DNA of 64,000 bases from Meiothermus sp. Lineage in GTDB: Bacteria > Deinococcota > Deinococci > Deinococcales > Thermaceae. The notes under the pieces are model-generated. The model ran no database searches. It saw only the letters and a list, made by a program, of their open reading frames with translations, and was not told the DNA's origin. The position numbers were made by a program, and so were the translations under genes. This document shows, in pieces, positions 1-64,000 of this stretch. The stretch covers positions 2,770,501 through 2,834,500 of the forward strand of contig NZ_BPIM01000001.1 of NCBI RefSeq assembly GCF_026004115.1, given 5' to 3'. The first letter of the stretch is position 1, and each line of letters begins with the position of its first letter.

Positions 1-19
1 CTGGGTAGCTTGGCTTTTT

Positions 20-146
20 ATACCAGATTCGGTTAGTTCGTCACTCTTCAGTGACGAACTAACCCGACTGAAAGGAGTGCTCTAGGATTTAAAAAGATAG
101 CCTCTGGACTTTTTGATTTGAATGACTATCTTTTTGAATCCGGTAT
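20..146 (+). repeat. Dispersed two-hairpin repeat, copy 1
   Basis: The element begins ATACCAGATTC and ends GAATCCGGTAT, which are imperfect terminal inverted repeats. Inside is a 15-bp hairpin (GGTTAGTTCGTCACT, loop CTTC, then its complement). A second inverted repeat (GGATTTAAAAAGATA with TATCTTTTTGAATCC) has a loop of about 30 bases. Related copies lie at 18036, 28358, 31010, 42329, 45030 and 52209. This is the short form, without the extra central module. Confidence 0.85.
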
Positions 147-413
147 TGGGTGTGGGTGTGTGTTTCGTGCATGGATTTCGAAGTCTGTGCCTGGTCATTC
201 TCAGCGAAGCGAAGAATCGGGTGCGCTACTAGCCACACAATCGCTCTACAGGCGCGGGTTTGGATTTCTCGTTGGCTGGGCCTCCTCGGAAGGACGCAGT
301 GACCGGTATGCAGCAACTTTGAAGGTTTCGGGACTTGCGGCTCGAGACCCAAGACCTGCCACTGCGCCTATCGGTCTCGGCCTGCCGACCTGGGATTGGT
401 ATGCTATGGAGGC
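147..413. other. Intergenic region upstream of gcvT
   Basis: No gene is supported here. The last part holds the likely gcvT promoter: a -10 box TATGCT at 400-405, eight bases before the ATG. I see no riboswitch in front of gcvT. Confidence 0.5.
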
Positions 414-1469
414 ATGAAAACCACCCCACTTCATCCAGCGCACCTGGCTTTGGGAGCCAAGATGCTGCCTTTTGCCGGCTATGAGATGCCCATTCAGTAC
501 ACCTCCATTACCTCCGAGCACCTGGCCGTGCGGGGGCTCGCGGGCATGTTCGACGTGAGCCACATGGGGGAGTTCTGGATACGGGGGCCGGGGGCGCTTT
601 CGTTCTTGCAATATGCAACCCTGAACGACGTCTCCAAGCTCAAGGTGGGGCGGGCCCAGTACTCCATGCTGCCCAACGCGCAGGGGGGGCTGGTAGACGA
701 TATTTACATCTATCGAACGGGCGAGAGTGAATATTTGATGGTGGTGAACGCGGCCAACATCGAGAAAGACTGGGCTCACCTCAACAGCCTGAAGGCAGGT
801 TTTGAAGTAGAGCTCGAGAACGCCTCCGACTTCTTTGCCCTTATTGCCGTACAGGGCCCCCAGGCGGTAGCCGTGCTGCAAAAGCTCTCGGACACCGACC
901 TGGCCTCGCGCAAGAAGAACGATACCTTTATGGGCAAGCTCTCCGGCAAGTGGGTGCGCTTTGCCCGCACCGGCTACACCGGTGAGGATGGCTACGAGGT
1001 GTTTGTGGCCCCGGATGAGGCCCGGGCGGTCTGGGAGGCTTTGTTGGGAGCGGAAGTGACCCCATGTGGGCTGGGGGCGCGGGATACCCTGCGGCTCGAG
1101 GCGGGCTTCCCCCTCTATGGCCACGAGCTAACCGACGAGACCAGCCCCCTTTGTACGCCCTTTAGCTGGGTGATTAAGAGCCACAAGGAGTTTCACGGCA
1201 AAGAAGCTCTGCTAAAAAGCCCCTGCGAGCGGCAACTGGTGGGCTTGCAGGTGGAAGGGGGCATTCCCCGCGAGGGTTACCGGGTGATGCAGGGGGGGCG
1301 GGAAGTGGGTATTCTGACTTCGGGTACACATTCACCCGTGCTAAAGAAGGGTATCGGTATGGCGTATGTGAAGGCTAACCTGGCCGCCGTGGGGACGCCC
1401 CTCGAGGTCGAAATTCGCGGCAGAATGGCAGCCGCAACCGTGGTCGAGATGCCTTTTGTTAAGTTGTAG
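414..1469 (+). CDS. gcvT: Aminomethyltransferase (glycine cleavage T protein)
   Basis: T protein of the glycine cleavage system. It transfers the methylene group from aminomethyl-lipoyl GcvH to tetrahydrofolate and releases ammonia. The 351 residues match the family length. Visible family segments are FDVSHMGEF (47-55), GGLVDD (91-96, with the folate-site aspartate), GYTGEDGYEVF and the LEAGFPLYGHE stretch. The ATG at 414 is chosen because the family N-terminus MKTTPLHPAH starts there and a -10 box TATGCT ends eight bases upstream, suggesting a leaderless mRNA. A GGAGG at 408-412 is too close to act as a normal ribosome site. gcvH follows after 72 bases, so the two are probably co-transcribed. 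Confidence 0.96.
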   Translation: MKTTPLHPAHLALGAKMLPFAGYEMPIQYTSITSEHLAVRGLAGMFDVSHMGEFWIRGPGALSFLQYATLNDVSKLKVGRAQYSMLPNAQGGLVDDIYIYRTGESEYLMVVNAANIEKDWAHLNSLKAGFEVELENASDFFALIAVQGPQAVAVLQKLSDTDLASRKKNDTFMGKLSGKWVRFARTGYTGEDGYEVFVAPDEARAVWEALLGAEVTPCGLGARDTLRLEAGFPLYGHELTDETSPLCTPFSWVIKSHKEFHGKEALLKSPCERQLVGLQVEGGIPREGYRVMQGGREVGILTSGTHSPVLKKGIGMAYVKANLAAVGTPLEVEIRGRMAAATVVEMPFVKL

Positions 1470-1541
1470 CCAGGTCTCGGAGAACCCTGACCCTGTGCTT
1501 TAGGGCTTGTTTGGCAATAAACTGACTGCCGAGGTGACATC

Positions 1542-1922
1542 ATGAACTATCCTTCCGAGCTAAAGTACACCAAATCGCACGAGTGGGTTCGCCTCGAGGG
1601 CGACGTAGCCGTGGTGGGTATCACCGATTTTGCCCAGGATGCCCTGGGCGACGTGGTGTTCGTGGAACTGCCGCAGATGGGCAAGGTTGCCGAACCGGGG
1701 GCGGCGATAGCGGTGGTGGAGTCGGTCAAGACCGCCTCGGATATATACGCGCCGGTAGCGGGTGAGATCATCGAGGTGAACGATGCTTTGGGCGACAAAC
1801 CTGAATTGCTTAACCAGTCGCCCTATGGAGAAGGGTGGCTGTTCAAGATGAAGGTCAATCCTGCCGACGTGGAGGGGCTTTTGTCGGCGGCGGATTATCA
1901 GGCTGTAGCGGAAAGCCAGTGA
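1542..1922 (+). CDS. gcvH: Glycine cleavage system H protein
   Basis: Lipoyl carrier protein of the glycine cleavage system, shuttling the aminomethyl group between GcvP and GcvT. It has 126 residues, typical for the family. The lipoylated lysine is K63 in VVESVKTASDIYAPV. A good ribosome site (GAGGTGA) precedes the ATG. The lipoate genes lipB and lipA that would modify this lysine lie in the same window at 32.6-34.3 kb. gcvP follows, but behind its own promoter and riboswitch. Confidence 0.97.
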   Translation: MNYPSELKYTKSHEWVRLEGDVAVVGITDFAQDALGDVVFVELPQMGKVAEPGAAIAVVESVKTASDIYAPVAGEIIEVNDALGDKPELLNQSPYGEGWLFKMKVNPADVEGLLSAADYQAVAESQ

Positions 1923-2024
1923 TCTTTTTGAGCGTCGGGTGGGCAATGCATACCCAGTATTCGTTGAGCGCAATGCCCATTGGCTGCCAGACCCGTAACC
2001 GCGTACAACTGTATAACCGTCACT

Positions 2025-2053
2025 TTCAGACCTTCATCTGGTTGGGCTATCAT
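2025..2053 (+). promoter_or_regulatory. Promoter of the gcvP riboswitch leader
   Basis: A -35-like TTCAGA (2025-2030) and a -10 TATCAT (2048-2053) are separated by 17 bases. Transcription would start near 2060, just before the riboswitch, so gcvP can be transcribed apart from gcvTH. Confidence 0.5.
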
Positions 2054-2071
2054 ATCGCTGGTAAAGCAACC

Positions 2072-2219
2072 GGCTGCTGATGGGAGAGATGGGCCTAGTC
2101 CCACGCCGAAGGAGCAACCACCCCGGAATCTCTCAGGCAAAAGAACCACAGCGGCACAATCTGGAGAGAGGCGCCAAACGCCCGCCGACGGGATAACACT
2201 CTCAGGCAAAAGGACAGAT
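2072..2219 (+). promoter_or_regulatory. Tandem glycine riboswitch upstream of gcvP
   Basis: Two successive glycine aptamers are recognisable. Aptamer I has GGGAGAGA, GCCGAAGGAGCAA and TCTCTCAGGCAAAAGAACC. Aptamer II has GGAGAG, GCCGACGGG and CTCTCAGGCAAAAGGAC. The closing stem of aptamer II is ATCTG (2159-2163) with CAGAT (2215-2219). These are the hallmark sequences of the gcvT-motif riboswitch, which in other bacteria usually turns on glycine catabolism when glycine is high. Here it sits inside the gcv locus, after gcvH. Confidence 0.93.
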
Positions 2220-2258
2220 GGGGTCAAGTTTCTTCCGATTGCGAAGAGAGGAGACCCC
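2220..2258 (+). promoter_or_regulatory. RBS-sequestering hairpin (riboswitch expression platform)
   Basis: GGGGTC (2220-2225), which directly abuts aptamer II, pairs with GACCCC (2253-2258) just before the gcvP ATG. Inside, TTTCTTC pairs with GAAGAGA. This places the ribosome site (GAGAGGAG) in the 3' half of the stem, which suggests control of translation initiation. There is no U-run for a transcription terminator. Confidence 0.6.
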
Positions 2259-5117
2259 ATGTCAGACACGCAAAAGCCCCGCTCCACCGATTTCTCCAGG
2301 CGCCACATTGGCCCTACCCCGGAAGACATCCAAGCGATGCTAAAGGCGGTAGGGGTTTCGACCCTGGACGAGCTCATCGAACAAACGGTACCGGCCTCGA
2401 TCCGAGAAGACGCCCCTCTGGGCATTGGCCCGGGCTTGAGCGAGACCGAGATGCTGGCGCGGATGCGGGCCATGGCCGAAGAGAACCAGGTCTATACCTC
2501 GCTGATTGGCCAGGGGTACTACGGAACCATCCTTCCGCCCGTGATACAGCGAAACCTGCTGGAAAACCCGGCCTGGTACACTGCCTACACGCCCTACCAG
2601 CCCGAAATTAGCCAGGGGCGGCTGGAAGCTTTGCTTAACTTCCAGACCATGGTTGCCGACCTGACCGGCCTGGACATCGCCAACGCCTCTCTGCTGGACG
2701 AGGCCACCGCGGCGGCTGAGGCCATGGCGGTAGCAGAGCGCAGTTGTAAGCACCCACGCAAGGCGTTTTTTGCCGACAAGAACCTGCACCCCCAGACCCT
2801 GGCCGTGCTGCAAACCCGCGCCGAGCCGCTGGGCTGGGAGCTGGTGGTGGGCGACCCGGAGGCCGACCTGCACCCCGAGACCCTCTTCGGGGCTATCTTC
2901 CAGTATCCCGACACGCTGGGGCAGATCCGCGACCTGCGGCCATTTATCGAAAAAGTTCGGGCAGCAGGGGGTGTGGCCGTCGTGGCCGCTGACCTGCTGG
3001 CCCTCACCCTCCTGACCCCACCCGGCGAGCTGGGGGCCGACATCGCGGTGGGCTCGGCCCAGCGCTTTGGGGTGCCGATGGGCTACGGCGGGCCGCACGC
3101 GGGCTACATGGCGGTTAAGGATGCCCTCAAGCGGGCCTTGCCGGGGCGGCTGGTAGGGGTTTCGATAGACTCGAGGGGCAACCGGGCCTACCGCCTGACC
3201 CTCCAGACCCGCGAGCAGCACATCCGCCGCGAGAAAGCCACCTCCAATATCTGCACTGCACAGGTTTTGCTGGCGGTAATTGCCTCGATGTACGCAGTCT
3301 ACCACGGGCCCGAGGGCCTGCGCGAGACTGCCCAGAGCATCCACGACAAAGCCAGCGTACTGGCGGCTGGCCTAAAGCGCCTGGGCTATGTGCAGCTGAA
3401 CCCCCACTTTTTTGATACCCTGACCATCCGGGCCGAGGGCCGGGTGGAGGAAATCCTGAGCGAAGCCCGCAAACGGCGCATCAACCTGCGCAAGGTCGAC
3501 GACCTGCACATCGGCATTGCCCTCGACGAGACCACCACCCCCGAGGTCATCGAGGCAGTTTGGGAGGCTTTTGGGGGCAAGTTCAAATACGAGGAATTTG
3601 CGCCCGAGAACCACCTGCCCGCTGCCCTCAAGCGCACCTCAATGTACCTGACCCACCCAGTCTTCAATCGCTACCACTCCGAGACTGAACTCATGCGCTA
3701 CATGCGCAAGCTGGCCGACCGTGACCTGGCTTTAGACCGGGCCATGATTCCGCTGGGCTCCTGCACCATGAAGCTTAACGCTGCGGCCGAGATGATACCC
3801 ATAAGCTGGCCGGAGTTTGCAAACCTGCATCCCTTTGCCCCGGCGGAGCAGGCCAGGGGCTACCAGAAACTCTTCGAGACCCTCAGTCGTTGGCTCTGCG
3901 AGCTTACCGGTTACGACGCCATTTCGCTCCAGCCCAACTCGGGGGCGCAAGGGGAGTACGCGGGATTGCTGGCCATTCGGGGCTACCACCGCTCGAGGGG
4001 CGAGGGGCACCGCAATGTTTGCCTGATTCCCTCCTCGGCCCACGGCACCAACCCCGCTTCGGCCCATATGGCCGGTATGGAGGTGGTGGTGGTGGCCTGC
4101 GACGAGCAGGGCTATGTGGATTTGCAGGACCTCGAGGCCAAAGCCCGGCAGCACGCCGACAGGCTGGCTGCGGTGATGGTCACCTACCCCTCCACCCACG
4201 GCGTCTTTGAGGAAAAAATCCGCGAGCTGTGCGAGATTGTGCACCGCTACGGCGGGCAGGTTTACCTGGATGGCGCCAACCTCAACGCCCAGGTGGGGCT
4301 TTCCAAGCCCGGCCACTACGGGGCCGATGTCTCCCACCTCAACCTGCACAAGACCTTTGCCATTCCCCACGGCGGCGGCGGGCCGGGGATGGGCCCCATT
4401 GGGGTCAAGGCCCACCTGGCTCCCTTCCTGCCTGGCCACCCGGTACTGGACGGTGGCACCGCACCGGTGGGGCCGGTGGCGGCGGCGCCCTATGGCTCGG
4501 CCTCCATCCTGCCCATCTCCTTTGCCTATATCTGGATGATGGGCAGCGAGGGGCTCAAGCGGGCTACCGAGGTAGCCATTCTGAATGCCAACTACATTGC
4601 CAGCCGGCTCGAGCCCTACTTCCCGGTGCTCTACAAGAACGAAAAAGGCCGGGTTGCGCACGAGTGCATCCTCGACCCTCGAGCCTTCAAGAACAAGTGC
4701 GATATCACCGCAGAAGACATTGCCAAGCGCTTGATCGACTATGGCTTCCACGCCCCAACCATGAGCTTCCCAGTGCCCGGCACCCTCATGGTTGAGCCGA
4801 CCGAGTCGGAATCCAAATACGAACTGGATCGCTTTATCCATGCCATGATCGCCATCCGCGAAGAGATAGCCCAGATCGAGCGGGGCGAACTTTCCGCCGA
4901 GGAAAGCCCATTGCGCCACGCGCCCCACACTGTGCTGGACATTGCCGATGAACATTGGGGCCGCAAGTACTCCCGTGCGCAGGGCTGCTTCCCGGCAGGT
5001 CAGTCGGCCCTGGACAAATACTGGAGCCCGGTGAACCGGGTGGACAACGTTTATGGCGACCGCAACATCGTTTGCTCCTGCCCGCCGGTGGAGGACTACG
5101 CCCAGGCGACGGACTGA
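2259..5117 (+). CDS. gcvP: Glycine dehydrogenase (decarboxylating), fused P protein
   Basis: PLP enzyme that decarboxylates glycine and loads the aminomethyl group onto GcvH lipoate. The 952 residues match the fused P protein, with an N-terminal half and a catalytic C-terminal half. The PLP lysine is K698 in [16 protein letters not shown]. The start is the ATG at 2259 after GAAGAGAGGAG. The reading frame stays open back to 1980, but that extension would translate the riboswitch and is rejected. Thermus thermophilus carries this protein as two separate subunits, so the single chain here favours a relative such as Meiothermus. Confidence 0.96.
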
Positions 5118-5140
5118 TACCAAATCCACATGAACCCCTA

Positions 5141-5235
5141 ACCTTCTCCCCCTGGGGGAGAAGGTGGCGACACCCCGACCGTGCTATTTACAAATAGCGA
5201 TAGGAACACGATTGACTGCACCCAAGGTGTCGCCG
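5141..5235. repeat. Palindromic hairpin pair downstream of gcvP
   Basis: ACCTTCTCCCCC (5141-5152) forms a nearly perfect hairpin with GGGGGAGAAGGT (5154-5165). Next to it, GGCGACACC (5166-5174) is repeated inverted as GGTGTCGCC (5227-5235). It resembles short palindromic extragenic elements. It could end gcvP transcription, but no T-run follows. Confidence 0.5.
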
Positions 5236-5455
5236 GATGAGGGAGCTTGGGATGACCCCTTAAAGCTAACTGTCCAAGTAAGGTTGGTATTAGATGTCTC
5301 ACAGATATACTTGCTGCTTGGTACCAAAAAAACCACGGTATTTGCAACAAGCTCTCGTGGGAACCGTGCTGTCTGTTTACCTCGAGACAGGTCGGGCCAA
5401 ACCACCTGGTTGCACTGCTAGTTTGTGGAGGCTCGAGCCCCAAAAGCCTGGCTGA
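5236..5455. other. Intergenic region, no gene seen
   Basis: There is no supported coding region. The end of the stretch runs into the cdsA promoter, with a -10 TATGCT at 5456-5461. Confidence 0.4.
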
Positions 5456-5467
5456 TATGCTGTAGCT

Positions 5468-6331
5468 GTGCAGCCCTCGGAGGCCCGACCCGATTCATCC
5501 TTGCCTACCCGCATAGCTTCCTCGCTTATCGGGGTGCTGGTGCTCTTTGGGGTGATCTGGGAGGGGCGGATTTTCCTTTTCCTGGCGCTGGTTTTCATAC
5601 TGGTACTGGGTTCTCTCGAGCTTCGCCATATGCTGCGAAACAAGGGCATCGAACTCAACATGGCCTTTTTGATTGGGGGAGGGCTGGTCATGCTTTTGTT
5701 CAGCTTGCCCCAGCTCCACGACGTCTACCCTGGGGTGCCCTGGCGAGAAATTGCCCTGGGGCTGGTGCTCATTGGGGCCTTTAGCTCCGAGCTGATCGTA
5801 GGTGCCAACATTCAGCGCTTTGCTTACAGCCTGATGGCCTTCTTGTACCTGCCCTGGACGCTGGGATTCTTTCTGTTGCTGCGCCACTCCCCAGACGGTA
5901 CAGTGGGCCTCTGGATTCTGGCCCTGCCCCTTATCAGCAGCTTTGCCAACGACATCGGCGGCTACTTTGTGGGCCGCTACCTGGGCCGACGTAAGCTGGC
6001 CCCCACCATCAGCCCTGGCAAAACGGTTGAGGGCTCTATTGGTGGCATCCTGACTAGTTTTTTGCTTCTGTTTTTGTTTACTACCATTGTTCGTTCAGCC
6101 TATCCCGAAAGCCCCTTCGCCCTGTTCCGACCTGTTGAAATCTTTATTGTCAATCTGGTGCTCTCCTTTGCGGCACAACTCGGCGACCTGACCGAGTCCA
6201 TGCTGAAGCGTTTTTGCGGCGTCAAGGACTCTGGTCACTTCCTGCCCGGCCATGGGGGGCTGCTGGATCGCCTGGATTCGCACCTTTTCACGGTTCCGCT
6301 TACCTACTATTTGCTGACCATCTTTATTTGA
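5468..6331 (+). CDS. cdsA: Phosphatidate cytidylyltransferase
   Basis: Membrane enzyme that makes CDP-diacylglycerol from phosphatidate and CTP, the branch point of phospholipid synthesis. The 287 residues include many hydrophobic segments and the full CdsA signature near 244-268: [12 protein letters not shown] followed by [12 protein letters not shown]. The GTG at 5468 is chosen because a -10 box TATGCT (5456-5461) lies six bases upstream, as in a leaderless mRNA. A TTG at 5501 is an alternative. dxr follows, so lipid and isoprenoid precursor genes are clustered. Confidence 0.95.
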
Positions 6332-6399
6332 GCATTTCTCAGAAGCTATGCCCTTGCTGGGTTCTTATCATTTTCTTGGAAGTATAGTTTGCAGCCCCC

Positions 6400-6416
6400 A
6401 CCCGGCGACGCCGGGT
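6400..6416. other. Small GC-rich hairpin between cdsA and dxr
   Basis: ACCCGGC, loop GAC, GCCGGGT: a 7-bp perfect stem. No T-run follows, so it is not a clear terminator. Confidence 0.4.
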
Positions 6417-6515
6417 TGCCATCAGAAGTGGCCTGTTGGGAAAAACGATAAAATCCTGTACCCTTGCAGGGCTGATTACAGACCTTTATCCCCAAACCAG
6501 TACACTAGCAAGAGG

Positions 6516-7643
6516 ATGAGTGATACCCCCAAACGTATCGTGGTGCTGGGCTCTACTGGCTCGATCGGCACCCAGACGCTGGATGTGTGCCGCTGGCGGG
6601 GCTACCGGGTGGTGGGGCTGGTGGCAGGCAAGAACCTGGACCTGCTATATCAGCAAATTGCCGAGTTTCAACCAGAAGCGGTTGCGGCCGATGCAACCGT
6701 CCTACCCGAGTTGCGGCTTCGCTTTCCAAACCTGCACCTCACCGATGCCTTAGAGGTGGCCGCCTGGCCATCAGATGTAGTCGTAGGGGCCATTCCTGGT
6801 CTGGCAGGTCTGCCTGGGGTGCGGGCTGCTGTGCAGCAGGGCCGCCGAATGGCCCTGGCCAACAAGGAGAGTATGGTAGCTGCCGGGCCGCTGCTCTGGC
6901 AGGAAGCAGAACAAAGTGGCGCGCAGATTATTCCGGTGGACTCTGAGCACTCCGCCCTCTTCCAGAGCCTGGTGGGCGAACCCTTCCGGGATGTGGCCGA
7001 GCTGATCCTGACCGCTTCGGGTGGCCCCTTTTTGCGCGAGCCGGCCGACCTCTCTAAAGTCACCCCCCAGATGGCCCTTAATCACCCCCGCTGGAAAATG
7101 GGCCCCAAGGTGACCATAGACTCCTCAACCCTGTTCAACAAGGGCCTGGAGGTGTTGGAAGCGGTGCAACTGTTCAAGATACCCATCGAAAAGGTCAAGG
7201 TGCAGATTCACCCGCAGTCCTATGTGCATTCGATGGTACGCTTCCAGGACGGCAATATCAAAGCCCAGCTCGGCCCTACCGATATGCGGTTGGCCATCCA
7301 GTATGCCCTGACCTACCCCAAGCGGCCTCCCACCCCCTTGCGCGATGCGCCCATCCCGGAGCGGCTGGATTTTTATCCCCCCGACACCAGGCGCTTTCCG
7401 GCCCTGGCTTTGGCCTACGAAGCAGGGCGCATGGGGGGTCTGGCACCGGTGGTGCTCAATGCAGCCGACGAGATCGCGGTGGAGGCCTTTTTACAAGGGC
7501 AGATTGGCTACCTGGACATCCCCCGGGTGCTGGAAAAAGTGTTACAGCAGACGCCCAAAACGGACCTCACCTGGGACAATGTATATGAAGCTGACCTCGA
7601 GGCCCGCAAGCTGGCTCGAGAACTGCTCAAGGTAAAGGCTTAA
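6516..7643 (+). CDS. dxr: 1-deoxy-D-xylulose 5-phosphate reductoisomerase
   Basis: Second enzyme of the MEP isoprenoid pathway. It converts DXP to 2-C-methyl-D-erythritol 4-phosphate with NADPH. The 375 residues start with the nucleotide-binding segment [16 protein letters not shown]. They also carry [12 protein letters not shown], the metal-site DSEHSALFQ and [17 protein letters not shown]. The ATG at 6516 starts nine bases after a -10 box TACACT (6501-6506). An in-frame upstream extension to 6348 has no family similarity. rseP follows 48 bases later. Confidence 0.96.
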
Positions 7644-7691
7644 ACATGAAAAGTAGACTTTTTTTACTTCGGGCGTTTCAAGGTGTATAGC

Positions 7692-8705
7692 ATGAGCCTG
7701 ATTTGGTTTCTCCTGATCATCTCCATCAGCATTTTCGTGCACGAGCTGGGCCACTACCTGGCAGCCCGCTGGCAGGGGGTGGGTGTGAAGAACTTTGGGG
7801 TGGGTTTTGGCCCCACCTTGCTCAAGTTCGACCGCTGGGGCACGACCTGGCGGCTCAACGCCATTCCCCTGGGCGGCTACGCCGAGATCGAGGGCATGAT
7901 GCCCGGCGATAGCCACGGCTATGCGCGGCTCTCGGCACTGGGCAAGTTCTTCATTCTGGTGGGTGGGGTGCTAATGAACCTGCTCCTGGCCTGGGGGGTG
8001 CTGGGGGCTTTGGCCTCCATCCAGGGGGTGCCCCAAACCCGGGCCGAAGTAACCGAGGTGCTGCCGGGCAGCCTGGCCGAGCAGGCCGGTTTCCGGGTGG
8101 GCGACCGTATTCTTAGTCTAAATGGGGTGAAGCTCGAGTCGTACGACCAGGTTACCCGCTTCCGCCAGACTCCGGGCGAGAAGGTTTTTGTGGTGCTGCG
8201 GGATAACCAGGAAGTAACCCTGCGCTTCAACTGGGACAACACCCAGGGCAGGCTAGGCATTGTCTACCGGGCCGAACTCATCGGCTACACCCGTATCAAC
8301 TTCTTGCAGGGGCTCAGCCGGGCCATCGGCGAAACGGTGGTGGCGGTACCGCGCTTTGTGCAGGAGTTCGTGGGTAGTATTGCCCGCATCCTCTCGGGTC
8401 AGCAAGCCCAGGGGGTGGCCGGGCCAGTTGGTATTGTGAACATCACCGGCCAGGCTGCCCAGCAGGGCCTAGGCACCCTGGTGGGGCTGCTGGCGGCTAT
8501 TAATCTGTCGCTGGCGGTGTTCAACCTGCTGCCCATCCCAGGGCTGGATGGAGGGCGTATCTTGGTGCTTCTAGCCAACGTTTTCACTGGTGGACGCATT
8601 AAACCCGAAACGGAGGCCCGGCTCTCCTACGGCGGCTTTGTGTTTTTGATTCTGTTGATTGTGCTGGTGACCATTAACGATATCCGCAACCTGGTCGGTG
8701 GGTAG
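7692..8705 (+). CDS. rseP: RIP metalloprotease, site-2 protease family
   Basis: Intramembrane zinc protease of the RseP/YaeL family, which cleaves membrane-anchored regulators. The 337 residues show the zinc motif HELGH (H17, E18, H21) in the first membrane segment. A PDZ-like domain lies at about 100-190, and the second metal motif LDGG near 284 in a later membrane segment. The ATG at 7692 follows AAGGTG; an upstream GTG at 7683 is less likely. The dxr-rseP order is common in bacteria. The substrate cannot be told from this window. Confidence 0.93.
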   Translation: MSLIWFLLIISISIFVHELGHYLAARWQGVGVKNFGVGFGPTLLKFDRWGTTWRLNAIPLGGYAEIEGMMPGDSHGYARLSALGKFFILVGGVLMNLLLAWGVLGALASIQGVPQTRAEVTEVLPGSLAEQAGFRVGDRILSLNGVKLESYDQVTRFRQTPGEKVFVVLRDNQEVTLRFNWDNTQGRLGIVYRAELIGYTRINFLQGLSRAIGETVVAVPRFVQEFVGSIARILSGQQAQGVAGPVGIVNITGQAAQQGLGTLVGLLAAINLSLAVFNLLPIPGLDGGRILVLLANVFTGGRIKPETEARLSYGGFVFLILLIVLVTINDIRNLVGG

Positions 8706-8717
8706 AATGGCCCCCAG

Positions 8718-9350
8718 ATGGATACCACGGTCTTGATCCCAGCCTACAACGAGGAAGCCCACATCGCTGCTGTGGTGGCCGTGGCGCAGGAAGCGGGCCT
8801 GCCCGTGGTGGTCGTAGACGACGGCTCGACGGACCAGACCGCCCAGGCCGCCGAGCGCGCCGGGGCAAGGGTGCTGCAGCTACCCGAAAACCGGGGCAAA
8901 AGCGGGGCCCTGGCCTTTGGGCTGGCCCATGTGCAAACACCCTATTTGCTGATGCTCGATGCCGACCTGACCGGACTAAAGCCCCAACACCTGCTGACCC
9001 TTTTGGAGCCCGTGCGCTCTGGAGAACTGGACATGGCCATCGGCGTCTTTAAGTCAGGGGGGCTGATGACCGATTTCGGCAACCGGGCCACCCCTTTTTT
9101 ATCGGGGCAGCGGGCCTGTACCACCGCGTGGCTAAAAAGCGTGCCCAACCTGACCGAACGTCGCTGGCCGGAGCCTGCCATCACCGACCACTTGGCCCGC
9201 ACCCGGGCTCGCTGGGCCTATGTGGAGTTACCCGGCGCTGGGCAGATCATGAAAGAGCAGAAACGCGGCTTCTGGAGGGGTCTGGGCATGCGCCTTAGGA
9301 TGTACACCGAACTGCTGAAGTATAGTTTGGGTCGGAAGACTCGAGCTTGA
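8718..9350 (+). CDS. Family 2 glycosyltransferase
   Basis: A GT-A fold glycosyltransferase of 210 residues. It shows LIPAYNEE near the N-terminus, the nucleotide-sugar segment VVVDDGSTD and the metal-binding LMLDADLTG. There are no clear membrane helices, so it is probably soluble or peripheral. The sugar and acceptor are unknown. A -10 box TAGAAT (8703-8708) overlaps the rseP stop codon and lies nine bases before this ATG, so it likely has its own leaderless transcript. Confidence 0.85.
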   Translation: MDTTVLIPAYNEEAHIAAVVAVAQEAGLPVVVVDDGSTDQTAQAAERAGARVLQLPENRGKSGALAFGLAHVQTPYLLMLDADLTGLKPQHLLTLLEPVRSGELDMAIGVFKSGGLMTDFGNRATPFLSGQRACTTAWLKSVPNLTERRWPEPAITDHLARTRARWAYVELPGAGQIMKEQKRGFWRGLGMRLRMYTELLKYSLGRKTRA

Positions 9351-9393
9351 ACAAAGCTGACAGCAACTTCTTATTTTTTACTGGGAGGTGCCT

Positions 9394-9621
9394 ATGCGAA
9401 TCGAAGTAGCGGTAATGATGCAAGTCCATGTTCCCAACGATACCGATCTCGACGACCTGAATCTGGAAATTGACGAGACCGGTATCCGCTTCGTAAGCAA
9501 CGGCGAAACCGTGGCCGATGTAAACAGCATAGAAGACTATTACATCGACGATATCGACACTGACGAAGAAGATTGGGACGAGGAAGACGACGAGGACACA
9601 GACGAGGACGACGAAGAATAG
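9394..9621 (+). CDS. Small protein with an extreme acidic tail
   Basis: A 75-residue protein I do not recognise. The first 50 residues alternate like beta strands (MRIEVAVMMQVHVP). The last 25 or so are almost all Asp and Glu (DEEDWDEEDDEDTDEDDEE). The ATG at 9394 is set by a strong ribosome site GGGAGG (9383-9388), which makes it a real gene despite its size. The tail could bind metal ions or basic proteins, but no function is assigned. Confidence 0.75.
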   Translation: MRIEVAVMMQVHVPNDTDLDDLNLEIDETGIRFVSNGETVADVNSIEDYYIDDIDTDEEDWDEEDDEDTDEDDEE

Positions 9622-9852
9622 CCGAAAGTCCAAAGCTCGATAACTTTCCGGCCGAGGTTCGCCGCACCCTCGATAGCGTGCAGCTTTATGCCAACTTTAG
9701 GCGTGTGGCTATCTTTCAGCGAAGCAAGAGATGGGGATGGGAGACAGGTGCTGGTTTTGAACGACTACTCCCTACCGCCTACCGATCCTTGAAAAACCTA
9801 TGGGGTCGTTTGCCCTACTTTTTCACGAAACCCCTATCGGTACAATGGCCAC

Positions 9853-10986
9853 ATGGACGTTTTGAGCCGCGCCGCTGCAGGCGAACGACTTTCGGCCAGT
9901 GAACTACGCCAACTCTACGAGCTTCCCCTGCCCGAGGTGGCCGCCGTCGCCCACGAACTTCGGCTTGGGCGCGGCAACCCCCAGGTAGTAACCTACCTGA
10001 TTGACCGCAACATAAACTACACCAACATCTGCAATGTGGCCTGTAACTTTTGCGCATTTTACCGCACCAAACGGCAGGGCGACGCCTATGTGCTTTCCTT
10101 CGAGGAAATCGGGCGCAAGATTGAAGAGCTCATGCAAATTGGGGGGCGGCGCATCCTGATGCAAGGGGGCGTGAACCCCGACCTGCCTTTCGAGTGGTAC
10201 CTGGATTTGCTGCGCTACCTCAAGTCGCACTACCCCGAGGTGCGTATAGACGCCTTCAGCCCGGAGGAAATTCTGGGGCTGGAAAAGATTACCGGCCGCA
10301 ACTGCCGCGAACTACTCATCGAGCTCAAGGCGGCAGGTCTCGATGGTCTGCCGGGTGCAGGCGGCGAGATTCTGGTAGACGAGGTGCGGGCCAAGGCCGC
10401 CCCGGCCCGCATCAAGAGCAGCGACTGGTTTCGCATCCTCGATACCGCCCAGAGCCTTGGCCTGTATACGATTGCAACCATGGTGATTGGGTTTGGCGAG
10501 ACCTATGAGCAGCGCATTGCCCACCTGCTCAAGATTCGCGAGCAGCAGGAAAAGGCCCTGCGCGAATATGGGCAGGGCTTTGCGGCTTTTGCCATGTGGA
10601 CGCTGCAAACCGAGCATACCCGCCTGAAGGGCAAGGCCCCCGGGGCCACCGCCCACGAGTACTTGCAGCAGCTTGCCATTGCCCGCATCGCCCTGGACAA
10701 CATCCCCAACCTGCAAGCCAGTTGGCCCAGCATGGGCTTCAAGGTAGCCCAGGCTGCGCTCTACTACGGGGCCAACGACTTCGGCTCGACCATGCTGGAA
10801 GAAAACGTAGTCAGTGCCGCCGGGGGCCACAACCGCACCCATGCCACCGTCAGGCAGATGGTGCGGCACATTGCCGATGCAGGCTTTACCCCTGCCGAGC
10901 GCGACCCCTTCTACAACATCAAGCAGTACCCGAATGTTGAGGCCATACTAAACGAGAAGCCGCTTGTAACGCTGCCGCTGGCCTAG
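9853..10986 (+). CDS. mqnC: Cyclic dehypoxanthine futalosine synthase
   Basis: Radical SAM enzyme of the futalosine route to menaquinone. It cyclises dehypoxanthine futalosine. The 377 residues carry the cluster motif CNVACNFC (C60, C64, C67) followed by AFYRTK, typical of MqnC/MqnE. Other conserved parts are ILMQGGVNPDLP, DAFSPEEI and MVIGFGET. The ATG follows a -10 box TACAAT (9841-9846) by six bases, so the mRNA is probably leaderless. MqnE has a similar fold, but the length and GGVNPDLP context fit MqnC better. Confidence 0.92.
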   Translation: MDVLSRAAAGERLSASELRQLYELPLPEVAAVAHELRLGRGNPQVVTYLIDRNINYTNICNVACNFCAFYRTKRQGDAYVLSFEEIGRKIEELMQIGGRRILMQGGVNPDLPFEWYLDLLRYLKSHYPEVRIDAFSPEEILGLEKITGRNCRELLIELKAAGLDGLPGAGGEILVDEVRAKAAPARIKSSDWFRILDTAQSLGLYTIATMVIGFGETYEQRIAHLLKIREQQEKALREYGQGFAAFAMWTLQTEHTRLKGKAPGATAHEYLQQLAIARIALDNIPNLQASWPSMGFKVAQAALYYGANDFGSTMLEENVVSAAGGHNRTHATVRQMVRHIADAGFTPAERDPFYNIKQYPNVEAILNEKPLVTLPLA

Positions 10987-12170
10987 TTTCTAAAAACCAC
11001 ATCCTCGCGCTGGAAGTTGCGATAGGCCAGGTACAGGGCCAACCCGGCAAAAACCAGGGTGGAAATCCAGGTTAAGCTCAGCAGCGTGGCGGTCGCCGAG
11101 CCTTTGATAATCGCGTCCAGGGATAACACGACGCCCACGAAAGGCAGGGCAAAGTACCAGTCCTGGAGTTTGATAAAATCGGAAAACTGCAAGAACAGGA
11201 TGGGAATAATCATCACCAGCATCAGGGGGCTCATGTAGCTTTGCGCCTCTTTAAAACTGCGGGCATAAAGGCCCAGCGAGATCATGATGGCAATGACAAG
11301 CAGAGCAAACAACACTGCGGTAACAATCATGGACAAATAGCCCAGCGGGTTCAGGGCCAGGGCGCCGCCCAACTGCGCCGCGTTCTCGCCGTTTTGCACC
11401 GCCTGAAGCTGTGTAGCGAAAAGGTTGCGAAGTACGCCCCCACCCAGCAAAAGCCCGGTAATGGCGGCAAGGGTGGAGAGGAGCGACATCACAAATACCG
11501 CCAGTCCCTTGCCCAAGAGAATCTGAACCAGGGGCACGGGAGCCGCCAGGAGGGCCTCGAGGGTACCCTTCTCCTTCTCGCCTGCCGTGGCATCTACCGC
11601 CACCGGCATACCGCCTGTCTGTATAAAAACCACCAGGAAGTACGGAATCAGAAACGCGAACAACCCAGCGGCCCGCTCCTGCTCGCGCGAGGCGTCTTTG
11701 GTCTCTAATCTAAAGGGCTCCAGAATGTCTGTGCCAATGCCCCTGTTTTTCAGCTCTTGGGCCACCAACCGATCTTTATAAGCACGCAGCGCCCCCTGAA
11801 TCTTCTCTACGACCAAAGCACTTTGAGTCGCCCCACCCGAAAGCCTGCCATAAAGGGTGTATTTGCCGTTCTCGAAGACCAGCGCCGCCTGCACCGCGCG
11901 GTTCTGTACAGCTTCCTGGGGGTTGGCAATCTCGACGGGTTCCACTCGAGCCTTCTTGAGTTCGTCCAGCACTTCCACCGGAACCCCCACCACCCCAACT
12001 TTCTGCACGCTTTCCTGGGTTTGCCGGGCCGCATTGCCAAACAAAAGAATAGGGCCAAACATCAGCAAGGGCATGATCAGAATGGGAAGAACCAGTGTGG
12101 TAAACAGTACCCGGCGCTCACGCACCACACTCAAAAGCTCTTTTCGGGCAATTATAAGAATTTCGTTCAT
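10983..12170 (-). CDS. ABC-2 type transporter permease (NatB-like)
   Basis: Permease of an ABC exporter, 395 residues. It has one N-terminal membrane helix (about 20-45), a large outside domain to about 180, then five or more helices. The segment DATAGEKEKGTLEALLAAP matches the E-x-GT signature of the NatB/CcmB-like ABC-2 families. It is the last gene of a four-gene minus-strand operon and follows its likely ATPase partner by 18 bases. NatAB pumps export sodium, but the substrate here is unproven. Confidence 0.88.
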   Translation of the reverse strand: MNEILIIARKELLSVVRERRVLFTTLVLPILIMPLLMFGPILLFGNAARQTQESVQKVGVVGVPVEVLDELKKARVEPVEIANPQEAVQNRAVQAALVFENGKYTLYGRLSGGATQSALVVEKIQGALRAYKDRLVAQELKNRGIGTDILEPFRLETKDASREQERAAGLFAFLIPYFLVVFIQTGGMPVAVDATAGEKEKGTLEALLAAPVPLVQILLGKGLAVFVMSLLSTLAAITGLLLGGGVLRNLFATQLQAVQNGENAAQLGGALALNPLGYLSMIVTAVLFALLVIAIMISLGLYARSFKEAQSYMSPLMLVMIIPILFLQFSDFIKLQDWYFALPFVGVVLSLDAIIKGSATATLLSLTWISTLVFAGLALYLAYRNFQREDVVFRN

Positions 12171-12188
12171 CTTTAGTGCCAGAGCGTT

Positions 12189-12911
12189 TCAAGCAGCCTC
12201 TTCCAAACGCCGGATAAAGGCCCGCTCGAGGTTCCCCGAGCCCAGTTCCAGAGCTTCTTGCAAACGACCTTCGTACACCAGCAAGCCCTTGTTGATAAAA
12301 CCCACCCGGTCGCAGACCTCCTCGGCCTCGCTCATCACGTGGGTGGAATAGATCAGGGTTTTGCCCAGTTCGGCATACCGCCGCACGAAATCCAGCAAGG
12401 CCCGCCGCGCAAATACGTCGAGCCCGGCAGTGCCCTCGTCCAGGAGCAAAACCTGCGGCTGGTGCAGGATGGCCCGGGCTATCACGATTTTTTGTTGCAT
12501 GCCGGTAGACATATCCTTCACCTGTTTGCTCAGCACGGCCTGCTCGATGTGCAGCAGCTCGGCGGCCCAGGCAATACGTTCTTTGAGCCCGGGCCCCCAC
12601 AGATCGTAGAAACTACCAAAAAAATCCAGCACCTCGTAGCCGGTGAGCTTGTCGTAGACTTTCATGCCGCCATTCACAATGCCCAGGTTGCGGCGCACCG
12701 CAAGGGAGTCGCGTGTTATATCAAAACCAGCCACCTTGGCGCTACCGCTGGTGGGTTTAAGCAAAGTGGCCAGGATGCGCAGGGTGGTGGTTTTGCCCGC
12801 CCCGTTGGGGCCCAGCAAGCCATAGACCTCGCCAGGCTGTACCACAAACGAGATGCCCTTTATGGCATGTAGCTTCCGGTAGACTTTTTGCAGGTTGTCC
12901 ACTTCAATCAT
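12189..12911 (-). CDS. ABC transporter ATP-binding protein (NatA-like)
   Basis: ATPase of an ABC exporter, 240 residues. Walker A is GPNGAGKTT, the signature is STGMQQK and Walker B is LLLDEGTAGLD. The signature and the position next to the NatB-like permease support pairing with that gene. The start MIEVDNLQKVY at 12911 follows GGAGGC. A longer in-frame reading to 13025 overlaps the upstream permease gene and is rejected. Walker B has Gly where most family members have Pro (DEGT for DEPT). Confidence 0.9.
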   Translation of the reverse strand: MIEVDNLQKVYRKLHAIKGISFVVQPGEVYGLLGPNGAGKTTTLRILATLLKPTSGSAKVAGFDITRDSLAVRRNLGIVNGGMKVYDKLTGYEVLDFFGSFYDLWGPGLKERIAWAAELLHIEQAVLSKQVKDMSTGMQQKIVIARAILHQPQVLLLDEGTAGLDVFARRALLDFVRRYAELGKTLIYSTHVMSEAEEVCDRVGFINKGLLVYEGRLQEALELGSGNLERAFIRRLEEAA

Positions 12912-12961
12912 GCTGCCTCCAATATATTCGTGACCTGGGCAATCCCCTCGCAAAAACCGGC

Positions 12962-13789
12962 TTAACCGGTTCGCTTGAGCTTGCCGGTGCGTTTGGCCCA
13001 CATCTCGGCGGTATGAAACACCCACAGGCCCAGTGGAATGAGCACTATCCCCATCAAGAGCAGAACCCCCAACTCGGGCAGGACCGAAGAGAGCGGCGCC
13101 CCCACCAGTTTATCCGGGGTGGAGTCGGGGTGGTTAATGCCCATCAGTTTGCGGCAGGCCTCGAGGGCATAGGTCGCGGGGCTCAGGTAGGCCAGCGGCT
13201 GCACCCAGGAAGGCAGTACGCTCACCGGATAGTAGATGCCCGAGACCAACAGCAAAATGCCCTGGAAGATGTTGGTGGCCTGGGCGCCGTTTTCCGGCGA
13301 CATCACCGGCAGAATGGCGGCCATCAGCCCCAGGCCCATAAAGGCCAGGCTGGCTACCAGCAAGACCACCAGCACACCCAGCAGGTTGGCCCCGTTCACC
13401 GAGACCTGAATAAAAAGCACCAGCCCCACCAGAATCACGATGGTGCGAAACACGCTGAAGATGATGGCAAAGAGCGAGACCCCCGAGAGGTGCACGAGCC
13501 TCGAGACCGGGGCCATGAAGGTGTACTCGAGGGTGCCCTCCCAGCGCTCGTAGCTGATGGAGTTGGCAATCTCGTTGTACATGGCCGACAAAAACGACCA
13601 CAAGAGCACCCCCAACAATAGCGTCAGGGTCAGGCGAAAGTCGTCCTGGGCCTTGCCGATCAGGGCAATGGTGGCCGAGTTGACGATGGCATAAAACACA
13701 AACACCGCCACCCAGCTCATATAGCGCCGGGTCAGGTGCCAGTCGCGGAAGACAAAAGCCCACATGGGGCGCAGGTATCGTTCAAGCAT
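12962..13789 (-). CDS. ABC-2 type transporter permease
   Basis: Integral membrane protein of 275 residues with about six helices. It is of the compact ABC-2 (drug or polysaccharide export) type. The segment SISYERWEGTLEYTFMAPVS carries the conserved EGT element between helices 2 and 3. AAAGGAA precedes the ATG. It lies between two ATPase genes. By order it pairs with the upstream ATPase (13835-14662), leaving the other pair downstream. Confidence 0.88.
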   Translation of the reverse strand: MLERYLRPMWAFVFRDWHLTRRYMSWVAVFVFYAIVNSATIALIGKAQDDFRLTLTLLLGVLLWSFLSAMYNEIANSISYERWEGTLEYTFMAPVSRLVHLSGVSLFAIIFSVFRTIVILVGLVLFIQVSVNGANLLGVLVVLLVASLAFMGLGLMAAILPVMSPENGAQATNIFQGILLLVSGIYYPVSVLPSWVQPLAYLSPATYALEACRKLMGINHPDSTPDKLVGAPLSSVLPELGVLLLMGIVLIPLGLWVFHTAEMWAKRTGKLKRTG

Positions 13790-13834
13790 AGCAGTTCCTT
13801 TCTGGGCGATCCGTTGTCGAAAAAAATGCTTTGG

Positions 13835-14662
13835 CTACCGAGTATCGGCATCTTCATCTAGTTCCTCGCCGGTCAGGGCGATGAAGGCTTCTTCCAGGTC
13901 GGGTGTACCCGCCTGGCGTTTGAGTTCTGCAGCAGTGCCCTCGGCCACCAGCCGCCCGTGGGCCAGGAAACCAATACGGTGCGCAAGCCGCTCGGCCTCG
14001 GCCATATCGTGGGTGGTGAGCAGGATGGTGGTGCCTTCGCGGGCGCGGAGGTCTTCCAGGAAGGCCTGTACGTCGCGGCGGCTCTTGGGGTCGAGGCCGG
14101 TGGTAGGCTCGTCTAAGAGCAGGAGCGGTGGGTTGATGAGGAGGGCCCGGGCGATGGAAATCTTCTGCTGCATGCCCCGGCTCATCTCCTCGATGGGGTC
14201 GCTGAAGCGGCGGGACTCGAGCCCGAGTTGCTCAAGAATCTGCATAGCCCGTTTTTCAGCCTGGCGGGGCTCGAGGCCATAGAGCTGTGCGGCATAAAGC
14301 AGATTTTCCCGGGGCGAGAGCTTCTTGTAGAAGGCCGCATCCACACTCACCCGCCCCATCTTGCGGCGCAGCCTGGCCTCATCTTCTGGCAGTTGGTAGC
14401 CCAGCATCCGCACCGTGCCGCCATCGGCGGTAAGCAGAGTGGAGAGGATGCGTATCAGGGTGGACTTACCCGAGCCGTTGGGGCCCAGAAGGCCATAGGT
14501 TTCCCCCTCCTGCACGTAAAAAGAAACCCCCTTGAGGGCCCATTCTTCTTTAATGGAGCCCCGCAGTCCGTCGCGTTTGCGAAAGACTTTTTTCAGATTG
14601 GAAACCTCGATGGCGAGTTGGGTTTGGGCGGTATTCAGGGTTAGCATAGTCGGTTCAACCAT
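13835..14662 (-). CDS. ABC transporter ATP-binding protein
   Basis: First gene of the ABC export operon, 275 residues from the chosen ATG. Walker A is GPNGSGKST, the signature is SRGMQQK, Walker B is LLLDEPTTGLD and the switch is TTHDM. The ATG at 14662 lies six bases after TACAAC, a weak -10 box. An internal ATG at 14647 is equally possible, and neither has a ribosome site. The clustering of two complete ATPase/permease sets suggests either two exporters or one heteromeric exporter. Confidence 0.9.
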   Translation of the reverse strand: MVEPTMLTLNTAQTQLAIEVSNLKKVFRKRDGLRGSIKEEWALKGVSFYVQEGETYGLLGPNGSGKSTLIRILSTLLTADGGTVRMLGYQLPEDEARLRRKMGRVSVDAAFYKKLSPRENLLYAAQLYGLEPRQAEKRAMQILEQLGLESRRFSDPIEEMSRGMQQKISIARALLINPPLLLLDEPTTGLDPKSRRDVQAFLEDLRAREGTTILLTTHDMAEAERLAHRIGFLAHGRLVAEGTAAELKRQAGTPDLEEAFIALTGEELDEDADTR

Positions 14663-14705
14663 AAACAAGTTGTAGGGCTTAGGGCCGCATGGACTGGCCA
14701 AGTAT

Positions 14706-14900
14706 TTGCATTACCCCTCCAAACACATCGGCGGCCCGGAGGCCGCCGATATAAACGCCTTTGGCGTTATGAATGCGGGTCGGGTTGGGGTCAGCGCCTC
14801 AGGCGCGGAACCAGGTCATAAGAACAATACGGTCGTTCATGGCACACCTACCAAAGCCAAGTGTACGCGCAAGCCGTGCGGGTTAGCAAGGGCTCTTAGC
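14706..14900 (+). pseudogene. Possible TnpB/OrfB C-terminal relic
   Basis: The plus-strand translation reads PEAADINAFGVMNAGRVG, then VSASGAEPGHKN. This resembles the end of IS200/IS605 TnpB proteins, where the third RuvC motif D-x-N-A-A is followed by N-I and a short glycine-rich tail. There is no upstream TnpB body, no CxxC finger and no matching start, so at best this is a leftover end. The resemblance is from memory of the family only and could be chance. Confidence 0.3.
14727..14806. repeat. Three consecutive perfect hairpins
   Basis: ATCGGCGGCC, CGGA, GGCCGCCGAT (14727-14750) is a 10-bp stem. AACGCC, TTT, GGCGTT (14754-14768) is a 6-bp stem. GCGCC, TCA, GGCGC (14794-14806) is a 5-bp stem. 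They lie between two minus-strand genes, with no T-run on either strand. They overlap the possible TnpB relic, where an omega RNA would also be structured. Confidence 0.7.
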
Positions 14901-14911
14901 ACAGAGAACTT

Positions 14912-16048
14912 TCAGACGATGTTTTTCTCCGCCAGCTTTCGGGTCTGGGCAAAACGCTCGTAGCGAAGTGGGTTTATGTCCAGGCTATGCGCTCGTCCAT
15001 CGGCAATTTCCTCGGCCATCAGTCGGCCTACCATGGCGGCCTGCTGCACGCCGTGACCGGAGAAGCCGCAGGCATTGACCCAGCCCTCTACCCCCGGCAT
15101 CCGGCCCAGAATGGGGTTGTGGTCGGGGGTAACCTCGTAGTAGCCCCACCAACTGGCTTTTTGATCGAGCTGGAGCCGCTCCAGCCAGGGAAAGCGGGCC
15201 AGGCCGACTTCCAAGGTGGGCTCGAGCCAGCTCCAGTCCATGCCAAGACGGAAGCCCACATCTTCAAGATTGCTGCGGCCAAAAATCAGCCGGTCGTGCT
15301 CGGGGCGGAACCAGAAACCGCTCGAGAGGTCTATGGTCAGGGGATGCCAATTGGGGTACGGAATAGTAGCCGTACAAAAAACCATACGCCGTGCCGGTTC
15401 CACAGGGATAGACAACCCCGCCCGGCGCCCCACCTCGCCCGCCCAGGCACCGGCTGCATTAAGCATAAACGAGGTCTGGAAGGAACCCCTGGAGGTCTTG
15501 ACCCTCCACGCAAGGTCCACCGGCGCTGCGGCCAGGAACTCGGTTTCGGTGTGTACCTCTGCACCCAGTTCGCGGGCGCGGCGCAGATACTCCATGCAGA
15601 TACCATGCGGGTCTACGATGCCGTCGGCAGGGCCAAAGGTGATCCCCAGGATGGGCTCCAGGCCCTCCGCCGTGGGCAGAAAGTCGAACCACTCCCGGGC
15701 TCCCTCTAAGCCCCGCACCTCCACCGGCACGCCCAGGCTTTGCTGAAGCTCAACGCCCTTCATATGGGAGTTCCACTGGCTATCGGGCACCAAAAACAGA
15801 TAACCGATGGCCCGGTAGGCCGCTTCGGGCATGGCCCGGTATTCCTGGATGGAGCGCCAGGAGAGCAGGATGTTGGTGGCCTCGGTAAACTGTACCCGCA
15901 CCCCTGCTGCACTTTTGCCTGTGGAGCCCATGGCTGGCGCGGGCGCCTGCTCGAGCACCCCCACCTTCAAACCCCGCTCGGCCAGACGGTAAGCGCAGGC
16001 CGCTCCGATAATGCCCGCCCCCACCACCACCACGTCGTAGTGAATCAT
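14912..16048 (-). CDS. FAD-dependent amine oxidase (DAO family)
   Basis: Flavoprotein oxidoreductase of 378 residues in the D-amino-acid oxidase, sarcosine and glycine oxidase superfamily. The N-terminus has the FAD dinucleotide motif VVVGAGIIGAACAYRLAERG. The C-terminus has the family segment GFSGHGVQQAAMVGRLMAE. GKSAAGVRVQF contacts the flavin in relatives. The substrate cannot be read from the sequence. A -10 box TAAAGT (16056-16061, minus strand) lies seven bases from the ATG. Given the glycine genes nearby, a glycine or N-methyl amine substrate is possible, but this is inference. Confidence 0.87.
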   Translation of the reverse strand: MIHYDVVVVGAGIIGAACAYRLAERGLKVGVLEQAPAPAMGSTGKSAAGVRVQFTEATNILLSWRSIQEYRAMPEAAYRAIGYLFLVPDSQWNSHMKGVELQQSLGVPVEVRGLEGAREWFDFLPTAEGLEPILGITFGPADGIVDPHGICMEYLRRARELGAEVHTETEFLAAAPVDLAWRVKTSRGSFQTSFMLNAAGAWAGEVGRRAGLSIPVEPARRMVFCTATIPYPNWHPLTIDLSSGFWFRPEHDRLIFGRSNLEDVGFRLGMDWSWLEPTLEVGLARFPWLERLQLDQKASWWGYYEVTPDHNPILGRMPGVEGWVNACGFSGHGVQQAAMVGRLMAEEIADGRAHSLDINPLRYERFAQTRKLAEKNIV

Positions 16049-16113
16049 TGGGCCTACTTTAGCGCAACGGGCGGTTTTGCGCCAAAAAGCGAGGGGGCAG
16101 CGCTTGGCGCGGG

Positions 16114-17706
16114 CTAAGCGCTTGCCAGGGGACGGTGCAGGTCAAGAGACAGCGAAGCCAAGCGGGTAATGCTCTGGTCGAGCTCATCCAGCACAATCAG
16201 CAGATCGAGGTGCGCGAGGGTAGTCGCCCGGCTTTCGATGCGCCCTGTTTCCAGGCGGCGCAGATGGGAGCGGCGCAACTCGAGCAAAAGGCTTTCCAGA
16301 TGCATGCGCTCGGCAATAACCTGCGCTGCCAGGGCCTCGTTGCGGGTGGCCAGGGCTGCCAGGGAGAGGCGCAGCCGCTCCAGCACTTTCCCGGCGGCGT
16401 CGGCCAGCTCGGTGCGGCCCTCCTCGGAGAACTCGAGGTTCTGGGCGTAGAGCTTGTCCTGCTTGCGCAACATCCGCCGCACCTGATCGCCCATGTGCTC
16501 AATCTCGCTGGCCGCCATCATGAGCATCAAGGGCGAGTCGCCAGGGTGTCGGGCCGAAAGGTCGCTCAGGTAGAGCACAATCGCACGGGCCAACTGGTCT
16601 ACCTTTTCCTCGCGCCGGGCCACGTCGGCAGCATCGCCATTGCCACGGGCCAGGATTTTCACCGTCTCGGTGAGCATCTCCGAGAGCTGGTCGCCAATAC
16701 GGCCCACCTCGCGCAAAGCCAGGCTGGAGGCCAGCTCGCGCGACTTCAGGGCTTCCTCGGAGATGTACTTGGGGCTGATGTGGTACTCTGCGTCGGGGAT
16801 CGCCCGGCGCATGAGACGCTCGAGGGGACGCACCAACGGCAAGACCAGGAGTGAGGCCAGCATGTGATAAAGCAGATGCCCCTGGGCCACCGCTGCCGAG
16901 GGGCCAAGCCCTACCTGCCGGGCAAGCTCGGTGCTGAAGCGGACAAAGGCCGGTAGAAACAGCACAAACGGTATGGAAAGCAGGATTTTCCAGCCCAGGT
17001 GGGCGGCTGCAATCCGGCGGGCAGTGGGCGTGCTATTCCAGGTTGTCAGGAGCAGAATCATCCCCGACCCGGCGCCACCCCCCAGGGTCAGCAGCAAGGC
17101 TGCCGAGGGGCTCAGGGCACTCGAGGCTGCCAGAGCCAGGGCCAGGGCCGCTACTGCATTGGCTGAACCCAGCAGCGAGGCCAGGGCAAAACCCAGCAAC
17201 CACAAGCCAAGCGACGAAGATTCCAGGTTTTCACGAATCAGGCCAAAAAGCTCGGACTCGGTGAGGGGTAAAAGCCCCTGTACCATCAGGGAAATACCCA
17301 ATAGCAGCATCCCTAGCCCCAAAACCGCTTCGCCCCAGACCTGGGTTCGCTTGTACAACGAGACCAAAAAACCCAGCCCCACAATGGGCAGGGCCATCGC
17401 GCTGATGGGGGTCGCGGCCAAAAGCAGGGCCACCGTAGCCCCTCCTTTGGCCGCCAGACCCAGCACCAACGCCGAACCAAAGCTGGCAATGCCCGACTCA
17501 GCCAGCCCAATGGCGGTCAGGCTCAGGGCCGTGCTGTTAAGGGTCAGGGCACCCACCAGGGTTCCGGCCAGCCAGGCCCGCCTCGAGCGTGCCGTAGCCC
17601 AGGTCAAGACCCGCCGGGCGGGCCCGCCCACCACCACCGCCAGGGCCTGGGAAAGGAACGACAGGCCCTTCACCAACAACGCTAGACCACCCAGGGCTTC
17701 TAACAC
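16114..17706 (-). CDS. Na/Pi cotransporter family protein with PhoU-like domain
   Basis: Sodium/phosphate symporter of the NptA/YjbB type, about 530 residues. The first 320 or so residues hold two halves of membrane helices with the internal repeat typical of the family (GTLVGALTLNSTALSLTAIG and the later SANAVAALALAL). The rest is a helical PhoU-like domain. The GTG at 17706 is preferred, since GGGGAA precedes it and a -10 box TATACT (17739-17744, minus strand) would lie inside any longer version. A TTG at 17751 extends the frame. Confidence 0.87.
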   Translation of the reverse strand: MLEALGGLALLVKGLSFLSQALAVVVGGPARRVLTWATARSRRAWLAGTLVGALTLNSTALSLTAIGLAESGIASFGSALVLGLAAKGGATVALLLAATPISAMALPIVGLGFLVSLYKRTQVWGEAVLGLGMLLLGISLMVQGLLPLTESELFGLIRENLESSSLGLWLLGFALASLLGSANAVAALALALAASSALSPSAALLLTLGGGAGSGMILLLTTWNSTPTARRIAAAHLGWKILLSIPFVLFLPAFVRFSTELARQVGLGPSAAVAQGHLLYHMLASLLVLPLVRPLERLMRRAIPDAEYHISPKYISEEALKSRELASSLALREVGRIGDQLSEMLTETVKILARGNGDAADVARREEKVDQLARAIVLYLSDLSARHPGDSPLMLMMAASEIEHMGDQVRRMLRKQDKLYAQNLEFSEEGRTELADAAGKVLERLRLSLAALATRNEALAAQVIAERMHLESLLLELRRSHLRRLETGRIESRATTLAHLDLLIVLDELDQSITRLASLSLDLHRPLASA

Positions 17707-17813
17707 TTGACGTTCCCCTGACCATTCAATCTGCTGGAAGTATAGGCCCAATAACCCCTAAAGTCCAGCAATTTCGACCCCTGGGCAGGGCTGGTGCATA
17801 AAGTAAATCCACG

Positions 17814-17949
17814 CCTTCCTCCCCCAACGGGGGAGGCTAGGTGGGGGCATAACACCCAGCCATCTCGCCTTGCTACGAGCATTTTTGCAACCCCAGGCGT
17901 CTGAAGCACCCCTGGCTGAGGTTTGTGAGGGTTCACGCACCGACCCTGG
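17814..17949. repeat. Second dispersed repeat family, copy A
   Basis: It starts CCTTCCTCCCCCAACGGG and ends ACCGACCCTG. A diverged copy lies at 28526-28662. Shared blocks include CGTCTGAAGC, CCTGGCT, AGGTTTG and TTCAC. It contains no gene and sits close to copy 2 of the first repeat family, as the other copy does to copy 3. Confidence 0.65.
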
Positions 17950-17979
17950 ACCCCTGGGTGGGTCAAAAATGTACGGGTT

Positions 17980-18021
17980 GGCCAGGCTGGCTACAAGTTT
18001 GGCCAGGCTGGCTACAAGTTT
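17980..18021. repeat. Tandem duplication of a 21-bp unit
   Basis: The unit GGCCAGGCTGGCTACAAGTTT occurs twice head to tail with no mismatch. It lies between the two dispersed repeats and does not affect a gene. Confidence 0.85.
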
Positions 18022-18035
18022 GGTAGCCCCCACTC

Positions 18036-18157
18036 ATACCAGATTCGGTTAGTTCGTCACCGAAGGGTGACGAACCCGACCGAAGGGAGTGCTCTAGGAT
18101 TCAAAAAGACAACCTATGGGTTTTTGGTTTTTTGAACTGTCTTTTTGTATCCGGTAT
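18036..18157 (+). repeat. Dispersed two-hairpin repeat, copy 2
   Basis: Starts ATACCAGATTC and ends GTATCCGGTAT. The left hairpin TTCGTCACC/GGTGACGAA and the right arms GGATTCAAAAAGA and TCTTTTTGTATCC are kept. Short form, like copy 1. Confidence 0.85.
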
Positions 18158-18357
18158 CATTCGCTGAATAGCTACTTTCTTGACTCTGTTTTTCGATCCC
18201 AGAACCACCCCTCCATTAGCGGTTGGCCATAGGTTGCGATTTTTTGCTTTGGCCTTTCGCTTTGTGCTTTCGACTCAACTTATAGGTATGGTGCCAGCAA
18301 TAACCCAGTACCCGGTTCATGCGGCAGTCCCAATCTGTCGTGTGGGGCACTTGAATC

Positions 18358-18385
18358 TTGACTTTTTTCTGAGAAGCCGTATGAT
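18358..18385 (+). promoter_or_regulatory. Promoter of the iron-transport operon
   Basis: TTGACT (18358-18363) and TATGAT (18380-18385) are 16 bases apart, about 20 bases before a ribosome site GAGGAGG (18392-18398) and the ATG at 18406. I see no Fur-like operator over it. Confidence 0.6.
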
Positions 18386-18405
18386 TCGGCCGAGGAGGCT
18401 CCAAT

Positions 18406-19434
18406 ATGGCTATGTGGAAGCGGAATGTCCGCTGGTGGGTTCTTGCGGCTCTTGTCCTGACGATGAGCACGGGCTTAGCCCAACAGCGGGTAGTCAATGT
18501 GATTTGTAGCGTCACCCAGAACTGGTGCGAGGCCCTGGGCCCGGCCTTCAAGCAGGCCACCGGCATCGAGGTGCGAATCGTTAGTGTCTCCACCAACGAG
18601 GCCCTGGCCCGCCTGCGGGCCGAGCAGGCCAACCCCACCTTTGATGTATGGTTCGGCGGTACGGGCGATCCCCACTACGAAGCCTTCAAGGATGCCATTA
18701 CCGAGTGGTACCGGGTTAAGGCCTACAACGACCTTTCGCCCACCATGAAAGCGGCCATCGGCACCACCTACATCCCGCTCTACCAGGGAATTCTGGGATT
18801 TGGCATCAATCCCAAGGTGCTACAAGACCGGGGCGCACCCATCCCCCGTTGCTGGAAAGATCTGGCCAATCCGGCGTACCGCGGTCTGATTCAGGTTTCC
18901 AACCCCAACACCTCGGGCACAGCCTATACCCTGATTGCCACCCTGGTACAGATTTTTGGGGAGGAAGAAGCCTTTAACCTGATGCGCAGCTACCACCGCA
19001 ACGTGGCCGAGTACACCCGCTCGGGTGTGGCCCCGCGCATTGCCCTGGGACGGGGCGAGATTGGCATCGGGATTCAGTTCATGCACGACCTGGTGGAGTT
19101 CAAGAAGCAGGGCTTCCCCATCGAGATTGTGGCCCCTTGCGAGGGCACCGGTTACGAAATTGGCGGCCTAAGTCTGGTGCGGGGCGCTAAGAACAAGGCC
19201 AATGGCCAGGCCTTTATGGACTGGGCGGTCTCGCCTGCGGGTCAGCAGGTAGGCTTCCGGGCCGGCATTTTCTCGTTGCCTTCCAACACCAAGACCCCTC
19301 TGATTGAAGGCATTCCCAACCCCAAGGACTTCAAGTTGATCAACTACGATGCCAAGAAATACGGCGACCCCGACCTGCGCACCCGGCTGATTACCAGGTG
19401 GACCCGGGAAGTCTTCCCGCTGCCCCGGCGCTGA
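18406..19434 (+). CDS. ABC transporter substrate-binding protein, ferric-iron type
   Basis: Exported binding protein of 342 residues, of the FbpA/FutA/AfuA type. It has an N-terminal signal sequence (MAMWKRNVRWWVLAALVL), with cleavage probably after the Ala of GLA. The mature part starts VVNVICSVTQNW. Conserved parts include FDVWFGGTGDPHYEA and YQGILGFGINPKVL, where relatives bind the metal through tyrosines. It has several cysteines (ICSVTQNWC, PRCWKD, APCEG). The permease and ATPase genes follow. Iron is the best guess; phosphonate- or thiamine-type binding proteins are alternatives. Confidence 0.88.
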   Translation: MAMWKRNVRWWVLAALVLTMSTGLAQQRVVNVICSVTQNWCEALGPAFKQATGIEVRIVSVSTNEALARLRAEQANPTFDVWFGGTGDPHYEAFKDAITEWYRVKAYNDLSPTMKAAIGTTYIPLYQGILGFGINPKVLQDRGAPIPRCWKDLANPAYRGLIQVSNPNTSGTAYTLIATLVQIFGEEEAFNLMRSYHRNVAEYTRSGVAPRIALGRGEIGIGIQFMHDLVEFKKQGFPIEIVAPCEGTGYEIGGLSLVRGAKNKANGQAFMDWAVSPAGQQVGFRAGIFSLPSNTKTPLIEGIPNPKDFKLINYDAKKYGDPDLRTRLITRWTREVFPLPRR

Positions 19435-19598
19435 GCCACTATGAGCCACTAGAGGTTGATCGGGAACAAACTTCAGGCATAAACCCTCAAGTGAGGTCCT
19501 CAAGTCCAATACCAAATGGGACGTAGTTCAAAGGTAAAAAATGCAGAACTCGAGCCGATTCCAAGTGTAGGCTCGAGTTCTTGATGAGGGGAGCCCGC

Positions 19599-21821
19599 AT
19601 GGCGGTGATTGGAAAAACGAGCCTCAAGGGTATTGCCAGCGGACGCTCACCGGCCTGGATGGCCGGTTTGGTCGCTCTGGTAAGCCTGCTGGTGCTGCCC
19701 TGGGGGCGCACCGACCGCAGCTTGCTCGAGTTCGATAGCAAGCTCCTGGTGTTGAACCAAGCACCCTGGCTGGGTGGGGTACTGCTGGTGGTGGTGGCAG
19801 TGCTGACCCTATCGAGCCTGCTGCATCTGCCCCTGGTACAGCGCGGCTACGCCCTGGTGGGGCTGGGAGGTGCGGGGTTCCTGGCAGGGGTGGGCTGGCT
19901 GGTCACCACCTCGGTGCCATTTGGGGTGGGCGCACTACTTGTGTTGACTGCCCTGCTGGTGATGGTGGGTATCGGATTGAGCGAGACGGGCATCATCCAA
20001 AACGACCCCTTCGTGACCAGCAGCATCCTGGTATGTTCGCTGTTCGTGCTGCTGTTCATCGCTTACCCACTCTTTACAGTGCTACGCGAGTCGGTGCAGC
20101 TGAAGGGGACCTTCACCCTGAACAAGATTCAAAGCGTCCTCACCTCGCCCCTCTTCATCAGTATCGAAAACCCCTATACCGACCACTCCGAACAACTGCT
20201 GGTGAACCTGGCCACCCTGGGGTTGGGGCTCCTGGGGGCCGGGCTGGCGGCACGCGGGGGTCTGCGCTGGCCTCGAGTCCTGATCGGGCTGGGCGTGGGT
20301 TTGGTGCTGGGCTGGATTGCAGGCGCGGGGATTTTTGGCGGCGGGGCCTTGCCCACCAGCCTTTACCTGGCCCTGATCGTGGCGCCCATCACCACGGCCC
20401 TGGGCCTGGTGTTTGCCCTCCTGGAGCAGCGCTCGAGGGCGGCCTGGGTACGTCGAAGCCTGGGGGTGGTAAGTCTGCTGCCCCTAATTACCCCCCCGTT
20501 TGTGTTTGCTTTTGCCCTCATCTACTGGCTTGGGCGCAGCGGAATCATCACCAGCGACCTGCTGGGGCTCAAGACCAGCTTTCTGTTTGGCATCAACGGG
20601 GTGGCCATCGCGCAAGTCTTCGCCTTCACGCCGGTAGCTTTTTTGATTCTGCGCGGCTCGGTGCAGGGGCTTAACCCGGCCCTCGAGGAGGCCTCGACCA
20701 CCCTGCGGGCCCACCCCTGGCAAACCTTCCGCGACATCACCTGGCCCTTGCTGCGCCCTGGCCTGGCTGCGGCTTTCTTGCTTACCATCATCGAGTCGCT
20801 GGCCGACTTTGGAAACCCCATGCTGCTGGGCGGCGACCGCAACTTCCTTTCTACCGAGGTCTTCCTGGCCCTGACCGGGCGCTACGACCCCAACGAGGCC
20901 GCCGTCTACGGCGCCGTGCTCTTGTGTTTGGTGCTCGTCATATTTGGCTTGCAGCGGCTCTGGCTGGGCAACACCTCGTTCGTCACGGTCACCGGCAAGC
21001 CGGGGGCAGGCAACTTCTCACCCTTGCCGGTCTGGCTCGAGCGCACCCTGCAAACCATCCTGGTTCTGTGGGGGCTGGCTGTGGTGCTGCTGTACTTCTC
21101 GATTTTCTTTGGCTCTTTTGTGCAAATCTGGGGCATCAACAACAGCTTTACCTTCAAGCACTACGTCGACCTGACCAACCTGGGCCTGCCGGTGCTGTTC
21201 AAAACCGCTCAACTGGCTTTTATCAGCGCCATCATTGCTACGCTGGTGGGTTTCTTGATTGCCTACCTGGTCTCGAGGCAGCAGTTTTTTGGACGGGGGC
21301 TGTTGGAGGTCGGTTCAATGCTCTCCTTTGCCACCCCCGGCACCGTGATGGGGGTGGCCTACATTTTGGCCTTCAACACTGGCCCCTGGCTCCTCACCGG
21401 TACCGGGATCATCATCGTGCTGGCGCTGGTCTTTCGCAACATGCCGGCGGCGGTGCGAGGGGTCATCTCGGGGCTTTCCCAGATTGACAAGAGCCTCGAG
21501 GAAGCCTCCACCCTGCTGCGGGCCCCTTCCAGTACCACATTGCGCCGGGTCTTGATCCCCCTGCTTATACCGCAACTTCTGGCCGGGCTGGTCTTTGCGT
21601 TTGTGCGCGGCATGACCGCCATAAGCCAGATTATCTTCCTGATTAGCCCTGGAAACGCCCTGGCTACGGTGCTCATGCTGCGCTGGATAGAACAAGGCGA
21701 TCTGGGCCGGGGCGCAGCCATGGCCACGGTGATGATTTTAGGGCTGCTCACGGTCATCTTAATTCTGTTTGCCGTCTCGCGGCGGCTGGGACGCGGCACC
21801 TCCCTGGAAGCCGCAGTATGA
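19599..21821 (+). CDS. ABC transporter permease, fused double-domain ferric-iron type
   Basis: Inner-membrane permease of about 740 residues with two copies of the binding-protein-dependent transport domain in one chain, as in FbpB. Each half has the EAA loop that docks to the ATPase: EEASTTLRAHPWQTFRDITW in the first and EEASTLLRAPSSTTLRRVLI in the second. Four extra N-terminal helices precede the first domain. The ATG at 19599 is chosen for the GAGGGG (19586-19591) seven bases upstream. Its stop lies seven bases before the ATPase start. Confidence 0.93.
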   Translation: MAVIGKTSLKGIASGRSPAWMAGLVALVSLLVLPWGRTDRSLLEFDSKLLVLNQAPWLGGVLLVVVAVLTLSSLLHLPLVQRGYALVGLGGAGFLAGVGWLVTTSVPFGVGALLVLTALLVMVGIGLSETGIIQNDPFVTSSILVCSLFVLLFIAYPLFTVLRESVQLKGTFTLNKIQSVLTSPLFISIENPYTDHSEQLLVNLATLGLGLLGAGLAARGGLRWPRVLIGLGVGLVLGWIAGAGIFGGGALPTSLYLALIVAPITTALGLVFALLEQRSRAAWVRRSLGVVSLLPLITPPFVFAFALIYWLGRSGIITSDLLGLKTSFLFGINGVAIAQVFAFTPVAFLILRGSVQGLNPALEEASTTLRAHPWQTFRDITWPLLRPGLAAAFLLTIIESLADFGNPMLLGGDRNFLSTEVFLALTGRYDPNEAAVYGAVLLCLVLVIFGLQRLWLGNTSFVTVTGKPGAGNFSPLPVWLERTLQTILVLWGLAVVLLYFSIFFGSFVQIWGINNSFTFKHYVDLTNLGLPVLFKTAQLAFISAIIATLVGFLIAYLVSRQQFFGRGLLEVGSMLSFATPGTVMGVAYILAFNTGPWLLTGTGIIIVLALVFRNMPAAVRGVISGLSQIDKSLEEASTLLRAPSSTTLRRVLIPLLIPQLLAGLVFAFVRGMTAISQIIFLISPGNALATVLMLRWIEQGDLGRGAAMATVMILGLLTVILILFAVSRRLGRGTSLEAAV

Positions 21822-21828
21822 GGTCACC

Positions 21829-22899
21829 ATGCAACAAACGGTATCGGCAAACCAAACCGGAAAGCAGCAAGCGGTATCGGTCAAGCTCGAGGGCATCGTT
21901 AAGAAATTTGGCAAGGTCACGGCGGTCGAAAAAGTAGACCTGGAGCTACCCGCAGGCAAGCTCATCACCCTGCTGGGTCCTTCGGGCTGCGGCAAAACCA
22001 CCATCCTGCGCATGGTCGCGGGCCTCGAGCGCCCCACCGAGGGACGGATTTTATTTGGCGGGGAGGACGTAACCCGGCTACCGGCCTATCTGCGCGACAT
22101 CACCATGATGTTCCAGAGTTACGCCCTTTTTCCCCACATGAATGTGTATCAAAACATTGCCTATGGCCTCGAGGTGACCCGCCGCCCCAAGCAGGAAATC
22201 CGCGAACGGGTAGCCGAGGTGGTGCAACAGGTGGGCCTGACCGGCCTGGAGGAACGCCCGGTAGCGGCGCTTTCGGGGGGGCAGCAGCAGCGCGTGGCCC
22301 TGGCCCGCTCACTGGTGATGCAGCCGCGGGTACTGCTCTTCGACGAACCGCTCTCGAACCTCGATGCCAAACTGCGCAAACGGGTTCGCGAGGAAATCCG
22401 CGATCTGCAACAGGAGCTGGGCATTACCTCACTCTACGTAACCCACGACCAGGAAGAGGCCATGGCCATCTCCGACCGGGTGGTGCTGATGAACAAAGGG
22501 GTCATCGAGCAGCAGGGTGACCCCCGCACCCTCTACACCAGGCCCGTTAGCCGCTTCGCCGCCGACTTCATCGGGCGGGCCAATTTCTTCGAAGGGCACT
22601 ACAGCGCCGGACGCATTCAGGTGGCGGGCTACCAGCAGCCTTACCAGCAAGAAGGCATTTCGGGCAAAGTGACCGTTATGGTGCGTCCCGAGGCCCTAAA
22701 GGTGCACCTGAGCGGCGATGGCCTGGACGGCACCATACACCATGTCTCCTTCCTGGGTTCCTCCACCGAATTTAGCGTGGATACCCCGGTGGGGCGGCTC
22801 GAGGGGGTGGTGGCCGGCGACGCCCCAGAGCTCCCCGGCCGCGGTGAGAAGGTCAAGGTTCAGTTCGCGCCACAGGGAACGTTCTTGCTGCCTGCCTAA
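21829..22899 (+). CDS. ABC transporter ATP-binding protein, ferric-iron type
   Basis: ATPase of the importer, 356 residues. Walker A is GPSGCGKTT, the signature is LSGGQQQR and Walker B is LLFDEPLSNLD. A TOBE-like C-terminal domain (about 280-356) fits the FbpC/PotA class. The ATG at 21829 follows GAGGTCACC, seven bases after the permease stop. The three genes form one operon with the binding protein first. The MalK-like family also serves polyamines and sulfate, so the substrate rests on the binding protein. Confidence 0.92.
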   Translation: MQQTVSANQTGKQQAVSVKLEGIVKKFGKVTAVEKVDLELPAGKLITLLGPSGCGKTTILRMVAGLERPTEGRILFGGEDVTRLPAYLRDITMMFQSYALFPHMNVYQNIAYGLEVTRRPKQEIRERVAEVVQQVGLTGLEERPVAALSGGQQQRVALARSLVMQPRVLLFDEPLSNLDAKLRKRVREEIRDLQQELGITSLYVTHDQEEAMAISDRVVLMNKGVIEQQGDPRTLYTRPVSRFAADFIGRANFFEGHYSAGRIQVAGYQQPYQQEGISGKVTVMVRPEALKVHLSGDGLDGTIHHVSFLGSSTEFSVDTPVGRLEGVVAGDAPELPGRGEKVKVQFAPQGTFLLPA

Positions 22900-23216
22900 G
22901 TCCATAGCTATACAAACACGTATACACTTCCACGGTTTCCATCTGTGCTTACCCCTAGCCTTTTCCCTACGGCCTGTGGAGGGCTGGGGTGGTATTGATC
23001 AAGGCCCGAAATAATGTGCTGTGCTGAGGCGCTTCTCAGTAGCTCCAATGTCCCTGACTTTTGACCTGCGACAGGGAATTGGCCTGTGGAGCAAACTCTT
23101 CGGCTCGAGCGTTTCGAATATTGGCGGGCCCACCTTAAGCAACGCTCAACCCCAATCCCAAGATTTCTTTAGATTTCGCTCAATCGGGGTCACGGGCTGC
23201 CGCCTAGCCTGTAGCC
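22900..23216. other. Intergenic region, no gene seen
   Basis: There is no coding region, clear terminator or strong promoter here. TAGCCT (23205-23210) lies six bases before the protease ATG and could be its -10 box. Confidence 0.4.
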
Positions 23217-24926
23217 ATGATGCTCCGCTTTCTACTCGCCCTGTTGTGGCTCATCCTGCTGGCGCCTTTTTCCCTGGCCCAATCGCGCACGGTGGAAGTA
23301 ATTGTGGAACTCGATGGGCCGCAACTACCCCGCGGGCAGGCCCGGGCCGAACTGATGCGATTGCTCAAAGCCCACCTCGGTCAGATGCAGGGCCGCCTCA
23401 AAATTAAGGCTGCCGGAGGGTTCTGGGCCAGCCAGAGCTTTCTGGTGCGTGTGCCCGAGTCGCAGGTAGAGCGCCTGATGCAGATGCCGGGCGTGCGACG
23501 GGTCTACACCAACCGGGCAGTTCGGATGACCCAGCCGGTGGCTTCGGCCCTCTCGGCTCCGGTAAACAGTGGTAGCAACTGGGCTTTACAGCAAATCGGG
23601 GCACCCGGTCTGTGGGCCAGTGGCCTGCGCGGTCAGGGGATTCGCATTGGACACCTGGATACTGGTGTGGATGCCTCCCACCCGGATCTGCGCGGCAAAG
23701 TTGCAGCCTTTGCGGTGGTCAGCCCCGGTGGCACCCCCCGCCCCAGTGAGCCCTACGACTCCTCCCTACACGGAACCCATACCGCCGGGCTTTTGGTGGG
23801 CAATAATGTCGGGGTAGCCCCCGAGGCCCGCCTGGTTTCGGCACTGGTGCTGCCCGATGGCTATGGCACCCTGGCGCAGGTATTGGGTGGGCTGGACTGG
23901 GTGCTCGAGCAAAACGTGCAGGTGGTCTCGATGTCGCTGGGCATGGAAGGCACCTGGACAGAGTTTGCTGCCGCCATCGGACGCATGAAACAGATGGGGG
24001 TGCTGCCGGTCTTTGCGATAGGAAACTCGGGTAGCAGCACTGCCTCGCCGGGCAACATGCCCGATGTACTCGGCATTGGGGCAACGAACCCGTCCAACCA
24101 GGTCGCGGGCTTCAGCAGCCGGGGCGAGGTGCGCTGGGGCGCGCCCTACAATGTGGTGCTGAACAAACCCGACCTGGTCGCCCCCGGCGTCGATGTGCTC
24201 TCCACCATTCCCGGCGGGCGTTACATGGCCATGAGCGGCACTTCGGTGAGTACTGCCATTGCTGCCGGCAGCGCGGCCTTACTCATGTCGGGTGGCTTCA
24301 AGGCCGAGCAAGTGCGGCAGGCTCTGCTCAGCTCGGCACAAAGCCTCCAGGTTGCTGGCAGTGGCCGGGGGCTCATTCGCCTGGGAGAAGCACTGGCTAT
24401 GCTGCGCCCCAAGCAACCCGACAACGCGCAAGCCACTCAACCCAGCCCACCTCCCCCCCCACCGGCCCCGCAACCTCCCCAGACCAGCCAACCCCAGCCT
24501 GGGCAGCCCTCTGCCAGCAACCCACAGCTAGGGGAAAAAACCGCGCTGCTAATCGTCGAGACCACCGGCGCAGATGGGGCCAGGCTGGCCCTGAATAGCC
24601 TGGGCTTTCGCACCGAGGTGATGCAGATCAAACCCGAGCAGCGGCCCGGAGCCGACAAGGTAGACGATTTTGCACTGGTTATCTGGGTTTTGCCCGCTAA
24701 CTGGAGCGACAACTGGCCCGAGCCCCACCGCAAAATGCTTCGGGCGTATGTGGAGCAGGGCGGGCGGCTGATGCTTATTAGCAACAACCAGGGACAGCGC
24801 CCAGTGGCCGAGTCCAGCGCTTACGGCAAGGGCAAGGCGAGCTTCGTGAGCGGCGACCTGGGTAGCCTGAGCGTGGAGCGGCGCGCGCAGGTTTTCCAGG
24901 GCATCATCCAGCAGTTGATGCGCTAA
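23217..24926 (+). CDS. Secreted subtilisin-family serine protease with C-terminal extra domain
   Basis: Exported protease of 569 residues. A signal peptide (about 1-22) is followed by an inhibitor-I9-like propeptide (about 25-100). The peptidase S8 domain has the triad D148 (HLDTGVDASHPDL), H185 (LHGTHTAG) and S343 (MSGTSVSTAIAAGSAA). A proline-rich linker (about 400-435) leads to a C-terminal domain (about 440-569) that begins KTALLIVETTGADGARLAL. It has the alternating pattern of a ThuA or class I amidotransferase-like fold. That domain is not usual for subtilases. Confidence 0.92.
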   Translation: MMLRFLLALLWLILLAPFSLAQSRTVEVIVELDGPQLPRGQARAELMRLLKAHLGQMQGRLKIKAAGGFWASQSFLVRVPESQVERLMQMPGVRRVYTNRAVRMTQPVASALSAPVNSGSNWALQQIGAPGLWASGLRGQGIRIGHLDTGVDASHPDLRGKVAAFAVVSPGGTPRPSEPYDSSLHGTHTAGLLVGNNVGVAPEARLVSALVLPDGYGTLAQVLGGLDWVLEQNVQVVSMSLGMEGTWTEFAAAIGRMKQMGVLPVFAIGNSGSSTASPGNMPDVLGIGATNPSNQVAGFSSRGEVRWGAPYNVVLNKPDLVAPGVDVLSTIPGGRYMAMSGTSVSTAIAAGSAALLMSGGFKAEQVRQALLSSAQSLQVAGSGRGLIRLGEALAMLRPKQPDNAQATQPSPPPPPPAPQPPQTSQPQPGQPSASNPQLGEKTALLIVETTGADGARLALNSLGFRTEVMQIKPEQRPGADKVDDFALVIWVLPANWSDNWPEPHRKMLRAYVEQGGRLMLISNNQGQRPVAESSAYGKGKASFVSGDLGSLSVERRAQVFQGIIQQLMR

Positions 24927-24951
24927 GTTGCCCTCAGGTGGGCTCAAAATA

Positions 24952-25002
24952 CGGTACTCTGCGGTGGGGAATGTATCCCCCACAGCAAACCCCGCCGTAC
25001 CG
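24952..25002. other. Nested hairpin between converging genes
   Basis: The outer arms CGGTAC (24952-24957) and GTACCG (24997-25002) enclose GTGGGG (24964-24969) paired with CCCCAC (24978-24983). It lies between the protease (+) and frr (-). It may be a bidirectional transcription end or a small structured RNA. No T-run follows. Confidence 0.45.
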
Positions 25003-25148
25003 GGTATTTGTGAGAACTGCTCTGAGAATAACCAGGGCCAGGGTCGAACGCGCCTGGCTGTTGGGGCCTTTGCTGCATCCTGAAGAGATTCGTCCCTGAC
25101 CTCGAGATTGTTCTTGGACGTACGCCCAGCTAGAAGGTGCAGAGCGCT

Positions 25149-25706
25149 CTAGCCACCCAGGATTTCTTGCTCCTTCTTGTGCAAAGCCTCGTCAATCTTG
25201 TGGATAAAATCGTCGGTGATCTTCTGGATTTCGGCCTCGGCACGTTTGATGTCGTCTTCGGAGAGGTGTTTTTCCTTCTCCATCTTCTTGGCTTTGTCAA
25301 GGGCTTCGCGCCGGGCGTTACGAACAGCAATTTTAGCTTCTTCGGCGTAGTGTTTGACTGCTTTGACCAGATCTTTGCGACGCTCTTCGGTCAGGGCTGG
25401 AATGTTGATGAAAAGGGCATCGCCCTTGTTGGTGGGGTTTAGGCCCAGATCGGAGTCGCGGATAGCTTTTTCGATTTCTTTGAGCATACCCGGATCCCAG
25501 GACTGCACCACCAGAGTGCGCGGATCGGGTGAGGAGACAGTACCCACCTGGTTTAGGGGCATGGCGGAGCCGTAGTATTCGACTTTGATGTTGTTCAGAA
25601 TGGCGGGATTGGCCCTTCCGGTTCGCATGGTAGCGAGGTGGTGCTCGAGGGCTTCCAACGATTTTTGCATGTGATTCTTGGCTTCGGCGTAGAGGTCTTT
25701 GAGCAT
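25149..25706 (-). CDS. frr: Ribosome recycling factor
   Basis: Releases mRNA and tRNA from the ribosome after termination, together with EF-G. The 185 residues match the family exactly. Visible are [20 protein letters not shown] near 25-45 and the C-terminal helix ending KKEQEILGG. The ATG at 25706 follows GGAGG by a normal spacing; a longer frame to 25937 is rejected. It is the last gene of rpsB-tsf-pyrH-frr, the usual bacterial order. Confidence 0.97.
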
Positions 25707-25812
25707 GATTGCCTCCTTAATCTTGCTTAATCCTGGATAGCTTACCCCTGAATTGCCTAAAGGTTGCAGGGCAGCGGGCCTGCAGGCTGTGGTACTTAAC
25801 CTTCCCGTAGCC

Positions 25813-26556
<744 letters not shown>

Positions 26557-26620
26557 TTACGAGCAAGCCAAAAGTAAAGGGCCGAAAGCCGCTGGACTCT
26601 CGACCCTTGCAAAGCATCCC

Positions 26621-27211
26621 TCACGCTCCGACTTCAAATCGGGCAAAGCGTTTGACCTGAATATTTTCGCCTATCTTGGCAACGGCAGCCTTGATGAGTT
26701 CGCCCACCTTGACCTTCTCGTCCTTTACGAAAGGTTGCTCCAGAAGAACCGTCTCTTCGTAAAACTTCTTAAGACGGCCTTCGGCGGCTTTCTCGGCGAT
26801 GTTTTGCGGCTTTCCTTCGTTGAGGAGCTGCTGGATATAGATGGCCTTTTCCTTTTCGAGGTCTTCTTGCGAAACCTCCTCGACGCTCACGTAGCGGGGG
26901 TTGGCCATGGCGATGTGCATGGCGATGTCCTTGGCCAGACGCTGGAACTCCTCGTTGCGGGCCACGAAGTCGGTCTCGGAGTTGAGCTCGACCATCACCC
27001 CCACGCGCAGATTGTGGTGAATGTACGAGCCGATAATACCTTCGCGGGCCTCGCGGTCGGCTTTCTTGGCGGCCTTGAGGGCACCGCGCTCGCGCAGCAG
27101 GGTGGTGGCCTTTTCCATGTCCCAGCCGGCATCTTCCAGCGCCTTCTTGACGTCGGTCATGCCAGCACCGGTTTGTTCGCGTAGTTTCTTGATTTGCTCA
27201 AGTTGTGTCAT
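26621..27211 (-). CDS. tsf: Elongation factor Ts (short Thermus type)
   Basis: Guanine-nucleotide exchange factor for EF-Tu. With 196 residues it is the short type known from Thermus thermophilus, which lacks much of the C-terminal region of E. coli EF-Ts. It starts with the UBA-like segment [20 protein letters not shown] and has the contact segment [15 protein letters not shown]. The ATG at 27211 follows GAGGTG. The next gene, pyrH, starts about 100 bases downstream. Confidence 0.97.
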
Positions 27212-27302
27212 CGGTTTCACCTCTGAAGGCTTCTGGGCTCAGGATTCCGGGCTCTGGGTAAGGCTATTGCCCTGGGCCTGGAACCCTTGACCCAAGCCTG
27301 GT

Positions 27303-28049
27303 TTATGCTTCTGCTGCTTCGGGTGTGGCGTCCACATCGGTACTGGTAGCCGGAATTTCACGCCCACCACCACGGGCTTCGACGATCAGATCGGTCATGC
27401 GGCTCACGATGAGCTGAATCGAACGAATGGCGTCGTCGTTACCGGGCACAATAAAGTCGCACACGTCGGGGTCGGAGTCAGTGTCGGCCAGGGCGATCAC
27501 GGGAATACCCAGCTTGCGGGCTTCCTTGACTGCAATGGCCTCCTTGGTGGGGTCAACCACAAAGATTGCGTCGGGCAGGCGGCGCAGCTTGCGGAAGCCG
27601 CCCAGGTTCTTTTGCAGCCGCTCGAGCTCGTGTTGGAGCTTGACCTGCTCGGTCTTGACCCGCTCCTTGATGTCTTCCGAGGCGAAGAGGGCCTCGAGCT
27701 CGGTGAGGCGGTTGACCTGCGCGGTGATGGTGCGGAAGTTGGTGAGCATCCCGCCCAGCCAGCGCTGATTGACATAGGGCATTCCGGCGCGGTCGGCTTC
27801 CTGCTGAATAATCTCCTGGGCTTGCTTCTTGGTGCCTACGTAAAGGATGGTGGCCCCCCGCATGGCCAGGTCTTGCACGTACTTGAAGGTGCGCTCGAGC
27901 TCGACCATGCTTTTTTGCAGGTCAATGATAAAAATGCCGTTGCGCTCGGCGTAGATGTAGCGCTTCATCTTGGGATTCCAGCGCTTGGTCTCGTGGCCGA
28001 AGTGCACACCGGCCTCGAGCAGTTCCTTGATGCTTACGTTTGCAGCCAT
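27303..28049 (-). CDS. rpsB: 30S ribosomal protein S2
   Basis: Small-subunit ribosomal protein of 248 residues. The start is MAANVSIKELLEAGVHFGHE, and the family segments RWLGGMLTNFRTI and DPTKEAIAVKEARKLG are clear. The ATG at 28049 follows AGGAGA. The frame extends to 28301, but that part is antisense to tRNA-Ala and is rejected. First gene of the operon. A minus-strand -10 box TATACT at 28159-28164 may be its promoter. Confidence 0.97.
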   Translation of the reverse strand: MAANVSIKELLEAGVHFGHETKRWNPKMKRYIYAERNGIFIIDLQKSMVELERTFKYVQDLAMRGATILYVGTKKQAQEIIQQEADRAGMPYVNQRWLGGMLTNFRTITAQVNRLTELEALFASEDIKERVKTEQVKLQHELERLQKNLGGFRKLRRLPDAIFVVDPTKEAIAVKEARKLGIPVIALADTDSDPDVCDFIVPGNDDAIRSIQLIVSRMTDLIVEARGGGREIPATSTDVDATPEAAEA

Positions 28050-28178
28050 GTTTTCTCCTAACGGGACGGTTGGAGCGGGCGTTGATTTGTGCTGGCTGCG
28101 CTTTTGCCCTGGGTACCGTTCCCTAACCCCAGGCCGCGCTTGGCACACCCAAAAAAGAAGTATACCCGAGCGATGCCC

Positions 28179-28207
28179 TTTACGGAAGCCCTGTTCCTTG
28201 CTATACT
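28179..28207 (+). promoter_or_regulatory. Promoter of tRNA-Ala
   Basis: TTTACG (28179-28184), 17-base spacer, TATACT (28202-28207), about 20 bases before the tRNA. A minus-strand TATACT for rpsB lies at 28159-28164, so two promoters fire back to back. Confidence 0.6.
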
Positions 28208-28228
28208 TCTTGGTGCTGTTTAGCGCCT

Positions 28229-28303
28229 GGGGGCGTAGCTCAGCGGGAGAGCAGGTCCTTTGCAAGGACAAGGTCGGGGGTTCAAATCCCTTCGCCTCCA
28301 CCA
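28229..28303 (+). tRNA. tRNA-Ala (anticodon TGC)
   Basis: A complete cloverleaf with acceptor GGGGGCG paired to CGCCTCC. The anticodon loop TTTGCAA has anticodon TGC, the T loop is GTTCAAATC, and CCA is encoded. It lies alone between rpsB (divergent) and the repeats upstream of rpsF. Confidence 0.96.
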
Positions 28304-28357
28304 GAAAAGCCTATATTCAAGCAGTTTGACGATAGCAAAATGCGCATTGCTCTGGTA

Positions 28358-28516
28358 ATACCAGATTCTGTTGGTTCGTTGCCGTTCGGTAACGAACCAA
28401 TCCGACCGAAGGGAGACGCTTTCTTCGCCGACCGACAGGGAGGGGTGTGCCCTAGGATTCAAAAAGTCAACCTCTGGGGCTTTTGGTTTTGGATAGTGTC
28501 TTTTTGAGTCCGGCAT
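28358..28516 (+). repeat. Dispersed two-hairpin repeat, copy 3
   Basis: Starts ATACCAGATTC and ends GAGTCCGGCAT. The left hairpin GGTTCGTTGCCG/CGGTAACGAACC is kept with compensating changes. An extra block (CTTTCTTCGCCGACCGACAG) is inserted before the right arm GGATTCAAAAAG. Copies 4 and 5 share that block. Confidence 0.8.
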
Positions 28517-28525
28517 AAAACCACC

Positions 28526-28662
28526 CCTTCCTCCCCCAACGGGAAAGGCCAGTTCGGGGCACAGCACCCCGCCAGGTCGCCTACCCATGCACATTTTTTT
28601 AGCAATACCAACCGTCTGAAGCGCTCCTGGCTAAGGTTTGCGAGGTTCACGAACCGACCCTG
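28526..28662. repeat. Second dispersed repeat family, copy B
   Basis: Diverged copy of the element at 17814-17949, starting CCTTCCTCCCCCAACGGG and ending ACCGACCCTG. It lies nine bases after copy 3 of the first family. Confidence 0.65.
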
Positions 28663-28680
28663 CCATGCCTGGATGATTAA

Positions 28681-28710
28681 TTGGCCCTCCTGGCCTTCAT
28701 CTGATATACT
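28681..28710 (+). promoter_or_regulatory. Promoter of the rpsF-ssb-rpsR-rplI operon
   Basis: TTGGCC (28681-28686) and TATACT (28705-28710) are 18 bases apart. Transcription would start near 28717, giving a leader of about 100 bases. Confidence 0.6.
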
Positions 28711-28718
28711 CTCACCTT

Positions 28719-28793
28719 GCGTGACCCGAAAGGGTCGCTACATTGTGTTGTACCTGGCTGTATCGCATGCAAAGCTGCGGCAGTGGGTACAAC
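28719..28793 (+). promoter_or_regulatory. Structured rpsF leader, candidate S6:S18 control element
   Basis: Two structures are visible. GACCC-GAAA-GGGTC (28723-28736) is a GNRA-capped hairpin at the transcript start. GTTGTACC (28747-28754) pairs with GGTACAAC (28786-28793), enclosing about 31 bases. In many bacteria an S6:S18-binding RNA controls this operon from the same place. I cannot identify its conserved CCG bulge here, so the identity is unproven. Confidence 0.4.
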
Positions 28794-28814
28794 CAAACCA
28801 GAAAGGAGGTGAAT

Positions 28815-29129
28815 ATGCCGCAGTACGAAGTTAACGTGATTCTCAACCCCAACCTCGATGGGGCCCAGGCAGCCTTGGAGAAAGACATCATCAAAGCCGC
28901 CCTCGAGCGCCACGGTGCCCAGATCAAAAACGTAGACGACTGGGGTAACCGCCGCCTGGCCTATCCCATCCAGAAAGACCCCGAAGGCAACGTGCTTTTC
29001 TACACCGTGGAAATGGCTGGGGGCAGCAACGCCGCGCTGCAGCGTGAACTACGCTTGCGCGATCATGTACGTCGTGTGACCATCCTCCGCGACCGTCCCG
29101 AATGGCGAAACAGCAAGAAGAAAAAATAA
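28815..29129 (+). CDS. rpsF: 30S ribosomal protein S6
   Basis: Small-subunit protein of 104 residues that binds 16S rRNA as a heterodimer with S18, encoded two genes downstream. It starts MPQYEVNVILNPNLDG, and DDWGNRRLAYPIQK is the family segment. The C-terminus is lysine-rich. A strong ribosome site AAAGGAGGTGAA sets the ATG at 28815. Confidence 0.97.
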   Translation: MPQYEVNVILNPNLDGAQAALEKDIIKAALERHGAQIKNVDDWGNRRLAYPIQKDPEGNVLFYTVEMAGGSNAALQRELRLRDHVRRVTILRDRPEWRNSKKKK

Positions 29130-29281
29130 GCTGTTTGGCCCAACCTGAGTTCTGAGGCCAGAGACCGTAACGGAACTCAAAGGCTATAAGCAAGTAGCCC
29201 AAAGCCAAAAGCTAAAGGCACACTGCAAAATGCCGGATGTAGACTATAAGCAAAGACCGAAACGAAAAAGGACTGATTGAT

Positions 29282-30118
29282 ATGGCTCGAGGCCTCAACC
29301 GCGTTACCCTCGTAGGCACCCTGACCCAAGACCCCGAACTGCGCTACACTGCCGGTGGACTGGCCGTGATGGAACTCAACCTGGCCGGCAACGATGTGGT
29401 TACCGATGAGCAGGGCCAGACCCGTGAACCCGCCTGGTATCACCGGGTTAAGCTGCTGGGTAAAAGTGCAGAGTTCTGGGGCGACACCCTGAAAGCGGGC
29501 ATGGCCATCCTTGTGGATGGCAAGCTCGAGTACCGCGCCTGGGAGCAGGACGGTCAGAAAAAGAGCAGCCTGGACATCCGCGCTGACCGCATAGAGATTG
29601 TGAGCCTGGAAGGCAAGCGGGGCCAGGTGACCGTTACCGATGCCCGTGGACAGGAGCGCCTCAAGGACGGCCTCAACCACGTGATGCTGGTGGGTAACCT
29701 GACCCGGGACCCCGAACTGCGCTACACCCCTCAGGGAACCGCCGTGACCCGTCTTTCGCTGGCCGTGAACGAAAAGTTCACCACCCGCCAGGGGGGCGAA
29801 CAGGAAAAGGTGCACTATGTGGAAGCTCAGGCCTGGCGCGAGCTGGCCGAGTTTGCGGCAGAACTCAAAAAAGGAGACGGAGCGTTCCTAATCGGACGCT
29901 TGGTGAACGACTCCTGGACCGCTCAGGACGGCACAAGGCGATACACCACCCGTGTGGAGCTTTCCCGCCTCGAGCGACTTGCCCGTGGAACTGGACAAAG
30001 TACAGGTGGAAACAGTTCCCAAAGCGCTGCAACTGCAGCCAAAGGCCGTACGGGTAAGGTAGATATTGATGAAGGCTTGGAAGACGATTTCCCACCTGAG
30101 GAGGATTTACCGTTTTGA
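29282..30118 (+). CDS. ssb: Single-stranded DNA-binding protein with two OB folds
   Basis: Binds and protects single-stranded DNA in replication and repair. The 278 residues hold two OB folds. Each begins with the same pattern: [20 protein letters not shown] (about 4-23) and [20 protein letters not shown] (about 129-148). This arrangement, which acts as a dimer, is typical of Deinococcus-Thermus. A Ser/Gly-rich linker leads to the acidic tip [11 protein letters not shown] that recruits partner proteins. The stop overlaps the rpsR start. Confidence 0.96.
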
Positions 30119-30417
30119 GCACCAAGAAGATGTCCAACCGTGGTGGCCCCAAAGGCGACCGCCAAGACCGTGAACGGGGTGAGCGCGGTATGCGCCGTGG
30201 CCGCAAGCCCAAAGTGGCCGCAGCCGTGGGGGCCTTCGACCTCAACGATTTTAAGAACGTGGATATCCTCAGGCGTTTCCTGTCTGAGACCGGCAAGATT
30301 TTGCCCCGCCGCCGTACCGGACTCAACGCCAAGGATCAGCGCAAGCTGGCCCGCACCATCAAGCGGGCCCGCATGATGGGCTTGCTGCCCTTTACCGAGA
30401 AGCTGGTACGGAAATAG
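30115..30417 (+). CDS. rpsR: 30S ribosomal protein S18
   Basis: Partner of S6 on the 30S platform. It has 100 residues if it starts at the TTG at 30115, which overlaps the ssb stop (TTGA). GAGGAGG lies about 11 bases upstream. An ATG at 30130 is an alternative. The conserved core is [20 protein letters not shown] and [15 protein letters not shown]. The N-terminal 30 residues are rich in Arg and Gly, and the protein is somewhat longer than the 88 residues of Thermus S18. Confidence 0.95.
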
Positions 30418-30429
30418 GGAGAGTGGAAG

Positions 30430-30879
30430 ATGAAAGTGATTCTGCTTGAACCTATGGAGAACCTGGGGGATGTGGGGGCAGTTGTCAATGTGAAACCGGG
30501 CTATGCCCGCAACTACCTGCTGCCTCGGGGGATCGCTACCCTGGCCACCGAGAGCAACCTCAAGACCCTGGAAGCCAAAATTCGTGCCCAGGCCAAGAAA
30601 GCCGCCGAGCGCAAGGCCGAGGCCGAGCGCCTGAAGGAGCTTTTGGAACCCATCACCCTGACCCTCAAGGTTAAGGCCGGTGACCAGAAAATTTATGGCT
30701 CTGTAACCACCCGCGAAATTGCCGCCGCCCTCGAGGCCCAGCACCAGATCACCATCGATCCCAAAAAGCTGGCCCTGGAAAAGCCCATCAAAGACCTGGG
30801 CGACTATGCCCTGGCCTACAAGCCCCACCCCGAAGTCCCCATGACCCTCAAGGTCTCGGTGGTGGCCGACAAGGCATAA
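30430..30879 (+). CDS. rplI: 50S ribosomal protein L9
   Basis: Large-subunit protein of 149 residues, close to the Thermus length. It starts MKVILLEPMENLGDVGAVVN, with the N-domain signature GYARNYLLPRGIA. The long connecting helix follows (about 40-75, rich in Lys, Glu and Ala), then the C-domain. The ribosome site is AGGGAGA. Last gene of the operon, followed by an intrinsic terminator. Confidence 0.97.
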   Translation: MKVILLEPMENLGDVGAVVNVKPGYARNYLLPRGIATLATESNLKTLEAKIRAQAKKAAERKAEAERLKELLEPITLTLKVKAGDQKIYGSVTTREIAAALEAQHQITIDPKKLALEKPIKDLGDYALAYKPHPEVPMTLKVSVVADKA

Positions 30880-30919
30880 TCTTCCGTAGCCCAAAAGCTG
30901 AAAACAGTGCTGTTTATAT

Positions 30920-30943
30920 GCCGCCCGATGGGCGGCTTTTTTT
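30920..30943 (+). terminator. Intrinsic terminator of the rpsF-rplI operon
   Basis: GCCGCCC, loop GAT, GGGCGGC, then seven T residues: a textbook terminator. Confidence 0.93.
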
Positions 30944-31009
30944 GTCGAACCCTGAAAATACGTCGGGGCGAGATGAGCGCTATCATTTGGATATGGTTTG
31001 CTATTCCTC

Positions 31010-31207
31010 TTAGCGGATTCAAAAAGATAACCATCCAAACCAAAGATCCTCCAGAGGCTATCTTTTTGAATCCTAGAGCACACCCCTCCCGAACGGTCGG
31101 CGAAAAAAGCGTTTCCCTTCCAAAGGGGCTTACGCCCTCCGCTACGCGGATAACTTCGGCCCTGTTAGTTCGCCGCCATCCGGCGCAGAACTAACCGAAT
31201 CTGGTAT
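31010..31207 (-). repeat. Dispersed two-hairpin repeat, copy 4 (inverted)
   Basis: Read on the minus strand it starts ATACCAGATTCGG and ends near GAATCCGCTA. It carries both extra modules: CTACGCGGATAACTTCGG and GGTCGGCGAAAAAAGCG. A second copy of only the end (GAATCTGGTAT, 31217-31227) follows it. Confidence 0.8.
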
Positions 31208-31239
31208 CAATACCTCGAATCTGGTATGACTTGAGCCAG

Positions 31240-31881
31240 TCAAAGCACTTTAAGCGATTTTAGACGCTCGGCATAAACAGCACGGGCTCGTTCTGCCAGT
31301 GGGGTGGACAGAATCCAGCGAAGCCGGGCGGCATCCGGGGTTTTGTCGTACCAGAGGTTAAAGACCTCCAGCAGCGTTGCGTTCTGGGTGGGGGCTGCTA
31401 TTTTTTCGATGGATTGACCGCACTGAACCTGGCCCTCCTCGAGCACCCTGGCATAAAACCCTGGACGAGCTGCCTTCCGAAACTTCTTGACGAAACTGGG
31501 GTCGCCCATGCGGGCGGCCAGCGTGGCGCAGGGAATGCGAGGGGCGGATACTTCGAGCAAAACAGGGCCCACCTGAAAACGGTCGCCAATTCGCAGCGGT
31601 CCCTCGCCAAAGCTCGAGAAGGTCAGGTTCTCGCCAAAAGTGCCGGGCTCGAGCGCCTGGCCCAACTTTTCCACCCACCAGTCGTAATCCTCTGCGCTGT
31701 ACACGTACACGGCCTGGTCGGGGCCGCCGTGATGCTCTTGGTCGGCCACATAATCGCCCATAAGCCCCAAAGCGGAGATTTGAACTGACTCGACTGGGTT
31801 TTTGAAGATGCCCGTGGTGGTGGTATGGGGGCCGACAGGCAAAAGCCGGGGCTGGCCGAGGTGGATGGAGAGCAAATGCAC
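31240..31881 (-). CDS. MOSC domain protein, YiiM-like
   Basis: A 213-residue protein with the MOSC fold, the sulfur-carrier domain related to the end of molybdenum cofactor sulfurase. Visible are the N-terminal HLLSIHLGQPRLLPVG, HHGGPDQAVYVYSAEDYDWW, GTFGENLTF and the cysteine of PRIPCATLAARMG. The C-terminal helical part matches the YiiM-type extension. The GTG at 31881 fits a -10 box TAGAGT (31889-31894, minus) seven bases upstream; an ATG at 31971 is less likely. YiiM proteins use the molybdenum cofactor, but the substrate here is unknown. Confidence 0.87.
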   Translation of the reverse strand: MHLLSIHLGQPRLLPVGPHTTTTGIFKNPVESVQISALGLMGDYVADQEHHGGPDQAVYVYSAEDYDWWVEKLGQALEPGTFGENLTFSSFGEGPLRIGDRFQVGPVLLEVSAPRIPCATLAARMGDPSFVKKFRKAARPGFYARVLEEGQVQCGQSIEKIAAPTQNATLLEVFNLWYDKTPDAARLRWILSTPLAERARAVYAERLKSLKVL

Positions 31882-31894
31882 GGTACCCACTCTA

Positions 31895-32187
31895 CACAAT
31901 TTGTCCCTTGAACGTGAGGGATCTCGGCTCGTAAGAAATGCGTTGTAGGAAACCTGCTTATTTCGTTCCATATGACCTTGGCGAAAAACCTCCTTTTCCT
32001 CCCCCAGCGGGGTAGGTCGGGTGGGGGCGGTGCTTATCTATAGCAGAGCCCTCTATCATGCCCTCTTCTTTCGAGCAGCGGCATTTAGGGTTATTCTTTG
32101 GAATATTGGGTAACGAAATAAACGGATTTCTTGAATATTTCTTGCATTCTTAACGCACGCAACCGCCCCTTTAGCTAAAAAGCGCGA
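31895..32187. other. Intergenic region, no gene seen
   Basis: It contains a short piece (31991-32028) like the start of the second repeat family, TCCTCCCCC followed by a GGGTGGGGGC stretch. Nothing else is recognisable. Confidence 0.35.
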
Positions 32188-32583
32188 TCAGACCCCAAGC
32201 TGCTTCCCGCGAACCAGGAAGATGGCCAAGGCACGCCAAGCCAGCAGCAGTACCAGGGTGGCACCCAGGGTTATCGCCCAAAAGACCAGATAGCCCAGAT
32301 CAAAGGGTTTTTGCAGCACCATGAAGCGCAGCCAGACCCCGGTGCTGACCGCAATGGCCCAGGTGTAGAGCAGGTTTTGCCAGGTAGGCCGGGTGTAGGT
32401 GCGCAAAAACGGTGCAACCAGCCACCAGACCAGCAAGATGGGCAGTGCGTTGCGGACGATGCCAGAAAGGCTTACGGGCTCGCCGTGGCTTTGCAGGCCG
32501 ATGATGGCGAAAAGCACGATACAAATCGCATCGCCCCAGGCCAGCAGGCGAGCTGTTTTGCGGGTTTTTACGGTGATAGACAT
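32188..32583 (-). CDS. DUF3054 membrane protein
   Basis: A 131-residue membrane protein with about four helices. The start LLAWGDAICIVLFAIIGLQS matches the DUF3054 pattern AWGD near the first helix. No function is known for the family. It lies 36 bases downstream of lipA on the same strand and may be the tail of that operon. Confidence 0.8.
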   Translation of the reverse strand: MSITVKTRKTARLLAWGDAICIVLFAIIGLQSHGEPVSLSGIVRNALPILLVWWLVAPFLRTYTRPTWQNLLYTWAIAVSTGVWLRFMVLQKPFDLGYLVFWAITLGATLVLLLAWRALAIFLVRGKQLGV

Positions 32584-32619
32584 ACCTGGGAATGAGTCAA
32601 GGGGAAGGCACCCTCCCGC

Positions 32620-34343
<1,724 letters not shown>

Positions 34344-34445
34344 TTACAGAGGGTTGAGTGAGCCAGTACGTGTCGGGTGCATATTGATTGTCGCTTGGAG
34401 CTGTACTCGATGATGCTGCCTGCGGCTGTCTTCTTTGCACGCGAA

Positions 34446-35384
34446 TCACCGCACCTGTAGGGCCTGGAAGGCTTCCTCGTACTCCAAGCGGTTCAGGCCC
34501 CGGCCAATCACCACCAGGCGCGAGGGGGCGCTGGGCGGCGTCTGGGCGTGCTCGAGGCTAAAAATTTCCCTGACCGACTGAAAAAGCACCTGCTTCTCGA
34601 AACCCCGTACGCTCAGGAAGCCCTTGGCGCGGAAAACCCTGTCGGGACGGGATATCAGGTACTGGTCAATGAACTCGTTTACTTTCTGGCGCTCCAGGAG
34701 CCTTTCTGCCGTAAGGGTAAAGGTTTGCACATCGGGCGTATGGAGGTGGGTGTGGTGCTGGGGTTTCCAGTCTAAGTCGAAGGCCCGCTTGTGCAGCACC
34801 TCTTCGGGGTTGACCTTTGAGCGGGCCGTGCTGTAAATCTGAGCCAGGGGGTTGATTTTCCGGATGAGGTTTTCGGCCTCGGCAATTTGTTCGGGGGTGG
34901 CCAGGTCGGTTTTGTTGAGCACCACCGTGCTGGCGTAGGCCAGTTGCACGGCGCCCTCGGGGCCGTCGCGCAGGGTTTGCTCGAGGTTGCGGGCATCGGC
35001 CACCCCAATGATGCTGTCCAGTTCGAATTTTGTGCGGGCAAACGGATCCATTACGGTCTGGGCCACCGGCACCGGGTCGGCCAGCCCCGAGAGTTCAATC
35101 AGGATGTATTCGGGTTTGTCTTTGCGTCCAATGAGCTTGAACAGGGCCGAGACCAGATCCTCGCGCCCCACGCAGCACAAACAGCCATTGGATAGCTCGG
35201 CGATGCCGTCGGTATCCACATTTTCGATGAGAGAGCCATCTATACCGGTTTCGCCAAACTCGTTAACGATAATGCCAAACCGCTGCTGGCCGGTGGCGAC
35301 GAGATGATTGACCAGGGTGGTTTTGCCCGCCCCCAAAAACCCCCCAACCACACTGACCGGAATGCGCTTTTGAAACTGCGTCAT
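34446..35384 (-). CDS. COG0523 (CobW/ZNG1-type) GTPase
   Basis: Metal-related GTPase of 312 residues. The P-loop is GGFLGAGKTT, the metal site is NGCLCC (the CxCC motif), LIELSGLADP follows, and the guanine motif is LNKTD. A C-terminal CobW-like domain begins near 215. Members serve cobalt, nitrile hydratase or zinc trafficking. No cobalamin genes are nearby. A divergent SlyD-type gene across a palindromic operator (35452-35467) suggests a zinc or nickel role (inference). A -10 box TATGGT (35391-35396, minus) lies six bases from the ATG. Confidence 0.9.
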   Translation of the reverse strand: MTQFQKRIPVSVVGGFLGAGKTTLVNHLVATGQQRFGIIVNEFGETGIDGSLIENVDTDGIAELSNGCLCCVGREDLVSALFKLIGRKDKPEYILIELSGLADPVPVAQTVMDPFARTKFELDSIIGVADARNLEQTLRDGPEGAVQLAYASTVVLNKTDLATPEQIAEAENLIRKINPLAQIYSTARSKVNPEEVLHKRAFDLDWKPQHHTHLHTPDVQTFTLTAERLLERQKVNEFIDQYLISRPDRVFRAKGFLSVRGFEKQVLFQSVREIFSLEHAQTPPSAPSRLVVIGRGLNRLEYEEAFQALQVR

Positions 35385-35434
35385 GGCTATACCATACTAA
35401 AGCGCGTTACACAGAGCCTATTTACGATTCACAT

Positions 35435-35463
35435 TTGAACGCGCAGTCTAATGATAATATATT
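35435..35463 (+). promoter_or_regulatory. Promoter of the slyD-like gene
   Basis: TTGAAC (35435-35440), 17-base spacer, TATATT (35458-35463). The -10 box lies in the middle of the palindrome. Confidence 0.6.
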
Positions 35464-35467
35464 ATCA
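35452..35467. promoter_or_regulatory. Perfect 16-bp palindrome, candidate metalloregulator operator
   Basis: TGATAATATATTATCA is its own reverse complement and covers the -10 box of the slyD-like promoter. AT-rich palindromes of this type serve Fur-family repressors such as Zur. It lies in the divergent gap beside a COG0523 GTPase gene, often a Zur target in other bacteria. The regulator is not in this window. Confidence 0.5.
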
Positions 35468-35481
35468 AAAAGGAGTCCAGG

Positions 35482-35973
35482 GTGCAGATCAAGTCTTATC
35501 AGGTCATTCGCTTCGAGTATCAGCTCATAATTGACGGCCAGGTGGTGGATCGAAGCCCGGAAGGCCACCCCCTCACCATCCTGACCCACTTTGCACCCAA
35601 CCTACCCGCGGGCCTGGAACATGCCCTGCTGGGTAAACAGCCAGGAGCATATCGGGCGGTGCTGCCTCCAGAGGCGGCCTATGGCCCCTACGACCCGACC
35701 AAGCGGGTGGTGGTGCCGCGGGGTGATTTGCCCGAAGAGCCCCGACTGGGCGGCGCTTTTGCCGCGGAAGACGTGGATGGCCAGGCTTTGCTGTACCGTG
35801 TGGTGGCCGTTGAAGGAGATTCGGTGACGCTCGAGGCCAACCACCCATGGGCGGGCAAAACCTTGGAGTACCGCTTTGTCATCCACGCAGTACGCCCGGC
35901 TGAAAAGGAAGAGGTGGCCCACGGCCATGTGCATGGTGAAGGAGGGGTGGTGCATTCACCGAGCCCGGAATAG
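35482..35973 (+). CDS. SlyD-type FKBP peptidyl-prolyl isomerase
   Basis: Prolyl isomerase and chaperone of 163 residues. The FKBP part is split by the inserted IF domain, as in SlyD: ILTHFAPNLPAGLEHALLG, then PPEAAYGPYDP and the insert to about 130. The C-terminal tail is histidine-bearing (AHGHVHGEGGVVHS), where SlyD proteins bind nickel or zinc, though it is much shorter than in E. coli. The GTG at 35482 follows AAGGAG. Divergent from the COG0523 GTPase. Confidence 0.92.
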   Translation: MQIKSYQVIRFEYQLIIDGQVVDRSPEGHPLTILTHFAPNLPAGLEHALLGKQPGAYRAVLPPEAAYGPYDPTKRVVVPRGDLPEEPRLGGAFAAEDVDGQALLYRVVAVEGDSVTLEANHPWAGKTLEYRFVIHAVRPAEKEEVAHGHVHGEGGVVHSPSPE

Positions 35974-36031
35974 GATGTGGGGCGGCTTTTCGGTAGGGAA
36001 GTCCCGGGGTCTAAGCATAGGATAATGCTGT

Positions 36032-36991
36032 ATGGTACAAGTACTGGTAACCGGTGCTTTGGGCCAGGTGGGTTCGGAACTGGTGCCCGCGCTGCGTTTG
36101 CAATACGGAGCCGACGCCGTGTTGGCGACCGACCTGCGCAGGGGTTCGCCCCTGCACCCTTCAATGGAGGGCCCCTTCGAGCAGCTGGACTGTACCGATG
36201 GAGCCGCTTTGCGGGCGCTACTGGAGCGCTTCCGCATCCGGGTGATCTACCACCTGGCCGCCATTCTTTCGGCCAGGGCCGAAGCCGAGCCCCAGTTGGC
36301 CTGGCGGGTCAACATGGAGGGGCTCTACAACGTCCTGGAGGGAGCGCGACAAGTGGGGGCACAGCTATTCGTGCCCAGTTCGATTGCGGCCTTTGGATCC
36401 AGTACACCCAAGGACCCCACGCCCCAGGACACCCTCCAGCGCCCCAACACCCTCTACGGGGTGACCAAGGTGGCGGGCGAACTTTTGTGCGACTACTACG
36501 TAGAGCGGTTTGGCCTGGACGTGCGGGGGCTGCGCTATCCCGGTTTGATTTCCCACACCGCTCTTCCGGGTGGGGGCACCACCGATTATGCGGTGGAAAT
36601 CTTTCATCATGCGCTGAAATGGGGCCGGTATAGCTGCTATTTAGCTTCAGACACCCGTCTACCCTTGATGTACATGCCCGATGCTATCCGGGCTAGCCAG
36701 GAACTCATGCTGGCCGACCCCGCAAGGCTTCGCCATCGCAACGCCTACAACGTGGCGGCCTTTAGCTGTACCCCCGCCGAACTGGCCGCAGAGATTCAAA
36801 AACATCTTCCCGAATTTTCCATAGACTATGCAGTTGACCCCGTTCGACAGGCCATCGCCGAGTCCTGGCCCCGCTCCCTGGACGACCGCGCCGCTAAAGA
36901 AGAATGGGGCTGGCAACCACAGTACAGTCTGGCTGCCATGACCACCGATATGCTCGAGAAACTCTCTCAACGAGCGCTTAGGGAGGCTTGA
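36032..36991 (+). CDS. L-threonine 3-dehydrogenase, epimerase-like SDR type
   Basis: NAD-dependent enzyme of 319 residues in the extended short-chain (UDP-galactose epimerase-like) family. The NAD motif is VLVTGALGQVGSELV, and the catalytic pair is in YGVTKVAGE (Y and K). The segment RYPGLISHTALPGGGTTDYA is typical of the SDR-type threonine dehydrogenase. The product 2-amino-3-ketobutyrate is the substrate of the next gene. A -10 box TAGGAT (36018-36023) lies eight bases before the ATG. The alternative is a sugar epimerase, but the neighbour argues against it. Confidence 0.88.
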   Translation: MVQVLVTGALGQVGSELVPALRLQYGADAVLATDLRRGSPLHPSMEGPFEQLDCTDGAALRALLERFRIRVIYHLAAILSARAEAEPQLAWRVNMEGLYNVLEGARQVGAQLFVPSSIAAFGSSTPKDPTPQDTLQRPNTLYGVTKVAGELLCDYYVERFGLDVRGLRYPGLISHTALPGGGTTDYAVEIFHHALKWGRYSCYLASDTRLPLMYMPDAIRASQELMLADPARLRHRNAYNVAAFSCTPAELAAEIQKHLPEFSIDYAVDPVRQAIAESWPRSLDDRAAKEEWGWQPQYSLAAMTTDMLEKLSQRALREA

Positions 36992-36993
36992 AA

Positions 36994-38238
36994 ATGCCTT
37001 TGAACCGCCTGAATCTTGTTTTGCAACAGGCCGTAGCGGCACTGGAAACAGAAGGTCGCCGAAAAGGCCACGAAGCGGTAGTTGTGGGGGTTTTACCACC
37101 ACTGGGAGAAAAAGGGCCGCGCTATTTGTTGGAGGGATATGGCGATCAGCCTTTTATACGAATGAACTCCAATAGCTACCTGGGGCTATCCAGGCATCTG
37201 GCCCTAAAGCAAGCCGAGGAAGAGGCCCTCGAGCGCTTTGGGGTGGGGCCAGGAGCGGTACGCTTTATTAGTGGCACCTATAAGGCGCATGTGGATCTCG
37301 AGCTTGACTTAGCCCGCTTTCATGGCCGGGAAGCCGCCATGATTTTTTCCTCGGCTTACGCCACGGTGTTGAGTGTGGTGGTGCCCCTGACCACCGACCA
37401 GACGGTTCTGATTAGCGATGAGCTCAACCACAACTGCATTATCAACGCGGTGCGTCTGGCACGCCCCCTGGAAAAAATAGTTTATAAGCACCTGAACCTG
37501 GGCAGTCTGGAACAGGCTTTGCAAAAAGCCATCGAGATAGGAACCCGCCGTGCGTTGGTTCTAACCGACGGGGTATTCAGTATGCGCGGCTCGCACGCTC
37601 CCTTGGCAGAAATGTCCGCCCTGGTACAGCAATACGATAGCCAGTTCGCCGAGAATGCCCTGCTGGTGGTGGACGACTCGCACGGGGTGGGCGCTTTTGG
37701 CCCCACAGGACGGGGCACCGAGGAATACACTGCCGCCAGGGCCGATATCCTGGTTGGGACGCTGGGCAAGGCCTTCGGGGTGAACGGAGGATATGTGGTG
37801 GGCCCCAGCAGCCTGATTGCCTATTTGCGGGAAACCTCGCCCATGTACATCTACTCCAACCCCATCACCCCCGGCGAGGCCGCTGCCGCCAGGGCCGCGC
37901 TGGAACTGCTACAGGCCCCAGAGGGTCAGGAGCGCTTGCGCCACCTGCAAGCCATGACCCAGCGTTTTCGCCAGGGGCTTCTTTCCCTGGGCTACGAGTC
38001 TTTTCCGGGGGCACATCCGGTAGTTCCACTGGTGTTGCGGGATGGAGCCTTAACCAACCGCCTGGTACGCTATCTGCGCGAGCGCGGCGTTCTCGCCACG
38101 GCCATCGTGTATCCAGTCGTACCCAAAGGTGAAGACTCCATCCGCTTCCAGGTTTCTGCCGAACACACCCAGGCCGATATAGATGAGGTGTTGGGTATTT
38201 TGCAGGCGTTCAAGCAGAATGTCTCAGGCCCATCGTAG
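36994..38238 (+). CDS. kbl: Glycine C-acetyltransferase (2-amino-3-ketobutyrate CoA ligase)
   Basis: PLP enzyme of the alpha-oxoamine synthase family. With CoA it splits 2-amino-3-ketobutyrate to glycine and acetyl-CoA. It has 414 residues, with the PLP lysine K259 in VGTLGKAFG and VVDDSHGVGAFG before it. The ATG at 36994 is set by GGGAGG (36981-36986). It lies two bases after the threonine dehydrogenase stop. Together they turn threonine into glycine, which feeds the glycine cleavage system at 0.4-5.1 kb. BioF is the nearest alternative. Confidence 0.88.
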   Translation: MPLNRLNLVLQQAVAALETEGRRKGHEAVVVGVLPPLGEKGPRYLLEGYGDQPFIRMNSNSYLGLSRHLALKQAEEEALERFGVGPGAVRFISGTYKAHVDLELDLARFHGREAAMIFSSAYATVLSVVVPLTTDQTVLISDELNHNCIINAVRLARPLEKIVYKHLNLGSLEQALQKAIEIGTRRALVLTDGVFSMRGSHAPLAEMSALVQQYDSQFAENALLVVDDSHGVGAFGPTGRGTEEYTAARADILVGTLGKAFGVNGGYVVGPSSLIAYLRETSPMYIYSNPITPGEAAAARAALELLQAPEGQERLRHLQAMTQRFRQGLLSLGYESFPGAHPVVPLVLRDGALTNRLVRYLRERGVLATAIVYPVVPKGEDSIRFQVSAEHTQADIDEVLGILQAFKQNVSGPS

Positions 38239-38292
38239 CCGGTTTTTGGCGCTTTCCCTCGGACTTAAGGCGTTTGTCAACGGCCTCAAACT

Positions 38293-38439
38293 ATGGATCA
38301 ACCCCACAGGGACTTGCTCTTGGCCTTCGGCTCCGGTCTCCTGGTCAACAGACCGAACCGACGCCTGCTCGTTTTCGAGCATGGCAAAAAAATAGTGCTT
38401 GGCGAAACACATTCAAGGTCACGTAAACCCCCAAAATAG
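38293..38439 (+). CDS. Possible 48-residue small protein
   Basis: A short frame MDQPHRDLLLAFGSGLLVNR and so on, with G or C at the third codon position through most of its length, as in nearby genes. No ribosome site or homologue is recognised. It lies in a gap of nearly 240 bases between kbl and the NYN gene. Confidence 0.25.
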   Translation: MDQPHRDLLLAFGSGLLVNRPNRRLLVFEHGKKIVLGETHSRSRKPPK

Positions 38440-38476
38440 CTGGACAATACGGTGCTAGTTTTTATAGCCCTCTATC

Positions 38477-39037
38477 ATGGCGGCAACTATGGATCGCGTG
38501 GCGGTGTTTATTGATGGCAGCAACCTGTACAAAGGTCTGGTTTCCACGCTAGGAACCGACTATCGGCTGGATTTTGTCGCTTTTGTCTCGGCGCTTGCGG
38601 CGGGGCGTTCGTTATTGCGGGCCTACTATTACAATGCGCCTTTGCCCAGCGAAGACCCGGCGGCCAAAGCTCACCAGAGCTTTTTGAACTATCTGAAGCG
38701 GGTGCCCTATGTCATGGTACGGCTGGGTCGGCTGGAGCGCCGCGGCGAGGGTTTTGTAGAAAAGGGTGTGGATATTCAGATCGCCATAGACATGCTCAAG
38801 CTGGCCTATGCCGACGCCTACGATGTGGCGGTGCTGGTTTCGGGTGATGGTGATTTTGCCGAGGTGCTCAAGGTCATTCAGGATATGGGCAAGCAGGCCG
38901 AGAATACTACCTTCCAAGTGCTCTCGTCGTACCGCCTGGCCCAGCAGGCTGACAAATATTTTCCCCTGGACGAACTTCCCTGGGAGCGTCTGCGGGCCAG
39001 GAGCTTTGAGGCCGAGGCACTACCTTTTCAGGATTAG
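38477..39037 (+). CDS. NYN domain protein (LabA/DUF88 family)
   Basis: A 186-residue protein of the NYN family, PIN-like nucleases. The acidic metal-site residues are in VFIDGSNLYKG, KGVDIQIAIDM and VLVSGDGDFAEVL, the standard pattern. It probably cuts RNA, but the target is unknown. A -10 box TATAGC (38463-38468) lies eight bases before the ATG; a second ATG at 38489 is possible. Confidence 0.88.
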   Translation: MAATMDRVAVFIDGSNLYKGLVSTLGTDYRLDFVAFVSALAAGRSLLRAYYYNAPLPSEDPAAKAHQSFLNYLKRVPYVMVRLGRLERRGEGFVEKGVDIQIAIDMLKLAYADAYDVAVLVSGDGDFAEVLKVIQDMGKQAENTTFQVLSSYRLAQQADKYFPLDELPWERLRARSFEAEALPFQD

Positions 39038-39141
39038 AGTGGTTCTGTAACTGAAAGTGGTAATCCCGCATTCAAAATGCTGTGCGAACCGGTTGCTGAT
39101 GGAGATTCGCCGAAAAACCTAGGGAACTGCAATGGAACGCC

Positions 39142-39405
39142 TTACTTCGGTTCCCAAACCGCGATTACGCTGGGGTCAATGGGGGAGATCAGATGAGGCT
39201 GCTGGAGGTGGGCGGCTTCCCCCTTGCGCAGGTGTAGGTAGTTTTGGTCGGGCAGGTCGATTACTACTTCCCCCTCGAGCAAAAGATACAAGCGGGCCTC
39301 GCTTACCTGCTCGGGCTGGGTGAGCAGATAGGCGCGAAACCCCTCGAGGCCAGGGAACCGGGCTTCTCCCAGCCTTTTGGCCAGCCGCACAAGATGGAGT
39401 TTCAT
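39142..39405 (-). CDS. Small cupin-like protein
   Basis: An 87-residue protein. The middle (RLYLLLEGEVVIDLPDQNYL, then HLRKGEAAHL) has the strand pattern of a single cupin barrel. The usual histidines of the first metal motif are missing, so it may be a non-metal cupin. It lies 27 bases downstream of topA on the same strand. No function is assigned. Confidence 0.6.
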   Translation of the reverse strand: MKLHLVRLAKRLGEARFPGLEGFRAYLLTQPEQVSEARLYLLLEGEVVIDLPDQNYLHLRKGEAAHLQQPHLISPIDPSVIAVWEPK

Positions 39406-39432
39406 GGTAGGGCAGGGCGTGGCTGGCGGGCC

Positions 39433-42207
39433 TCAGGCCCCGACCGCTTCCTTACGGGCTTTGCCATACTCCATGCGCAGCTTGAACATGCCCTGGCGGA
39501 AGAGCTTGAGGGCCTTGTCCTCCGATTTGCCCAGGGCTTTGGCAACCTCGGCCACGGCTTTTTGCTGTCCCTTGCTGCGGCGAACGATATCGCTCTGTTC
39601 GGCGGTCAGGCCCGCCTGGCCGATAAAGCGCTCGAGGTCGGCCCAGGTTGCACTGGGTTGGCTGGGTTTCGTTTTTTTGGCCTTACCTCTGGCTCTGGCT
39701 TTCACCTTAGGCCCCTCTCCCTTGCGATCAGCTTTGCTTTTACCGTACTCCATGCGCAGCTTGAACATGGCCTGGCGGAAGAGCTTGAGGGCGGCTTCTT
39801 CGGGAAGGTTGAGCTCTTTAGCCACCGCTGTAACAGCCTTCTGCTGGCCCTGGGTGCGCCGGGCTACCTCGGCCTGGTCGGGTGGGAGGCCGAGCTGGGC
39901 GATGAGGGGCTCGAGGTCGGCCCAGGAAGCGGGTTGTTCGGTGGATTTTGCGACACGCTTGCCCCTGGCTCTTAATTTGCCCCTGGTCTCACGCTCGGCC
40001 CGACGCTCGTTCAGGGCTTGTAGATCGGGGCCGCCATAGCGCTCGCAACTGGGGTTGGAGCAGACTCGCTTACCCGAGCGGCCCTTGGCCATCTCATTCC
40101 AACCGCAGATGGGGCATTTCTCAGCTACCAGCGGATCAAAAACTAGGAAGTCGCAGCTCTGGTTGCTGCAGCGATAATAGGGCTTGCCCCGCTTGCTGGT
40201 TTTTTGCACCACCTCGCCTGCATGGCACTTGGGGCATTCAATGCCGGTCGAAGGGGCTTCGTCGCGGGTGTATTTGCACTCTGGATAGCGGTTACAGCTA
40301 ATGAACGTACCATAACGCCCGTGCCGGCGCACCAGTTGCCCTACGTGGCAGGCCGGGCAGGCCTCGCCGATGAGCTCAGGTTCCTTCTTGAGCTCCAGCC
40401 GTTCGGTGTACTTGCAATCCGGATATCCGGTGCAGCCCAGAAACTGGCCGAACCTCGAGACCCGCAATTCCAAAGGACGCCCGCACTTTGGGCATAGTTT
40501 TTTTGGAACCTTGTGGTAATCCTTCAGGAAAGGCTCGTAGAACTCTCGCACCACCTTGGGCCAGGGGGCTTTGCCGGCCTCGATATCGTCGAGGCGGGTC
40601 TCGAGCTGGGCGGTGAAGTCATAGGCCACCACGTCGGGGAAACTCTGCACCAGGTAACCCGTCACCTCGCGCCCCAGCGGCGTGGGTTTGAGCGATTTGC
40701 CGGAGCGCTCGAGGTAGCCACGGCGCTCGAGGGTATCAATGGTCGGGGCATAGGTTGAAGGCCGCCCAATCCCCATTTCTTCAAGCACCTTGACCAGGCT
40801 GGCGTCGGTATAGCGCGGGGGAGGCTCAGTAAAGTGTTGCTCGGGCTTCAGGTCCAGCAGGCTGGCCGCAGCGTTTTCTCGCAGGGGAGGCAGCAGGTTC
40901 TCCGCATCGTCGCCTTCCTCACGCCCATAGACCCGCAAGAACCCGTCAAACTTCAGCACCGACCCCACCGCTCGGAAGACCAGCTCATTGCCGGTCACGT
41001 TCACGGTGGTCTGGTCGAAGATGGCAGGGGTCATCTGTGAGGCCACAAACCGCTGCCAGATGAGCTGGTAAAGCTTAAACTCCTCGTCTTCCAGGTGCTT
41101 CCGGACGGAATCGGGGGTTCGGGTGACCGAGGTGGGGCGAATGGCTTCGTGGGCATCCTGGGTAGTGACAGCCTTTTTGCCCGCGTAGGTGTTTGGTTTG
41201 TCGGGCAAGTAGCCAGGTCCAAAGTGGCTGGGGATGAATTGCCGCACCTCGGTGAGGGCTTCCTCTGAGACCCGTGTCGAGTCGGTGCGCATATAAGTGA
41301 TAAGGCCAACCGTGCCCTCGGGCAAATCCACACCTTCATACAGCTTTTGCGCAACCCGCATGGTTCGGCTGGCCGTCCAGCCCAGGCGGCTGCTGGCGGC
41401 TTGCTGGAGGGTGGAGGTAATGAAGGGTGGGGAAGCGTTGCGTCGGCGCTCCCGTCGTTCAATACTGCTAATCTGGTAGTTCTTGATCGCCCGGGCCTGT
41501 TGAGCGACCGCCCGGGCCTGGCTTTCGTTGGTAATCAGGAATTTCTCGCCACTCTGCACCCGCTCCTGTCCCACGCTGTAGAGCATGGCCTTGAACTTCT
41601 GGCCCTCCGACTCAAACTGCCCCTCCAGCGTCCAGTACTCCTGCGGCACAAAAACTTCAATTTCCTGCTCACGCTCCACCAGTAGCCTGAGTGCCACCGA
41701 CTGCACCCTCCCCGCCGACAGCGCTCTGCGCCGAAACTCCATGCTGAGCACCGGCGAAAGCTGGTAGCCTACCAACCGATCCAACACCCGCCGGGCCTGC
41801 TGGGCATCTACCAGGCTCTGGTCAATGGGCCGGGGCTGTTGTACCGCCGCCCGCACGACTTTGGGGGTGATTTCATGAAACTCGACCCGTAAGGGGTTTT
41901 GGGGATTCAGCCCCAGCAGCCGGGCCACATGCCAGCCAATAGCTTCGCCTTCTCGGTCGGGGTCGGTAGCGATCAGCACCCGCTTACCCCGGGCGGCTTT
42001 TTTGAGGTCATCCACTACCGGCTGCTTATCCTTTTTAACTTCATACTGCGGTGCGAAGTCTGCTTCAAGATTAACACCCAACTCACGTTCGGGCAGGTCG
42101 GCTACGTGGCCCTTGCTGGCCCGTACCTCATAGCCTGCCCCCAGCATTTTCTGAATGCTCTTGGCCTTGGCGGGTGACTCCACAACAATCAGGGTCGAAT
42201 CCGGCAT
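39433..42207 (-). CDS. topA: DNA topoisomerase I with tandem C-terminal domain
   Basis: Type IA topoisomerase of 924 residues that relaxes negative supercoils. The Toprim part is LIVVESPAKAKSIQKML with TDPDREGE (81-88). The catalytic tyrosine is Y305 in GLITYMRTDSTR. Four Cys4 zinc ribbons follow: CPKCGR, CPACHV, CPKCHA and CPICGW, each with a second Cys pair. The end has two near-identical 60-residue units (about 762-823 and 855-916) joined by a basic linker. The ATG at 42207 lies seven bases after a -10 box TATACT (42215-42220, minus); a frame to 42246 is rejected. Confidence 0.96.
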   Translation of the reverse strand: MPDSTLIVVESPAKAKSIQKMLGAGYEVRASKGHVADLPERELGVNLEADFAPQYEVKKDKQPVVDDLKKAARGKRVLIATDPDREGEAIGWHVARLLGLNPQNPLRVEFHEITPKVVRAAVQQPRPIDQSLVDAQQARRVLDRLVGYQLSPVLSMEFRRRALSAGRVQSVALRLLVEREQEIEVFVPQEYWTLEGQFESEGQKFKAMLYSVGQERVQSGEKFLITNESQARAVAQQARAIKNYQISSIERRERRRNASPPFITSTLQQAASSRLGWTASRTMRVAQKLYEGVDLPEGTVGLITYMRTDSTRVSEEALTEVRQFIPSHFGPGYLPDKPNTYAGKKAVTTQDAHEAIRPTSVTRTPDSVRKHLEDEEFKLYQLIWQRFVASQMTPAIFDQTTVNVTGNELVFRAVGSVLKFDGFLRVYGREEGDDAENLLPPLRENAAASLLDLKPEQHFTEPPPRYTDASLVKVLEEMGIGRPSTYAPTIDTLERRGYLERSGKSLKPTPLGREVTGYLVQSFPDVVAYDFTAQLETRLDDIEAGKAPWPKVVREFYEPFLKDYHKVPKKLCPKCGRPLELRVSRFGQFLGCTGYPDCKYTERLELKKEPELIGEACPACHVGQLVRRHGRYGTFISCNRYPECKYTRDEAPSTGIECPKCHAGEVVQKTSKRGKPYYRCSNQSCDFLVFDPLVAEKCPICGWNEMAKGRSGKRVCSNPSCERYGGPDLQALNERRAERETRGKLRARGKRVAKSTEQPASWADLEPLIAQLGLPPDQAEVARRTQGQQKAVTAVAKELNLPEEAALKLFRQAMFKLRMEYGKSKADRKGEGPKVKARARGKAKKTKPSQPSATWADLERFIGQAGLTAEQSDIVRRSKGQQKAVAEVAKALGKSEDKALKLFRQGMFKLRMEYGKARKEAVGA

Positions 42208-42328
42208 ACGGCTCAGTATATGGACGAAGGGCTGGTAGTTTGTCAAGGGCAGGAATCACGGGGTGGATTTGAAGTGTAGATGAAAAACCAGTCTCAAACG
42301 TCTCTTTTGGCATTTCTTGTGGGGTCTC

Positions 42329-42566
42329 ATACGGGGTTCAAAAAGACAGTTCTCAAATGCAATAAATCCCAGAGGCTGAATTTTTGAATCCTAAAGCACA
42401 CCCCTTCCTGTCGGTCGGCGAAAAAAAGCGTCTCCCTTCCAAAGGGGCTTACGCCCTTTGCTATGCGGATAACTTCCAGGGGGCGGTATCGCCCTCCGCT
42501 ACGCGGAGAACTTCGGCCTTGTTAGTTCGTCACTGAAGGGTAACGAATCAACCGAAGCTGGTTCAT
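42329..42566 (-). repeat. Dispersed two-hairpin repeat, copy 5 (inverted, longest)
   Basis: The minus-strand end reads TTTGAACCCCGTAT. It carries both extra modules, and the CTACGCGGA block occurs twice (diverged, near 42470 and 42510). The other terminus is eroded (GAACCAGCTTCGG on the minus strand) and contains the stop codon of the neighbouring CoA-transferase gene. Confidence 0.75.
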
Positions 42567-43927
42567 ATGGGCGAAAAACCCGGGAAGCTTTTGGGCAGCA
42601 GCCCACGCTCGAAAGCGGCTTTACTAAGTTCTTCGCGGAAGTTGGGGTGGGCAATACTAATAAGGGCTTGGGCCCGCTCGCGTAGGCTCTTGCCAAAGAG
42701 TTCGGCCACCCCATATTCGGTCACGACATAGTGGACATCGGCCCTGGTTGTCACAACCCCTGCGCCGGGTTTGAGCAGGGGAACAATACGGCTCAAGGTG
42801 TTGTTCTTGCCGGTGCTGGGCAGCGCAATGATGGGTTTTCCACTGTTGCTGGCTGCTGCCCCTCGGATAAAGTCGAGCTGCCCACCGAAGCCGGAGTAGA
42901 TACGGGTGCCAATGGAATCGGCGCAGACCTGACCGGTGAGGTCTACCTCGAGGGCTGAATTAATGGCAACCATGTTGTCGTTACGAGCTACATTGAAGGG
43001 ATCGTTAACCCAATCGGCGGGTCGCATCTCGAAGAGGGGGTTGTTGTGCACAAAGCGGTAAAGCCGTTCGGAGCCCAGCACGAAGGTACCCACTACCTTG
43101 CCCGGCAGCAGGCTCTTGCGCTGTCCGGTCACGATGCCTTTTTCCAGGGCCTCCATCACCCCATCGGAAACCATCTCGGTATGGATGCCCAGGTCTTGCC
43201 GTCCGATTAGGTTGGCCAGCACAGCATCGGGGATGGTGCCAATCCCCATCTGCAAGGTACAGCCATCGTCAATAAGGTCGGCTACATATTTGCCAATTTT
43301 GGCCTCGACCTCTCCAAAAGTGTCTCTGGGTAACATCGGTAGGGGAAAGTCCACCTCCACAAAGGCGGCAAATTTGGAGACGTGCACAAAGGTGTCTCCC
43401 AGGGTACGTGGCATCTGCGGGTTAACCAGTGCAATGACCCGGCGGGCATTCTCTACTGCAGCCTTTGCTGCAATGATTTCTACACCCAGGCTGACAAAGC
43501 CAAACTCATCTGGGGGCGAAACCTGCACCAGGGCATAATCCAGGGGCAAAACCCCCCGCTTGAATAGCCAAGGAACCTGATGCAGCATAACCGGTACATA
43601 GTCGGCCCGCCCACTGTTGACGGCCTCCCGGTCGGCGGGACCTACAAATAGCGAACGTCGGCGAAAGTGGCCCTCCATCTCGGGGGCCAGAAAGGGGTCG
43701 GAGCCCATTTGAAGCACGTGAACCAGTTCAACGTTCTCCAACTCGCCTTTCCGCTGGGCCAGGGCTTCCAGGAGGGGAGTAGGGGTGGCAGCATTCCCCG
43801 AGACGTAGATCCTCGAGTTGCTCTTGACCATTCCGGCGGCCAGTTCTAGGTCAACCAGCTTGCTTTGATAGACCTTTTCTACCTCGCTGCGTCCCAGGGC
43901 CTTGCCCGTACGTGAAATGGTTTCCAT
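42563..43927 (-). CDS. Acetyl-CoA hydrolase/transferase family protein
   Basis: CoA-transferase of 454 residues, in the family of 4-hydroxybutyrate and succinyl-CoA:acetate CoA-transferases. Visible are ELVHVLQMGSDPF, MGIGTIPDAVLANL, and the conserved SGFGGQLDFIRGAAAS followed by GKPIIALPSTGKNN. It probably moves CoA between acetate and a C4 acid, but the partner is unknown. A -10 box TAGCAT (43934-43939, minus) lies six bases from the ATG. The stop codon falls inside dispersed repeat copy 5, so the natural C-terminus may have been changed by the insertion. Confidence 0.9.
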   Translation of the reverse strand: METISRTGKALGRSEVEKVYQSKLVDLELAAGMVKSNSRIYVSGNAATPTPLLEALAQRKGELENVELVHVLQMGSDPFLAPEMEGHFRRRSLFVGPADREAVNSGRADYVPVMLHQVPWLFKRGVLPLDYALVQVSPPDEFGFVSLGVEIIAAKAAVENARRVIALVNPQMPRTLGDTFVHVSKFAAFVEVDFPLPMLPRDTFGEVEAKIGKYVADLIDDGCTLQMGIGTIPDAVLANLIGRQDLGIHTEMVSDGVMEALEKGIVTGQRKSLLPGKVVGTFVLGSERLYRFVHNNPLFEMRPADWVNDPFNVARNDNMVAINSALEVDLTGQVCADSIGTRIYSGFGGQLDFIRGAAASNSGKPIIALPSTGKNNTLSRIVPLLKPGAGVVTTRADVHYVVTEYGVAELFGKSLRERAQALISIAHPNFREELSKAAFERGLLPKSFPGFSPI

Positions 43928-44062
43928 GAACCCATGCTAGCGCTGCCGAGGCGGGACAGATGACCGGGGAATTGATCAGGGGGTATGGGGCAAGGGCTGG
44001 GGGAAAAAATGAGTGATTGATCGTAACGCGAATATAACGCTCGAGCCGCTAGCCTATGGGAC

Positions 44063-44269
44063 ATGAAAGAGGAAGTCATGCGCCCGAAGGCGGTGACACT
44101 CATTGTTCGAATGTGGCAAGGGCCCGATGGCACCGTGAAGGCATCCGTCAAGCCTGCCGATGGGGGGAAGATAGAGCACTTCCCCGATCTAGCGGCCTTG
44201 CTGCACTACCTCGAGCAGGCCCAGCAGGCGTTTGATGATAACCCGGGGGAATCTCGAGGTTTGCGTTAG
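44063..44269 (+). CDS. Small hypothetical protein
   Basis: A 68-residue protein not recognised. It reads VTLIVRMWQGPDGTVKASVK, then a helix with HYLEQAQQAF. A -10 box TAGCCT (44050-44055) lies seven bases before the ATG, which supports a real leaderless gene. It is divergent from the CoA-transferase and converges with the DUF502 gene, overlapping its stop by four bases. Confidence 0.55.
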   Translation: MKEEVMRPKAVTLIVRMWQGPDGTVKASVKPADGGKIEHFPDLAALLHYLEQAQQAFDDNPGESRGLR

Positions 44270-44922
44270 GTTCCAGATTTAGCTATAGACCTGCTTTCAG
44301 CCAGTTGTTTGGCCTTTCCGTCTGGCAAGATAAAGCCGGCGGAGACCACGTACTTCAGCGCATCTTCGATGCTTATATCGAGCGGGATCACGTCAGCTGT
44401 TGGAACAATTACGGCCATGCCAGAGGCTGGCACAGGACTGGTCGGAACCAGTACCACGGTATAACCCTCTGGTAAAGGTGACAACCTCTTACCTACCTCT
44501 GGACTGGCGATGAAGCAGAGAATATATACGCCCTTTCGTGGATACTCGACCAAAGCTGCTCGCTGAAATTGAACTTCTGGTTGCCCCAACAAGGTCTGAG
44601 ATATTTGCTGAACCGCGTTGTACACCTCGCGTATAAGCGGGATGGTTTTGATGCTACGATCAATGGCCCCGAAAATTAGACGGCCAACATAGTTGCCCGC
44701 TAGCGCCCCTACCAGTGCCACGAGTCCCAGGGTTGCGACAATCCCCAAAATCGGTAAGAAAGGCAACAACCACCGTGAGGGTTCGGCATCTACGGCCCGC
44801 AAGATACTTCCGATGATGTTATTCGACCAGTTGTAGACCCACACCAGGACATAAACGGTCACGGCAATGGGAAGCGTGGAAAGCAGACCGGTCAGGAAGT
44901 AGCGGCGGAGTCTGACACCCAT
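44266..44922 (-). CDS. DUF502 family membrane protein
   Basis: A 218-residue membrane protein. Helices lie at about 8-28 (YFLTGLLSTLPIAVTVYVLV) and about 50-75, followed by a soluble domain with VPTSPVPASGMAVIVP. This pattern defines DUF502, a family of unknown function common in bacteria. A -10 box TAAACT (44932-44937, minus) lies nine bases from the ATG. Confidence 0.88.
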   Translation of the reverse strand: MGVRLRRYFLTGLLSTLPIAVTVYVLVWVYNWSNNIIGSILRAVDAEPSRWLLPFLPILGIVATLGLVALVGALAGNYVGRLIFGAIDRSIKTIPLIREVYNAVQQISQTLLGQPEVQFQRAALVEYPRKGVYILCFIASPEVGKRLSPLPEGYTVVLVPTSPVPASGMAVIVPTADVIPLDISIEDALKYVVSAGFILPDGKAKQLAESRSIAKSGT

Positions 44923-45029
44923 ATTTATAAGAGTTTAAGGCCGGCGGGACTCTTGAATAGGTTTTCCCTCACCGGTACCCTCATACAAGGGTTTTACCAC
45001 ACCTCGAGGTGCGCTGACCGAGTGTTCTG

Positions 45030-45195
45030 ATACCAGATTCGGTTAGTTCGTCGCCGTATGGCAGCGAACTAACCTGACTGAAGTTATCCGCGTAGCGGAG
45101 GGCGATACCGCCCCTTGGAAGGGAGTGCTCTAGGATTCAAAAAGATAGCCTCTGGGAGTCTTTGGTTTGGATAATTATCTTTTTGAATCCGGTAT
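45030..45195 (+). repeat. Dispersed two-hairpin repeat, copy 6
   Basis: Starts ATACCAGATTCGG and ends GAATCCGGTAT. It carries the module TATCCGCGTAGCGGAGGGCG between the two hairpins. The left hairpin is GGTTAGTTCG/CGAACTAACC and the right arms are GGATTCAAAAAGATA and TATCTTTTTGAATCC. Confidence 0.88.
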
Positions 45196-45343
45196 GACAG
45201 CGTGTTTGCAATGTATCTACCTGCCACAAATGGGGGTACTGTGTTTTGACTCGGCTGAGTAAGCGGGCCTCAGGGATCTGGTCAGCTCAGTCTGGCACAA
45301 TATCGAGCCCCTCTTCTCATCCAAGGCTGCTACACTCAGGCTC

Positions 45344-45823
45344 GTGAATGCCTTTGCTGATTGGCTTTTTGTGGTGGTGTGGTTGGTGGCGCTATTGGCC
45401 ACCTTCATCCCGGTGGTGCCTGCCGGGTTCATCATCATCGGTATGGCCTTGCTGCACGAACTGCTGGTGGGGTTTAGCGAGATTTCCCTGTCGGTCTGGA
45501 TTGTTCTGGCCATTTTGACGGTCTTGTCTTCGCTGGTGGACAATATTGCGGGTGCGTTGGGGGCCAAACACTTCGGCGGCAGCCGTCAGGGGGTGTGGGG
45601 TGCTTTCATCGGGGGTATTTTGGGTATTTTTATCCTGCCTCCGCTGGGGTTGTTTCTGATGCCTTTTGTGGGCGCATTTGTGGGCGAACTGGTAGCGGGT
45701 CGCACTGCCGAGGCTGCCTTGCGTGGGGCCTGGGGGGCTGTACTGGGCCTGTTGGGAGGGCTGGCTGGCAAGTTTTTGATTCACCTGTTGATGGGCCTTC
45801 TGGTCATCCGGGCTATTTTTTAG
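45344..45823 (+). CDS. DUF456 family membrane protein
   Basis: A 159-residue membrane protein with about five helices and glycine-rich loops: FIPVVPAGFIIIGMALLHE, LGAKHFGGSRQGVWGAFIG, and then GLFLMPFVGAFVGEL. This is the DUF456 pattern; no function is known. The GTG at 45344 lies seven bases after a -10 box TACACT (45331-45336), which points to a leaderless transcript. Confidence 0.85.
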   Translation: MNAFADWLFVVVWLVALLATFIPVVPAGFIIIGMALLHELLVGFSEISLSVWIVLAILTVLSSLVDNIAGALGAKHFGGSRQGVWGAFIGGILGIFILPPLGLFLMPFVGAFVGELVAGRTAEAALRGAWGAVLGLLGGLAGKFLIHLLMGLLVIRAIF

Positions 45824-46015
45824 GCCTCGGTTGGCTTGGTTGGAGGATTTTGCTTTACGCTCGCACAAGCTTGTTTTGCGCGTCTCAGGTAGAAAGTCAA
45901 GTTTTTCTTCGGTCTCGTATTCAGCTTGGGCTTTCGGCAATTCTTCTGGTGTTTGAGATATTGTTCGAGCTTCTTTCCATGTCTTTGGACTGTACGGGCT
46001 ATACTTGGTCTTCAG

Positions 46016-46237
46016 ATGGGGTATGTACTCATCAGTCGAAAAGGTTGCCACCTCTGCGAGGAAGCCGAGGCCTTGCTGGCGGCACAGGGTATCGCGTATA
46101 CCTTTCAGGACGTGGATGCGGATGAGCACCTGAAAAAGACCTATACCTTCCGGGTTCCGGTGCTTCTGAAAGAGGGCAAGGTTGTGCTCGAGGGCAAGTT
46201 TACTCCCGAGCGCTTATCAAGGAAATTATCTTTATAG
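46016..46237 (+). CDS. Glutaredoxin-like protein
   Basis: A 73-residue thioredoxin-fold protein with the redox motif C-H-L-C in LISRKGCHLCEEAEALL, and VPVLLKEGKVV carrying the cis-proline. It fits the short glutaredoxin-like DUF836 type. The ATG at 46016 lies ten bases after a -10 box TATACT (46000-46005). The longer frame from 45926 includes this promoter and is rejected. lgt follows 14 bases later. Confidence 0.85.
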   Translation: MGYVLISRKGCHLCEEAEALLAAQGIAYTFQDVDADEHLKKTYTFRVPVLLKEGKVVLEGKFTPERLSRKLSL

Positions 46238-46251
46238 CTGGGAGGCTTTGA

Positions 46252-47178
46252 ATGGATCCAATCCTGATCGAAATCGGTTCGCTGCAAATACGCTGGTATG
46301 GGCTTTTTCTGGTACTGGCGATTTTTGCTTCCTTTGAGATTGCTAAGCGAATTCTGAAAGGTTGGGGTTTTGACCCCGACCGCTTTGAACAAATTGCCTT
46401 TTGGGCTGTAATCTGGGGGGTTATTGGGGCCCGGGTGGGTTATGTAATTACCAGTCCGGGCGATTTTAGCAGCAATCCAGTTTCGGCCCTTTATATCTGG
46501 CAAGGGGGTCTTTCCTTCCACGGTGCCATTATTGGTGGTCTGATCCCGTTTATTTACCACCACTACCGCAGTAAAATACCGGTCTGGGCCTATCTCGATG
46601 CAGTGGTGCCGGGCATTGCGATTGGTATTGCCGCGGGACGGCTTGGCAATATCATGAACGGCTCCGACACCGTGGGGCGCCTGACCAACTGGCCCATTGG
46701 GTTTACCTGGCCTGCTTCGGCCAGCGGATTTCCTGGGGTGTGCCCCGGCATCAACGATATCAGTGAGGTGGTTCGGTGTGCGCCAGAGGCCATTGTTCGC
46801 GGCCCGGTTCACTTTACCCAGCTTTATGGGGTCTTGATTGGGGTGGTGTTACTCCTTCTGTCCATCTACTGGTTGCGGCAGAACCGGGCCTATGGCTATG
46901 TTTTCTGGCAATTTGTGCTCTGGTATAGCGTATTGCGCTCGGTGTTCGAGGAGACCTTCCGTCTCAACCCGTTGTGGATTAAGGCATATGTGAACGAGCA
47001 GGCTGGTATCGGACTTTTTACCGCGACCCAGATTATCTCCATCCCGCTGACGATTGTGGCTATCTTCTTCCTAATGCGATGGAAGGGGCAGCGCGAGAAC
47101 CCTCCCAGCCCGCCAGGGTTGGTTCCGGCGGGGCCAGCGCCCAAGCCTGGCCCTTCCAAAAGGCATAAAAAACGTTAG
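46252..47178 (+). CDS. lgt: Prolipoprotein diacylglyceryl transferase
   Basis: Membrane enzyme that attaches diacylglycerol to the lipobox cysteine of lipoproteins. It has 308 residues and about seven helices. Conserved are [11 protein letters not shown], the active-site histidine in [12 protein letters not shown] and [11 protein letters not shown]. The last reads NGSDTVGR where most family members have NGELWGR, so the usual glutamate is replaced and one residue is added. GGGAGG precedes the ATG. The C-terminal tail after 280 is Pro- and Lys-rich. Confidence 0.94.
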
Positions 47179-47264
47179 AGGCTGTTCTGATTCCAGACTC
47201 TCGAGTTTGCGTGACGGGAAAATAGACCCTCGAGCCCCCCTTTTGGCAATACAATCGGAGAGAT

Positions 47265-48641
47265 ATGGCACATGCTGTGGTGATTTTGGCAGCGGGCCTG
47301 GGAACCCGCATGAAGTCCAAACTGCCCAAAGTTCTGCACCCCTTGCTGGGAAAACCCCTGGTTGGCTACTGCATTGATACAGCGTTTGCCAGCGGCGCCG
47401 AAAAGGTGGTGGTGGTCATCGGCCATGGGGCCGAGCAGGTGCGTCAAACCTTTGAGGGCTACCCCAACCTGAGCTTCGTGGTGCAGGAGCAACAACTGGG
47501 CACGGCCCACGCCCTGGCCCAGGCTCAGCCTGTGCTGGCTGGCTTCCAGGGCCCCGTTGTGGTAACTCAGGGCGATACCCCTCTCACCCGGGTCGAGACC
47601 CTTACGGGGTTGGTGGCTGCCATGCAGGCCGAGGGGGCCGGGATGGCCCTGCTCACCATGTGGCTCGACGACCCCACCGGTTACGGGCGCATCCTTCGAG
47701 ACGAACAGGGCCAAATTCTGGGCAATGTGGAGCAAAAGGATGCCACCTCTGAGCAGAGGGCCATTCAGGAGATCAACCCCGGGGTCTACTGTTTTGACCC
47801 CAGCCTGTGGGAAAAACTAAAGCAGGTTGGGAATCAAAATGCTGCTGGCGAATACTACCTCCCCGACCTGATTCGTATTTACCGCGAGGCGGGTCAGAAG
47901 GTTGCATCGGTAGAGTCTAAGGACACGGGTGAGCTGCTGGGGGTGAACTCCCGCGCCCAACTGGCCGAAGTGGAAAGGGTGTTGCTCCAGCGCCTGCGGG
48001 CCGACTGGATGAACCGCGGGGTGCGGATGATTCAGCCCGAGACCATCTACATAGAGCCCAGCGTGGAGCTGGCGCCCGACGTAACCCTGTGGCCGGGGGT
48101 GATTCTGCGGGGCCAAACCCGACTGGGCGAGGGGGTAGAGGTCGGGGCCTATGCTGTGCTCACCGATACGGTGGTGGAAGCCGGAGGCAAGATTAAGTCG
48201 CATACGGTTTGCGACGAGGCCTATGTCTCGAGCGGGGCCGATGTCGGGCCGTTTGCCCGCCTGCGGCCCAGGGTCTACCTGGAAGAGGGGGCCCACGTGG
48301 GCAACTTTGTCGAACTAAAAAATGCCCGCCTGGGTAAGCGGGCCAAAGCCGGGCACCTGGCCTACCTGGGCGACGCTGAGGTGGGGGAGGAGTCCAACAT
48401 TGGTGCTGGGGTGATTACCGCCAACTACGATGGCCAGCGCAAACACAAAACCACCATCGGTAAGCGGGTGTTTGTGGGCTCCAACAGCGTCTTGATTGCT
48501 CCCGTAACACTGGCTGACGGATCGTTTATTGCCGGAGGCAGTGGCATCAACCAAGACGTACCCGAGGGCGCACTGGCCATTGCCCGTGAGCGCCAGCGAA
48601 ACATTGAGGGTTACATGAAACGCAAACGGGGAGAGGGTTGA
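47265..48641 (+). CDS. glmU: Bifunctional N-acetylglucosamine-1-phosphate uridyltransferase/acetyltransferase
   Basis: Makes UDP-N-acetylglucosamine for the cell wall. It has 458 residues. The N-terminal uridyltransferase has LAAGLGTRMKSKLPKVLHPL and TQGDTPL. The C-terminal left-handed beta helix has the hexapeptide turns and the acetyl-CoA site (GVITANYDGQRKHKT). A -10 box TACAAT (47250-47255) lies nine bases before the ATG, with GGAG between. Confidence 0.96.
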   Translation: MAHAVVILAAGLGTRMKSKLPKVLHPLLGKPLVGYCIDTAFASGAEKVVVVIGHGAEQVRQTFEGYPNLSFVVQEQQLGTAHALAQAQPVLAGFQGPVVVTQGDTPLTRVETLTGLVAAMQAEGAGMALLTMWLDDPTGYGRILRDEQGQILGNVEQKDATSEQRAIQEINPGVYCFDPSLWEKLKQVGNQNAAGEYYLPDLIRIYREAGQKVASVESKDTGELLGVNSRAQLAEVERVLLQRLRADWMNRGVRMIQPETIYIEPSVELAPDVTLWPGVILRGQTRLGEGVEVGAYAVLTDTVVEAGGKIKSHTVCDEAYVSSGADVGPFARLRPRVYLEEGAHVGNFVELKNARLGKRAKAGHLAYLGDAEVGEESNIGAGVITANYDGQRKHKTTIGKRVFVGSNSVLIAPVTLADGSFIAGGSGINQDVPEGALAIARERQRNIEGYMKRKRGEG

Positions 48642-48774
48642 GGTACCCCATGATCTCCTTGGGTTCCAGAAACTTTTTGGTAGACCCCTTATTTTTTACG
48701 CTTTTTTGATGCAGGGTAGATAACCTTTCAGATGAAATTCAACCAACGGAGTAAACTAAGGTTGGGAGTGAGCT

Positions 48775-49029
48775 ATGAACCTGGGAATGACGGAAATTTT
48801 GATTATCTTGCTGATCGCCTTGCTGCTGTTTGGCCCGCGCAAGCTGCCCGAGCTGGGGCGCAGCCTTGGGCAGAGCATCCGTGAGTTCCAGCGAGGCGCC
48901 AAGAGCATCCGTGAGGAGTTTGAAAAAGCCGCCGACGTGAAGGAGTTCAAAGAAATCAAGGAAGAAATCAGCAAGCCTCTGGAGGAGATCAAGAAACCCC
49001 TCGAGGCCAGGGAAGAGCCTAAATCCTGA
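48775..49029 (+). CDS. tatA: Twin-arginine translocase subunit TatA
   Basis: An 84-residue protein with one N-terminal membrane helix (about 5-21). The conserved FGPRKLPELGRSLGQSIREF amphipathic helix follows, then a charged tail. It forms the protein-conducting part of the Tat system with TatC, encoded 11 bases downstream. The ribosome site is GGGAGTGAG. No TatB-like second copy is in the window. Confidence 0.95.
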   Translation: MNLGMTEILIILLIALLLFGPRKLPELGRSLGQSIREFQRGAKSIREEFEKAADVKEFKEIKEEISKPLEEIKKPLEAREEPKS

Positions 49030-49040
49030 AGGGGACTGCC

Positions 49041-49793
49041 ATGCGTGAAGCCCCTTTGATGGAACACCTGGAGGAACTGCGAAACCGCCTGATCTGGGCC
49101 ATTGTGGCCTGGGCCGTGATGACAGCGGTGGCTTTTACCTTTCGGGTACAGATCCTGGAGGCCTTGCGGCGCCCACTGGATGCCTACAATGCAAGCGCTT
49201 CGCTCAAAGCCGAGCTTATCGTCTTGAACATTACCGAGCCCTTCCTAACAGCTTTCAAAGTGGCGGCTTTTGGTGGTTTGGCATTGGCCCTGCCCTTTAT
49301 CGTTTACCAGATCTGGGCCTTTATTGCGCCTGGTTTATACGCGCACGAGCGCAGGCTGGCGGTTCCCTTCATTTTGGGCGCGGGTTTTAGCTTTGCCCTG
49401 GGGGCTGTGTTTGCCTACTTTGTGCTCCTGCCCTTTGCCGTGCCTTTTTTGCTGGGCTTTTTGGGGGATGTGGTCACACCCCAAATCTCCATCGGGATGT
49501 ACATGGGTCAGGTGGTTACGTTCCTGGCCTTAATGGGCATTCTTTTCGAGATGCCGGTGGTGAGCTACTTGCTAGCCCGTCTGGGATTTCTTACCAGCCG
49601 CTTTCTGGTGAGCAACTGGCGCATTGCGGTGGTGCTTCTCGTTACCCTGGCAGCCCTCATTACACCTACGGTGGATGTGGTCAACCTTAGCCTGGTTTCC
49701 ATCCCCCTGATGGTGCTCTACGGTTTTTCGATTCTGCTGGTCAAGTGGGCCGAGCGAGGGCGCCCCAAAGAGGTTGAAGCTGGTGCCGTTTAG
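49041..49793 (+). CDS. tatC: Twin-arginine translocase subunit TatC
   Basis: A 250-residue membrane protein with six helices that recognises twin-arginine signal peptides. It starts with EHLEELRNRLIWAIVAW. Conserved residues appear in NITEPFLTAFKVAAFGG, FIAPGLYAHERR and EMPVVSYLLARLG. GAAGGGGA precedes the ATG. Confidence 0.96.
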   Translation: MREAPLMEHLEELRNRLIWAIVAWAVMTAVAFTFRVQILEALRRPLDAYNASASLKAELIVLNITEPFLTAFKVAAFGGLALALPFIVYQIWAFIAPGLYAHERRLAVPFILGAGFSFALGAVFAYFVLLPFAVPFLLGFLGDVVTPQISIGMYMGQVVTFLALMGILFEMPVVSYLLARLGFLTSRFLVSNWRIAVVLLVTLAALITPTVDVVNLSLVSIPLMVLYGFSILLVKWAERGRPKEVEAGAV

Positions 49794-49882
49794 CACTGGT
49801 TTTGGGTTGCTATAGTCGAACATACATAAGGTCTTCAGGACAGGACTTTTCTGGAGGCTTGCCTCAGTCCGTACAGAAGGGC

Positions 49883-49911
49883 TTGCCTCAAAACGTTCAG
49901 CTTGGTATACC
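49883..49911 (+). promoter_or_regulatory. Promoter of the aroG-type gene
   Basis: TTGCCT (49883-49888), 17-base spacer, TATACC (49906-49911). The ATG at 49921 is nine bases after the -10 box, so the mRNA is likely leaderless. Confidence 0.6.
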
Positions 49912-49920
49912 ATTGGGTTC

Positions 49921-51001
49921 ATGGATCAGCGCATTCTAGACCTGCGTAAGGAAGTAGACCAGATCAACCGCGAACTGCTCAGACTGCTTTCCGAGCGGGG
50001 CAAGCTGGTGAGCGAGATTGGGCGGGTACAGACCGAGCTGGGGCTGGCCCATTACGACCCCAAGCGCGAAGATGAAATGTTGGCCTACCTCACCCTGGAA
50101 AACCCCGGCCCCTACCCTGCCGAGACCATTAAGCGGCTGTTTAAGGAAATCTTCAAAGCCTCGCTGGACTTAGAAGAGCAGCAGGACAAGCAGAAATTCC
50201 TCTATTCACGGCAGGTCAAGCCCGAGGACACCGCCGTAAAGGTGGGGGATGTGGTTTTTGGGCAAGGTAAGGTGTTGGTAGCCGGGCCTTGTTCCATCGA
50301 ATCGGAAGAGCAGATGTTGACTACCGCCAGGTTCCTGGCCAGCCATGGCATCAAGGTACTGCGGGGAGGCGCCTATAAACCCCGTACTTCCCCTTATGGC
50401 TTCCAGGGGATGGGAGAGCCCGCCCTGAAGCTGGGCCGGCAGGCGGCCGATGCCAACGGCATGGTGTTTGTGACGGAGGTCATGGATACCCGCGATGTGG
50501 AGGTGGTCGCCGCAGTATGCCGATATTCTGCAGGTGGGCACCCGCAACGCCCAGAATTTCGCCTTGCTGCGTGAGGTGGGCAAGGCCAACAAGCCGGTTT
50601 TGCTCAAACGTGGTTTTGCCCAGACCATCGAAGAGTGGTTCTACAGCGCTGAATACATCCTCTCGCAGGGCAATGCCGAGGTGATTTTGTGTGAGCGAGG
50701 CATCCGCACCTACGAAAAATGGACCCGCAACACACTTGACCTGTCGGCGGCCATCCTGGCCAAACAGCTAACCCATCTGCCGGTGATTGTGGATGTGACC
50801 CATGCCGCAGGGCGACGCGACCTGCTGGCCCCGCTGGCCAGGGCCGCTCTGGCGGCTGGTCTGGATGGGGTACACGTCGAGGTGCACCCCAACCCCAAGG
50901 TGGCTCTTTCCGACAGCGAGCAGCAGCTCGACTTTGACCAGTTCGAGCAGTTCATGAAGGCCATCGAAGATCTGATGCCGAAAGAGACCTCGAGGGTCTA
51001 G
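49921..51001 (+). pseudogene. Chorismate mutase-DAHP synthase, interrupted by a +1 frameshift
   Basis: First enzyme of the shikimate pathway, with an N-terminal AroQ chorismate mutase (about 1-85) and a C-terminal DAHP synthase of the KDPG-aldolase-like type. The first frame carries RILDLRKEVDQINRELLRLL, VLVAGPCSIESEEQ and RGGAYKPRTSPYGFQG and reads to 50574. At about 50503-50512 (GTCGCCGCAGTATGCC) it leaves the family pattern. The +1 frame then continues with [22 protein letters not shown] and [10 protein letters not shown] to the stop at 51001. The span of 1081 bases is one base over 360 codons, so a single inserted base is the cause. It may be a sequencing error or a real loss. Confidence 0.9.
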
Positions 51002-51065
51002 CGCACTCTGCAAATGTCAGTTTCTTCCCTGGCCCCTAACGCCCATACCCTGTACCCTATTAGCT

Positions 51066-52037
51066 GTGGGACTTTTTGACAATTTAGTAGGGGCTTTCCT
51101 CAAACTAACCGACCCGACGCCGGAATACACCGGGCCGCGCTGCTTGCTCGAGCGCAACAGCGTAGGCGGATGTGACAAGTGCCAGCAGGTCTGCCCGCAT
51201 CAGGCCATCAACCTGCAAAGTTTTACCGTTGAAATTGACGAGGTGAAGTGCACAAGCTGCGGGCTTTGCACCGCTGTTTGCCCGGGTCTGGCGCTGGAGT
51301 TCCCGCTTGGCCCCATTCAGGAGAAGCTACACCGGGGGCGGGGTCAGCTCCGCTGCTCCAAAGCGCCTGGGGCTGGCGATGAGACTCACTGTTTAGGACA
51401 GCTCACGCCAGGGGTTCTGGCCGAAGCGGGTTCCCGTTATGGCCCGCTTACCTTAGCTCATGGGGACTGCGCGAACTGCAAAATCGGGGGCCCTACCATA
51501 CCCGAGCGGGTAGGGTGGGCAGTGGAGGAGGGGAAAAAGTATTTCCCAGGGCTCGAGGTGCATATACAGCAGGATGCGCTGCGTGGGGCGGAGGTGGGGC
51601 GCCGGGAGTTTTTTGGGGCCATGTTTGGTGGGGCCAAGCGTTCTGCTGCCGAGCTGGTGCCCAACCTGCCTTTGCCAGAGGAGCCCTACGAAGATAAGCG
51701 CTCCGAACTCCCTCCAGAGCTGCGCTTGCGCAAGGTGGCAGCTTATCGGGCCCAGGAGGTACAGTGGCCTCGTATCACTGTGGCTGAAGGGTGCACACTG
51801 TGCCCGGTCTGTACCAACGTGTGCCCTACCAAGGCGGTTGAACGCGAGCGCGATACGGTAGAGGGCTTGAGCGAAGAGTACGTCTTGAAGCTGAATGTGT
51901 CGGCCTGTACAGGTTGTGGGGCTTGTGTGGAGAGCTGCCCTCCGCAGGTCATCTCACTGGTGGAAGCCACCCGAGCGGAAGTGTTGGGGGGGCCGCTCGA
52001 GCTCTACCGGGGTACGCCTCCCTGGTACGACCTTTAG
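51066..52037 (+). CDS. Multi-cluster 4Fe-4S ferredoxin-like protein
   Basis: An iron-sulfur protein of 323 residues. The N-terminal half has CDKCQQVCP and CTSCGLCTAVCPG (two 4Fe-4S sets). The middle has isolated cysteines (CSKAP, THCLG and CANCKIG). The C-terminal half has CTLCPVCTNVCP and CTGCGACVESCPP (two more sets). It is probably an electron carrier or a small subunit of an oxidoreductase, but no partner enzyme is near. The GTG at 51066 lies seven bases after a -10 box TACCCT (51053-51058). Confidence 0.8.
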   Translation: MGLFDNLVGAFLKLTDPTPEYTGPRCLLERNSVGGCDKCQQVCPHQAINLQSFTVEIDEVKCTSCGLCTAVCPGLALEFPLGPIQEKLHRGRGQLRCSKAPGAGDETHCLGQLTPGVLAEAGSRYGPLTLAHGDCANCKIGGPTIPERVGWAVEEGKKYFPGLEVHIQQDALRGAEVGRREFFGAMFGGAKRSAAELVPNLPLPEEPYEDKRSELPPELRLRKVAAYRAQEVQWPRITVAEGCTLCPVCTNVCPTKAVERERDTVEGLSEEYVLKLNVSACTGCGACVESCPPQVISLVEATRAEVLGGPLELYRGTPPWYDL

Positions 52038-52208
52038 ATGCCTAAAGCTGCACTGGGTGCGGGTAAAGATGCCTTTAAAGTACAACATTGACTCTCTAGT
52101 GGCTCAGGTAACCAGGAAATCCGGTATGCACGACGATCCCTCTAAATGACCCGCACATTGCAACAATGAGCAATCAACGTGCGTTCAAAATATGCCGCAT
52201 AACAAGTT

Positions 52209-52373
52209 ATACCGGATGCAAAAAGATAATTATCCAAACCAAAGTCCCCCAGAGGCTATCTTTTTGAATCCCAGAGCACTCCCTTCCAAGGGGCGGTATC
52301 GCCCTCCGCTACGCGGATAACTTCGGCCCTGTTAGTTTGCCGCATCCGGTGCCGAACTAACCGAATCTGGTAT
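52209..52373 (-). repeat. Dispersed two-hairpin repeat, copy 7 (inverted)
   Basis: The plus-strand start ATACCGGATGC and end GAATCTGGTAT are the terminal repeats. The right arms GGATGCAAAAAGATA and TATCTTTTTGAATCC and the module TCCGCTACGCGGATAACTT are present. It lies between the ferredoxin-like gene and tRNA-Gln. Confidence 0.87.
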
Positions 52374-52485
52374 AACAGCAGTGACCAAAGGTTTGACACA
52401 TCGCGGCCAGACCCCTAAAATACCGTTTGCTGTCCTGTGGGTTTCGCACCTCATAGGTGGGGGAACCGTTCTGGCCGCTCCGTGC

Positions 52486-52559
52486 TGGGGCATCGTCTAA
52501 TGGCAGGACAACGGTCTTTGGAACCGTCGGTCGTGGTTCGAGTCCACGTGCCCCAGCCA
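52486..52559 (+). tRNA. tRNA-Gln (anticodon TTG)
   Basis: Acceptor TGGGGCA paired to TGCCCCA, anticodon stem ACGGT/ACCGT with loop CTTTGGA (anticodon TTG), T loop GTTCGAGTC, CCA encoded. It is followed directly by a terminator. Confidence 0.96.
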
Positions 52560-52561
52560 TC

Positions 52562-52592
52562 AAACCCTCCGAGCCGTGTTCGGAGGGTTTTT
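52562..52592 (+). terminator. Intrinsic terminator after tRNA-Gln
   Basis: AACCCTCCGA (52563-52572) pairs with TCGGAGGGTT (52580-52589), followed by a T-run. Confidence 0.88.
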
Positions 52593-52662
52593 GCTGTCTG
52601 GCTTGGCCAGTGTGACATATGGGCGTTACCCTGGCTCCTGGTCTGCTACTATCATGGAATAT

Positions 52663-53055
52663 ATGGCGGAAGCTGTGCAAAGTGACAAAGTTTTGGTAGT
52701 TACCTCGAGCCCGACCCTGCGGGCCTTGCTCGAGCTGGTTATTGAGGAGCAGGGCGTTGAGGCCCAGTTTTATGAGAAAGCCCAGGAGGGTCTGGATTTC
52801 CTCAAAGCGCATACACCCCGGGCGATTGTACTGGATGATGGAATTGAAATTGACCCCTTTTCTATTGCTTCCCGCCTGAAAATGAGCCGCCGCCTGCGGG
52901 AAGTGCCTGTGGTGCTTTTCATTGGCGATAGCGATGATCGTACCAAGCTTACTGCCGAATTTGCTCGTGTAGAGCATGTTCTCTCCAAGCCGGTGGATCG
53001 CAAGGCTCTTTCCAGCATCCTGCGCAACCTTCCCCAGCAACAGCCCAGCGTGTAG
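52663..53055 (+). CDS. Stand-alone receiver domain protein
   Basis: About 130 residues with the CheY-like receiver pattern: KVLVVTSSPTLRALLELVIE, the phospho-acceptor region IVLDDGI, VVLFIGDS and HVLSKPVD with the conserved Lys. No output domain and no kinase gene are near. The start is unsure: ATG 52663 is ten bases after TACTAT (52647-52652), and an in-frame ATG at 52654 is closer to it. Confidence 0.75.
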   Translation: MAEAVQSDKVLVVTSSPTLRALLELVIEEQGVEAQFYEKAQEGLDFLKAHTPRAIVLDDGIEIDPFSIASRLKMSRRLREVPVVLFIGDSDDRTKLTAEFARVEHVLSKPVDRKALSSILRNLPQQQPSV

Positions 53056-53218
53056 CCGAAGCCTTACCCAGTTGCCGATGGAATAGCCCAAGCAAATAGC
53101 GGCCTCCGAAATGACCCATCGAATCTCGTCTGGGCAATATCCCAGGGAAGGGCCTGGTTACCATTGGGCAGAATCGGTATTACAAACACTCTAATCTGCG
53201 ACTGCTACACTAACTCCC

Positions 53219-55450
53219 GTGCGTAGATTGCTCCAGATTGTGCGGGTTGTGTTAATGGCCGGTTTTTTGGGGGCAGCGGGAGCTGCAGGGTATGTGGCCT
53301 GGCTGCTGCTGCGCGATCTGCCCAGCCTCGAGACCCTCGACGACCTGCGGTTTACCGCAACCTCGACCTTTTATACCCGCGATGGCATTCCCATTGCCGA
53401 CCTGGCCTCGGTGGAGGATGGACGGGCCATTGCCCGGCAACTGGTGCGTTTGAGCGAGGTTTCGCCTGCGGCGGCCGTCGCGGTGGTGGTCTCGGAGGAT
53501 CAGCGCTTTTTCAAGCACTACGGCATCGACCTCATCCGCCTGTTTGGGGGCCTGTACTATTCCTTGCGCGGCGACCTGCAGGGGGGCTCGACCATTACCA
53601 CCCAGGTAGTCAAAAATACTTTGCTGCGCGACCTGGCTTTTGAACGCCGAAGCATTAGCGGCCTCGAGCGCAAACTCAAGGAATTTCCTCTGGCCATCCA
53701 GATTGAGCGGCGCTACTCCAAAGAGGAAATCCTGGAGATGTACCTCAATGTGGTGCCCTGGGGGGGGAACGCTCAGGGCATTTGGGCAGCCGCTCAAGCC
53801 TACTTTGGCAAGGAACCCTCCGAGCTCAACCTGGCCGAAGGGGCCTATCTGGCCATATTGTTACCCGCGCCCAACCCCCGCTACCTGGACTACCCCTCCA
53901 CCCGGCGTCGCATGAAGTTTTTGCTTGAAAATATGGTGACAGAAGGTTGGGTCAGCCAGGCCGACGCCGACGCGGCCTGGCGCTACAAGCTGGTGCCCAA
54001 GGGTTGGGAAGCAGCCTACGACGACAGTGGCAACCTTAAGAGCGCCAAACTCATAGACCCCAGTGTGCGCATTGTGCCGGAGCGCAATGTGCGCTTGGCG
54101 CCCTATTTCGTATATGAAGTACAGCGCTACCTGAAGGAAAAGATTGGCTCTGACAAGCTGCGTGATCAGGGGGGGCTGCGCATCATCACCACGCTCGACC
54201 TGAAGATGCAGACCGCCGCCGAAAAGGCCGTAGTGGGCCGCCGCCTGCCCGACCAGGCCCAGTTGGCGATGGTGGGCCTCGAGCCCAACTCGGGCGAGGT
54301 GCTGGCCATGGTGGGGGCCCGTCCTGGTACGGAAGGTGAGTTCAACCGGGCGAGCCAGGCCTGGCGAAGTCCTGGATCGGCTATCAAGCCCTTTACCTAC
54401 GGCGTGGCCCTGGAAGCAGGCTGGACCCAGGCTACTACCGTGCTAGATGCCCCCATAGAATACCCTACCCCGCGGGGGGTGTGGCGACCCAAGAACTTTG
54501 ATGGGAAGTTCTTGAATCGTCCGGTCAGCCTCCGCTATGCCCTGGATCGCTCCCTAAACCTACCGGCCATTCGCACCGCCGAGGCTATTGGGGTGCAGCG
54601 CTTGGGGGATAAGCTGCGGGCTGCCGGGTTCCGCCTGACCGGCAATATGGCCGTACTGGCCAACTCAATTGGCGGGGGTGCTGACATAACCCCTATTGGA
54701 CTGGCAGCAGCCTACGCCAGCTTTGTTAACGGGGGCTATTGGGTCGAGCCACGCCTGGTCTTGAGGGTTGAAGATAACAATGGCCGAGTAATCTATGAGC
54801 CCGAAACCAAAAAGGTACTGCTCTGGACACCGCAAGTAGCCTACCAGATTTGGGACATGCTCAAGGGCTACGTCTACGATGTCCCGCCGGGTTTCCGCAG
54901 TAGTTTGGCCGCTGAAGCCCGCATTCCAGGGCGCATTGTGGGCGGCAAGACCGGAACCAGTGACAATGCGATAGACCTGTGGTTTGCTGGCGCTACCCGG
55001 GGACTCGTGGCCACACTCTGGGTGGGCCGCGATGACCACAAGCCCCAGCGCATGGGAGGTATCGAGCCGAGCAGCTCAATGGTCAACCCCCCCATCTGGC
55101 GCGATTTTGTGGAGCAGGCCTTGCGGGGCCGCCCTACCGGCGACTTTCCTCAGCCCTCGGGGCTGGTTCTGGCCAGTTTCGATCTGCTGACCGGCAACGA
55201 CAGCTCGAGCGGAGTGGCTGCGCTCTTCCCAGCCCGCCAGGTACAACGTACCCAGGCGATTGTGCGGGACGCCCCGCCCCAGCCTACCTATATCTCGCGT
55301 CCTGGCCCGGCGGTTGCCAGTACCAATGCCTATCAAACCATCGCAGTGGACCGGGGCACCAACTGCCTGGCCTCTCCACAGACCCCTACCGAACGGGTGG
55401 TATGGCTGCAGGTACCGGATAATCGTATCAACGACTATCGGTGCAACTAG
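53219..55450 (+). CDS. Class A penicillin-binding protein
   Basis: Bifunctional murein synthase of 743 residues. An N-terminal membrane helix (about 8-30) precedes the glycosyltransferase GT51 domain with EDQRFFKHYGID and GGSTITTQ. The transpeptidase domain follows, with SPGSAIKPFTYG (active-site serine) and GGKTGTSDN. The C-terminal 100 residues are Pro- and Ser-rich, with two late cysteines (NCLASPQ and the end DYRCN). The GTG start lies seven bases after a -10 box TACACT (53206-53211). Confidence 0.94.
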   Translation: MRRLLQIVRVVLMAGFLGAAGAAGYVAWLLLRDLPSLETLDDLRFTATSTFYTRDGIPIADLASVEDGRAIARQLVRLSEVSPAAAVAVVVSEDQRFFKHYGIDLIRLFGGLYYSLRGDLQGGSTITTQVVKNTLLRDLAFERRSISGLERKLKEFPLAIQIERRYSKEEILEMYLNVVPWGGNAQGIWAAAQAYFGKEPSELNLAEGAYLAILLPAPNPRYLDYPSTRRRMKFLLENMVTEGWVSQADADAAWRYKLVPKGWEAAYDDSGNLKSAKLIDPSVRIVPERNVRLAPYFVYEVQRYLKEKIGSDKLRDQGGLRIITTLDLKMQTAAEKAVVGRRLPDQAQLAMVGLEPNSGEVLAMVGARPGTEGEFNRASQAWRSPGSAIKPFTYGVALEAGWTQATTVLDAPIEYPTPRGVWRPKNFDGKFLNRPVSLRYALDRSLNLPAIRTAEAIGVQRLGDKLRAAGFRLTGNMAVLANSIGGGADITPIGLAAAYASFVNGGYWVEPRLVLRVEDNNGRVIYEPETKKVLLWTPQVAYQIWDMLKGYVYDVPPGFRSSLAAEARIPGRIVGGKTGTSDNAIDLWFAGATRGLVATLWVGRDDHKPQRMGGIEPSSSMVNPPIWRDFVEQALRGRPTGDFPQPSGLVLASFDLLTGNDSSSGVAALFPARQVQRTQAIVRDAPPQPTYISRPGPAVASTNAYQTIAVDRGTNCLASPQTPTERVVWLQVPDNRINDYRCN

Positions 55451-55486
55451 CGCAGGGGTTTTGTAAGCTACCTACCCCTATTGCGT

Positions 55487-55515
55487 TTGACTTTTGCTGC
55501 AGTTGCATTTATTGT
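55487..55515 (+). promoter_or_regulatory. Promoter of the asd leader
   Basis: TTGACT (55487-55492), 17-base spacer, TATTGT (55510-55515). Transcription would begin at about 55521-55524, at or next to the leader-peptide ATG. Confidence 0.7.
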
Positions 55516-55523
55516 TTTTTCAG

Positions 55524-55553
55524 ATGGTTTGGTATACCACCACCACTACCTAG
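55524..55553 (+). CDS. Putative threonine leader peptide of asd
   Basis: A nine-residue frame, M-V-W-Y-T-T-T-T-T, then TAG. Five consecutive threonine codons (ACC ACC ACC ACT ACC, 55536-55550) come directly before a 12-bp hairpin and a terminator. The ATG is eight bases after the -10 box, so it would be translated leaderless, as is common in this lineage. The run of codons for an end product of the aspartate pathway, before a gene of that pathway, is the signature of a ribosome-stalling leader. Confidence 0.75.
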   Translation: MVWYTTTTT

Positions 55554-55578
55554 GCGACAGCTCGTTCGAGTTGTCGCC
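55553..55578 (+). promoter_or_regulatory. Attenuator hairpin 1:2 of the asd leader
   Basis: GGCGACAGCTCG (55553-55564), loop TT, CGAGTTGTCGCC (55567-55578): 12 pairs with one G-U. It starts at the last base of the leader-peptide stop codon, so a ribosome stalled on the threonine codons would cover its left arm. Confidence 0.8.
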
Positions 55579-55579
55579 C

Positions 55580-55606
55580 AAGCCTGCCTACCCTGGCGGG
55601 TTTTTT
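55580..55606 (+). terminator. asd: Attenuator terminator just before asd
   Basis: AAGCCTGCC (55580-55588), loop TACCCT, GGCGGG (55595-55600), six T. It lies only 20 bases before the asd ATG and after the asd promoter, so it must be read through for asd to be expressed. The right arm of hairpin 1:2 (TCGCC, 55574-55578) can instead pair with GGCGG (55595-55599). Confidence 0.85.
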
Positions 55607-55625
55607 GTTTCTCAGAGGAGATGCC

Positions 55626-56624
55626 ATGAGAATCGGAATTGTTGGAGCTACCGGAGCGGTTGGCAAAGAACTACTGAGTGTGCTTGAAAAGCGCAACTTT
55701 CCCGTCTCTGAGCTGCGATTATATGCCTCAGCTCGTTCGGCGGGCAAAAGCCTGAAGTTTCGTGGTAGGGAAGTGAACATCGAGGCACTACCCGAGACCC
55801 CCTTGCCGGTGGATGTGGTGCTGGCGAGTGCGGGGGGTGCTATCTCCAAGCAGTACGCTCCCATCTGGGCCAAACAATCGGTGGTGATTGACAACTCATC
55901 GGCTTTCCGCTACGACCCTGAGGTGCCGCTAATTGTACCGGAGATAAACGCCCATGCCATACAGGGTCACAAAAACATCATTGCCAACCCGAACTGCACC
56001 ACAGCCATACTGGTAATGGCCCTTTATCCCCTTCACAAGGCTTTTGGGGCCAAGCGGGTGATTGTTAGCACCTACCAGAGCTCATCGGGCGCAGGTGCGA
56101 GCGGAATGGAGGAGCTGCTGCACGGAACCCGGCAGTACCTGGCGGGACAGCCCGTTGAACACAAGACTTTCGCTTACCCTTTGCCCTTTAACGTGATTCC
56201 ACACATTGATGCTTTTCAAGAAAACGGCTACACCAAAGAGGAGATGAAGGTGCTGTGGGAAACTCAAAAAATTATGGAGGACACGCAGATTAAGGTTTCC
56301 TGTACAGCAGTTCGGGTTCCGACCCTGCGGGTACATTCCGAAGCTGTGACGGTGGAGTTTGAGCGCCCGGTGAGCCCAGAAGCAGCCCGGGAAGTGCTCA
56401 AAGATGCTCCTGGCGTAGACCTGGTAGACGACCCAGCCAACAAACGCTACCCTCTGCCGCTCACCGCAACAGGCAAGTTCAACGTGGAGGTCGGACGTAT
56501 CCGTAAAAGCCTGGTATTCGACAACGGGCTGGACTTTTTTGTAGCAGGGGATCAGCTGCTCAAGGGTGCGGCCTTGAACGCGGTGCAGATTGCAGAGCTT
56601 TTGCAAAAGCCGGTAGCCGGATAA
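55626..56624 (+). CDS. asd: Aspartate-semialdehyde dehydrogenase
   Basis: Reduces aspartyl phosphate to aspartate semialdehyde, the branch point to lysine, methionine and threonine. It has 332 residues. The NADP motif is [17 protein letters not shown], the catalytic cysteine is in [16 protein letters not shown], and the conserved [15 protein letters not shown] ends the substrate domain. The ATG at 55626 follows AGAGGAG. The leader carries a putative threonine attenuator. No other aspartate-pathway genes are in the window. Confidence 0.96.
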
Positions 56625-56867
56625 CAACCAGGGCTCAAAAGCTACTCCAGGATTGCATGAGGTCGGATGACCCTCTAAGCTGTGCCATAGCGTGTTTATT
56701 GAACCCCTAGAGCTCAACTGCCAAACTGCACCCCACAGGCTCAGTGCCCAGGTATGTTCCGAATAAGGTTATTTTGACAGAAAAACTTTGGAAGCACTCA
56801 GAAACCGGCCATCCATCACAGCAACCTGCCAGAAACGACCCGTATACTCATCCCGGAGGTTTTGATT

Positions 56868-57317
56868 ATGCGTAAATGGCTAGTTTTGATGGTTCTTTTG
56901 CTCACCCCGGCCTTCGCCCAGAGCGTCCAGATAACCGCCGGTAGCCCTTTTGGGGTTAATGCGGGCTTTCGCTTGCCGCTGGTACCTTTTGTGCTGGATG
57001 GGCGGGTGTATGCGGGGGCCAACTTCTTCACAGGGAGCCCGGCCTCCTTGGGTGGTGGTGCCGATGTGTTGGTAACGGTGCCCCTGACCGACCTGTATGC
57101 GGGTGCAGGGTTGTTCTATGCGACCGGCACGACCGTATCCTTGCTGGCCCAGGGTTCTACCAGTGGGGGTCTGGGGGCCAGGGGGGTAATCGGAACCTAT
57201 CTGAACGTGGGTCTGCCCCTAATCGGTATTTTCGTTGAGGTGCATCCGATGCTGTTTTTCTCCGGCTCCAGCACGTTTGGTCTGGGGGGAGCGGTGGGCG
57301 TTAACATTGGTTTTTAG
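56868..57317 (+). CDS. Secreted small beta-rich protein, possible outer-membrane protein
   Basis: A 149-residue protein with a signal peptide (MRKWLVLMVLLLTPAFAQ, cleavage after Ala). Alternating hydrophobic, glycine-rich strands follow and the chain ends GAVGVNIGF, with a terminal phenylalanine. That pattern suits a small beta barrel of the outer membrane, but no family is recognised. The ribosome site GGAGG sets the ATG. TATACT (56843-56848) is a -10 box upstream. Confidence 0.7.
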   Translation: MRKWLVLMVLLLTPAFAQSVQITAGSPFGVNAGFRLPLVPFVLDGRVYAGANFFTGSPASLGGGADVLVTVPLTDLYAGAGLFYATGTTVSLLAQGSTSGGLGARGVIGTYLNVGLPLIGIFVEVHPMLFFSGSSTFGLGGAVGVNIGF

Positions 57318-57331
57318 TGGTGCATAGAAGC

Positions 57332-57367
57332 CCAGGGCTGGCCTTGTGCCAGCCCTGGTTTCTTTCT
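57332..57367. terminator. Bidirectional terminator
   Basis: CCAGGGCTGGC (57332-57342), loop CTTGT, GCCAGCCCTGG (57348-57358): an 11-bp perfect stem between converging genes. The plus strand then has TTTCTTTC. Confidence 0.8.
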
Positions 57368-57380
57368 GACGGGAATCGCT

Positions 57381-58367
57381 TCATACCCGTATGTTGACCC
57401 GTGCGCCGCTTTCGAACAGGTGAATCGAGTCAATAAAACGTACCACCTTGGTCTGGTAGCCCATCACGATGGAGTGCGTGCGGGCCCCACCGCCAAAGTA
57501 GCGCACACCCTCGAGCAACTCCCCATGGGTGATGCCGGTAGCCGAGAAAACAATCTGTTTTCCGGGGGCCAGGTCGTTGGTGCGGTAAATTCTCTTTTCG
57601 TCGACCCCCATGGACCGCAGGCGCTCGAGTTCAGCCTCGCTGCTGGGCAAGAAACGCCCTTGAATCTCGCCGCCCATGCACTTGAGCGCGGCTGCTGCCA
57701 GCACCCCTTCCGGTGCGCCACCGCTGCCCATCATGACGTGAACACCCGTACCGCGAATGGCCACCGATACAGCCGCCACCACATCGCCATCGGTAATGAG
57801 CTTGACCCTGGCTCCGGCTTCACGCACCTCTCGGATCAGCTTTTCGTGCCGGGGTCTGTCCAAAATAACCACCACCAGGTCTTCCACCTTACGTTGGAGG
57901 GCATCGGCAATAATCCTCAGGTTGGCCTCCACAGGGAAGTCCAGGCTCACCTTGCCCGCTGCCGGGGGCCCTACCACCAGCTTCTGCATGTACATGTCGG
58001 GTGCTCCTACCAGCCCACCTTTTTCGCTGATGGCAATCACCGTAATGGCGTTGGGAAGCCCTTTAGCGGTGATGGTGGTGCCCTCCACTGGATCTACGGC
58101 GATATCCACTTCGGGGCCACCCCGGCCCAGAATTTCGCCGATGTAGAGCATGGGGGCCTCGTCCATCTCACCTTCGCCAATGACCACCCGCCCCTGAATG
58201 GGCAGCTCCGAGAGCACCTCCCGCATGGCCTCGGTTCCAACACCGTCGACCTCGTCTTTTTTGCCCATTCCCGCCAGTCGGCTGGCCGCCAGGGCAGCCT
58301 GCTCGGTAACACGAGCGATCTCGAGCACCAGCAGACGCTCAATGTCCATTTCGGTTTCCAGTTGCAT
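57381..58367 (-). CDS. glpX: Fructose-1,6-bisphosphatase, class II
   Basis: Gluconeogenic phosphatase of the GlpX family, 328 residues. Metal-site segments are [13 protein letters not shown] and [14 protein letters not shown]. The late segment [15 protein letters not shown] is typical. The ATG at 58367 lies six bases after a -10 box TAAGCT (58374-58379, minus). Class II enzymes differ in sequence from the class I Fbp enzyme; no class I gene is in the window. Confidence 0.95.
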
Positions 58368-58442
58368 ACCCAAAGCTTACCAAGCTTTGCTCAAGCACTG
58401 GCTTTGGTAGCACTTCCAGAACACAGGCTAAGGATAAGCCGG

Positions 58443-59060
58443 CTATGGCTTGTGCCGACCCCACAAGGTGTGGGCCAGGTCGGTGGGTGTAACCCCTTGC
58501 TCGGCCAGCACCAACAGCAAGTGAAACAGCAGGTCTGTTGCCTCCCACTTAAGCTCTTCAGGGTCTTGGTTTTTGGCTGCGATGATCACCTCGCCGGCTT
58601 CCTCGCCGATTTTCTTGAGCATACGATCGAGGCCAGCCTGGTGCATTTTGCCCACATAGGAACCCTCGGGGAGGGTGGCTATCCGTTCTTTGATGGTGCG
58701 GTACACCTTCTCCAGCGCCTCACCCAGCGATGGGTCGGATGAAGGGGTCAGGGGGTAATGGAAGCAACTCTCGGCCCCGGTGTGGCAGGCCGGGCCGTGC
58801 GGTATAACCTTGTATAGAACTGCGTCCTGGTCGCAGTCGAAAATCACTTCAATCACTTCTTGGGTGTGCCCGGAGGTAAGACCCTTAACCCACAACTCGC
58901 CCCGGCTACGGCTCCAAAAGGTACTCTGCCGGGTTTTGAGGGTTTGCTCCAGGGCTTCGCGGTTGGCATAAGCCAGGGTGAGCACCTGGCCGGTGTGAGC
59001 GTCTTGCACAACCACAGGAACCAGGCCGCTGGCGTCGAATTGCACATCATCAAGATTCAT
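58443..59060 (-). CDS. hisI: Bifunctional histidine biosynthesis protein HisIE
   Basis: Phosphoribosyl-AMP cyclohydrolase (N-terminal) fused to phosphoribosyl-ATP pyrophosphatase (C-terminal), 205 residues. The HisI part has TFWSRSRGELWVKG and a zinc site in FDCDQDAVL and HTGAESCF. The HisE part has KIGEEAGEVIIAAKN with the E-E metal residues. Steps two and three of histidine synthesis are thus one chain. Its start at 59060 lies about 55 bases downstream of hisF. Confidence 0.95.
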   Translation of the reverse strand: MNLDDVQFDASGLVPVVVQDAHTGQVLTLAYANREALEQTLKTRQSTFWSRSRGELWVKGLTSGHTQEVIEVIFDCDQDAVLYKVIPHGPACHTGAESCFHYPLTPSSDPSLGEALEKVYRTIKERIATLPEGSYVGKMHQAGLDRMLKKIGEEAGEVIIAAKNQDPEELKWEATDLLFHLLLVLAEQGVTPTDLAHTLWGRHKP

Positions 59061-59115
59061 AGGCGTACCATCAGAACTCATTTTCGGGGAGTGGGGAGTG
59101 GATTGCCAATACCCC

Positions 59116-59892
59116 TCAACTGGCCGGTAGGGGGGATTCAATCCGTACTAGAATGCCCTGCTCGGCTAGGTAGCTTTTGAGCTCTGGGATGGGAATCTCA
59201 CCAAAATGGAAAACGCTGGCCGCCAGGGCCGCATCGGCTACCCCTTCCTGCAAAACTTCGGCAAAGTGCTCTTTACGGCCCGCCCCTCCCGAGGCAATGA
59301 CAGGAATGCCGACTACCTGCGAAACTGCCCGGCACAAAGCAATATCGAAACCGGCTTTGGTACCGTCGGCGTCCATGCTGGTTAGCAGAATTTCTCCAGC
59401 CCCCAGGGCGGCTCCTTGCTCGGCCCACCTAAGCGCATCCAGGCCCGTTGGGGTGCGCCCCCCCGCCACATACACCTCCCAGGAAGCCCCACACCGTCGT
59501 GCATCAATGGCCAGCACTACCGCTTGATTGCCGAAATGGTCGGAAAGCTCCTGGATTAGCTCCGGTCGCCTGACGGCAGCTGAATTGACCGAGACCTTGT
59601 CGGCCCCGGCCAAAAGCAAAGCCCGGGCGTCCTCGAGGCTGCGAATACCCCCGCCCACCGTGAAGGGAATGAAGACCTGCTCGGCTATCTGGGTGGCCAT
59701 CTCGAGCAGAGTACCCCGGCCCTCATGCGTAGCGGTAATGTCCAGGAAAACCAACTCGTCGGCGCCGGCCAGGTCGTAGGTTTTGGCCGCTTCTACCGGG
59801 TCGCCCGCGTCGCGCAGATTCACAAAGTTGATGCCCTTGACCACCCGACCGGCGTGGACATCGAGGCAAGGAATAATGCGTTTGGCCAACAC
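59116..59892 (-). CDS. hisF: Imidazole glycerol phosphate synthase subunit HisF
   Basis: Cyclase subunit that works with the HisH glutaminase, forming imidazole glycerol phosphate and AICAR. The 258 residues are a (beta/alpha)8 barrel starting [19 protein letters not shown]. Catalytic aspartates lie in CLDV (first) and LTSMDADGT (second). The GTG at 59892 is chosen by family start. HisF and HisIE form a minus-strand pair; hisH is not in the window. Confidence 0.95.
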
Positions 59893-59940
59893 GAAAACGA
59901 TTGTCGAAGATTGGGGGGCAAAGTGCAAGGGTGCAGTGCT

Positions 59941-61185
59941 TCAGTTTTGGCGCGATAACAAGCTCAAGACCTCCACGTGGTGGGTAAACGGGTAAAAGTC
60001 GTAGGGCCGAACAAAACGCAACTGGTAGCCTGCCTGCCCGAGCCTGCCCACGTCGCGGGCCCAGGTGGCGGGGTCGCAGGCGATATAGAGAATATGCGCC
60101 GGTTGACCCTCTGCCAGACTCTTCAATACTTCCGGTGAGAGGCCGGCCCTGGGCGGGTCTACCATGACCAAATCGGCAGGCAGGTGCTTTGTGAGTACCC
60201 TGGCGTCGTCTTGTTTGAAAACCAGGTTTTGTACCCCCAATCGATCCCGGTCGGCTTCGCCGCGCGCCACTGCGCTACGGTTGATCTCGATGGCCACAAT
60301 TTCTTCAAATAGGGGAGCTAGGTGCAGGCTCAGCACCCCACTTCCTGCATAGAGCTCCACAGCTTTGCGGCCAGGAGCCACAATTTGGGAGGCTTCGCGA
60401 AACAATAGCCCCGCCGCCCTGGGGTTGACCTGGGCAAAGCTTTGCACATTCACCGTAGACAGGACGCCGCCAAAATCTTCTAAAAGACCGCTTGCGCCCC
60501 CCAGGTGCTGAATACGCCCTCGGAAACGACCCCTGCGGCTCGGCTCACCCCAGATTACCCCGGCGATACCTTCTTGCAGAAGCGCCTGGGCGGTTTTTTT
60601 GAAGAACTGGGCCTGCCCGCCGATGATGCCTACCTGCACACTGCCCTCGTAGATGGAGCCGCGCAGCACGACTTCCTCGAGGCTGGAGAGCGGCCAGCCC
60701 GACAACAGCGCAAAGGCGGGTTGTAGGGGCTCGGCGATGAGCGGGTCGTGGGGAATCCGAACCAGATCGCTTGATTTGGGCTGGCGATAGGCCAGGCCGC
60801 CCAGGGGGTGCAGGGCATACTGGGCTGCCGTGCGGCAGTAAAGGCCCTCCTCGGCTCCGTAGGTTGGGGAGGGCTGGATGGGGAAAACCGCAAAGCTCAG
60901 TTTGGCAATCCGCTCCAGTGACTCTTGCACAAACCCCTGCTTGATGGGCAGTTGAGCTGGGTATTCCAGGGGTAGGTCTGCCGAGGGGGGTAACGGCTTA
61001 AGGTAACGCGCAGGATGGGGCTCCAGAATCTTGCGAACATGGCCCTCGAGGTGGTTTTTGCGTTCCCGCAGCTCCGCCTCGACCACTTCTCCAGGCAGTC
61101 CCCCGCGCACCAGGGCTGTTCCCGAAGGTGTCCGGGCCAGACCCAGTCCCCCGGCCACCAGCTTCTCGATGTGTAATCTCGCCAC
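59941..61185 (-). CDS. 23S rRNA (uracil-C5) methyltransferase, RlmD/TrmA family
   Basis: SAM-dependent RNA methyltransferase of 414 residues. An N-terminal TRAM-like beta domain (GLGLARTPSGTALVRGGLPG) precedes the methyltransferase core. Core motifs are ELYAGSGVLSLHLAP (SAM), VMVDPPRAGLSPEV and the catalytic cysteine in LYIACDPATWARDV. Whether it acts on 23S rRNA or tRNA cannot be told. The GTG at 61185 is the start. It reads on toward hisF, so they may be co-transcribed. Confidence 0.9.
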   Translation of the reverse strand: MARLHIEKLVAGGLGLARTPSGTALVRGGLPGEVVEAELRERKNHLEGHVRKILEPHPARYLKPLPPSADLPLEYPAQLPIKQGFVQESLERIAKLSFAVFPIQPSPTYGAEEGLYCRTAAQYALHPLGGLAYRQPKSSDLVRIPHDPLIAEPLQPAFALLSGWPLSSLEEVVLRGSIYEGSVQVGIIGGQAQFFKKTAQALLQEGIAGVIWGEPSRRGRFRGRIQHLGGASGLLEDFGGVLSTVNVQSFAQVNPRAAGLLFREASQIVAPGRKAVELYAGSGVLSLHLAPLFEEIVAIEINRSAVARGEADRDRLGVQNLVFKQDDARVLTKHLPADLVMVDPPRAGLSPEVLKSLAEGQPAHILYIACDPATWARDVGRLGQAGYQLRFVRPYDFYPFTHHVEVLSLLSRQN

Positions 61186-61285
61186 AAACTCAACTTACCC
61201 CATACCATGCAAAAGTTGGCCTCAGAGGTTGACGTCGCCCTGACACTAGGGAATAATCTTTCCGGTTACCAAGGAGGAGAATCAA

Positions 61286-62233
61286 ATGAAAAAAACACTG
61301 TTGCTACTGGCCTCACTTGCACTGGCGGGTTCTGCCTTTGCACAAACCTTCATCACCATTGGTTCCGGAGGCACTACGGGCGTGTACTTCCCGGTTGCGA
61401 CCGGCATTGCCAAGCTGGTCAACGACGCTAATATCGGCGTGCGGGCCAACGCCCGCTCCACCGGGGGCTCGGTCTTCAACATCAACGCCATTGCCTCGGG
61501 TGAGCTTCAGATGGGCCTAGCCCAAAACGACATTGCTTTTTATGCTTACAACGGTACGGGCATTGCCGCGTTTGATGGCAAGCCGGTCAAGAACATCCGG
61601 GCTGTGGGCATTCTGTACCCCGAAGTGGTGCACGTGGTGGCCCGGGCCGGAGCCGGTATTAACACCATTGCCGATCTGAAAGGTAAGCGGGTGGTCATCG
61701 GTGATGTGGGTTCGGGTACCGAACAAAACGCCCGTCAGGTGCTCGAGGCCTACGGACTGGGCCTCAATGACCTGCGCGAAGCCATCCGGGTTAACCCCAA
61801 CAACGCCCTGGCCCTCCTGCAAGACGGCCGTGCCGATGCTTTCTTCTTCACCGGCGGCCTGGGGGCTTCGGTAATTAGCCAGGCTGCCCAGACCATCCGG
61901 GTACAGCTGGTGGAGGTGGAGTATCGCAAGGTGCAGGAACTGGCCAAAAAGTACCCCTTCTATCGCGCCTTTAACATCGACGGCGGCATTTACCGTGGTG
62001 TGGACGTGACCACCCCTTCGGTGGCGGTGCTCTCGATGTGGCTGGCGGCCGATAGCGTCAGCGCCGATGTGGTCTACAACATGCTCAAGGCCACCTTCGA
62101 CAACCCCGAATTCAAGGGCATTCACCCCAACCTGCAGCGCTTCTTCAACGTAAACAGCGCCGCCCGTAACCTTCCCATCCCCCTGCATCCGGGCGCCGAA
62201 CGCTTCTATCGGGAGAAGCGGATCATCCGATAA
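61286..62233 (+). CDS. TAXI-family TRAP transporter solute-binding protein
   Basis: Exported binding protein of 315 residues. The N-terminal signal ends about residue 19 (AGSAFA). The mature start TFITIGSGGTTGVYFPVATG is the TAXI signature, with the later conserved pattern GVRANARSTGGSVFN. It would deliver a carboxylate to the permease encoded 185 bases downstream. A ribosome site AAGGAGGAG precedes the ATG. Glutamate or C4-dicarboxylate substrates are guesses. Confidence 0.94.
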   Translation: MKKTLLLLASLALAGSAFAQTFITIGSGGTTGVYFPVATGIAKLVNDANIGVRANARSTGGSVFNINAIASGELQMGLAQNDIAFYAYNGTGIAAFDGKPVKNIRAVGILYPEVVHVVARAGAGINTIADLKGKRVVIGDVGSGTEQNARQVLEAYGLGLNDLREAIRVNPNNALALLQDGRADAFFFTGGLGASVISQAAQTIRVQLVEVEYRKVQELAKKYPFYRAFNIDGGIYRGVDVTTPSVAVLSMWLAADSVSADVVYNMLKATFDNPEFKGIHPNLQRFFNVNSAARNLPIPLHPGAERFYREKRIIR

Positions 62234-62247
62234 GGCCAGCAAGCGCT

Positions 62248-62282
62248 GGGGCCGGCCCATCGAGTCGGCCCCGGTTTATTTT
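62248..62282 (+). terminator. Weak terminator or processing hairpin after the TAXI gene
   Basis: GGGGCCG (62248-62254) pairs with CGGCCCC (62266-62272), followed by GGTTTATTTT. It may reduce read-through into the permease so that the binding protein is made in excess. Confidence 0.5.
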
Positions 62283-62418
62283 GCAGCATTACCCTTGACA
62301 ACATAACCCGTAGAGCCAAACCAAAAATAGACGCCAAGCTGGTTTGGGTGTAAAACTATGCAAGCCGGATCGTTTGATATCGCGCAATTCCTAAGCTTTT
62401 TTGTGCAGGAGGTTGTGG

Positions 62419-64000
62419 ATGAGTAGGGAGAGTCCAGAAGCCGAAGCCCAGCTAATGGTAGAAGAGACCGAGTTGGGAGGGCGAAAGCCTACCGACTGGT
62501 CTCGCTGGCTGATTCTGGGATTGGCAGTAGGCTGGAGTGTATTTCAGGTCTGGGCCACCTGGTTGGGCTCGCTGGATGCCCTGTTTTTTCGGGCCACCCA
62601 CCTGGCCTTCGCTTTTGCCCTGGTTTTTTTGGTGTATCCCTTCAATCAACGCAGCCGTCGCGACCGAATTCCACTTTTTGACTGGATTCTGGGTATCACC
62701 GCTACCCTCTCGGCAGCATATGTGATGTGGCAATACAAAGACATGATTGAAGTCCGGGGGGGCCTGGCCAATCAAGCCGACCTGGTGGTGGGAAGCTTAA
62801 CCATCCTGATGTTGCTGCTGGCCGGATGGCGCTCGCTGGGGCCGGCTATGCCGATTATTTCCATTGTGTTCATGCTGTTTGCCTTGATTGGGCCGCAGGG
62901 TTTGTTTCAGGGCCAATTACCGGGCGCATTGGGCCAGTTGCACGCGGGGGTGCAGTGGCGTTCGCTGGTGAGCCAGCTTTTCATGAACGCTTCGGATAGC
63001 ATCTGGGGTACGCCCATCGGGGTGGCGGCGCGTACGGTGTTTGTGTTTGTATTGTTTGGGGCCATCCTCGAGCGGGCCGGGGCCGGGAAGTGGTTTACCG
63101 ACCTGGCTTTTAGCGTGCTGGGAGGGGTGCGTGGGGGGCCAGCCAAAGCCTCGATTGTTTCCTCAGCGCTTACCGGGGTGGTCTCGGGTTCCTCGATTTC
63201 TAATGTGGTGACCAGCGGTACTTTTACCATCCCGGCCATGCGACGGGCCGGTTATTCTGCCGAGAAAGCCGGAGCGGTCGAGGTAGCGGCCAGTTCCAAC
63301 GGGCAGCTCATGCCCCCGGTGATGGGGGCGGCGGCTTTTATCATGGCGGACTTTTTGGGCGTGCCTTACTCGGCGCTGGTTTTGATGGCCGTTGTGCCCG
63401 CCCTGCTGGCTTATACCACGCTGTTTATATTGGTGGATCTGGAAGCGGTCAAGCTGGGTCTGAAGGGCTTGCCCAAGGCCGAGCTGCCCAGGTTCTGGCC
63501 CACGCTGCGGGCCGGCTTGCACTATGTGTTTCCCCTGGGCTATTTGCTCTATGCCCTGCTAATAATTGAGCTTTCGCCCGAACGGGCAGCGCTCAACACT
63601 ATTTTCCTGATGATTGGCGTTGCGCTCGCACAGGAGCTCTACCGGGCCTGGCGAGAAGGGCGTGGGTTGGGTAGTGGTTTGCGTTCCTTTGCGCAAATTG
63701 TAATTGAGGGCTTTGCCAACGGGGCGCGTAACATGGTGGGTATTGCCATTGCCACCGGTCTGGCTGGCATCATTATTGCGGTGGTGCTCATCACCAACAT
63801 CGGTTTCGGTCTCACCGATCTGTTGCAGACCATCTCGGGAGGGAATCTGCTGGCGGCCCTATTCCTGGCCCAGCTCATCAGCCTGGTGCTGGGCATGGGC
63901 CTGCCCACCACAGCCAACTACGTGGTGATGGCCAGCCTGGTAGTACCGGTGATTACTAAAATTGCTGAGCAGAACGGCATAGATTATGGCTCGCTGACCT
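62419..64000 (+). CDS. TRAP transporter fused permease (partial)
   Basis: Large membrane permease, with 527 residues visible and no stop before the window ends. The N-terminal part has four to five helices (the small DctQ-like subunit). A DctM-like domain follows with VSSALTGVVSGSSISNVVTSG and SSNGQLMPPVMGAAAFIMA. This fused layout is typical of TAXI-TRAP systems. A ribosome site AGGAGG sets the ATG at 62419. The last visible segment (GMGLPTTANYVVMASLVVP) is in the late helices. Confidence 0.94.
   Translation, partial: MSRESPEAEAQLMVEETELGGRKPTDWSRWLILGLAVGWSVFQVWATWLGSLDALFFRATHLAFAFALVFLVYPFNQRSRRDRIPLFDWILGITATLSAAYVMWQYKDMIEVRGGLANQADLVVGSLTILMLLLAGWRSLGPAMPIISIVFMLFALIGPQGLFQGQLPGALGQLHAGVQWRSLVSQLFMNASDSIWGTPIGVAARTVFVFVLFGAILERAGAGKWFTDLAFSVLGGVRGGPAKASIVSSALTGVVSGSSISNVVTSGTFTIPAMRRAGYSAEKAGAVEVAASSNGQLMPPVMGAAAFIMADFLGVPYSALVLMAVVPALLAYTTLFILVDLEAVKLGLKGLPKAELPRFWPTLRAGLHYVFPLGYLLYALLIIELSPERAALNTIFLMIGVALAQELYRAWREGRGLGSGLRSFAQIVIEGFANGARNMVGIAIATGLAGIIIAVVLITNIGFGLTDLLQTISGGNLLAALFLAQLISLVLGMGLPTTANYVVMASLVVPVITKIAEQNGIDYGSLT

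Follow-up and report, generated by a model that had tools for sequence, protein, structure and literature searches.

Organization of the asd Locus

The window analyzed here, a 64-kb stretch of a Meiothermus genome, carries on its forward strand the gene asd (55626–56624), which begins with ATG at 55626 and encodes an aspartate-semialdehyde dehydrogenase (Pfam PF01118/PF02774). As the earlier note on this DNA had proposed, the downstream gene is asd; its product scores above the cut-offs of TIGR01296 and NF011456, and the gene is 98% identical to asd of a related genome, G002. A penicillin-binding-protein-like gene ends upstream at 55450. The promoter between the two genes (55487–55515, forward strand) consists of a −35 box TTGACT (55487–55492) and a −10 box TATTGT (55510–55515) separated by a 17-nt spacer. 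At 55524, 8 nt past the −10 box, an ATG opens a leaderless leader-peptide ORF, MVWYTTTTT* (55524–55553, forward strand; the asterisk denotes the stop codon, here TAG), in which five Thr codons, ACC ACC ACC ACT ACC (55536–55550, forward strand), form a putative sensor. Codons 2–5 of this ORF, GTT TGG TAT ACC, coincide with a probable operator of a GntR/FCD regulator, GTTTGGTATACC (55527–55538, no strand assigned). Two structures follow on the forward strand. Hairpin 1 (55553–55578) pairs 55553–55563 with 55568–55578 across a 4-nt loop, and its first paired base is the G that ends the TAG stop codon. The intrinsic terminator (55580–55606) combines a 9-bp stem (55580–55588/55595–55603) with six T residues at 55601–55606. 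A Shine-Dalgarno-like sequence of asd, AGAGGAGA, lies at 55614–55621 on the same strand. The promoter, the leader ORF with its Thr codons and the terminator ahead of the asd start codon are thus located as first described; the stop-codon hairpin is present as well, although it counts 11 bp rather than the 12 bp claimed. Elsewhere in the window, a glycine riboswitch aptamer at 2071–2157 is the single Rfam RF00504 match.

Five Thr codons followed by a stop codon occur once in the window, against an expectation of 0.01, and the leader fold has a z-score of −6.6, with 0 of 200 shuffles as good. The terminator scan by itself remains within chance (1 found, 2.1 expected); the leader terminator is accepted as real because of its conservation, as a covariance model places the element before asd in 27 genomes. 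A search of Rfam gave no match to the leader, and RF00506 appeared neither at the gathering threshold nor up to E = 5. A literature search with little coverage of subscription journals returned no paper on an asd leader in Meiothermus or Thermus.

Conservation of the Leader

For comparison, asd-upstream DNA was taken from 50 genomes, and the covariance model of the leader was run over 111 genomes of the class. In every Meiothermus-group genome (18/18), asd is preceded by a promoter, a leaderless mini-ORF, a hairpin and a terminator, and the same four-part leader is found in the sister genera g2 and g4 (two of two genomes each). It also occurs in three genomes of the distant family f5 and, in more divergent form, in two genomes of family f2; in the upstream DNA compared, it is absent from Thermus (g5), g3, f3 and f4. 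Strong matches to the model among the 111 genomes are confined to the leader-bearing lineages. Weak matches in G076, G041, G062, G001, G023 and on contig C54 of G048 were judged on reading to be ordinary terminators. Among the loci examined, lysC and hom have no such leader; thrC is located downstream of hom. Other leaders in these genomes, discussed below, were reached gene by gene. In G040 (L045), a short second copy of the beginning of asd, ATGAAATTAGCTATTGTCGGAGCAAGTACCTGA, lies between terminator and gene, reflecting either a duplication or an assembly error.

Across the Meiothermus leaders, a promoter of the form TTGACT/TTGACA-17-TANNNT stands at the equivalent position. The −10 box lies 6–9 nt ahead of the start codon in the leaders, and the promoter is unclear in the most divergent leader only, which upholds the leaderless start of the peptide suggested earlier. 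This arrangement also bears on whether the hairpins simply terminate transcription of the penicillin-binding-protein-like gene, with a fortuitous mini-ORF beside them. A terminator would be useful there, as that gene ends at 55450, yet the promoter intervenes between gene and hairpins, and the flanking sequence upstream differs between lineages while promoter, leader, hairpins and asd remain joined as a unit; we regard this explanation as extremely improbable.

The leader peptides that begin with MVWY range from MVWYTTT* to MVWYTTTTT*. In g2, the peptide is MSLARTTTT*, with a GTG start, and the three f5 genomes encode MNVWYTTTTTI*, MQFWNTTTTTK* and MSQRFNNTTTI*. The two f2 peptides are VKFDSSTSNTTIF (G049) and MKLASHICNIMITP (G045). 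Ile, Met and Thr, three products of the asd pathway, abound in the G045 leader; its segment ICNIMITP contains one Thr only, which counts against the Thr-attenuator reading of these leaders.

Selection on the Threonine Codons and Hairpin 1

Among the 20 MVWY leaders, codons 1–5 are identical at every base, and the first three Thr codons are invariantly Thr (20/20). Codons 6 and 7 always specify Thr and vary between ACC and ACT at the third base only, whereas codon 8 is free (Thr, Ala, Pro, Ser, Gly, Arg or stop); this silent variation beside a free codon argues for selection on Thr. Leaders that lack the operator keep the Thr run as well (MSLARTTTT* in g2, a peptide ending in NNTTTI* in G048), so that the presence of Thr cannot be put down to the operator. 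The leaders thus conserve three to five Thr codons, in keeping with the end-product codons of leader-peptide attenuators, and, as in such attenuators, an intrinsic terminator lies between leader ORF and structural gene. The earlier note had made its idea depend on Thr codons and paired arms in the leaders of relatives; both are kept, and the idea survived this check.

For hairpin 1, 98.7% of the cells of the comparison are paired, and compensatory changes on both sides occur in 7 of its 11 pairs. When both hairpins are considered jointly, 0 of 500 shuffles attain the observed covariation score. In every leader with a Thr run, 12–19 nt separate the first Thr codon from hairpin 1. With the size of the ribosome footprint taken as general knowledge, this spacing means that hairpin 1 would stay intact while a ribosome paused at the first Thr codon; once at the stop codon, the ribosome would cover roughly the whole left arm (10–14 nt).

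A Probable GntR/FCD Operator Within the Leader ORF

The invariance of VWY was at one point read as conservation of the peptide, a reading dropped once the 12-mer turned up in other promoters. In the source genome, GTTTGGTATACC occurs exactly four times, in the asd leader and in the regions upstream of ilvB, leuC and pntA; at ilvB and leuC, it sits between the −35 and −10 boxes. The sequence GGTATACCA also precedes lys20, metH and a gene for a GntR/FCD regulator. Over 61 genomes, the 12-mer is present in 1–6 copies per Meiothermus genome and in none of Thermus, with 0–1 for the reversed control. Of the 25 genomes that contain the 12-mer, 22 have the regulator, vs. 3 of the 36 that lack it, an association inflated by shared descent. 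In G004 and G015, the operator is present and the regulator was not found in the fragmented assemblies, which are 92% and 85% complete. Within 60 nt before the regulator gene, an exact TGGTATACCA occurs in 19 of 28 loci, those of the distant f5 included, and a copy with one mismatch in six more.

The regulator combines GntR and FCD domains. For GntR regulators of the FadR subfamily, the operator consensus is NyGTM-N0-1-KACNy (PMC4494728); the main text of that paper names no Deinococcota, Meiothermus or branched-chain regulon. Both TGGTATACCA and GTTTGGTATACC agree with the FadR-type palindrome (GTM-N0-1-KAC, T/A flanks). The likeness to FadR-subfamily systems thus extends from the site, TGGTATACCA fitting GTM-N0-KAC, to the GntR and FCD domains of the regulator; the difference is that the site here lies inside a leader ORF. 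On these sequence grounds, the regulator is probably autoregulated and probably binds GTTTGGTATACC in codons 2–5 of the asd leader. Since the operator lies at about +4 to +15 of asd, the regulator would act there as a repressor or roadblock.

Several individual loci are of note. G000 carries two copies of the regulator gene (C1:1682495–1683139 and C2:14536–15180, the latter on a small contig) that are 99% identical, each with TGGTATACCA ~30 nt upstream; by eye, the C1 copy lies directly downstream of a cystathionine gamma-synthase/methionine gamma-lyase-like gene. In G022, the aspartokinase promoter region (L236, within ~45 nt before the match start) contains TTTGGTGTACCAAAC, one base off the operator; the asd leader of G022 has no operator site.

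The operator could also be the sole regulator of asd, with Thr codons and hairpins giving merely constant readthrough or a stable small RNA of ~85 nt. Its invariance in the 20 MVWY leaders, silent positions included, would be expected on such an account, and so would terminator folding that is indifferent to ribosome position (see below). However, this explanation leaves aside the Thr run in leaders without the operator, the third-base variation of codons 6–7 that keeps Thr, and a paralogous ilvA leader with Ile-Ile-Ile, and we consider it improbable.

Search for a Competing Hairpin

In the classical mechanism put forward in the earlier note, a ribosome stalled in the Thr run would mask the left arm of hairpin 1, and 55574–55578 would pair with 55595–55599, preventing termination. 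The five-pair register that this pairing needs is available in 90% of cells of the comparison and far less in slid registers, its GCC/GGC core is nearly invariant, and in 20 of 26 leaders the pairing is slightly stronger than in shuffles of the same leader. These points were set against a masking test, in which the RNA under the ribosome was removed at successive positions and the terminator probability computed at 37 and 60°C. The probability stayed at ~1 at nearly every ribosome position in nearly all of the 26 asd leaders; the exceptions, at 37°C and at some positions, were G011 (down to 0.55) and G014 (down to 0.19). Furthermore, regions 2 and 4, the proposed antiterminator, complement each other no better when both come from the same species than when species are permuted (P = 0.95). 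Its central pair is broken in 9 of 21 leaders, with compensation no more frequent than chance and no covariation. Region 3 lies closer to region 4 and pairs with it more strongly, at an average of −12.4 vs. −6.6 kcal/mol for the proposed antiterminator. The alternative pairings 1:3, 2:3 and 1:4 were tried, and none scored higher with matched species than with permuted ones. The pairing once proposed is therefore not borne out, and a classical attenuator at asd seems quite improbable.

Leaders of other biosynthetic genes served as controls. In the trpE leaders of G000, G022 and G043, masking gave a low terminator value before the stop codon and a value of 1 with the ribosome at the stop codon. 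These trpE leaders are leaderless too (e.g., MVRTAQVKGWWWP*), and three others switch partly or not at all. The set (L051–L056), from Thermaceae and relatives, has two to three Trp codons per leader, and three of the six behave as textbook attenuators would. The terminator likewise persists in most lys20 and ilvB leaders under the equilibrium masking test, which was for this reason judged too strict and replaced by a sequestration test: is the left arm of the terminator (region 3) sequestered before region 4 exists? In trpE, lys20, ilvB and leuA leaders, the left arm is mostly sequestered while the ribosome is at early positions, with values that usually fall as it moves forward. The asd leaders mostly score <0.2 for sequestration, reaching up to 0.66 in a few cases. 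Among these controls, the ilvB leaders (L082–L085) are leaderless and rich in Leu, Ile and Val, and the lys20 leaders (L097, L116, L117, L119) contain Lys-Lys; a terminator follows in both groups.

Folding predictions for the asd leaders thus show no antiterminator that excludes the terminator and is set by ribosome position, and the leader is accordingly classed as one that works like a leader-peptide attenuator rather than as a classical member. To judge from these models, it resembles an attenuator that lacks a classical antiterminator: the sensor (Thr codons) and the output (terminator) are well supported, and the link between them would be of another kind.

A Paralogous Leader and a Proposed Mechanism

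In G049, the covariance model found a paralogous leader, VKIQSSTPQIIIF* (L222:1461–1556), before ilvA, the gene for threonine ammonia-lyase. It contains Ile-Ile-Ile, a 12-bp hairpin abutting the stop codon and then a terminator; no antiterminator was found in it. This architecture is shared by the G049 asd leader, VKFDSSTSNTTIF*, with the sensor codons exchanged as the pathway predicts. This exchange is the strongest argument that the codons would act as the sensor and the hairpin design as a reusable device. As to the pathway itself, lysine appears to be made from homocitrate; lys20, the homocitrate synthase gene, is present with its own leader, and asd would consequently serve Thr, Met and Ile.

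Taken together, the asd leader is probably a Thr-reading transcription attenuator overlapped by a repressor operator. As supported by the comparison, RNA polymerase would start no more than a few bases away from the ATG at 55524, and a ribosome would load on the 5′ end and read MVWYTTTTT, with stop-codon hairpin, terminator and asd following in succession. With ample charged tRNA-Thr, the ribosome would reach the stop codon and depart, and transcription would end near 55606; with scarce charged tRNA-Thr, it would wait in the Thr run, and asd would be transcribed. As no pairing is a good competitor of the terminator, we infer that hairpin 1 carries the signal. Folded hairpin 1 would then stand between a ribosome at the first Thr codons and the polymerase, perhaps leaving the terminator without space to fold or function. 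Crowding of this kind, argued from geometry, is conceivable but rather unlikely to be what blocks the terminator, and stalling without an antiterminator might have little effect on asd. More broadly, we regard as possible, though less likely than not, an antiterminator-free attenuator, in which the stop-codon hairpin would convert ribosome position into terminator function, probably via ribosome-polymerase spacing, a design reused for Ile at ilvA and, at asd, one whose codons double as an operator. The GntR/FCD regulator would add repression of initiation or early elongation at asd, and at ilvB, leuC, pntA and its own gene. Of the mechanism first sketched for this locus, the Thr-codon leader, leaderless start, terminator and conservation have stood; the antiterminator pairing has not, and the probable operator in codons 2–5 had been missed.

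Relation to Known Systems and Implications

The nearest counterpart is the leader-peptide attenuator of the lysine gene lys20 of Thermus thermophilus, reportedly described by Tsubouchi et al. in 2005. It resembles the asd leader in belonging to the same phylum, in a very short leaderless ORF whose codons are regulatory (MLALEKKLGRRGVG* in one Thermus genome) and in a terminator before a biosynthetic gene. The amino acid and the gene differ, and lys20 leaders mostly have an upstream partner able to sequester the left arm of the terminator, whereas such a partner is practically absent from asd leaders at the positions that matter. Enterobacterial thrL (Rfam Thr_leader, RF00506) likewise places Thr codons in a peptide and a terminator before Thr genes; however, it controls thrABC rather than asd, and RF00506 is not matched here. 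Enterobacterial Thr leaders have a Shine-Dalgarno site and an antiterminator pairing. Leaderless poly-cysteine uORFs of mycobacteria, which Canestrari et al. (cited in PMC13236596) are said to have reported in 2020, are similar in being leaderless short ORFs in which a stretch of a single amino acid senses its supply, although phylum and gene differ. To our knowledge, these uORFs use no intrinsic terminator.

Textbook attenuation is a contest of two RNA hairpins, and the folding models indicate that the arrangement of the asd-leader hairpins most likely differs from it. Sensor codons and terminator have been kept over a long evolutionary span, and the competing hairpin is not seen, whereas trpE leaders of the same genomes have one. 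The asd leader would offer a natural system of <90 nt in which to test the role of direct ribosome-polymerase spacing in termination. From its sites, the regulator appears to define a Meiothermus amino-acid regulon, of which no description was found in the literature searched. If both layers are real, a repressor site that overlaps the codons of a sensor peptide would constitute an unusually compact double control, contained in <90 bases.
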